Source: a virus
Virus record (IMG/VR): IMGVR_UViG_3300034062_004364
Span: 1-28,259 of that record
Direction: 5' to 3' (one strand)
DNA length: 28,259 bases
Every line of letters starts with the position of its first letter. Within the stretch, counting starts at the first letter, position 1. Under the pieces are notes generated by a model. The model did not search any database and was not told where the DNA came from. It saw nothing but the letters and a program-made list of their open reading frames with translations. The position numbers and the translations under genes were made by a program. This document shows positions 1 to 28,259 of this stretch, in pieces.

Positions 1-65
1 ACTCTTTTGTTTGTTTTATTGTTTTTCATTTGTTTTTTGTATATTTAACATTAAATTAACATTCT

Positions 66-209
66 ATGAAGATACTTCTCTTGACTTTAGTAGCATTAAC
101 TGCTACATCTTGCGCCTCAGTAACTCCCAACAGCTTTAGTACTTCGACCCTATGTGCCGTGGGTGATTGTACAAACTCGTCAATACATCATCACGTTTCT
201 CTTGAGTAG
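66..209 (+). CDS. Possible small phage lipoprotein (47 aa)
   Basis: Below 60 codons; read directly. The N-terminus has a basic start (MK), a hydrophobic stretch (ILLLTLVALTA) and a Cys at residue 16 in the context TATSC, which looks like a lipoprotein (signal peptidase II) box. The mature part would be about 31 residues and has no recognised domain. An AT-rich leader with a TATATTTA box lies just upstream (about 40-47). It converges with, and overlaps by 74 bases, the 3' end of the minus-strand gene ending at 136, which lowers confidence. A small outer-membrane lipoprotein such as a spanin partner is one possibility, but nothing here proves that. Confidence 0.4.
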   Translation: MKILLLTLVALTATSCASVTPNSFSTSTLCAVGDCTNSSIHHHVSLE

Positions 210-324
210 ACTTCTTGTCTACTCCTGATAGCCTAGGCATATTGATTACAATCCATCGGTAGAAGTCCCTAGAATCTAGCTCGTTTAGTTTATCTTCTAC
301 TTCTCTAATTGCTGTCTTTTTCAT
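136..324 (-). CDS. Hypothetical protein, 62 aa, last gene of the recombination operon
   Basis: Not recognised. The protein is charged (MKKTAIREVEDKLNELDSRD...) and probably mostly helical. Its start overlaps the 3' end of the upstream 54-aa gene by 20 bases, in keeping with the tight stop/start overlaps of the genes upstream. Its 3' end overlaps the convergent possible lipoprotein. It appears to be the distal gene of the minus-strand unit that begins with the ERF gene. The overlap pattern supports it better than the sequence does. Confidence 0.55.
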   Translation of the reverse strand: MKKTAIREVEDKLNELDSRDFYRWIVINMPRLSGVDKKSTQEKRDDVLTSLYNHPRHIGSKY

Positions 325-469
325 CTATCTGTGTCTCTATAATTAAACTAAGTGCGTCGATGTAGCCAGACCAGTACTTAGCCTCTGCCTGCTTACCATC
401 GTACATACATACGTTGCGAAAGTTCTTCGCCTTATTATACTGTTCAAGTATTAGCCTTTTATTTTTCAT
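305..469 (-). CDS. Hypothetical protein, 54 aa
   Basis: Read directly: ATG at 469, TAG at 305-307. The protein begins MKNKRLILEQYNKAKNFRN and ends in an acidic tail; the middle (GKQAEAKYWSGYIDALSLII) resembles a short amphipathic helix-turn-helix but matches no family I know. Its start lies inside the last codons of the upstream gene (stop 459-461) and its own end overlaps the next gene by 20 bases. This chained overlap is the main support and suggests translational coupling in the recombination operon. Confidence 0.6.
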   Translation of the reverse strand: MKNKRLILEQYNKAKNFRNVCMYDGKQAEAKYWSGYIDALSLIIETQIDEKDSN

Positions 470-695
470 CGTCCTGCTTTTCTTCGTTATACTCTGGGTA
501 GTGGCTACCCTCGTTGCCGTTTCTTATGATGATCATCATCCGCTCTTCAGCAAGACGCTCCTCCTCTTCTTCGGTGGCCTTGTCGTGATTGGAACAGCTA
601 GGCTTCTGGTTGTCAACGTGATCTTGGCTGTCACCAACATCATCCCAAAATATAAACTTTAAGTCGCTACCGGCTCCTTTATTGTCTTGATTCAT
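459..695 (-). CDS. Hypothetical acidic protein, 78 aa
   Basis: Not recognised. The protein is strongly acidic, with runs such as TEEEEERLAEER and NEEKQDDEK, and carries no membrane segment. The plus-strand frame across the same bases looks like a membrane protein only because it is the reverse of acidic codons. The start at 695 lies within the last codons of the upstream 80-aa gene and the stop overlaps the next start, so it fits the chained operon. Acidic small proteins near recombinases are sometimes DNA mimics or inhibitors, but there is no evidence for that here. Confidence 0.55.
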   Translation of the reverse strand: MNQDNKGAGSDLKFIFWDDVGDSQDHVDNQKPSCSNHDKATEEEEERLAEERMMIIIRNGNEGSHYPEYNEEKQDDEK

Positions 696-921
696 ATCCT
701 ACTATCTTTTTTGAGTTAATCTTTACAATCACAATCTTTTTCTCTCCCTTGTAGACCTTTCCGTAGACCCTGTCCTCTAAGCTTTTATTGGTCTTAGAGT
801 CGTTGATCATTATCTCCCTTGCGGTATCGTACTTAGAAACAATCCACTCCTCACGCTTTATCTTTTGCTTGCCTTTGGTATATGAAATCGTTGCCTGAAG
901 GTAAAAGATCGGAAGAGACAT
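679..921 (-). CDS. Hypothetical basic protein, 80 aa
   Basis: Not recognised. A lysine-rich protein (TKGKQKIKREEW, KVYKGEKKIVIVKINSKKIV) with alternating hydrophobic residues that suggest beta strands. The first ATG is at 921, which gives an unusually long 71-base overlap with the gene ending at 851; the true start may lie further in, but no good internal ATG precedes the conserved-looking KREEWIVSKYD segment. The stop overlaps the next gene by 17 bases. The pairing of a basic and an acidic small protein in adjacent genes is notable but unexplained. Confidence 0.5.
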   Translation of the reverse strand: MSLPIFYLQATISYTKGKQKIKREEWIVSKYDTAREIMINDSKTNKSLEDRVYGKVYKGEKKIVIVKINSKKIVGYESRQ

Positions 922-1243
922 CTATTTGTGTTTTATGGATTAAGGACTCTGCAATCTTCTTGGACGTTATCATCCCAGTAGGTAGGTCGTCCTGTATTTT
1001 AGCTGTTGGGATAGTTACGCAGTTGGCCCCTTCCTTCTTCCATATAAACATAACGATGAACTCCTTGCTTGTGGACATAGGAACAAATCGTATGACTCCA
1101 TTGTCAAGCGTAGCCTGGATGATGTAGAACGTAACGTCCTTTGATCCGTTGCTGCTTGTCAAGGAGAAGGAGGAAGAGGGGGGGACAGTGATGTCCCTCC
1201 CCCACTCCATCGAGAGCAGGTATGCTATCGAAGTCTCCAGCAT
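851..1243 (-). CDS. Hypothetical protein, 130 aa
   Basis: Not recognised. The start overlaps the stop of the upstream gene in a TAATG arrangement at 1241-1245, which fixes the start well. The N-terminal half is rich in Ser/Thr and beta-forming residues (SSSFSLTSSNGSKDVTFYIIQATLDNG); the centre has FIVMFIWKK; the C-terminal part contains ITSKKIAESLI, likely a helix. It lies downstream of the ERF/nuclease pair and so may serve DNA metabolism, but this is inference from position only. Confidence 0.6.
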   Translation of the reverse strand: MLETSIAYLLSMEWGRDITVPPSSSFSLTSSNGSKDVTFYIIQATLDNGVIRFVPMSTSKEFIVMFIWKKEGANCVTIPTAKIQDDLPTGMITSKKIAESLIHKTQIDVSSDLLPSGNDFIYQRQAKDKA

Positions 1244-1521
1244 TAGAATTCTAGCGTGGTAGTTGGCGTTACCCGAGGCTGTTCAGTCTTAGGTGGTGCT
1301 GGTGTCTTAGCGGCTTCGATAGATGCGTAAGGCTTCTTTGGCTCACGACCTGTTCTAAGCTTAATCAATACACGACCAGTGTCGGCTAGGTATGCCTTAG
1401 CATTGTCAAGCTCTTCTGCTGTTAGGTACAGAGAATATCCAGTGAATTCACCTTCGTATTCGTTGTAAAAAACATTGCCGATATAATTGATTTTCTTTCT
1501 GTAATCTGTTGATGATGACAT
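1243..1521 (-). CDS. Hypothetical protein, 92 aa, with Pro/Thr-rich tail; possible ssDNA-associated role
   Basis: Not recognised with certainty. The first 55 residues (YRKKINYIGNVFYNEYEGEFTGYSLYLTAEELDNAKAYL, in pieces) look like a compact alpha/beta unit. The last 30 residues are a Pro/Thr/Lys-rich flexible tail ending TTLEF, with an acidic residue before the final aromatic, somewhat like a short SSB-type tail. It sits 10 bases downstream of the RecE-like nuclease, where many phages place a single-strand DNA binding protein. That role is a guess from position and tail form; no OB-fold signature is visible to me. Confidence 0.7.
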   Translation of the reverse strand: MSSSTDYRKKINYIGNVFYNEYEGEFTGYSLYLTAEELDNAKAYLADTGRVLIKLRTGREPKKPYASIEAAKTPAPPKTEQPRVTPTTTLEF

Positions 1522-1531
1522 AAAATTAAAA

Positions 1532-2320
1532 TTAAAGTTCTCCTGTTATTATATAATTATCGAGGTCTTCGCCGTTGATAAAGTACTCCGTGTAAACACG
1601 GACAGCTTTATCGACTAAACGCTTACCCTCAAGGTAGAAGGACTCAGAGACGGAGAAAACCCCGATATCCTTACTTCCCTTATCGACTACTATGAACTGA
1701 AAGTTCTTGTAGTCAATTCCAAACAGCGTAGAGTAGATGTATACCTGTGCGGGATATCCATACCGTTTTGCGCTGTGGCTAAATGAGCCAATGTCTGATG
1801 TTGTCTTAAGATCGTAAACGGCGACACCTCTGTGGAGGATGTCCGCCTTCGCCCGGTGGGGCAGTCCAGATACGTCACCAATGGCTGGCATCTCGAACTC
1901 CCCACCCTTTAGCATATCCTTAACTAACTCGTTGCGAAGCAGAACTTCCACAACAGCCATACTAAGGTCATACTCGCTAGTGGTAAGGATCGTCTGACCC
2001 TTCAACAGCTGTTCCTTGGCATCCTTGTATATCTTAGATGCCTTACTCGCCACGTCTACCTTCACAAACAGAGCCTCTACCTTCTCAGGCTCAAGGACCG
2101 CTGTGTGGATTAGCTTGCCGATAGCAAGGGCTGGTGTGTCCAGCCTTGCTCCCTCTAGCATATTTTTGTACTCCTTCGGGCTTTCGTTTAAAAGCTTGTC
2201 GGAAGAAGATGATAGTGAAGCAGAGCCTAGGTACCCATAGTAGAAGTCGTCGTCCATCATTGCCTCAAGCAAGACGTTCTTCTCCCAGGACGTGCCGTCA
2301 AGCAAGATTATCTCGCTCAT
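1532..2320 (-). CDS. RecE/exonuclease VIII-like PD-(D/E)XK nuclease (DUF3799-type)
   Basis: Probable 5'-3' double-strand DNA exonuclease working with the ERF annealase in phage recombination. At 262 aa it has the expected features in order: a SESP-like entry region (LLNESPKEYKNML, residues 43-55), the signature GKLIHTAVLEPE (68-79, with H72 and E77), AKAD with D160, VYDLKTT with D170 and K172 as the metal/catalytic pair, and QVYIY (Q192) as the usual QxxxY helix. The start ATG at 2320 shares a base with the TAA of the ERF gene (TAATG), so the two are translationally coupled. Families with these motifs are known as RecE C-terminal or DUF3799 nucleases. Length is typical and no catalytic residue is missing. 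Confidence 0.9.
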   Translation of the reverse strand: MSEIILLDGTSWEKNVLLEAMMDDDFYYGYLGSASLSSSSDKLLNESPKEYKNMLEGARLDTPALAIGKLIHTAVLEPEKVEALFVKVDVASKASKIYKDAKEQLLKGQTILTTSEYDLSMAVVEVLLRNELVKDMLKGGEFEMPAIGDVSGLPHRAKADILHRGVAVYDLKTTSDIGSFSHSAKRYGYPAQVYIYSTLFGIDYKNFQFIVVDKGSKDIGVFSVSESFYLEGKRLVDKAVRVYTEYFINGEDLDNYIITGEL

Positions 2321-2919
2321 TACTTATTGATGAACTTAGACAGCGCGGTGCGCTGGTCATCAGAGAGTTGGTCCCCAATTGCTGTTAAGATCTCTTCGTA
2401 CTTCTCTTTAGTGCCTACCTCTTTCATTCGGTCAACAGCTTTTTGGAAAAGCTCAGAACCTGCTGATGGCTTAGCGGAGACTGACGGCTTCGCCGTAGTC
2501 ACCTGCACTTGGGCGCCCTTGCCGTGCGTATTGGTAGAGTCAGCATCTTTAGTGTCGTCAATCAAGAACATAGCATTAAGAGCATACTTACGAGCATAGG
2601 ATGACGATGAGCCAAACGACTGGGCGATGTCCATCCCCTTGCGGTTCGGGTCGATGCCTGCCTGAGCTGTTACGGTGATTTCTTCGGCACCCGACGACAC
2701 ACGAACCTTTGACTCCACGTACACAAGTCCGAAGATCTCGTGTATGCTGTCAGATAGTGTAAGCACAAGTTCGTTCTCAGCGAGAAGTGGCTTGAGTGCT
2801 TCGAGGACGTCCTCTTGATTTCGGTAAGAGTACTTACCAAAAGAATTGTATTGGCCCTTGGGGGCTTTGAGTCGCGACTGGACATTGATCAGTCGCTGTT
2901 GGAAAGTTTGTTCTTTCAT
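2320..2919 (-). CDS. erf: ERF-family single-strand annealing recombinase
   Basis: Single-strand annealing protein of the ERF superfamily, which pairs complementary DNA strands during phage recombination and genome circularisation. The N-terminal core has the typical GKYSYRNQEDVLEALKPLL (residues 28-46), a central AGIDPNRKGMDIAQSFGS segment and the hallmark SYARKYALNAMFLID followed by acidic residues (107-121, then DTKDAD). A low-complexity linker (about 130-155, rich in Ala, Ser, Lys, Val) leads to a charged C-terminal domain. It is the first gene after promoter P1 and overlaps the start of the nuclease gene. The 199-aa length is normal for the family. Confidence 0.95.
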   Translation of the reverse strand: MKEQTFQQRLINVQSRLKAPKGQYNSFGKYSYRNQEDVLEALKPLLAENELVLTLSDSIHEIFGLVYVESKVRVSSGAEEITVTAQAGIDPNRKGMDIAQSFGSSSSYARKYALNAMFLIDDTKDADSTNTHGKGAQVQVTTAKPSVSAKPSAGSELFQKAVDRMKEVGTKEKYEEILTAIGDQLSDDQRTALSKFINK

Positions 2920-2950
2920 AGTGTTTAATTGAATTATTGATTAATTTGTA

Positions 2951-2981
2951 CAAAGATAATAGTAATATATCTGGTATGCAA
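2951..2981 (-). promoter_or_regulatory. Promoter P1 for the recombination operon
   Basis: On the minus strand TTGCATA (2981-2975) is followed, with exactly 20 bases between TTG and the next box, by TATCTTTG (2958-2951). This is a full match to the Bacteroidota -33/-7 pattern. The predicted transcript start, near 2944, is about 25 bases before the ERF ATG. Confidence 0.85.
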
Positions 2982-3125
2982 CTATTTGCTGTTATTTTTT
3001 TCTAAAATCAGGTCAATTTCATTGATGCGCTTAAACGCATCATTTAAGAAATTGTCGTGGTACTCTACTGCTTCAACGAGTAAACGTCGCTGAATCTTTA
3101 GGTTTGCAAGGGGCTTAAGTTTCAT
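2982..3125 (-). CDS. Hypothetical protein, 47 aa
   Basis: Read directly: ATG at 3125, TAG at 2982-2984, directly abutting the -33 box of P1. The protein (MKLKPLANLKIQRRLLVEAVEY... ending NEIDLILEKNNSK) is predicted to be almost wholly helical with alternating charges, so it may form a short coiled coil. No family recognised. It is the last gene of the mini-gene unit downstream of P5, with 10 bases separating it from the gene upstream. Confidence 0.6.
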   Translation of the reverse strand: MKLKPLANLKIQRRLLVEAVEYHDNFLNDAFKRINEIDLILEKNNSK

Positions 3126-3135
3126 AGATATGCAC

Positions 3136-3273
3136 CTATTTTTCACCTTCTGCGCCTACTTTTCTCGATATGAATCTGCTCCACATCTTGGCAGCAACAG
3201 CCATACGCTGGAGCTTGAAAGGATAGGCGGGGCGCAATTGCGCCATCGCTATCCGCATAAACTGCTCTCTCAT
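3136..3273 (-). CDS. Hypothetical basic protein, 45 aa
   Basis: Read directly. ATG at 3273 overlaps the TGA of the upstream 30-aa gene in an ATGA arrangement, which supports both. The protein is rich in Met, Arg and Ala (MREQFMRIAMAQLRPAYPFK, then MAVAAKMWSRFISRK) with a net positive charge and an amphipathic helix, so it could bind nucleic acid or membranes. No family recognised. Confidence 0.55.
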   Translation of the reverse strand: MREQFMRIAMAQLRPAYPFKLQRMAVAAKMWSRFISRKVGAEGEK

Positions 3274-3362
3274 TGTATGTGTGCGTTTATTAGGGCTGTA
3301 AACACTACTATCGTTATGATAGTCAGATAGATATAACCCATTGCTTCAATCTTTTGTTTCAT
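3270..3362 (-). CDS. Very small membrane protein, 30 aa
   Basis: Read directly: ATG at 3362, TGA at 3270-3272. After a basic start (MKQKIEAMG) there is one hydrophobic segment of about 17 residues (YIYLTIITIVVFTALI), enough for a single membrane span, and a short tail. The start has the ACTATG context used by several genes in this arm. Single-span phage peptides can act as holin accessories or inhibitors of host membrane proteins; the role here is unknown. Confidence 0.55.
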   Translation of the reverse strand: MKQKIEAMGYIYLTIITIVVFTALINAHIQ

Positions 3363-3425
3363 AGTTTTATTTGTTTGTTGTTAATTGGATATAGTGCGCC
3401 TGGATTGCCCCAGGATAACGAAGCC

Positions 3426-3557
3426 TTACTCTTGACGCAGAAGCATCAGTTCGTTTAGCAGTGCATCCCGCTCTGTTTCGACAGCCTTGAGGGCTGTCTC
3501 CATCGCGGTTACTCGCAGTACGTAGAAGCGTACTAAGGAGTGAAAGTGGTCGTTCAT
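3426..3557 (-). CDS. Hypothetical protein, 43 aa
   Basis: Read directly: ATG at 3557, TAA at 3426-3428. The C-terminal two thirds (METALKAVETERDALLNELM, then LLRQE) has clear heptad spacing and is probably a coiled coil, as in small oligomerising phage proteins. It is the first gene after candidate promoter P5, with a leader of roughly 43 bases. Between it and the next gene (3363-3425) there is only a weak 5-bp hairpin (CCTGG...CCAGG). Confidence 0.55.
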   Translation of the reverse strand: MNDHFHSLVRFYVLRVTAMETALKAVETERDALLNELMLLRQE

Positions 3558-3606
3558 ATGCTGTATGTGTTAATGTTATAGACGTTAATTGGTTGCTCTC
3601 GCAGGG

Positions 3607-3637
3607 CGAAGTTAGCCATCAGAATTTATAGTAGCAA
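3607..3637 (-). promoter_or_regulatory. Candidate promoter P5 for the mini-gene unit
   Basis: On the minus strand TTGCTA begins at 3637 and TAACTTCG lies at 3614-3607, again with 20 bases between TTG and the second box. The second box differs from TAnnTTTG at one base. It lies just downstream of the gene ending at 3667 and upstream of the 43-aa gene. Confidence 0.4.
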
Positions 3638-3659
3638 GGTTTTTTGTACTCTTTGAAAA

Positions 3660-3676
3660 AAAGTTATTAACAATTT
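3660..3676. repeat. 17-bp direct repeat, copy A (other copy 6799-6815)
   Basis: AAATTGTTAATAACTTT on the minus strand occurs identically at 6815-6799. Both copies lie at the 3' end of a minus-strand gene and just upstream of a promoter (P5 here, P2 there). It may act as an AT-rich UP element or a regulator site. Confidence 0.6.
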
Positions 3677-3969
3677 ACTATTTGTATAACAGCATCAGGG
3701 CAGTCGCTACTGCAGGCCATCTTGCTGTCGGTTATAAGCATCCCATCCTCGGAATAACTTAGGCTGTAGACCCCGAACCGAACTACTGGGCTCTCGCCCT
3801 TCTTCTCATCGAGCCATAGGTTCACATCGTAGTACTTGTCGCCTACTGATGTGGTAGCCCACTCATCATCAAAGAGTGGTCGGATAGTTACCTCTCCCTG
3901 ATCGGTTCCGTTTACGCAGAACCGAATCAGGAATGTGCTTGAGGTAAAGGATTCGTAGGTCATCTTCAT
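3667..3969 (-). CDS. Hypothetical protein, 100 aa
   Basis: Not recognised. A GTG lies at 3972, but the ATG at 3969 shares its A with the TGA of the upstream gene (TGATG), so I take 3969 as the start. The protein (MKMTYESFTSSTFLIRFCVNG) is predicted to be mostly beta strand, with DKYYDVNLWLDEKKGE and VVRFGVYSLSY, and two Cys near the C-terminus (MACSSDCPDA) plus a final Cys. It is the last gene of the P4 unit. The stop TAA lies inside the 17-bp repeat. Confidence 0.65.
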   Translation of the reverse strand: MKMTYESFTSSTFLIRFCVNGTDQGEVTIRPLFDDEWATTSVGDKYYDVNLWLDEKKGESPVVRFGVYSLSYSEDGMLITDSKMACSSDCPDAVIQIVNC

Positions 3970-4109
3970 CACTTTAGTGCTTTAATTATTTGTGCTACAA
4001 TTAGCACCACAATGTTAGCGAAAATAACTACTTGTAGGAATGACATACCCTTTGCGGCTATCTTATCAATCAGTTCAGAGAACTCATCGTTACTGGAAGT
4101 CTTCTTCAT
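3969..4109 (-). CDS. Small single-span membrane protein, 46 aa
   Basis: Read directly: ATG at 4109, TGA at 3969-3971. A charged N-terminal half (MKKTSSNDEFSELIDKIAAKG) is followed by a hydrophobic stretch of about 20 residues (FLQVVIFANIVVLIVAQII) and a short basic tail (KALK), so it is a probable inner-membrane protein with one span. It starts inside the 3' end of the upstream gene and overlaps the next start. Holin-like size, but early-region location argues against a lysis role. Confidence 0.6.
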   Translation of the reverse strand: MKKTSSNDEFSELIDKIAAKGMSFLQVVIFANIVVLIVAQIIKALK

Positions 4110-4221
4110 CGTATTGTTCTTCTTTGATTACTATGTGTTGTGCGTATCGTACTCGCGTGATGATTTTACTCATCGTGCTGTCGGAGGTAAGCCTCTTCTT
4201 GTTTCTAACTATAGGCTTCAT
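4090..4221 (-). CDS. Hypothetical protein, 43 aa
   Basis: Read directly: ATG at 4221 overlaps the TGA of the 200-aa gene (ATGA), and TAA at 4090-4092 overlaps the next gene by 20 bases. The N-terminal two thirds is strongly basic (MKPIVRNKKRLTSDSTMSK, then IITRVRYAQHIVIK) and the tail is acidic (EEQYDEEDFQ). No family recognised. Support comes from the overlapping stop/start arrangement on both sides. Confidence 0.55.
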   Translation of the reverse strand: MKPIVRNKKRLTSDSTMSKIITRVRYAQHIVIKEEQYDEEDFQ

Positions 4222-4820
4222 CGTAGTGCGTCTTGAAGTTCTTCTCTCGTTAGGTCAGCCTCGTCAGCGAGCCAGTTAAGGAATGTGTCCGACTGATGCG
4301 AGCGTACCACTACATCGGTTGCTGTTGAGAATACGTTGCTCGTTCGTGCAAACACAAACCAAACCTCCACGGGAGGGATAAGCGTTCCGTTGTGGATGTT
4401 CTCAATAAAGTCATTGAAACTCCATTTCCAGCTTACGTCATCATACCTGCCAGTAGTCCACCCGTTGGCAACACTTTCGTAGCCATCGTTAAAGTCAACA
4501 GCAATGTAGCCTCGGTAACCTTGTCCTTCCCACTTTGCACCTTTGATGCAGATTGGGGCTCCCTCAAACGTCTCGTAGTTGTCCACGTCGCGTGTCTTGT
4601 CAAGCGTATAGGCGTAGTTAAGTTGGCGCATCGAGTCCTCGTTAGGGTCAAACTCTTGGATGATGACAGCAGACTCCCAGTGTGAGTCGTTGCACCCCTC
4701 GCAGATTATCTCATCTGATCCGTTGTACTCATAGAAGTCGTTGTCTTGGTTAATCTCTTGCCCACACTCCACACAATTTTGGATAGGCTCTGCTGTTGGG
4801 TTATCTGAATAGTCTTTCAT
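4218..4820 (-). CDS. Zinc-ribbon hypothetical protein, 200 aa
   Basis: Function unknown. The N-terminus carries two CxxC knuckles, C16-VE-C19 and C40-EG-C43, which is a typical zinc-ribbon spacing. The rest is acidic and rich in Trp, Asp and Asn (for example GRYDDVSWKWSFNDFIENIH at about 123-142), and the C-terminal helix DEADLTREELQDALR looks like a small protein-interaction unit. ATG at 4820 follows an A-rich leader ending ACTATG. The stop overlaps the next gene. It could be a nucleic-acid or protein adaptor. Confidence 0.75.
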   Translation of the reverse strand: MKDYSDNPTAEPIQNCVECGQEINQDNDFYEYNGSDEIICEGCNDSHWESAVIIQEFDPNEDSMRQLNYAYTLDKTRDVDNYETFEGAPICIKGAKWEGQGYRGYIAVDFNDGYESVANGWTTGRYDDVSWKWSFNDFIENIHNGTLIPPVEVWFVFARTSNVFSTATDVVVRSHQSDTFLNWLADEADLTREELQDALR

Positions 4821-4822
4821 AG

Positions 4823-4975
4823 TTATTTGTTTTTGCTGTTGTTTTTATTGGTTAATTGTTTTGCTAGTTCAAACGCATCCTCCTGGTTGGTGAATGACTT
4901 GATGAACCTGAACGGCTCCTGAAGTAGCACATCGTGCTTCTCGGTGTCGGGGTTGTATGATACCACGTACTCCAT
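4823..4975 (-). CDS. Hypothetical protein, 50 aa
   Basis: Read directly: ATG at 4975, TAA at 4823-4825, two bases before the next start. The pattern EYVVSYNPDTEKHDV...FRFIKSFTNQEDAFELAKQL resembles the C-terminal part of the upstream 66-aa protein (YVLRDDADQDL...FDSFDQAFRFAKII) and, more weakly, the 74-aa protein at 5442. These may be paralogous small beta-beta-alpha units. Function unknown. Confidence 0.65.
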   Translation of the reverse strand: MEYVVSYNPDTEKHDVLLQEPFRFIKSFTNQEDAFELAKQLTNKNNSKNK

Positions 4976-4977
4976 AA

Positions 4978-5178
4978 TCAAAAGGTTTGCGTGTCCATAA
5001 CCTCTCGGCTAATAATCTTGGCGAACCTAAACGCTTGGTCGAATGAATCGAACTCGTACCCAAGGTCTTGGTCGGCATCGTCCCTTAGGACGTAGATGCC
5101 GTCCTTACGTTCAATGCAAACCTTAGCGACTGGTAGTGGTGGGCTAAATATCTGCCCGAAGAATGATTTGCTTTTCAT
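4978..5178 (-). CDS. Hypothetical protein, 66 aa
   Basis: The open frame extends upstream to 5310, but that extension would overlap another gene and cross the hairpin at 5207-5235. The ATG at 5178, preceded by the A-rich ACTATG context, gives MKSKSFFGQIFSPPLPVAKV. The C-terminal half (IYVLRDDADQDLGYEFDSFD, then QAFRFAKIIS) resembles the next gene's product. No known family. Three bases separate it from the downstream gene. Confidence 0.65.
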   Translation of the reverse strand: MKSKSFFGQIFSPPLPVAKVCIERKDGIYVLRDDADQDLGYEFDSFDQAFRFAKIISREVMDTQTF

Positions 5179-5202
5179 AGTTTTTAGTTTTTGATTGGGT
5201 TT

Positions 5203-5235
5203 TAAAAATGGGGCGTAGCCGCACCTACCCCCATT
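5203..5235 (-). terminator. Intrinsic terminator-like hairpin within the P4 unit
   Basis: On the minus strand, AATGGGG plus GTAG (5235 downward) pairs with CTAC plus CCCCATT (with one bulged G), giving an 11-bp stem and a 6-base loop, followed at once by five T residues (5207-5203). It lies between 5270-5425 and 4978-5178, so it would reduce or control read-through into the downstream genes. Confidence 0.6.
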
Positions 5236-5269
5236 GTGATGACTCATTGTGCGGATGACTTTTTTGTTT

Positions 5270-5425
5270 CTAAAAGTTTTTAAGTCCGTTAATGATTTTA
5301 TCCCAATCACCCTCTAAGGCTAAGCGTTTGAACAGCAATTCGCCATCCGTTCCGTGGAATACTTTAACTTGTCCGTTGTTCAGTTCTACCCTTAGTGAGG
5401 CTTCACCTTTCTGTAATTGTATCAT
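5270..5425 (-). CDS. Hypothetical protein, 51 aa
   Basis: The open frame reaches back to 5575, but that part overlaps the 74-aa gene and has low-complexity Thr/Lys content. The ATG at 5425, after an A-rich leader, gives MIQLQKGEASLRVELNNGQV, then KVFHGTDGELLFKRLALEGD and a helical end. Predicted as beta-hairpins plus one helix. No family recognised. Confidence 0.6.
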   Translation of the reverse strand: MIQLQKGEASLRVELNNGQVKVFHGTDGELLFKRLALEGDWDKIINGLKNF

Positions 5426-5441
5426 AATTTCTATTTGTTTA

Positions 5442-5666
5442 TTAGTTAATTGTATGTTCGGTGATGTATATTCGGATGCTGTCCCCGTCCACTTGTACGT
5501 AGTAATCGTCATCGTTGTCGTGGTACACTTCCTCGATTTGCTCTCTTGTTTCGACTGATGCCTTTGTGGCATCAAAGAACTTCTTTGCGGCTTCGTATGT
5601 GGTGAAGGATTCGTGGTCGTTGTAGTCGCACAATGAATGTGCTTCGTGGAGGATGTAGAATTTCAT
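5442..5666 (-). CDS. Hypothetical protein, 74 aa
   Basis: Not recognised. The N-terminal part (MKFYILHEAHSLCDYNDHES then FTTYEAAKKFFDAT) has a beta-beta-alpha look with an acidic C-terminus (VYHDNDDDYYVQVDGDSIRI). It resembles the neighbouring small proteins at 4823 and 4978 in layout. ATG at 5666 sits 4 bases after the stop of the upstream 50-aa gene. It is the second gene of the P4 unit. Confidence 0.7.
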   Translation of the reverse strand: MKFYILHEAHSLCDYNDHESFTTYEAAKKFFDATKASVETREQIEEVYHDNDDDYYVQVDGDSIRIYITEHTIN

Positions 5667-5670
5667 TTGT

Positions 5671-5823
5671 TTAGTATTTAATTTGTTTGTCGGTAGAGCA
5701 TATATTGCTCAATTCGTTCTCAAAGAATTCAGTCATTTGCTCAAAGTCAAAGTGAACCTTTGCGTTTGCGTCAATGTGGTAGTACACAGGAACGATGATT
5801 TGCTGGGGGATGTGGGTTTTCAT
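5671..5823 (-). CDS. Hypothetical protein, 50 aa
   Basis: Read directly: ATG at 5823 and TAA at 5671-5673. The protein starts MKTHIPQQIIVPVYYHIDAN and continues KVHFDFEQMTEFFENEL, a beta-rich half followed by an acidic helix. No family recognised. It is the first gene after promoter P4, with a leader of about 15 bases (AATAAACAATATG). Confidence 0.65.
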   Translation of the reverse strand: MKTHIPQQIIVPVYYHIDANAKVHFDFEQMTEFFENELSNICSTDKQIKY

Positions 5824-5844
5824 ATTGTTTATTTATTAGTTGGT

Positions 5845-5875
5845 TAAAGGTTAAAATGCTTTCTAACTTATGCAA
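5845..5875 (-). promoter_or_regulatory. Candidate promoter P4
   Basis: On the minus strand TTGCATA (5875-5869) is followed, after the same 20-base spacing, by AACCTTTA (5852-5845). The -33 box is identical to P1, P2 and P3, but the -7 box is two bases off TAnnTTTG, so it may be a weak promoter. Confidence 0.55.
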
Positions 5876-5882
5876 GCAAGAA

Positions 5883-6479
5883 TTAGGCGTTAATTCTCTT
5901 TCTGTAAACATCTTGCTGGCGCTCAAATTCCTCGCGCACTTCAGCAATTTGCTGTTCAGTCAGTTCGTTTTCAAAGCCATCAAGCACAGCCGATTTATAG
6001 TCATCAAACGTATCGTAGTATTCTACTTCATCTTCAAGTCGGTAAAAGAAATTCTCCTCGTTGTTGATGTACATCCACTCACTATATGTGAAGCATTTGT
6101 CATCCATCACACCTTTCTCGTAGTCAGCATATCCGCCAAAGTCACTACCTGCTTCTTCGTATTCTCCTCGAATCAGAACAGCATATTCTCCTGACAAACC
6201 TCGTAGGAATCCTTGTGGTGGTGACCAAGCAGAATCTCCGCTAATCAGTAGGTCATCGTCTTGACGACGTTCTACTTCAAAGTCAAACCATTTAGTTCCG
6301 TAGTCATAGATTTCCTCAAACACATCATTTTTCTTCTCACGTTTGTCGGTGAAGAATGTGTCGCACCAATCGCTGAATGTGCCTTCGTGAGAATGGTAGG
6401 TTTCAAACTTGGTTTGCAGTAGGTCAAGGATATCTTTCTCTCCGCGAATGATTACCCAATTGTAGCAGTTATTAGCCAT
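5883..6479 (-). CDS. Api92/YubB-like protein with ferredoxin-like domain, 198 aa
   Basis: Resembles the DUF1281/YubB family found on phages and plasmids, whose function is unknown. Typical marks are the start MANNCYNWVIIRG, the region YGTKWFDFEV (about 60-69), SAWSPPQGFL and then a GEYEEAGSDFGGY segment, which matches the family's W-SPP and EEGxDFxG pattern. The last 50 residues form a long acidic helix (ENELTEQQIAEVREEFERQQ). ATG at 6479 has the AGAAACTATG context. It is the second gene of the P2 unit. Family assignment is from motif memory. Confidence 0.75.
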   Translation of the reverse strand: MANNCYNWVIIRGEKDILDLLQTKFETYHSHEGTFSDWCDTFFTDKREKKNDVFEEIYDYGTKWFDFEVERRQDDDLLISGDSAWSPPQGFLRGLSGEYAVLIRGEYEEAGSDFGGYADYEKGVMDDKCFTYSEWMYINNEENFFYRLEDEVEYYDTFDDYKSAVLDGFENELTEQQIAEVREEFERQQDVYRKRINA

Positions 6480-6524
6480 AGTTTCTAATTGTTTATTGGT
6501 TGATTTTATTTTACGATTTGTTTA

Positions 6525-6737
6525 TTAAAGTTCTAAAACAGCAAGGGTGACGTTACCCTCGCGGTCTATCCACCCCTCCTTGATTAGGGCAGTCGCGGTT
6601 CGGCCGTAGGAGCCTTGAAGGCTCCAGGCCATACCGCTTTTGACAAGGTCAGCGAAGAGGCACACGACTTCTTGGTCGTTTAGTTCGCCCTGTTCGTAGG
6701 CGATGATGTTGTCGATTGATGATGTTTCGTTGTTCAT
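6525..6737 (-). CDS. Small conserved phage protein with a WSLQGSYGRTA core, 70 aa
   Basis: The open frame extends to 6812, but promoter P2 lies inside that extension, so the start must be the ATG at 6737 (MNNETSSIDNIIAYEQGELN). The core DLVKSGMAWSLQGSYGRTAT then ALIKEGWID matches a small family I recall from many phages, in which a short helix precedes a W-x-LQG-x-YGRTA motif. Its biochemical role is not known to me. It is the first gene of the P2 unit. Confidence 0.8.
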   Translation of the reverse strand: MNNETSSIDNIIAYEQGELNDQEVVCLFADLVKSGMAWSLQGSYGRTATALIKEGWIDREGNVTLAVLEL

Positions 6738-6764
6738 ATTAATTGTTTTACTTGATTGGTTTAG

Positions 6765-6795
6765 CAAAGGTGATAATTGATTTTGGAATATGCAA
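6765..6795 (-). promoter_or_regulatory. Promoter P2
   Basis: On the minus strand TTGCATA (6795-6789), 20 bases after TTG, then CACCTTTG (6772-6765). It lies between the stop of the gene at 6817 and the start at 6737. The bases just upstream form the second copy of the 17-bp repeat (6815-6799). Confidence 0.75.
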
Positions 6796-6798
6796 GAG

Positions 6799-6815
6799 AA
6801 AGTTATTAACAATTT
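6799..6815. repeat. 17-bp direct repeat, copy B (other copy 3660-3676)
   Basis: Identical to copy A. It lies 3 bases upstream of the P2 -33 box on the minus strand, a position suited to an UP element or activator site. Confidence 0.6.
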
Positions 6816-6816
6816 G

Positions 6817-7023
6817 TTATTTAAGTTCCAACTCGTTATTACTTGGATTAAAGTACCTGACGCACGTTCCGTATTTTGATGGTGCTTGGATTAGGTACCT
6901 ACCATCCTCGCACTTACTCACTTTGAAGTCGCTCATCCTTTGTTTAAAGAATCGCATAGTGTCCCTCGCAAAGTAGTAGGGCGCAGTTTCTGCTGTTAGT
7001 TTTTTGATTTGGCCTATTGTCAT
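6817..7023 (-). CDS. Hypothetical protein, 68 aa
   Basis: Not recognised. The basic N-terminal half (MTIGQIKKLTAETAPYYFAR, then DTMRFFKQRMSDFKV) is followed by a beta-rich segment (CEDGRYLIQAPS, then GTCVRYFNPSNNELELK). It resembles small phage proteins in general form only. ATG at 7023 has the full AATAAACAATAGAAACTATG leader. It is the last gene of the P3 unit. Confidence 0.7.
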   Translation of the reverse strand: MTIGQIKKLTAETAPYYFARDTMRFFKQRMSDFKVSKCEDGRYLIQAPSKYGTCVRYFNPSNNELELK

Positions 7024-7042
7024 AGTTTCTATTGTTTATTTG

Positions 7043-7429
7043 TTATTGAATTGTGAACCAATCTTCGTCCATATTGAACTCATCGATTTGTGCTTGACTA
7101 ACGAACGCTTCGCAGTACCAAGAGTCTCCTCCGTCACTATCTATTGTCAGGTCTGCCGTTACGTTAGTACCTAACAAGGTCTCCCACTCGCGGACGAAGT
7201 CGCTTACGTCTTCTTCGGTTCCGTCAAAGTATGTCCATACTCGCAAAAGATTTTCTTCTTCCATCGATTTAAGTTCCGCTTCAACGTCTGATGGATTGCA
7301 TAGATATTTTACTGCATCCGTTTCAAATGCTTCGATGTTGGCGAGATTTAATGCTTTCTCGTAGTCATCTGCTTGAACTTCAATAATTGTTGAATTAGTT
7401 ATGCTCAAGATAAATTGGTAGGTTTTCAT
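7043..7429 (-). CDS. Hypothetical acidic protein, 128 aa
   Basis: Not recognised. The start MKTYQFILSITNSTIIEVQA, followed by DDYEKALNLAN, looks like a small alpha/beta unit of the kind phages use repeatedly. The rest is very acidic (VEAELKSMEEEN, DGTEEDVSDFVREW) with DSDGGDSWYCEAFVS near the end. ATG at 7429 is preceded by AATAGAACCTATG. Located in the P3 unit, 12 bases after the 63-aa gene. Confidence 0.7.
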   Translation of the reverse strand: MKTYQFILSITNSTIIEVQADDYEKALNLANIEAFETDAVKYLCNPSDVEAELKSMEEENLLRVWTYFDGTEEDVSDFVREWETLLGTNVTADLTIDSDGGDSWYCEAFVSQAQIDEFNMDEDWFTIQ

Positions 7430-7441
7430 AGGTTCTATTGT

Positions 7442-7633
7442 TTATTGGTTGTTTTCAGTTAGTACTTTGTGGGCTTCCTCTATTTGCTCACCGAGGTCAA
7501 CGGATAGCATCTCAATGATGTCGAAGGCAATTAATTTGTTTCGCGTTTGGTCGTCAGTTGCATTGACGAAGTCTCCAACAGCATTTAGGTACTCGGCATA
7601 TGCTCGTACCATATTCTTTAATTCAGTTTTCAT
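7442..7633 (-). CDS. Hypothetical helical protein, 63 aa
   Basis: Not recognised. Predicted to be almost wholly alpha-helical (MKTELKNMVRAYAEYLNAVG then DFVNATDDQTRNKLIAFDII). No membrane segment. The start at 7633 has the ATAGAACCTATG context and lies 20 bases after the stop of the 57-aa gene. Part of the P3 unit, downstream of both hammerhead ribozymes. Confidence 0.7.
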   Translation of the reverse strand: MKTELKNMVRAYAEYLNAVGDFVNATDDQTRNKLIAFDIIEMLSVDLGEQIEEAHKVLTENNQ

Positions 7634-7653
7634 AGGTTCTATAGTTTTATTGG

Positions 7654-7827
7654 TTAGTAAGGTTGTAGAGTAGTGTAGCCGTAGGCGATTATTTTGCCTT
7701 GGGCAAGTAGGTTATTAAGTTCCTTTGAGAACGCAGTCTCGCTTGGAGCCTTGTCAGATACAACGTCAAACGTTACCTCTGTAGTCACTCCCTTGTTGGC
7801 AGTCCTTGAAAAAAATGTATGGTTCAT
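7654..7827 (-). CDS. Hypothetical protein, 57 aa, first gene after hammerhead 2
   Basis: Read directly: ATG at 7827, TAA at 7654-7656. The protein (MNHTFFSRTANKGVTTEVTF, then DVVSDKAPSETAFSKELNNL) looks like a beta-hairpin followed by a helix. No family recognised. Cleavage at hammerhead 2 would leave its message with a short 5'-OH leader of about 21 bases (UUAACC then an A-rich stretch), so its translation may depend on that processing. Confidence 0.65.
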   Translation of the reverse strand: MNHTFFSRTANKGVTTEVTFDVVSDKAPSETAFSKELNNLLAQGKIIAYGYTTLQPY

Positions 7828-7842
7828 AGTCAATTGTTTTTT

Positions 7843-7894
7843 GGTTAAGATGCCTCACGGCATTTCGGCTAATGTCAAGCCTCTTCAGTTAACC
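7843..7894 (-). ncRNA. Hammerhead ribozyme 2 (type I, 52 nt)
   Basis: Minus-strand RNA, 5' to 3': stem I strand GGUUAA (7894-7889); core CUGAAGA (7888-7882); stem II GGCU / AGCC (7881-7878 and 7870-7867) with a 7-base loop; GAAA (7866-7863); stem III UGCC / GGCA (7862-7859 and 7854-7851) closed by a GUGA tetraloop; UC (7850-7849); stem I strand UUAACC (7848-7843). All invariant hammerhead positions are present, including the G-C closing pair of stem II and the A-U pair beside the cleavage site. Cleavage is expected after C7849. The UGA stop codon of the gene ending at 7885 is part of the CUGAAGA core. Confidence 0.9.
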
Positions 7895-8253
7895 TCTTTA
7901 GTGTCATTATCATATATTACGTTCACCAACTGAATGGCGGCATTGTCACCGATAAATTCACGGGCAGTGAGGTATGCCTCTGTGCGGCTCACTCGCAGTC
8001 CTCCTAAAAGGAAGTCGAATAGTGTGCCGTTAGTATATTCTACGCTACGTACAAATACCGATTCATTGGTCAGCAACTTCATTAGCGACTTCACTAATTC
8101 GGTCTCGGTAAAGAACTCTTCCCTCGCACTTCCTTTGCGAAGATTGCCGACTTGTAGGAGTTTAGTGGTCTCTGCCTTGTCGGTGTAGCGCATTAAGAAA
8201 TCTACCTCTCGGCCTGTTTTTTTGCTTTGTAGTCTAACTTTAAACTCTCCCAT
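7885..8253 (-). CDS. Hypothetical protein, 122 aa, flanked by two hammerhead ribozymes
   Basis: Not recognised. The protein starts MGEFKVRLQSKKTGREVDFL, is rich in beta strand then helix (FFTETELVKSLMKLLTNESV), and ends in VIYDNDTKEVN. No catalytic motif or membrane segment is visible. Hammerhead 1 lies 18 bases upstream of its ATG, and its last codons (GTT AAC TGA) form stem I and part of the core of hammerhead 2. Self-cleavage at both would release this gene as a separate 428-nt RNA. Its leader after cleavage is about 23 bases, A/U-rich. Likely the first real protein of the P3 unit. Confidence 0.8.
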   Translation of the reverse strand: MGEFKVRLQSKKTGREVDFLMRYTDKAETTKLLQVGNLRKGSAREEFFTETELVKSLMKLLTNESVFVRSVEYTNGTLFDFLLGGLRVSRTEAYLTAREFIGDNAAIQLVNVIYDNDTKEVN

Positions 8254-8270
8254 TTTGATTTGATTTTAGT

Positions 8271-8322
8271 GGTTAAGACCTACCGAAGTAGGTTTCGGCT
8301 CATTAAGCCTCATCAGTTAACC
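8271..8322 (-). ncRNA. Hammerhead ribozyme 1 (type I, 52 nt)
   Basis: Minus-strand RNA, 5' to 3': stem I strand GGUUAA (8322-8317); core CUGAUGA (8316-8310); stem II GGCU / AGCC (8309-8306 and 8300-8297) with a 5-base loop; GAAA (8296-8293); stem III CCUAC / GUAGG (8292-8288 and 8283-8279) capped by a UUCG tetraloop; UC (8278-8277); stem I strand UUAACC (8276-8271). This is a textbook type I hammerhead with the classic GUC cleavage triplet; cleavage is expected after C8277. Compared with hammerhead 2, stem III has a different sequence but stays fully paired, while core and stem I are kept. Confidence 0.93.
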
Positions 8323-8360
8323 TTATTAATGTTTTCGGCTAGATTTACGTGAATTTTCAT
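8313..8360 (-). CDS. 15-codon leader peptide ending in hammerhead 1
   Basis: ATG at 8360, TGA at 8315-8313, peptide MKIHVNLAENINKVN. It is the first ATG after promoter P3 (leader about 28 bases). Its last codons GTT AAC TGA form stem I and the start of the CUGAUGA core of hammerhead 1, exactly as the 122-aa gene does with hammerhead 2. A terminating ribosome would cover the ribozyme, so this may be a translated regulator rather than a functional peptide. It could also be a chance frame or the remnant of a longer gene. Confidence 0.45.
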   Translation of the reverse strand: MKIHVNLAENINKVN

Positions 8361-8394
8361 AGTGGTGTAGATTAGTTGTTGTTGTTTGATGGGT

Positions 8395-8425
8395 CAAAGG
8401 TGATAACGACATTTGACATATGCAA
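8395..8425 (-). promoter_or_regulatory. Promoter P3, start of the ribozyme-bearing unit
   Basis: On the minus strand TTGCATA (8425-8419), 20 bases after TTG, then CACCTTTG (8402-8395). The eleven bases ending in the -7 box (TATCACCTTTG) are the same as in P2. Transcription should start near 8388 and run leftward through the leader peptide and both hammerheads. Confidence 0.8.
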
Positions 8426-8528
8426 GTTTTTAGGTGAAAGTTTTTTTGATTCACCCGTAACTTGCTGATAATCACCGACAAAAGTTTTAGTCAGAGGGTT
8501 AGCGTAGGTGCATAACCATTGCCATAGT

Positions 8529-8587
8529 GGGGGAAAGTGGGAGGTAGTGGGAGGTAAGGGAGTAGTTAGGGAGTAGTTAGGGAGGGG
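8529..8587 (+). repeat. Array of seven G-runs, potential G-quadruplex
   Basis: G-runs of 3 to 5 occur at 8529-8533, 8539-8541, 8549-8551, 8558-8560, 8569-8571, 8580-8582 and 8584-8587, separated by 1-8 bases. The array is built from short tandem units (GTGGGAGGTA twice, then GGGAGTAGTTA twice). The strand is almost free of C, so it satisfies the usual quadruplex pattern several times over. Confidence 0.7.
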
Positions 8588-8598
8588 TTATTGTTCCA

Positions 8599-8614
8599 CT
8601 CTTGTGAACAAGAG
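8599..8614. promoter_or_regulatory. Perfect 7+7 dyad, possible operator
   Basis: CTCTTGT, two bases, ACAAGAG: a perfect inverted repeat with a two-base centre, typical of a dimeric repressor site. It lies next to the G-run array and about 170 bases upstream of P3. Confidence 0.45.
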
Positions 8615-8804
8615 CAAACCAAACCACAATACCAATCAACATCCAAATGCCAACAAGTAGTACGCATTAGCGCAGTTAGTTACTTACCATAGCGCACCTA
8701 CCAAAACGCCAAAATCCTGCAATAGGAATCAGCGCACGCGAGGGGCATACCTGTGGGATTGCGTTTCCGTTTGCGCGTGCGTACGTTTATATATGTATAT
8801 TATC

Positions 8805-8844
8805 CCCCAGATAATTATATCTAACCCCAGATAATTATTTCTAA
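8805..8844. repeat. Two adjacent 20-bp direct repeats
   Basis: CCCCAGATAATTATATCTAA (8805-8824) is followed at once by a copy differing at one base (8825-8844). Each unit contains an AT-rich near-palindrome (AGATAATTAT). Adjacent iterons beside an AT-rich stretch (8785-8803) suggest an initiator or repressor binding site. Confidence 0.65.
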
Positions 8845-8861
8845 CTCGAATGCTTCTGACG

Positions 8862-8877
8862 TCAACCCTTAGGTTGA
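8862..8877. other. Hairpin, 6-bp stem
   Basis: TCAACC, CTTA loop, GGTTGA: a perfect 6-bp stem with a four-base loop. No T-tract follows on either strand. Confidence 0.5.
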
Positions 8878-8951
8878 GGAAGAAGCTGCATAAGTAAACC
8901 TATAGGCTGACTAATAGGAGTCTTAATAGCTGTTAAATGATTAGGGACTGG

Positions 8952-8986
8952 GGAGGTGGAGGGTCCCTAAGGACCCGTATACCTCC
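8952..8986. other. Two-part hairpin in the control region
   Basis: GGAGGT (8952-8957) pairs with ACCTCC (8981-8986), and inside it GGGTCC (8961-8966) pairs with GGACCC (8971-8976) around a CTAA loop. Both stems are perfect 6-bp helices separated by a small asymmetric internal loop. There is no T-tract, so it is more like a structured RNA element or protein site than a terminator. Confidence 0.6.
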
Positions 8987-9107
8987 ATTGGTTTAGCTTT
9001 TATATGTATTAAAACGAGTAAACAACAGCTATAATAGCGGTAGAACGAATAGACTATAGTTGTCGCGTATTCATTAGTAGCTGAGCGTCTTATCACTGAT
9101 GAACGTG

Positions 9108-9135
9108 GGGTGTCTCTGCTTAGGCGACGACACCC
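9108..9135. other. Hairpin, 7-bp stem
   Basis: GGGTGTC (9108-9114) pairs with GACACCC (9129-9135) around a 14-base loop. A CTGATGA lies just upstream at 9097-9103, but no GAAA element follows, so it is not a hammerhead. Confidence 0.5.
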
Positions 9136-9149
9136 TGTCTCTTGTTAGC

Positions 9150-9177
9150 TAAAGCGATTGTCTTTTAGATCGCTTTA
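9150..9177. other. Hairpin, 9-bp stem
   Basis: TAAAGCGAT (9150-9158) pairs perfectly with ATCGCTTTA (9169-9177) around a 10-base loop. No clear T-tract follows on either strand. It is one of a series of hairpins between 8860 and 9180. Confidence 0.55.
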
Positions 9178-9377
9178 AATTGTTTCCTTAGTACTATAGA
9201 GCCTTAAGCTATGCGAAGTTACACATCACAGACGACATTAGCAAGTCCCTGAAGAAAAGATATAGTGTTTGTTATCAGTTAGTTATCTAATAGCCTACTA
9301 ATTTACTAGGTATTAATTCTGCTTACGGAGGGTATTTGGGGCCTATATGGCGTAAATAACAGCAATATATCGCATTG

Positions 9378-9385
9378 TATATTTG
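9378..9385 (+). promoter_or_regulatory. -7 box for the M15 peptidase gene
   Basis: TATATTTG ends four bases before the ATG at 9390, so the transcript would start at or beside the start codon and be leaderless. No convincing -33 TTG is seen at the expected distance. Confidence 0.6.
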
Positions 9386-9389
9386 CTTT

Positions 9390-9854
9390 ATGAAATTAAG
9401 TAACTACGTATCGCTAGCTGAGGTCACTAAGAGTGATACCGCAAAGCGCAAGGGTATCAGCAACGAGCCAACCCCAGAGCATCTAGAGAACCTAAAGACA
9501 ATATCTGTTGAGGTGTTCGATAAGATTCGTGAGCACTTCGGTGTTCCCATCTACATCTCTTCGGGCTACAGATCTACTGCCTTGAATAAGGCAATCGGGG
9601 GTAGCAAGAACTCGGACCATAATCTTGGTAGGGCTTTAGACCTAGACCAAGATGGTAGGGGTAATGGTATTACTAATATGGAGGTGTTTGAGTTTATCAA
9701 GGACAACCTAGAGTTCGACCAGCTCATCTACGAGTTTGGCACCATTAAGAACCCTGACTGGGTTCACGTGGGATACCGCAAGGGGGAGAACAGAAAGCAG
9801 ATACTTGTAGCCTACAAGGAGGGCACCAAGACAAAATACAAAGCATTTAAATAA
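9390..9854 (+). CDS. Peptidase M15 endolysin-type protein, 154 aa
   Basis: Zinc peptidase of the M15 family (D-Ala-D-Ala carboxypeptidase/L-alanyl-D-glutamate type), which cuts peptidoglycan peptides and in phages usually serves as endolysin. Motifs: ISSGYRSTALNKAIGG (residues 56-71), SDHNLGRALDLD with metal ligands H77 and D84, and WVHVGYR with ligand H126. The frame can begin at a TTG at 9375, but that codon is within the promoter region, so ATG 9390 is preferred. No signal peptide is seen; export would need a holin, not identified. First gene of the rightward arm. Confidence 0.9.
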   Translation: MKLSNYVSLAEVTKSDTAKRKGISNEPTPEHLENLKTISVEVFDKIREHFGVPIYISSGYRSTALNKAIGGSKNSDHNLGRALDLDQDGRGNGITNMEVFEFIKDNLEFDQLIYEFGTIKNPDWVHVGYRKGENRKQILVAYKEGTKTKYKAFK

Positions 9855-9862
9855 TATCTTTG
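9855..9862 (+). promoter_or_regulatory. -7 box upstream of the Gly/Lys/Met-rich gene
   Basis: TATCTTTG directly follows the stop of the M15 gene and ends five bases before the next ATG at 9868, again pointing to a leaderless message. Confidence 0.6.
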
Positions 9863-9867
9863 TACCT

Positions 9868-10494
9868 ATGAAAGCAAAGATGACTGTTTACAAGAATGGT
9901 GGCAAGACGCCAATCGTTCCAGACCCCAAGAAGAAGATGACCGATATGGAGATTGCCAAGGCAAACCGTATGGATATGCTAACCCAGGAGCGCAACACCA
10001 TTCGCAAGAATGACCCAGATGCGCTAGCAGCTTTCGACCGCGGACTAAAGGAGCAAGGCTTTATGGTCAACAAGAAGCCAGCCGCTAAGCCCGCTGCCGC
10101 AGCCGTCAAGAAGATGATGGGCGGAGGCAAGATGGATATGTACCTTAATGGCGGAAAGGTAGGAAACAAAGTCAAAAGACTTGAGAATCGCGAAGCCAGC
10201 CTTGTAGCGCGTGGCAGCAAAGCTGTAGACGAGGGTAGGGAGCGTAAGGCTGACCGACTTCTCGGGAAAGCAGCTCGCGTAGAAAACCGTGTAATAAAGG
10301 CCAAAGAATCCGCTTCCGTCAAGAAGATGTCCGGCGGAGGTAAAATGGATATGTACTCTAAGGGAGGCAAGATGGATACATACGGTATGGGAGGCAAGAT
10401 GAAGAAGTACCTTATGGGCGGCCAAGTAAAGATTGACAAGAACAAGGACGGAAAGATTTCCGCCATTGACTTTAAGATGCTAAAGAAAAAGTAA
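9868..10494 (+). CDS. Gly/Lys/Met-rich basic protein with EF-hand loop, 208 aa
   Basis: Function unknown. A highly basic protein with repeated GGGKMDMY / GGKMDTY / GGKMKKY units (residues 85-92, 156-163, 166-172, 175-181), a central basic helical region (RLENREASLVARGSKAVDEG then RERKADRLL) and a C-terminal canonical calcium loop DKNKDGKISAID (190-201), with acidic or polar ligands at 190, 192, 194 and 201 and Gly at 195. Similar low-complexity proteins are common beside structural genes of Bacteroidota phages, as far as I recall. The MKAK start is shared with the genes at 10501 and 11593. Confidence 0.8.
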   Translation: MKAKMTVYKNGGKTPIVPDPKKKMTDMEIAKANRMDMLTQERNTIRKNDPDALAAFDRGLKEQGFMVNKKPAAKPAAAAVKKMMGGGKMDMYLNGGKVGNKVKRLENREASLVARGSKAVDEGRERKADRLLGKAARVENRVIKAKESASVKKMSGGGKMDMYSKGGKMDTYGMGGKMKKYLMGGQVKIDKNKDGKISAIDFKMLKKK

Positions 10495-10500
10495 ACAGCT

Positions 10501-10677
10501 ATGAAGGCCAAGAAGTACAACTACGGTGGTAAGATGAGTGATGAGTCCAGCGAGGAGATTGAGATCAAGTCAATGGATATGGCCTCTGGGATGAAGCAGC
10601 TTGAAGCTGCTGTCAAGGCTTCAGGCAAGACTCCTACTCACTACAAGTTCAAGGCTTGCTTCTACGGTGAAGACTAA
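10501..10677 (+). CDS. Hypothetical protein, 58 aa
   Basis: Read directly: ATG at 10501, TAA at 10675-10677. The start MKAKKYNYGGKM repeats the GGKM motif of the preceding protein, so the two are probably related. The rest (DESSEEIEIKSMDMASGMKQ then LEAAVKASGKTPTHYKF) is a charged helical region. Six bases separate it from the upstream gene, and its 3' end overlaps the next gene by 11 bases. Confidence 0.7.
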   Translation: MKAKKYNYGGKMSDESSEEIEIKSMDMASGMKQLEAAVKASGKTPTHYKFKACFYGED

Positions 10678-10885
10678 GAAGTACTACGACAGCAACCCTA
10701 AGGCTTACCAAAAGAAGAAGGAGTACGATACAGAGTATCACTCCACCGACGAGCGTAAGAAGTATCGGGCGGAGCTCAACAGAAAGAACCGCCAAGCTGG
10801 AAAGTACGGAAACGGAGATGGTATGGACTACGACCATACCGAGCGTAGGTTTATATCAGCAGTAAAGAACAGATCTAAAAAGTAA
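10667..10885 (+). CDS. Conserved basic protein with YGNGDGMD motif, 72 aa
   Basis: The open frame reaches back to 10601, but that part overlaps the 58-aa gene; I favour GTG at 10667, giving a start of (M)KTKKYYDSNPKAYQKKKEY. It is very basic and helical (TERRFISAVKNRSKK at the end) with a GKYGNGDGMDYDH motif near the middle. I recall similar short proteins with this YGNGDGxD-x-x-H pattern in other Bacteroidota phages, usually near structural genes. A nucleic-acid binding role is plausible but unproven. Confidence 0.7.
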   Translation: MKTKKYYDSNPKAYQKKKEYDTEYHSTDERKKYRAELNRKNRQAGKYGNGDGMDYDHTERRFISAVKNRSKK

Positions 10886-10897
10886 ACAACCCCCAAT

Positions 10898-11593
10898 ATG
10901 AAAAGTACATTATTATCACTGCTTGCTGCTTCAGCACTACTAAGCTGCGCGAGCGAAGAATCGAAAGACGCTAAGGCTCTTAAGATCCACGAAGGCCTTT
11001 ATGCCTTCTGTGGAGCATCAGGTGCGGAGCTTACTGGAAAGCAGATCATAGTTCAGGGAAAGGTATTTGAAGAGGGTTGTTCTATCTGTCCAGTTCTGGA
11101 TGGACCTTCAGTCTCTAATCTCGCTATGGAAGGCTATAGTTTTAGCTGGGGCTCTGAGTTCAGCACCGATAAAAACTTTCAGTACCCAAACAACGACGGA
11201 AGCACAATATGGGACGGTAAGTCAGTGTGGTCTTTGTATTGGTATTTCGATACCTCTAGCTTTATCCCCCAGTACAATCCAAAGACTCAGGATTGGGAGA
11301 TGATGCACCCAAAGAACCGATCGTTTATCGTTAACACAGACTACGCGGTAACAAGCGAGAGCAATATGTTCTGTATGCCCTGTGCGATTTTTGATACCAC
11401 AGAAACAGGAATCGTTCTAGCTAAATGCTACGGACCTATGAATGAGGCTGCTGTTCCTCTGCGTAGGGCTATCGAAGTGAAGACTGGTATGAAGTCAATC
11501 ACCGCAGCGATAGCAGGAAAGCCATACCCGGTGGGGACACCAGTTCCCGTTATGGAGATGAGCAAGAAAGCACAGAAAAAAGCAAAACCATAA
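10898..11593 (+). CDS. Predicted lipoprotein, 231 aa
   Basis: The N-terminus MKSTLLSLLAASALLSC is a lipoprotein signal peptide with the lipobox Cys at residue 17. The mature protein has several Cys pairs (EGCSICP, MFCMPCA, AKCYG) that could form disulphides or bind metal, and aromatic-rich segments such as SVWSLYWYFD. The C-terminus is basic (MSKKAQKKAKP). No known family. In phages, lipoproteins may block superinfection or act as outer-membrane spanins; at 231 aa the former fits better, but this is inference. Stop and next start overlap (TAATG). Confidence 0.75.
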   Translation: MKSTLLSLLAASALLSCASEESKDAKALKIHEGLYAFCGASGAELTGKQIIVQGKVFEEGCSICPVLDGPSVSNLAMEGYSFSWGSEFSTDKNFQYPNNDGSTIWDGKSVWSLYWYFDTSSFIPQYNPKTQDWEMMHPKNRSFIVNTDYAVTSESNMFCMPCAIFDTTETGIVLAKCYGPMNEAAVPLRRAIEVKTGMKSITAAIAGKPYPVGTPVPVMEMSKKAQKKAKP

Positions 11594-11766
11594 TGAAAGC
11601 AAAGAAGAAAGACAGCCACGTAATGGTTCCAGCACCAGCGGGCCACCACTGGATGATGGAGAAAGGTCGTTACTATGTGATGGCTGACAAGGATGGGAAG
11701 TTTACCCCTCACGAAGGAGCTTCGAAGGAGGCAAAATTCCGGCTATACTCCGCCCATCAATCTTAG
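11593..11766 (+). CDS. Hypothetical protein, 57 aa
   Basis: Read directly: ATG at 11593 overlaps the TAA of the lipoprotein gene, and TAG is at 11764-11766. The protein (MKAKKKDSHVMVPAPAGHHW then MMEKGRYYVMADKDGKFTPH) has a basic start and a region like a small beta unit. It runs 65 bases into the 3' end of the convergent gene at 11702-12331. No family recognised; the MKAK start is shared with two genes upstream. Confidence 0.65.
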   Translation: MKAKKKDSHVMVPAPAGHHWMMEKGRYYVMADKDGKFTPHEGASKEAKFRLYSAHQS

Positions 11767-12331
11767 CCTGAGCTATAATCTTCTTGCCAAGGGGAGTATC
11801 CTCGTGGCCCTTTAGCTTTCTGCCCAAAAGAACTGTAGGTATACCCTCTGCCCTGTTTGGGATGGTCTTGTTGATAGTTTTTTTGTCGTACTGAAGCTCC
11901 ACAGTCTCCCTACCGGAGGCTATATCCCTCCATCTTTCCACAATCATACGCCCCTGCTGGGTTAGTGAGTACCTTTTTCGGTAGTTCCACCTGTTCTCAT
12001 CACGAAACCACATAGAGGTGTCCTTGTGGATGTCGATATCCTCCATCGAGAAGTAGTCGAACAGCAATTCCCGCTTCCTCATCCTAACAGTTAGCCAGTC
12101 CTTTGTCTGGTTGTAGGACTTCGACAGCTGTTGTCCCATCCACTCGATGGTAAAAAACTCTAGGTCGTAGGCAAACAGAAGGAAGTCTACCTGTATTGGC
12201 AGTAGCTTATACTCCTGCTTCATAAACTTGTTGGCGTGCCAGACGAATTTGTATAGGGTAGGCCCACGATCGTCGCGGTAGGCGAAGTCCCTAAACTTTA
12301 GGTCTTCCTTTTTCTTGAACTTTTTAGCCAA
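11702..12331 (-). CDS. Possible winged-helix regulator, 209 aa, only minus-strand gene of the right arm
   Basis: Starts at a TTG (12331), preceded by a minus-strand TAnnTTTG box. The basic N-terminus (MAKKFKKKEDLKFRDFAYRD) is followed by a helical region YKLLPIQVDFLLFAYDLEFF, TIEWMGQQLSKSYNQTKDWL and then YSLTQQGRMIVERWRD (about 141-156), which looks like the last strand and helix of a winged-helix domain (MarR/PadR-like). That makes a DNA-binding regulator likely. The C-terminal 50 residues are basic and poorly structured. Its divergent orientation from the structural genes would suit a switch for late expression. Fold call is by eye. Confidence 0.6.
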   Translation of the reverse strand: MAKKFKKKEDLKFRDFAYRDDRGPTLYKFVWHANKFMKQEYKLLPIQVDFLLFAYDLEFFTIEWMGQQLSKSYNQTKDWLTVRMRKRELLFDYFSMEDIDIHKDTSMWFRDENRWNYRKRYSLTQQGRMIVERWRDIASGRETVELQYDKKTINKTIPNRAEGIPTVLLGRKLKGHEDTPLGKKIIAQAKIDGRSIAGILPPSKLLREG

Positions 12332-12343
12332 TGAAGTAAATTG

Positions 12344-12362
12344 TATCTTTGTAGCAAAAGTA
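12344..12362. promoter_or_regulatory. Back-to-back promoter boxes between 11702-12331 and 12369-13346
   Basis: On the plus strand TATCTTTG (12344-12351) lies 17 bases before the ATG at 12369. On the minus strand TACTTTTG (12362-12355) lies upstream of the TTG at 12331. The two boxes are only three bases apart and face opposite ways, so RNA polymerase can occupy only one at a time. Confidence 0.55.
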
Positions 12363-12368
12363 CGAAAT

Positions 12369-13346
12369 ATGGGAACACTTAGTGGTCAGCGCGTAAAAGA
12401 TGCATTCGGTTCACTCCTTAAGATGGAGAGCGGAACAGCAACCTCGACGACTAAAATAATTGAAGACGGAGCAGGAAACGATACCGCCCTCAAACTGTCA
12501 ACGGTAAAGGTTGAGGTAAACGGAACTCTTGCCTTCACCTCTGCCCCAAGTACTGGGTCTACTGAAGTAGCAGCCCTTTTCCTTGACGCTAGCAATAACA
12601 TTGTAAAGCGTAACCTTGGAACCGCAGCGTTTACCTCAGGGGCTAGCCTAACGCCCGTTGCTCCGCTAAACATAGCTAGCAACATTATCTCCATCAGCGC
12701 ACCAACGACCTTGTCGCAGCTTACGGAGGCTACCGTTGCCATTGCAGACACCTTCCTTATCTATGATGCAACAGCTACCGTATACAAGTATGTGACCCTT
12801 GAGGACCTAACCCAGTATATGGCGGCCAACATCACCGCTGCATCACCGGGGTCTAACGGACAGATTCTTTACAACGATGGTGGAACTTCAGCAGGAGCTT
12901 CGGGGCTGTCGTACAATGACTCACCAGCCTCTGAGCAGTTTACATTTACAGGGCTAGACTTCGTTCAACGCGAGGTGTCCTCTGGAACCTGTGCCTTCTA
13001 CAGCCGCTCTGATAGCGCTGTAATCAACAACGCAGTTACCAATGGTGTGGTAACAACCTTAGAGGCAAATCTTTTTGCAGGGGCTGTTATTGTTGACTAT
13101 ATGATCTACAACTCAGGGTCTACCACTGTTCGTGTTGGTGAGATACACATTGTATGGAACCCATCAAACCTAGCAACAGCTCCATCAATTGTCGATTCTA
13201 TCAAGACGTCAATCGGAACCTCTACCGCTGCAACCTTTGTCTTCAACGCATTTATAAATTCTACTACGCTACAGCTTCGTGCCACCAATACGTTTGGCGC
13301 GAATATGACGGTACTTCTAAACTTCAAAGCCTTCTACGCATTCTAG
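12369..13346 (+). CDS. Tail fibre or decoration-like protein, 325 aa
   Basis: The frame can be read from 12315, but the promoter box lies within that stretch, so ATG 12369 (MGTLSGQRVKDAFGSLLKME) is chosen. The middle has fibre-type strings such as VEVNGTLAFTSAPSTGSTEV, AALFLDASNNIVKRNLG and SPGSNGQILYNDGGTSAG, which are typical of Bacteroidota phage fibres. The C-terminal 120 residues (from about VQREVSSGTCAFYS) appear to be a compact beta domain. A role as receptor-binding or head-decoration protein is likely; the exact location in the virion is unknown. Confidence 0.7.
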   Translation: MGTLSGQRVKDAFGSLLKMESGTATSTTKIIEDGAGNDTALKLSTVKVEVNGTLAFTSAPSTGSTEVAALFLDASNNIVKRNLGTAAFTSGASLTPVAPLNIASNIISISAPTTLSQLTEATVAIADTFLIYDATATVYKYVTLEDLTQYMAANITAASPGSNGQILYNDGGTSAGASGLSYNDSPASEQFTFTGLDFVQREVSSGTCAFYSRSDSAVINNAVTNGVVTTLEANLFAGAVIVDYMIYNSGSTTVRVGEIHIVWNPSNLATAPSIVDSIKTSIGTSTAATFVFNAFINSTTLQLRATNTFGANMTVLLNFKAFYAF

Positions 13347-13347
13347 T

Positions 13348-13650
13348 ATGAATGATGAAGAAAAGGCTAGGGCTAGGATTGAGCTGTTTATGTTTGCAAA
13401 GAACAGCTTCGATGACATATTGAACAAAGCCGAGGATCTAGGTCTGCTTGATGAATTTATGATGATTGCATCAGCAGGCCTTGTGGTAGACCAAATAGAC
13501 GGAAACAGCATTGTTGAGTCTGTGTCTAACATAAACGTAGACACCAAGGAGGAGATGATTTCCTTGATCACATACCTTATGTCTTCCTACAGCGAGGACG
13601 ACGAAGCCGACGATACAACCAATATAGATTATTGGCTAAATTTGAACTAA
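13348..13650 (+). CDS. Hypothetical acidic protein, 100 aa
   Basis: Not recognised. Begins one base after the stop of the fibre-like gene. Mostly helical and acidic (MNDEEKARARIELFMFAKNS, then FDDILNKAEDLGLLDEFMM), with a Ser/Glu/Asp-rich end (SSYSEDDEADDTTNIDYW). No membrane segment. Position in the structural operon suggests an assembly or accessory protein. Confidence 0.75.
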   Translation: MNDEEKARARIELFMFAKNSFDDILNKAEDLGLLDEFMMIASAGLVVDQIDGNSIVESVSNINVDTKEEMISLITYLMSSYSEDDEADDTTNIDYWLNLN

Positions 13651-13661
13651 ATTAAAATGAA

Positions 13662-13895
13662 ATGGAACTTATCAGAAAAATCATTGCGGGAACCGACCCA
13701 CTGAAAGCCTTAGCCTACTATGTAGGCCAGAAGGCAGGGGACGGAGAGATCGATTCAATCGTTCTCGACGGTTCTCACCTCCACTACCACGGGGAGCGCA
13801 AGTACTTAATATACCTAAAGAAGGAAGACACGCTTATGCTGTGGAAGACTATCGAGGGTATGCCAGTTATAGTAGAATACGACTGTAACTTCTAG
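13662..13895 (+). CDS. Small conserved phage protein ending IVEYDCNF, 77 aa
   Basis: Function unknown. MELIRKIIAGTDPLKALAYY then VGQKAGDGEIDSIVLDGSHL and the C-terminal MPVIVEYDCNF. I recall near-identical layouts in other Bacteroidota phages, where such a protein sits before the packaging genes, so I treat it as conserved; this is memory, not a search. Eleven bases follow the preceding stop. Its TAG stop is within the first bases of a strong terminator hairpin. Confidence 0.75.
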   Translation: MELIRKIIAGTDPLKALAYYVGQKAGDGEIDSIVLDGSHLHYHGERKYLIYLKKEDTLMLWKTIEGMPVIVEYDCNF

Positions 13896-13926
13896 TTGTA
13901 ACCGACTTACAACTTTTATTTATTTT
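13894..13926 (+). terminator. Rho-independent terminator
   Basis: AGTTGTAA (13894-13901) and TTACAACT (13907-13914) form a perfect 8-bp stem around a 5-base loop, followed by a T-rich tract (TTTATTTATTTT). It overlaps the stop of the 77-aa gene. No TAnnTTTG promoter is obvious before the next gene at 13937, so some read-through is probably needed. Confidence 0.8.
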
Positions 13927-13936
13927 AATTAAACAT

Positions 13937-14515
13937 ATGATACCATTGTACCACATCCTAGTGCACATACCTAGCGCTGTAAACGACACCATCAAGGTGG
14001 GAGAGTCAGAGCTTTACCTCGACACTAAGTTCAACGAGTTCCAACACCGAACTATGAAGGCTAAGGTTGTAGGCATTCCAGCCAAGTTCAAGTCCGAGCT
14101 AGAGATAGGAGACTACGTATTCCATCACCACCACGTTGCGCTCAACGACACCCAAGTCGTTGACCCTAAAGAAAAGATATACCGCGTCAACTACGACCCC
14201 TTCGGCGGTCAGGGCAATCAGGCATACCTCATCGAGAAGCCTGACGGAAGCCTTATAGCTGTTGCTGATTGGGTTTTCCTAGAGCCCTTTGATATTGACG
14301 CTGACAAGGAGAAAAGCTTCATAGAAATCATCACCCTCAAAGAACCAGAAAAGCGCTGGGGCCGTATCGTTTATGGAAGCCAGTGGCTAGAGGAAGAAGG
14401 TCTCGCTGTGGGCGACGTGGTGTACTTCGCCAAGGACGCAGACTACGAGATGGACATCAATGGCCGCAAGCTGTGGCGTATGCAAATCCACCACCTGATA
14501 TGTCAAAAGCTGTAA
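13937..14515 (+). CDS. Protein with two GroES/Cpn10-like segments, 192 aa
   Basis: Looks like two copies of a co-chaperonin-type beta barrel. The first (about 20-110) has KAKVVGIPAKFKSELEIGDY VFHHHHV in two parts, then ADWVFLEPF. The second (about 130-192) has WGRIVYGSQWLEEEGLAVGD followed by VVYFAKDADYEMDINGRKLW and a final IHHLI, which resembles the GroES pattern of V-GD-V-F-KYAGTE-x-DG...D-I. If right, it could help fold the capsid protein with host GroEL, as T4 gp31 does. The similarity is by eye and distant. Its 3' end overlaps the next gene by 16 bases. Confidence 0.55.
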   Translation: MIPLYHILVHIPSAVNDTIKVGESELYLDTKFNEFQHRTMKAKVVGIPAKFKSELEIGDYVFHHHHVALNDTQVVDPKEKIYRVNYDPFGGQGNQAYLIEKPDGSLIAVADWVFLEPFDIDADKEKSFIEIITLKEPEKRWGRIVYGSQWLEEEGLAVGDVVYFAKDADYEMDINGRKLWRMQIHHLICQKL

Positions 14516-14793
14516 AGTTCACAACAGTTAACGCTGCGCGTAACCTCATCTCCGCGATGGAGGCTGCAATCAGTAATATGACCGAGGAGATACGCAAGCC
14601 GGTAGACCCCGATTTAACGGGGTCCGCCCGCAAGGCAGAGCTGCAGGCCATCAAGGACACAGCCCTAGCCTGCAAGGAGCTTATCGTAGAGAGGCAGAAG
14701 CTAGAGCAGCTTGTTGGCGACATCGAGGAGTCCGGATCCTTTGAAAAGGAGAAGGACTTCAAGGGAGGCTTCGCTGAGAGGATGGCAAGATAA
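14500..14793 (+). CDS. Candidate small terminase subunit, 97 aa
   Basis: The frame reaches back to 14383 but would overlap the previous gene by over 130 bases; ATG 14500 gives MSKAVKFTTVNAARNLISAM. The middle is a charged helical region (ISNMTEEIRKPVDPDLTGSA, then RKAELQAIKDTALACKELIV) with good coiled-coil potential. It lies directly before TerL with TAATG overlap, the usual place for TerS. No helix-turn-helix is evident, so the call is based on position, size and helicity. Confidence 0.5.
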   Translation: MSKAVKFTTVNAARNLISAMEAAISNMTEEIRKPVDPDLTGSARKAELQAIKDTALACKELIVERQKLEQLVGDIEESGSFEKEKDFKGGFAERMAR

Positions 14794-16904
14794 TGGCTGG
14801 ACTTAAGGTAATAGACAAGCAGGAGGCGATAAACATCTGTCCGAACAACTCGGACGGACCTATCATTGAGATAGAGTCCCTAAGTATTCAGTTACCAAAG
14901 CCGGAGAGTTTTCTCTTTAGCGGCCTACCAAAGGAGCAGCAGATGTGGAAGCGACAGGAGATACCTAGGGAGCTTGCACAGATAAACAGTATGGACGACT
15001 GGTACGAGTCCCCACGTGAGTTCCAGCAGAAGTGGAGCCCCTACATCGAGCAGGAGTTCAAGAGACGTAAGGAGGGACTGTGGTTTATGAACAACGGAGA
15101 GGAGACATACATCACTGGTCACCACTATATGTTCCTTCAGTGGAGCTCCATAGACATCGGATACCCTACGTACCTAGACTTCCAGCGCAAGCTGTTTGTC
15201 CACCTCTCGGCCTGCGAGGCAGACCCTCGGTGTCTTGGGCAGATATACACCAAGTGCAGACGTTCTGGATATACCAATATGAGTGCAGCGGTACTTGTTG
15301 ACGAGGGAAGTCAGGTGAAGGAGAAGCTGTTGGGCATTATGAGCAAGACAGGAACAGACGCTCAGGAGGCGGTTTTCGGCTCTAAGATCATTCCCATATT
15401 CAAGGGCTACCCATTCTTCTTTTCTCCTATTATTGACGGAACTACAAACCCGCGTATGGAGCTCGCCTTCCGCGAGCCCTCGAAGAGGATTACCAAGAAG
15501 AACAAGACGACCTCACGAGGTGAGGCTCTGGACACTATAATCAACTGGAAAAATACCACCAACAACGCATACGACGGAAGCAAGACCCATATGTTGTTTC
15601 TTGATGAGGCCGGTAAGTGGCTGAATCCTAACGACATAAGAGAGGTGTGGAGAATCCATAGGACCTGTCTTTTGGTTGGACGTAGGGTAATTGGGAAGGC
15701 GATGGTGGGCTCCACGGTAAACCCGCTTGATAAGGGCGGAAGGGAGTTTAGGAATTTGTACTACGACTCCGACCCCAACGACCGAAACGAGAACGGAAGG
15801 ACCAAGAGCGGGCTTTATAAGATATTCATCCCGGCATACGATGCGATGGAGGGATTCTTCAGCCAGTACGGACTTCCTATTGTTGAAGACCCAGAGTCTC
15901 CAATGCTTACCGAGGACGGAACCCTTACCGAGATAGGTGCTAGGACGTTCTTAAAGAACGAGAGAAAGGGTCAGCAGAACAACAGCTACGAGCTCAACGA
16001 GATTATCCGTCAGTTCCCCTTCACCGAGGACGAGGCGTTCCGCGACTCGACCAAGAGTTCTCTGTTCAACATCCAGAAGATATACGAGCAGATACAACAT
16101 AACGAGGAGCTTTACCCAAACCCAGTGGTCATCGGCAACTTTCAATGGAAAGACGGGAAGATGGACAGCGAGGTGATCTTCGCCCCCGACCCTAATGGGC
16201 GGTGGCGTGTGGCTTGGCTAGCACCTGCTGATATTCGAAATAAACGAAAGATTGAGAACAATAAAGCTGTTGCCCCCAATGGTGCATTCGGAGTTATGGG
16301 TGTTGACTCCTACGACCTTGACACTACCCTTGACTACAGGTCTTCAAAGGGTGCCTGCCACGTGTACAACAAGTTCTCGATGGAGCATCCTTCTAATATG
16401 TTTGTCGCGGAGTACGCTTCACGGCCTCCGCTTGCCAAGATATTCTACGAGGACATTCTTATGGCTGCCGTCTTCTATGGGTACCCTGTACTGATAGAGA
16501 ACAACAAGTACGGCATCGCTAGATATTTTGAGTCAAGAGGGTACGACGAGTACCTTATGAACCGCCCTGCCCACCTTGCCTCTACTTCTTCAAAGATGAA
16601 CGTAAAGACAAAGGGAATACCTTCCAACAGCCAAGATGTGATACAAGCTCACGCTCAGGCTATTGAGTCCTACATCCACGACCACGTAGGCCTCCACAAC
16701 GAGACCGGCAAGTTCGGACGTATGTACCTAAACAGGACACTTGAGGACTGGATAAACTTTAAGATAGACGACAGGACAAAGTTTGACTTAACAATCAGCT
16801 CAGGGCTGGCGCTGCTTGCCGCCCAGAAGCAGGTCAAAGAAGTCAAAAAGACAAACTTCAATGAGAGGATATTCTTTAGAAAGGGTAAGGAAATTAGGCG
16901 ATAA
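14793..16904 (+). CDS. terL: Terminase large subunit (ATPase and nuclease), 703 aa
   Basis: Motor that packages DNA into the capsid and cuts the concatemer. ATPase domain: variant Walker A KCRRSGYT (154-161), Walker B THMLFLDE with D271 and E272, and motif III GSTVN (306-310). Nuclease domain of RNase H type: GVDSYD with D505, LIENNKYG with E569, and a late Asp in TKFDLTISSGLALLA (about D665). The Walker A lysine is at its start rather than in a classic GKT, as in many TerL proteins. Length is within the usual upper range. The gene follows the candidate TerS and precedes the portal. Confidence 0.92.
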   Translation: MAGLKVIDKQEAINICPNNSDGPIIEIESLSIQLPKPESFLFSGLPKEQQMWKRQEIPRELAQINSMDDWYESPREFQQKWSPYIEQEFKRRKEGLWFMNNGEETYITGHHYMFLQWSSIDIGYPTYLDFQRKLFVHLSACEADPRCLGQIYTKCRRSGYTNMSAAVLVDEGSQVKEKLLGIMSKTGTDAQEAVFGSKIIPIFKGYPFFFSPIIDGTTNPRMELAFREPSKRITKKNKTTSRGEALDTIINWKNTTNNAYDGSKTHMLFLDEAGKWLNPNDIREVWRIHRTCLLVGRRVIGKAMVGSTVNPLDKGGREFRNLYYDSDPNDRNENGRTKSGLYKIFIPAYDAMEGFFSQYGLPIVEDPESPMLTEDGTLTEIGARTFLKNERKGQQNNSYELNEIIRQFPFTEDEAFRDSTKSSLFNIQKIYEQIQHNEELYPNPVVIGNFQWKDGKMDSEVIFAPDPNGRWRVAWLAPADIRNKRKIENNKAVAPNGAFGVMGVDSYDLDTTLDYRSSKGACHVYNKFSMEHPSNMFVAEYASRPPLAKIFYEDILMAAVFYGYPVLIENNKYGIARYFESRGYDEYLMNRPAHLASTSSKMNVKTKGIPSNSQDVIQAHAQAIESYIHDHVGLHNETGKFGRMYLNRTLEDWINFKIDDRTKFDLTISSGLALLAAQKQVKEVKKTNFNERIFFRKGKEIRR

Positions 16905-16914
16905 GTTAAGTTCG

Positions 16915-16922
16915 TACCTTTG
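16915..16922 (+). promoter_or_regulatory. -7 box upstream of the portal gene
   Basis: TACCTTTG lies between the TerL stop and the portal ATG (17 bases of leader). A clear -33 TTG at the usual spacing is not seen. Confidence 0.55.
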
Positions 16923-16939
16923 TCCATAAACTCCGATAA

Positions 16940-19396
16940 ATGGATCAATACTCTGTAAAAAGTAACTCATACGACTCTACGTTCCCAGACCCTTTTGCCT
17001 CACACGATGTAAAGGTGGGCAAGAGGTACGGTCTTCAGTACGCAAAGGCTATATACGGCCAGTGGGGAAGCGCCCAGTACGAGGGGTCTCTGTACAGCAA
17101 AAGATTCCGTGAGTTTGAAGTCTCTAGGGACTACGCCAACGGAACCCAAGATACATCCATCTACAAGCAGATACTTACCTCTCTTGACCCGAACAACGGT
17201 GATGGGTCCTTGGTAAACCTAGACTGGACACCAGTTCCTATCGTTCCCAAGTTCGTAAAGATTGTAGTCAACAAGATTCTGTCTTCTAAGTTCTACCCCA
17301 ACATTGAAGCTGTTGATCCTTTGTCGCGCAGTGAGAAGGACTACGAGAAAAATAAGATGAAGATATTCATCGAGAACAAGGACATCCTAAAGGAGGCGAA
17401 GGACTCAGGACTTCGCACCGAGGTAGACCCAGACTCTCTTCCCGATACTGCTGAGGAGACCGAAATTTTCCTTGAGACTAACATCAAGACCGCTGCGGAG
17501 ATTGCTGCCCAGATTGGCATTAATCTAACGCTAAGCTGGAATGACTTCGACGAGCGCATTTTTAGGCGCAATGTCGAAGACCTCGTCACCTGTGGTATTG
17601 CTGTCACCAAGCGCAGCAACGACCCCAACTACGGAATCGTTGAGGACTATGTAGACCCAGCATTCTTTATCCACAGCTTTACCTCTGACCCCAACTTTAC
17701 GGATATAACCTACGCAGGCCACGTAAAGCGTATGAGCATCTCTGAACTTAAGCGCACAGCAGGCAACCAGTTCACCGAGGACGAGTACGAGAAGATGGCA
17801 AGGACGGTTATGAACCGCTTTGGCAATGACTCTAGCAGGCTGATGGGCTCTGGGTACGACCCAGGTATGGAGCGCTACTACTACGGATACGACGAGTACA
17901 CCATTGAAGTACTTGACTTTGAGTTTATTAGCGTTGACAACATCATCTTTGAGAAGAAGGAGTCCCGTTTTGGAAACATTGGCTTCTACTACAAGGGCCA
18001 CAAGTACAATGCCCCACAGCAGAGTGTGTATGATAGGGAGGCTGTCTATATGCAGAACCAGACGCTGTATGGTGGTAATTACATCCTAGGGACTGACTAC
18101 ATCTACGACTACGGGTTGAAGAAGAACATTCCTAAAAATGTTCACGACCTCACCCGAACCCGGATGAGCTACAGCATTGTGGCCACCAACATCCGCAAGT
18201 CTATCCCTAAGTCTATGGTCAGCGGCATCATCGGCTTTGCCGACCAGCTGCAGATCACCCACCTAAAGCTCCAGCAGTCTATCGCCAAGGCTAAGCCTGA
18301 TGGATTGATTATCGACATCGAAGGACTTGAGAACGTACAGTTAGGGCGTGGCGGAGAGCTACAGCCTTTAGACCTTCAAGACATCTACGAGCAGACAGGT
18401 ATCTTCTACTACCGCAGTAAGAACCCCGATGGTAGCTTCCAGAACCCACCGATCCGTCCCCTTGAGAACGGTATTAGGAACATCAACGAGCTCATCACCA
18501 TCTACAACCACGCCCTGCGTATGATTCGTGATGCTACGGGCATCAACGAGGTTATGGACGGAACGAGTCCTAAGGGAGACCAGCTTGTTGGCGTACGCCA
18601 GCAGCAACTGGCGGCAGGCAACAATGCTCTTGGGGATATTAGCAATGCAGCGATTGTGCTGTACCGCAGGATCTGTGAGGACGTTGTGAAGTGTCTTCAG
18701 ATACTTCCTCCTAAGTCTATCCTGTACAAGGCCTACGAGACGGCGATTGGCAGGGAGAATATGGCGGTGCTGTCGAGTTTCTCTAATCTGCCTATGTACA
18801 ACTTCGGCGTTAGGGTCGTCGCTGATATGAACGAGATTGACCGTATGTACCTCGAGCAAAACATCCAGGCCTCTATTGCCCAGGGCGAGCTTGACATCGA
18901 GGATGCGATTGCTATCCGTCAGTTAAGGGACATCGACCAAGCCGAGAGGTTGCTTATTGTACGCCGTAAGAAGCGTATGAAGGTTCGGCAGGAGATGGCC
19001 CAGCAGAACTCTCAGTTCCAGGCTCAGGCCAACGCACAGGTCGCTCAGGTTACAAGCCAAGCTAAGATGCAGGAAGACCAGATGAAGGCCCAGCTTGATG
19101 CTCAGAAGATTCAGCTAGAGGCTGAGGCTAAGGCTCAGCTGCTACAGGTAGAGTACGGACTTAAGATGCAGTTGGCTCAGCTGCAAGGAGACTACGGAAT
19201 CAAAGAGCAGCAGATAGAGTCGGGTGTACGCCAGACTGCCGATCAGGAGGCTGAGGACCGTAAGGACAACCGCATTAAGGAACAAGCAGTTGCGCAAAGC
19301 AAACTGATTGCCCAGCGCAAGGGAGACCGTGCGGAGTTAGAGAAGCAGGACCTCGAGGGTCAGGAGGATATTGTGGATATCATATTGAATCAATAA
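16940..19396 (+). CDS. Portal protein, 818 aa
   Basis: Dodecameric connector through which DNA enters the head. Position directly after TerL, length and content agree: an N-terminal region rich in Asp/Tyr (DWTPVPIVPKFVKIVVNKIL at about 95-114), a long central domain with KSIPKSMVSGIIGFADQLQI and DATGINEVMDGTSPKGDQLV (about 533-552), then a helix and a C-terminal coiled coil rich in Gln, Ala and Lys (about 685-805, for example QAKMQEDQMKAQLDAQKIQL). The long coiled-coil tail is larger than in most portals and may reach into the head. No frameshift seen. Confidence 0.85.
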   Translation: MDQYSVKSNSYDSTFPDPFASHDVKVGKRYGLQYAKAIYGQWGSAQYEGSLYSKRFREFEVSRDYANGTQDTSIYKQILTSLDPNNGDGSLVNLDWTPVPIVPKFVKIVVNKILSSKFYPNIEAVDPLSRSEKDYEKNKMKIFIENKDILKEAKDSGLRTEVDPDSLPDTAEETEIFLETNIKTAAEIAAQIGINLTLSWNDFDERIFRRNVEDLVTCGIAVTKRSNDPNYGIVEDYVDPAFFIHSFTSDPNFTDITYAGHVKRMSISELKRTAGNQFTEDEYEKMARTVMNRFGNDSSRLMGSGYDPGMERYYYGYDEYTIEVLDFEFISVDNIIFEKKESRFGNIGFYYKGHKYNAPQQSVYDREAVYMQNQTLYGGNYILGTDYIYDYGLKKNIPKNVHDLTRTRMSYSIVATNIRKSIPKSMVSGIIGFADQLQITHLKLQQSIAKAKPDGLIIDIEGLENVQLGRGGELQPLDLQDIYEQTGIFYYRSKNPDGSFQNPPIRPLENGIRNINELITIYNHALRMIRDATGINEVMDGTSPKGDQLVGVRQQQLAAGNNALGDISNAAIVLYRRICEDVVKCLQILPPKSILYKAYETAIGRENMAVLSSFSNLPMYNFGVRVVADMNEIDRMYLEQNIQASIAQGELDIEDAIAIRQLRDIDQAERLLIVRRKKRMKVRQEMAQQNSQFQAQANAQVAQVTSQAKMQEDQMKAQLDAQKIQLEAEAKAQLLQVEYGLKMQLAQLQGDYGIKEQQIESGVRQTADQEAEDRKDNRIKEQAVAQSKLIAQRKGDRAELEKQDLEGQEDIVDIILNQ

Positions 19397-19397
19397 C

Positions 19398-19405
19398 TAT
19401 CTTTG
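19398..19405 (+). promoter_or_regulatory. -7 box after the portal gene
   Basis: TATCTTTG directly after the portal stop, 44 bases before the GTG at 19450. The leader in between includes an AT-rich run (TTTTTAACCTTTAAACTTT). Confidence 0.55.
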
Positions 19406-19449
19406 TAGGGCATTAGCGTTGCTTTTTAACCTTTAAACTTTACACCATT

Positions 19450-19716
19450 GTGAGCTATTCAAACATTACCAACCCAGTAAACTACCAACTTCAAGCATTT
19501 GGTCAGAATGGTTTCCGAAACATTGCATCTGGATTCTCTCCCGTTAGTGGAGAGTTTTATCGTGCAGTAACGGTATTAAGCGATGCTGTTGTTACAGTAA
19601 CTCCATCTTCTGGAGATAGCCTTAGCGCCATCACTCTTTTAGCTGGTACTACCATCTACGGGCTCTTCAGCGCTGTAAGCGTTAGCTCTGGTCGTGTACT
19701 TGCCTACATCGCCTAA
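19450..19716 (+). CDS. Small beta-rich structural protein, 88 aa
   Basis: GTG start. MSYSNITNPVNYQLQAFGQN then a region of alternating hydrophobic and Ser/Thr residues (VTVTPSSGDSLSAITLLAGT) ending VLAYIA, which looks like a compact beta sandwich. Resembles short capsid decoration or fibre-tip proteins of Bacteroidota phages in style. Three bases separate it from the next gene. Confidence 0.65.
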   Translation: MSYSNITNPVNYQLQAFGQNGFRNIASGFSPVSGEFYRAVTVLSDAVVTVTPSSGDSLSAITLLAGTTIYGLFSAVSVSSGRVLAYIA

Positions 19717-19719
19717 GAG

Positions 19720-19998
19720 ATGTTAGGAATCGGTCTTGGAGTCAATTTAGCGAACTTTGCCGCTGGTCTTTACCGCGGCGCAGCCCAGCTGTTTGTAATA
19801 AACTACACTCAGTATGTGGTCGCGGATAACGATGGTATTGTCGAGGGAACTTCTTGCCTTACGGCTGATATGTTTGAGCTTGGCATCCGCAATATGGCGG
19901 ACTATGTGAACTTTATTTTTGAGCGTTGGAGTGATGACGGGGCCACTATTGAGGGTCAAGATTGCTTTAGTGCAGCGGTATACAAACTAAATTCTTAA
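19720..19998 (+). CDS. Hypothetical protein, 92 aa
   Basis: Not recognised. The N-terminus MLGIGLGVNLANFAAGLYRG is hydrophobic and Gly-rich and could be a membrane or packing helix; the rest is acidic (NYTQYVVADNDGIVEGTSC, later FERWSDDGATIEGQDCF) with two Cys. Starts three bases after the previous stop and ends five bases before the first LamG fibre gene, so it is in the same transcript. Confidence 0.65.
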   Translation: MLGIGLGVNLANFAAGLYRGAAQLFVINYTQYVVADNDGIVEGTSCLTADMFELGIRNMADYVNFIFERWSDDGATIEGQDCFSAAVYKLNS

Positions 19999-20003
19999 GA
20001 GAG

Positions 20004-21734
20004 ATGTCTTCATTTTACTCAGACGCTTCATTGGTAATGATCCCCTCGGGGTACAAGAACGCAAAGGTCTACTGTGCGGTGCCAACGGACGGGCTAGGAG
20101 ATTTGACCTTTACCCGTGCCTCAAGCGCCACCCGAGTGGCTTCAAACGGCCTTATTGAGAAGGTGCGGACTAATCTTTGTTTACAATCAAATGGTTTTAA
20201 TACTGCATCTTGGACAGTGAGTTCGGCAACCGTCACAAGTGGGCAAGCTGGGTATGATGGTACGAACAACGCTTATGAACTTACATCTACAGTAAATGGC
20301 GGTAATATTTTTCAAACCAACACGCAAAGCGGGGTACAAACCTATAGCGTATATGCAAAAGGAAGCGTATCTAACGGCATACGACTCTTTGCTCCCGGTA
20401 CTGTAAATTGTTCTGCATATTTTAATCTAAATCTTGGCACTGTTGGCACAATTACTGGAGGCGCAACTGCTAAAATTGATTCTGTCGGTAACGGTTGGTT
20501 CCGTTGTTCAATTTCATTTGACCAAACAAATCTAACTTTGCGTTTTTACCCAACTAACAACGCAAACGCTCAAGCTGCTGGAACGATTTTTATTCAAAAC
20601 TCCCAACTTGAAACGGGCGACATAGCAACCGACTACATCCCCACCACCACCACCGCAGTAAGCGTTGGCCCCGTAAGCGGTTTACCCCGTTTGGACTACC
20701 TTAATAGCACTTGCCCTAAACTTCTCTTGGAACCTCAGCGGACGAACTTGGTTACGTTCTCGGAGCAGTTTAACAATGCCGCTTGGACAACGCAGGAAGT
20801 AAATGTCACGGCTAACGCAGCGATAGCACCCGATGGCACGCAGTCAGCGGATAATATCGTGCCAACTGCAATAAGTGGCACACACCAAATTTTTAGCAGC
20901 GCTTTAGTTTCCTCATCGCAATGCGCAATGAGTGTTTTTGCAAAAGCAAACGGGTACACCACGTTTCATATGCTTGATAGGGCAAGCGGTTCAAATGGCG
21001 CTGTATTTAATTTAGCAAACGGGACCGTTACAAACGCAGGAAGTGGAACGGGTACAATTACCGCAATGGGGAACGGATGGTACCGATGCACTGCCGTTGC
21101 AACCACTACGGGCGTTCGTTTTTACGTTCCAACCTCAGCAAGTAATTTTACTGGCGATGGTACAAGTGGTGTTCTTTTATGGGGCGCACAAGTTGAAGCG
21201 GGAGCCTACGCCAGCTCGTACATCCCCACGCTTGCAGCATCAGTTACAAGGGTTGCGGAGCTTGCTCAAAAGCCTTCAGCTTCTGCCTTGATTGGAACTA
21301 CAAGCGGAACGGCTTATATGTCGTTTGTAATGGATTCGGACACCTCTGCTGATGTAACTACTTTATTGGGGTTGCATTTTTCAACCTCTATATCAAATAG
21401 AATACAATTATACTCAAGATTTGGCGTTGTAAGTCTATTGGTTGTTGCGGGCGGCACCATTATATCAAATGTTACTCTGTATGATGCTGCTCCAAATCAG
21501 CTTGTAAATGTTGCGTTTACTTACGGCCCCGCTGGCGTTCGTGCTTACGTCAATGGAACACAAGTTTACAATACTGCTACGGCAATATCGTTTACCGAAA
21601 CCTTGAATCTTTACACTATTTGCAACCGAAGCGGAATTGATGATCTTGGCAAAGGCCAACGAATTGCCCAAAGTTTATTGTTTAAAGACCGAGTTTTAAC
21701 CAATGCCCAACTGGCAGAATTAACCACCTTATGA
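20004..21734 (+). CDS. LamG-type tail fibre/receptor-binding protein A, 576 aa
   Basis: Probable adhesin. The N-terminus has YSDASLVMIPSGYKNAKVYC then LTFTRASSATRVASNGLIEK, a motif common in phage fibre proteins. Two successive carbohydrate-binding-like beta units follow (about 52-215 and 247-405), each starting RTNL and ending QLETG.. DYIPT or QVEAGAYASSYIPT. The C-terminus (about 415-576) has a concanavalin/LamG pattern (LVNVAFTYGPAGVRAYVNGT ... LLFKDRVLTNAQLAELTTL). The next gene but one is a paralogue. The interior uses more A/T at third codon positions than its flanks, suggesting exchanged segments. Confidence 0.8.
   Translation: MSSFYSDASLVMIPSGYKNAKVYCAVPTDGLGDLTFTRASSATRVASNGLIEKVRTNLCLQSNGFNTASWTVSSATVTSGQAGYDGTNNAYELTSTVNGGNIFQTNTQSGVQTYSVYAKGSVSNGIRLFAPGTVNCSAYFNLNLGTVGTITGGATAKIDSVGNGWFRCSISFDQTNLTLRFYPTNNANAQAAGTIFIQNSQLETGDIATDYIPTTTTAVSVGPVSGLPRLDYLNSTCPKLLLEPQRTNLVTFSEQFNNAAWTTQEVNVTANAAIAPDGTQSADNIVPTAISGTHQIFSSALVSSSQCAMSVFAKANGYTTFHMLDRASGSNGAVFNLANGTVTNAGSGTGTITAMGNGWYRCTAVATTTGVRFYVPTSASNFTGDGTSGVLLWGAQVEAGAYASSYIPTLAASVTRVAELAQKPSASALIGTTSGTAYMSFVMDSDTSADVTTLLGLHFSTSISNRIQLYSRFGVVSLLVVAGGTIISNVTLYDAAPNQLVNVAFTYGPAGVRAYVNGTQVYNTATAISFTETLNLYTICNRSGIDDLGKGQRIAQSLLFKDRVLTNAQLAELTTL
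20631..20695 (+). repeat. 65-bp repeat shared with 22443-22507
   Basis: The stretch encoding DYIPTTTTAVSVGPVSGLPR is the same in both fibre genes at 63 of 65 bases, while sequences on either side differ widely. It could serve as a recombination seam between the paralogues. Confidence 0.8.
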
Positions 21735-21823
21735 AATTCTTAAAATACGAATTCACGCCTACCCAATGTTTCACTTCGTTCAACACCGAAGCTACGCTTC
21801 TTATGGGGCTACGGCAAAAATAA
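21731..21823 (+). pseudogene. Truncated copy of the MKF-KYEF gene, 30 codons
   Basis: Read directly: ATG at 21731 overlaps the TGA of fibre A; TAA at 21821-21823. The start MKFLKYEFTPTQ matches MKFYKYEFPTQ of the 125-aa gene at 23529, which stands in the same place behind fibre B. After about 12 residues the similarity ends and a Phe/Thr-rich tail with a GAAGC-TAC-GCTTC hairpin follows. I read it as the shortened partner gene of fibre A after a tandem duplication; it may still make a peptide. Confidence 0.6.
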
Positions 21824-21833
21824 TTAACAAGCT

Positions 21834-23510
21834 ATGAGTACCTACGATGATGCCTCTTTAGTTCTTGTCCCTTCGGGGTACAAGAATGGTATTGTATTTA
21901 GCCAGAAGCCAATGGATGCTAATGGCCAGCTGACCTTTACAAGGGCCTCAAGTGCTACCCGTGTGCAGAGTGACGGGCTAATTGAAAAGGTGCGGACTAA
22001 TTTGTTGCTTCAATCAGTTTGGCCAAACATTGGAACGGGCGTTGCGCCTACCTCGTGGGCAGCAAGTACTACTAACTTTTCCGCAGGGCCGTTGGCTGGT
22101 CAACTTTTATGCAATACAAGTGCAAGTCGTGGGTTTATTACTCAATCCGTTTCATTAACTGCTGGGCAATATGCCTTAAGTGTGTTTGTGGACTCCGTTA
22201 CTACTAGCGGCCAAATCAATCAAATGATTTCAATTTTTGGCGCAACTAGTTTAAAATACTACGAAGATGGAATAGAAGTAAGTGGAACCGCAAGCATAGT
22301 TGCTGGCAAGCGATATGCGGTAGTTGGAACTGTTACTACGGGTTCTTTTAGTATGCGGATTGGCAGTGGAGTAGATGCCAATGCTACGAATAACTTTGTT
22401 ATTTCACGCCCTCAATTAGAGGTTTCAGACTTCGGAGCAACAGACTACATCCCCACCACCACCACCGCAGTAAGCGTTGGCCCAGTGAGCGGTTTACCCC
22501 GTTTGGATTATTTGGGGTCTACTTGCCCTCGCTTGTTGCTGGAGCCGCAGCGGACGAACTTTCTGCTCAACAATTTGAGTATAATTGGCAATACAACCAG
22601 CGGACAAGCTACGCCTATAGTTAGCCCCGATGGTTACGAAAATGGCCGTTTGCCAATTCCAAGCTCAACGGCAAGCCGCTTCGAGTTTATTTTCGCTGGC
22701 GGAACATTTGCCAGTGGTACAGTACTTACCTATTCTTGGTTTGTTAAAACAGTAAGCACGCCAGCCAGCCCTTCGCCAACTACGGGCCAGCTCACGCAAT
22801 TCACCGCAAGCGTAAACGCAACGGCTGGAACGCCTACTAAAATGGCAGACTACGGCAATGGATGGGAGCGTTGGTCTATTACTTATACGGTTGTTAATGG
22901 TGCGGTAAATAGTACGTTACGAGCTTATTACGGTGGAGTTATTGGCATTGGCAATAGTTCAGTAGCGTACTACGGGCATCAAGTTGAGCAAGGCACCTAC
23001 GCAACTTCGCTCATCATTAATCAATCGGCAGCGGTGACCCGTGTGGCGGATGCTGCTTCAAAGACGGGCATTAGCTCTTTGATTGGGCAGACGGAGGGGG
23101 CTTTTTACGCTGAGTGGGAAGTTACGCAAGCCGATGGCGGAGTATACGAAATTAGTTTGAGCGATGGAAGTGCAAGCAATGCCGTGCGCCTTCGTCAAAA
23201 TTCCTCAAATACGATGCAATTGGTTGTCGCTTCTTCGGGTGCTGTTGTTGCCTCTATTTCAAGCGGAACCACAATTGTAGTCGGTCAGCGATACAAACTT
23301 GCGGCAGCATACAAACTAAACGATTTCGTTTTTTACTTAAACGGAACGCAAGTAGGTAGCGATTCTTCGGGAGCAGTTCCAGCAACTTTGACTAGCATTG
23401 GTACAAGTCGTGGAGATGGAAACTTTCCTTTTTACGGAGAACTTAACCAAGCCCTAATATTCAAGACTCGTTTAGACAACGCAACACTTCAGTCATTAAC
23501 CACTTTATAA
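21834..23510 (+). CDS. LamG-type tail fibre/receptor-binding protein B, 558 aa
   Basis: Paralogue of the 576-aa gene upstream. The N-terminal YDDASLVLVPSGYKNGIVFS and LTFTRASSATRVQSDGLIEK, then VRTNLLLQS, match fibre A closely. The first binding-like unit ends QLEVSDFGATDYIPTTTT, the second ends QVEQGTYATSLIINQSAAVT, and the C-terminus is a LamG-like sandwich (VVGQRYKLAAAYKLNDFVFY then LNGTQVGSD; ending LIFKTRLDNATLQSLTTL). The middle units differ strongly from A, so the two fibres probably see different surface glycans. The gene ends 18 bases before its small partner. Confidence 0.8.
   Translation: MSTYDDASLVLVPSGYKNGIVFSQKPMDANGQLTFTRASSATRVQSDGLIEKVRTNLLLQSVWPNIGTGVAPTSWAASTTNFSAGPLAGQLLCNTSASRGFITQSVSLTAGQYALSVFVDSVTTSGQINQMISIFGATSLKYYEDGIEVSGTASIVAGKRYAVVGTVTTGSFSMRIGSGVDANATNNFVISRPQLEVSDFGATDYIPTTTTAVSVGPVSGLPRLDYLGSTCPRLLLEPQRTNFLLNNLSIIGNTTSGQATPIVSPDGYENGRLPIPSSTASRFEFIFAGGTFASGTVLTYSWFVKTVSTPASPSPTTGQLTQFTASVNATAGTPTKMADYGNGWERWSITYTVVNGAVNSTLRAYYGGVIGIGNSSVAYYGHQVEQGTYATSLIINQSAAVTRVADAASKTGISSLIGQTEGAFYAEWEVTQADGGVYEISLSDGSASNAVRLRQNSSNTMQLVVASSGAVVASISSGTTIVVGQRYKLAAAYKLNDFVFYLNGTQVGSDSSGAVPATLTSIGTSRGDGNFPFYGELNQALIFKTRLDNATLQSLTTL
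22443..22507 (+). repeat. 65-bp repeat, second copy
   Basis: Partner of 20631-20695, with two mismatches over 65 bases. Confidence 0.8.
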
Positions 23511-23528
23511 TCAATAACAACAACAGCT

Positions 23529-23906
23529 ATGAAGTTTTATAAGTACGAATTCCCCACCCAAGCATCTTGGGAATCAGCCAAAGCAACAATCTCCACCACA
23601 GACGAAGAAGGCAACACCTCTTACAACAGCGAAATCGTAGTAGCTGTCCACGAGATTGGTAACATCTGCCTCGCCACCAACCCAGAGACGGGTGAGTGTA
23701 CCGACCTCTCCACAGAGTGGGCGGTAGACATCCTATGGCAGGACCTAGAGCCTGTAGACTTCGTTGCCTACAAAGTGTGGCCAGTTCCGGGAGCTTACGC
23801 CCACGTGTTTAGCGGATGGGATGCCTTCTACGCTACCGAGTACTGCGTTGCTAACCCAACTGCTGCCTACTGTATTCTACCTCCAGTTGCTCCGACCTTA
23901 GAGTAA
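23529..23906 (+). CDS. Fibre-associated protein, 125 aa
   Basis: Starts MKFYKYEFPTQASWESAKAT and contains several acidic and aromatic strings (TEWAVDILWQDLEPVDFVAY, AYAHVFSGWDAFYATEYC). It lies directly after fibre B and has a truncated relative after fibre A, so it is likely an assembly helper or cap for the fibre. Similar proteins, described as hypothetical, occur beside fibres in Bacteroidota phages as far as I recall. No catalytic motif seen. A terminator-like hairpin follows. Confidence 0.65.
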   Translation: MKFYKYEFPTQASWESAKATISTTDEEGNTSYNSEIVVAVHEIGNICLATNPETGECTDLSTEWAVDILWQDLEPVDFVAYKVWPVPGAYAHVFSGWDAFYATEYCVANPTAAYCILPPVAPTLE

Positions 23907-23930
23907 CATTCGTATCTTTATATACGTTAT

Positions 23931-23956
23931 AGGGGCCTATTGTGCCCCTTTGGCGT
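23931..23956 (+). terminator. Terminator-like hairpin before the giant fibre gene
   Basis: AGGGGC (23931-23936) pairs with GCCCCT (23944-23949) around a 7-base loop, followed by TTGGCGTTTT, a modest T-rich tract. It separates the LamG fibre unit from the next promoter. Confidence 0.5.
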
Positions 23957-23960
23957 TTTG

Positions 23961-23968
23961 TACCTTTG
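23961..23968 (+). promoter_or_regulatory. -7 box for the giant fibre gene
   Basis: TACCTTTG, with a TTG 18 bases upstream (23940-23942), ends seven bases before the ATG at 23976; the message should have almost no leader. Confidence 0.65.
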
Positions 23969-23975
23969 CAATCGT

Positions 23976-26900
23976 ATGGCAGCAAATCAAGTAGACTTTA
24001 AGATCCTTCCGAGCGATCAATTTAGCGTATATAGTCCCCAGACCCGAAGCGACAAGGTAATCACCTATTTTACTTTGCTGTCTAAGCTTCGTGGAGACAT
24101 CCTATCGGTTGGACAAGACGACGACCCAAACGATATTGTCTCAGCGTTCTACAGCAGCGTAGGGGGAACTCAGACCCTCCACCTTGTAAAGGCGGATGGG
24201 TCAGAGATTACGGCATCTACACCAGAGCAGATTATATCGGGAACCGTAAACTTCGTATCTAAGTTTACCACGGCAAACGATATCGGGGACTCTCAAATAT
24301 TTGACAACGGAACCAACGTAGGTATCGGTACCACCTCAATGACCCACAAGCTTCAGCTTGGCACTGGTGGGGTCTTCGCTGATTACTATCAGCTAGACAC
24401 CACCTACTCTAACGGATTCGTTATAGGGGCAATCAGCTGGGACATAGACAACGGAACCGCAGACATCGGCCTAAGTTCGAACCTTAAGCTAAAGATTGGC
24501 CAGGACGACACTTGGTACGTAAAGAATCAAAGTGGCTCTACCATCACCAAAGGAACGGTTGTCTACGCAAGTGGAACGCTTGGAGCTTCGGGGCGTATAA
24601 CAATCGCCCCGATGATTGCAAACGGAACTATCCCATCACGTTTTCTTTTAGGCATTGTAGCAGAGAATATCCTCAACGGAGCGGACGGGTACGTAATATC
24701 AAAGGGAAAGATTCGTCAGATAAACACTAATGCATTCAACGATGGGGATGTGCTTTGGCTTAGCCCTACGGTTGCTGGAGCTCTTACGGTAACAGAGCCT
24801 ACGGCGCCAAACCTTAAGCTAGCCATTGCCTTTGTGGTCCACAAGGCCACAAACGGAATCCTTGCGGTCCGTGCGACAGAGGGGGTTAGGATTGCTGACG
24901 CATCAGACGTAGAATACGCTGGTGCAGCCGACAATAGCTTCCTTGTCTACAATAGCGCCACAGGGGTGTGGGAGGACGAGGCTGTTAGCATCTTCAAGAC
25001 TATTGCTGTTGCTGGTCAGAGTAGTGTCGTTGCAGACACCTATACCGATACGCTCACCCTTGCCGCAGGCACTGGCGTCACCATCACCACCAACGCGGGT
25101 ACCGATACCATCACCATCTCAGCGCCAGGAGCAACGGGAGGTACGGTAACGTCAATCAACATTACCGCAGGACCAAAGATTCTATCTAGCGGAGGCCCAA
25201 TCACTACAAGTGGTTCCATCACCGTATCCCACGAGGGGGCAACAGCATCCGACATCGCCACGATGACGGACTTCTTAAACTATGTGACGGCAAATGGTGG
25301 CGTTGTGGAAGCCATAGGTCCCGTCTCCGAGGTTATCGCCACGCTGACGGGCTACGAGCCTGCCACCACCACTTCGAACACAGGAGGGACGGTAATTCAG
25401 AATATGTCTATCGATGACTACGGTCACGTGATGGGCATAAGCTCCACCACCCTTGACAGCGACGACATCATAGAAGGTTCAACGAACCTATACTTTACCA
25501 ATGCTAGGGCTCGTGCTGCTATCTCAACAACAGCAACTGGTCTTACCTACACCAGCGCTACGGGTGTGCTGTCTCTGACGGCTGGTTATATAATACCAAC
25601 AACCACCCAAGAGACAAACTGGACTGCGGCATACAATGACAAGATCAATTCGGCATCGTTTAACACCACAAATGGCGTTATAACTCTCACCCAGCAAGAC
25701 GCCGGTACGGTAACGGTAGACATCGATGGACGTTTTATCAACCTCGACGAAAAGGCTGCGGTAAACGGAGTGGCTACGCTAGACGCTGGTGGAAAGGTAC
25801 CAACATCACAGCTTCCGGGAGGTCTTCTTATTTACAAGGGTACGTGGGATGCGTCAACCAACACGCCAACACTTGCCAACGGGACGGGTAGTGCTGGAGA
25901 CACCTACCTCTGTAACGTTGCGGGTACGGTAAACTTTGGCGCTGGCAACATTACGTTTAGTGTTGGTGACCTTGCCATCTACAGCGGAACAATATGGGAA
26001 CGCTCTGGTTCTGCGTCAGACGTAACATCTGTTAACGGATTTCAGGGCGCCGTTGTCCTTGACCTTGACGACATCAACGACGTTGACATCACCTCCATTG
26101 CCGACAGGCAGTTTGTGGTTTACGACAACACTAGCTCCACGTGGAAGAATCGTTTGCTCAGCTACTTTACCACTGACGAAATCACAGAGGGGGCAACCAA
26201 TCTGTTCTTCACCACCGCTAGGGCACAGGCAGCCATTAACGCCTTCTCTAGCATTGCGGTATCTGGACAGAGTAACGTTGTAGCTGACGTCTACAACGAT
26301 ACGCTTACATTTGCAACCAGCGGTACTGGATTCACAATAACTACAGATGCCTCTACCGATACAATCACCCTTACCAATACGCTTCCCGACCAGACTGTTG
26401 TCTTAACGGCAGGCAGCGGTATTGGAGTCACTGGAACATATCCCACCTTTACCATTGATAACACATCTCCATCTAGTGGTGGAACGGTAACGTCTATAAG
26501 CACAACTGCTCCAATAACGGGAGGCACAATTACTACTACTGGAACCATTGGCATAACTCAATCTAGTGGTGGCGCAGATGGTTACCTAAGTTCAGTAGAC
26601 TGGACTACGTTCAACAGCAAGGAGCCAGCGCTAACAAAGGGTAACCTTACAGAGACAACATCTTCTATTCTTACTATTGCCGGAGGAACAAATGCTGTAA
26701 TCGGCTCCGGTACAACGATAGCGGTATCTCAGGCCACTACATCAACAAGTGGATACCTAAGTTCAACTGACTGGAATACTTTTAACGCAAAAGAACCAGT
26801 CCTCACAAAGGGAAACCTTACTGAGGCTACGTCAGCCATACTAACAATAACTGGAGGCACTGGATCTGTAATTGGTTCTGGAACAACGATAGCTGTTTCT

Positions 26901-28259
26901 CAGGCTACTGGTTCATCAAGTGGTTACTTAAGTTCTACCGACTGGACTACATTTAACAACAAAGCATCAGACTCATTTAAGACTATAGCTGTAACTGGAC
27001 AGAGCAACGTTGTTGCGGACTCAAATTCAGACACGCTAACTCTTGCTGGCGCTGGAGGTGTTACAATAACTACGGACGCATCTACTGACACGATAACTAT
27101 ATCTTCTACATCTGGAACGGTAACCAGCGTTGCCATTGCGGACGGAGGAGGCCTTAATATCACTGGAAGCCCTATCACCTCTAGCGGAACTATTACGATT
27201 GAGAATACCGACAGAGGCTCTGGCCAGAACATCTTTAAGAACTTTGCTGTCACTGGAAGTGCTACGGTTGTTGCTGACAATAATGATGATACTGTTACAT
27301 TTGAAGCTGGCACTGGAATTACCCTTACGAGCAACTCATCGTCGGATACCATAACCATAACCAACAGCGCACCATCTTCAGGAGGTACTGTTACAAGCGT
27401 TGCAGCTTTAACTATAGGAACTACAGGAACGGACTTGTCGAGTACCGTTGCAGACGGTACAACGACTCCAGTAATTACCCTACAGGTTCCAACAGCTAGC
27501 GCCACCAATAGGGGGGCTCTGTCTTCTACGGATTGGACTACTTTTAACAACAAACAAAACGCTTTAACTAATCCTGTTACTGGAACTGGTACTACGAACT
27601 ATGTTGCTAAATTCACAGCTGGTTCAACCATTGGGGACTCACAGATATTTGACAATGGGACAAATGTAGGTATTGGCGAACCAACACCTACAGCAAAACT
27701 TCACGTTAATGGTGGAGCCAAGTTTGCTGGAGACATAAACCTAGGCTACGGTTCGGCAAGTGAGTACCAAGTAACGATTGGTCAAGGACGTACTGGCGAT
27801 GGATTCGCTTATGTTGACTTAGTTGGTGACACTACTTACAGCGACTATGGATTAAGAATAATTCGCGGAAACGGCGGCGCGAACACAACAAGTACCATCG
27901 TATCTAGAGGCAATGGTGAGTTTCAGATTAAAACTGAGGAAAGTGCTCCGATTGTGTTTTACACCTCTGCTACTGACAGAGGTCGCATTACTGGTGCTGG
28001 AAATTTTGGTATTAACGAAGCAAATCCAACTCAAAAGCTCCACATATCTGGAAACTTGCGAGTTACTGGGGCTTACTATGATTCATCAAACAGCGCTGGG
28101 TCAAGCGCTCAAGTACTGTCATCTACCGGAAGTGGAACTCAGTGGGTTAATGCAAATGCAGGAACAGTTACTAGTGTCGACCTAACAGCTGGCACTGGGA
28201 TTACAGTTAGTGGTGGACCTATTACGTCTAGCGGTTCCATTACCGTTACCAACGACGAT
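23976..28259 (+). CDS. Giant repetitive tail fibre protein, partial (at least 1428 aa)
   Basis: ATG at 23976 opens a frame with no stop to the window edge, so the C-terminus is missing. After an N-terminal attachment-like part (MAANQVDFKILPSDQFSVYS) the protein is built from repeats: SKFTTANDIGDSQIFDNGTN-VGIG (residues about 90-113, again near 1210-1233 and in part near 1345); four 44-residue units with GQS-VVAD...TDTITI; several GYLSS-DWTTFN units; and five GTVTSV starts. IYKGTWDASTNTPTLANGT (about 616-634) looks like a small carbohydrate-binding unit. EGSTNLYFTNARARAAIS appears in two forms. Such proteins in Bacteroidota phages often end in an S74-type chaperone, which would lie beyond the window. 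Confidence 0.85.
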   Translation, partial: MAANQVDFKILPSDQFSVYSPQTRSDKVITYFTLLSKLRGDILSVGQDDDPNDIVSAFYSSVGGTQTLHLVKADGSEITASTPEQIISGTVNFVSKFTTANDIGDSQIFDNGTNVGIGTTSMTHKLQLGTGGVFADYYQLDTTYSNGFVIGAISWDIDNGTADIGLSSNLKLKIGQDDTWYVKNQSGSTITKGTVVYASGTLGASGRITIAPMIANGTIPSRFLLGIVAENILNGADGYVISKGKIRQINTNAFNDGDVLWLSPTVAGALTVTEPTAPNLKLAIAFVVHKATNGILAVRATEGVRIADASDVEYAGAADNSFLVYNSATGVWEDEAVSIFKTIAVAGQSSVVADTYTDTLTLAAGTGVTITTNAGTDTITISAPGATGGTVTSINITAGPKILSSGGPITTSGSITVSHEGATASDIATMTDFLNYVTANGGVVEAIGPVSEVIATLTGYEPATTTSNTGGTVIQNMSIDDYGHVMGISSTTLDSDDIIEGSTNLYFTNARARAAISTTATGLTYTSATGVLSLTAGYIIPTTTQETNWTAAYNDKINSASFNTTNGVITLTQQDAGTVTVDIDGRFINLDEKAAVNGVATLDAGGKVPTSQLPGGLLIYKGTWDASTNTPTLANGTGSAGDTYLCNVAGTVNFGAGNITFSVGDLAIYSGTIWERSGSASDVTSVNGFQGAVVLDLDDINDVDITSIADRQFVVYDNTSSTWKNRLLSYFTTDEITEGATNLFFTTARAQAAINAFSSIAVSGQSNVVADVYNDTLTFATSGTGFTITTDASTDTITLTNTLPDQTVVLTAGSGIGVTGTYPTFTIDNTSPSSGGTVTSISTTAPITGGTITTTGTIGITQSSGGADGYLSSVDWTTFNSKEPALTKGNLTETTSSILTIAGGTNAVIGSGTTIAVSQATTSTSGYLSSTDWNTFNAKEPVLTKGNLTEATSAILTITGGTGSVIGSGTTIAVSQATGSSSGYLSSTDWTTFNNKASDSFKTIAVTGQSNVVADSNSDTLTLAGAGGVTITTDASTDTITISSTSGTVTSVAIADGGGLNITGSPITSSGTITIENTDRGSGQNIFKNFAVTGSATVVADNNDDTVTFEAGTGITLTSNSSSDTITITNSAPSSGGTVTSVAALTIGTTGTDLSSTVADGTTTPVITLQVPTASATNRGALSSTDWTTFNNKQNALTNPVTGTGTTNYVAKFTAGSTIGDSQIFDNGTNVGIGEPTPTAKLHVNGGAKFAGDINLGYGSASEYQVTIGQGRTGDGFAYVDLVGDTTYSDYGLRIIRGNGGANTTSTIVSRGNGEFQIKTEESAPIVFYTSATDRGRITGAGNFGINEANPTQKLHISGNLRVTGAYYDSSNSAGSSAQVLSSTGSGTQWVNANAGTVTSVDLTAGTGITVSGGPITSSGSITVTNDD
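24990..27362 (+). repeat. Four coding repeats of about 44 residues within the giant fibre
   Basis: Copies at 24990-25121, 26244-26372, 26973-27104 and 27231-27362, each of the form I/F-K-T-I-A-V-x-GQS-x-VVAD then (T)DTLT, GTG-x-T-I-T-T and DTITI. The copies are unevenly spaced: other repeat types lie between them. Confidence 0.75.
26560..27560 (+). repeat. GYLSS-DWTTFN coding repeats
   Basis: Two near-complete units of about 59 residues (from about 26570 and 26748) with GYLSSVDWTTFNSKEPALTK or GYLSSTDWNTFNAKEPVLTK then GNLTE and IGSGTTIAVSQAT, and two shorter ones (about 26917 and 27514) that keep LSSTDWTTFNNK. The DNA is similar but not identical, as expected for old tandem copies. Confidence 0.7.

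Follow-up and report, generated by a model that had tools for sequence, protein, structure and literature searches.

Compact type I hammerhead ribozymes at phage gene junctions and their probable role in processing early RNA

Hammerhead ribozymes cleave 3' of position H17 and leave 2',3'-cyclic phosphate and 5'-hydroxyl ends. The natural systems closest to the one described here are the arrays of Perreault et al. 2011 (PMC3088659), prophage loci in which multiple hammerheads flank one gene or a short block of genes (Agrobacterium ardA, Azorhizobium and Clostridium scindens, as well as phage PaP3). Cleavage was seen in vitro for three natural arrays and in vivo for one that had been cloned in E. 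coli, and it was proposed there that a long phage RNA is cut into gene-length mRNAs. Hammerheads likewise flank small ORFs in PMC6155905, where the role of bacterial and phage hammerheads is called an open question.

The window, that is, the whole 28,259-nt stretch of viral DNA analysed here (IMG/VR record IMGVR_UViG_3300034062_004364), and many other phage records with two to nine copies share the defining property of the arrays in PMC3088659, at least two same-strand hammerheads flanking single phage genes. The preliminary description knew of no reported case of two copies around a single early gene in a Bacteroidota phage; since the arrangement was already published in 2011, and also appears in PMC6155905, it is not new here. 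What sets the present elements apart is that they define one compact form: a stem I of exactly 6 bp, a five-nucleotide loop II of the type U-N-A-N-U, an A on both sides of stem I, and fusion to a stop codon and a leader. The main text of PMC3088659 makes no mention of stop codons. The two elements, A and B, probably self-cleave an early polycistronic RNA into gene-length mRNAs; cleavage in the cell and its benefit are what we infer from the sequence and its relatives.

Two hammerheads around one early gene

The features of the locus are as follows, the caret marking the predicted cut.

Hammerhead A (type I), 8322-8271, minus strand: GGUUAA CUGAUGA GGCUUAAUGAGCC GAAA CCUACUUCGGUAGG U C^UUAACC
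Parts of A: stem I 8322-8317/8276-8271; core CUGAUGA 8316-8310; stem-loop II 8309-8297; GAAA 8296-8293; stem-loop III 8292-8279; U16.1 8278; C17 8277
Predicted cut in A: between 8277 and 8276, minus strand, after C8277
Hammerhead B (type I), 7894-7843, minus strand: GGUUAA CUGAAGA GGCUUGACAUUAGCC GAAA UGCCGUGAGGCA U C^UUAACC
Parts of B: stem I 7894-7889/7848-7843; core CUGAAGA 7888-7882; stem-loop II 7881-7867; GAAA 7866-7863; stem-loop III 7862-7851; U16.1 7850; C17 7849
Predicted cut in B: between 7849 and 7848, minus strand, after C7849
Putative 15-codon ORF MKIHVNLAENINKVN, 8313-8360, minus strand, ending in UGA (8315-8313) within the core of A
Flanked gene, 122 aa, 7885-8253, minus strand, with relatives in L003-L005; its stop codon TGA (7887-7885) sits within the core of B
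Leader remaining on the flanked gene after the predicted cut at A, 8254-8276, minus strand, 23 nt: UUAACCACUAAAAUCAAAUCAAA before ATG 8253
Leader remaining on the next gene after the predicted cut at B, 7828-7848, minus strand, 21 nt: UUAACCAAAAAACAAUUGACU before ATG 7827
Gene downstream of B, 57 aa, 7654-7827, minus strand, starting at ATG 7827 (preferred to TTG at 7833)

Both elements contain the invariant core CUGANGA...GAAA with A15.1-U16.1 and H17. They have stem I (GGUUAA/UUAACC) in common and are identical in the core except at the free position N7, U in A and A in B, whereas stem III is wholly different and loop II partly so. The minimum-free-energy structure of each is the hammerhead itself, with three helices of which II and III are loop-closed and I is open; in the folding control, 2 of 200 shuffles were equally stable for A and 2 of 200 for B. 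A core-plus-stem II scan of both strands returned A, B and one poor match, and a pattern including stem I gave two matches in the record and none in the reversed control. The covariance model R1 scored A, which is in its training set, at 70.1 bits and B, which is outside it, at 52.8 bits, and its matches in the window were exactly A and B. The two elements are more than chance motifs. Sequence, scans and folds thus agree with the preliminary description on coordinates, core, stems, cut sites, open stem I and type I class.

The stretch between the two predicted cuts is 428 nt long (8276-7849). The 3' strand of stem I, UUAACC(A), is also the start of ordinary leaders in the window, for example UAACCAAUAAAACUAUAGAACCUAUG before the gene at 7633. 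PHROG and Pfam searches with the flanked gene gave no match, nor did tblastn searches with the flanked and neighbouring genes against cultured phages, and the AlphaFold mean pLDDT of 54 for the flanked/neighbouring gene product is too low for interpretation. The genes had been described as early genes of a Bacteroidota-type phage, which is supported: the terminase of the window is most like those of environmental, Maribacter and Flavobacterium podovirus records (38-47% identity).

Three other observations were made in the window. On the minus strand between 3356 and 7657, a conserved A-rich element of about 31 nt (AAUAACAAAUAAACAAUAGAAACUAUGACAA type) occurs six times, directly before early genes; a Shine-Dalgarno motif is absent from all six, and the element is probably a translation leader of the phage. 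A long non-coding region with short tandem repeats (8525-8556, 8557-8584 and 8805-8845) separates divergent early and late genes at 8500-9370 and is a possible origin or control region. Finally, the adjoining tail-type proteins at 20004-21734 and 21834-23510 have the same N-terminal sequence (TFTRASSATRV...EKVRTNL), apparently by duplication.

Conserved anatomy of the compact form

Two pattern searches of viral contigs gave at least 120 stretches each. The second pattern specified the core, a stem-loop II region of fixed length and G-U-C, and left stem I and the inner stem II pairs free. Among the matches listed, 116 were checked: stem II was present in 104 and stem III in 99, and a stem I of at least 6 bp was found in 93, against about 5% with shuffled partners, while only 4 reached at least 7 bp. 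Strict scans of about 2.65 Mb of the loci read backwards returned no motif. Of the 117 copies in the unbiased set, 105 have a stem I of exactly 6 bp and 98 have A.A at position 7. The fixed length fits PMC3088659, where extra base pairs in stem I cut the activity of a tested hammerhead. Where no stop codon overlaps it, the A 5' of stem I is conserved (68 of 73 copies). The five-nucleotide loop II begins with U in 104 of 105 copies, has A third in 98 and ends with U in 84.

All three stems covary. Among 52 diverse copies, two-sided changes occur at 14 of 16 pairs; these copies were chosen with their stems, which inflates the pairing percentages and leaves the diversity of the pairs unaffected. 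Their covariation score is 0.823, against 0.167 when shuffled and at most 0.095 when slid. Selection on the fold, suggested in the preliminary description from A and B, is therefore borne out in the relatives. Moreover, the core is intact in all 28 R1 matches that lie outside the reach of both bait patterns; R1 was built from intact cores and hence leans to them, and it still reports otherwise altered copies down to 27 bits.

In a mutual information analysis of the flanks against loop II, one pair stands out: position 1.7, the first nucleotide after stem I, and the last nucleotide of loop II. In raw counts over 269 copies the combination is A-U in 206, U-A in 34, A-G in 19, A-A in 6, G-G in 3, C-G in 1 and U-U in none. 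U-A is present in 21 loci, and A-U and U-A are found together within single phages (for example L006, L012, L124, L160 and L267); the pattern therefore does not go back to a single inherited change. For the compact form as a whole, these data support a tertiary partner for loop II at position 1.7, next to stem I, and the earlier view of A and B as minimal hammerheads with no loop partner is not supported. B has the A-U combination. A carries the rarer A.G variant (19 of 269) and may for this reason be slower. In O'Rourke et al. 2015, as reported in PMC9217987, pairing of the U at the seventh nucleotide past the cut with an A in loop II raises the activity of a minimal hammerhead; the constructs of PMC9217987 itself showed no such gain. 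As relayed there, both the Schistosoma-type extended hammerhead and this "uncompromised" minimal hammerhead have a contact of loop II with the nucleotide seven positions downstream of the cut, the position to which covariation points here. The natural compact form differs from the minimal hammerhead so described in having mostly A at 1.7 and U in the loop, with the U-A alternative in 21 loci.

The preliminary description had proposed the Rfam type I model as a check. Against Rfam release 15, no family matched the window at its curated cut-off. The best scores for A were 29.0 bits with RAGATH-1-hammerhead (RF03152; cut-off 56.3) and 23.6 bits with Hammerhead_3 (cut-off 48.5); B received no Rfam score at all, and Hammerhead_1 (RF00163) lists neither copy. 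None of about 45 relatives in 17 loci reached an Rfam hammerhead cut-off. At a relaxed threshold, some relatives scored 25.4-27.2 bits with Hammerhead_1, which has the same type I topology and core and a cut-off of 34 bits, and several scored 26.6-34.1 bits with RAGATH-1-hammerhead, again below 56.3. The latter has a type I core and a short stem I, as here, and is the best Rfam model for A, but in A the upstream hairpin of this model forms only in part, with a broken pair. Phage PaP3 also has no Rfam hammerhead at cut-off, whereas the model built here detects one (44114-44032, 34.9 bits), taken to be the element tested as active in the 2011 study (PMC3088659). Because the relatives and this active-tested element also fall below the cut-offs, the absence from Rfam is a coverage gap, and Rfam was rejected as an arbiter, being uninformative for the compact form.

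One could argue that the elements are relics which have lost cleavage and survive as filler between genes or as hairpins. The missed Rfam cut-offs would agree with this, and cleavage of A and B is predicted from sequence. However, every core nucleotide is kept in the 28 un-baited copies, stem I is held at 6 bp, and the pairs and the tertiary contact covary. We regard a relic as very unlikely.

Distribution and placement between stop and start codons

In 38 phage records R1 found between one and nine copies each, as a rule in clusters and all on the same strand. Among 297 Bacteroidota genomes, a copy was present only in the genome used as the centre, itself chosen for carrying one; the other 296 had none under strict filters, which weak copies could escape. 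Scarcity in these genomes, against at least 120 viral stretches, marks the form as mainly a phage feature. A BLAST search with element A in cultured phages gave one weak match only, which led to Pelagibacter phage Jormungand; the covariance model was needed for cultured phages. Cultured carriers are Flavobacterium phage elemoA_7-9A (53.3 bits), whose hammerhead region is at least 95% identical in 68 elemovirus isolates, and Jormungand (48.9 bits). In Jormungand ([GenBank:MT375528], 38217-38282) the hammerhead overlaps the annotated end of gp49; two ardA genes precede it, and marR and integrase follow, a setting that recalls the Agrobacterium ardA array in PMC3088659.

Several records merit separate mention. 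In NC_055852, where the hammerhead occupies 17287-17349 on the minus strand, elemovirus gene gp68 is annotated across it in antisense (17275-17382, plus strand); this annotation probably does not represent a real gene. The 5.8-kb contig L267 (JAAGZR010000219.1, from an 'Aliivibrio' MAG) has eight hammerheads like those of phage L012, and it is probably a piece of phage DNA that binning assigned to a Vibrio-type genome. L160 has seven copies at 8687-13236, a sub-form with a GC-rich stem I (GCCACN type) and, in most copies, the swapped U-A pair. The early region is mosaic gene by gene in L004, L005, L120 and L019 compared with the window: the same flanked gene occurs at different places and different genes occur between like hammerheads, with breakpoints about three times denser at gene junctions generally.

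In the close relatives of the window there are one to three copies, and the genes between them differ; 101 genes downstream of relatives showed no common family. Homology blocks start and stop at the elements, as would be expected if these were DNA homology for swapping single genes among phages, with RNA cleavage secondary. However, breakpoints number 6.7 per kb at hammerhead junctions against 6.5 at other gene junctions and 2.0 elsewhere, and such a role leaves the intact core and the tertiary covariation unexplained. With breakpoint densities this equal, recombination joints specific to hammerheads were rejected, and recombination as the function of the elements is extremely unlikely.

The placement of the elements is consistent with processing of the RNA. 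A same-strand ORF (ATG, at least 30 aa) starts within 80 nt past the cut in 233 of 242 evaluable copies, at a median of 24 nt (quartiles 21 and 30). Random positions on the same strand have such a start in 42% of cases, and the opposite strand in 22%. The leaders past the cut resemble leaders at ribozyme-free junctions of the same phages. For 217 upstream ORFs, the stops lie mostly at -9, -8, -3 and +1 relative to C3, which places them within stem I or the core or immediately ahead of these. In the close relative L005 the junction of the same two genes has no ribozyme, so the ribozyme is not essential there. The upstream protein ends in ...IHRDQN in L005 and in ...DTKEVN with the ribozyme; along with this different protein end, the element thus supplies its own stop codon.

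Theoretically, the overlap could couple cleavage to translation: a ribosome terminating at a stop in stem I or the core would block folding, and cleavage would then report upstream translation. The peak of stops between -9 and +1 agrees with such gating, as do GUU AAC UGA running into the core in both window elements, with the stop inside it, and the altered protein end and stop where an element is present. On the other hand, the overlap may be compaction, since the core itself gives UGA and the common ...UAA stem I gives UAA. We consider translation-gated processing rather unlikely, though it deserves some weight.

Proposed processing of early RNA

According to the best explanation, the minus-strand polycistronic early RNA would carry A and B as self-cleaving type I hammerheads, each folding as its own 3' strand emerges, its active shape held by contact of loop II with the first nucleotide past stem I. 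Each cut would fall at the border between the 3' end of the upstream gene and the standard translation leader of the next. The upstream mRNA would then have the stem III hairpin and a 2',3'-cyclic phosphate at its 3' end. Its downstream neighbour would begin with a 5'-hydroxyl and an A-rich leader of 21-23 nt, and the flanked gene would become a separate 428-nt RNA. The benefit may be independent stability and translation of each early mRNA. Support for such processing comes from the complete core, the covarying stems, the 28 intact un-baited cores, the pair between 1.7 and loop II, the placement and the leaders. It comes also from the up to nine copies per phage record, the detection of PaP3 by the model and the known cleavage of arrays.

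The same two cuts could instead serve circularisation. The released 428-nt RNA, with 5' UUAACC and 3' GGUUAA...GAAA...UC, would rebuild a hammerhead from its ends and ligate to a circular mRNA, as retrozymes and viroid-like RNAs do. Because the stem I sequences in the window are identical, this RNA can pair its own ends, and end-compatible neighbours make up 20 of 35 in the unbiased set against 4.8% of random pairs. However, the other 15 neighbouring pairs are incompatible, and copies from one phage resemble each other in stem III too (61% identity against 31%), so that duplication or shared leaders explain part of the likeness. In addition, circular or spliced products were sought by Perreault et al. 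(PMC3088659) and none were seen. In retrozymes and viroid-like circular RNAs, tandem hammerheads bound a replicating, mostly non-coding circle; the units here, unlike retrozymes, hold different protein genes, the elements lie in stop-start junctions and the stem I sequences of neighbours are often incompatible. We therefore think circularisation distinctly unlikely.

Returning to processing into separate mRNAs, we lean slightly towards a wider generalisation: that the hammerhead with a 6-bp stem I is a standard punctuation of phage operons, a module of stop codon, ribozyme and leader present up to nine times per phage, which would convert early polycistronic RNA to single-gene mRNAs with 5'-hydroxyl and hairpin ends, would be kept active by one covarying tertiary pair and is largely invisible to Rfam. 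Its carriers would be Bacteroidota phages and phages of some hosts whose leaders are Shine-Dalgarno-like. Literature searches on the compact form, mainly in the main texts of freely available journals, found only the known arrangement. What may be new is the definition of the compact form, the geometry of stop, ribozyme and leader, the natural covarying pair of 1.7 and loop II, and the absence at Rfam cut-offs; part of the compact form may be present in the alignments of the 2011 paper (PMC3088659).

In these phages the compact hammerheads make up a large, well-defined family whose spacing to stop and start codons is fixed. The gap in Rfam coverage conceals such ribozymes from routine annotation. 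Covariation supports a contact at the same position that was used for the rescue of minimal hammerheads. The cultured carriers, 68 Flavobacterium elemovirus isolates and Pelagibacter phage Jormungand, make both cleavage and its effect on the mRNAs testable.
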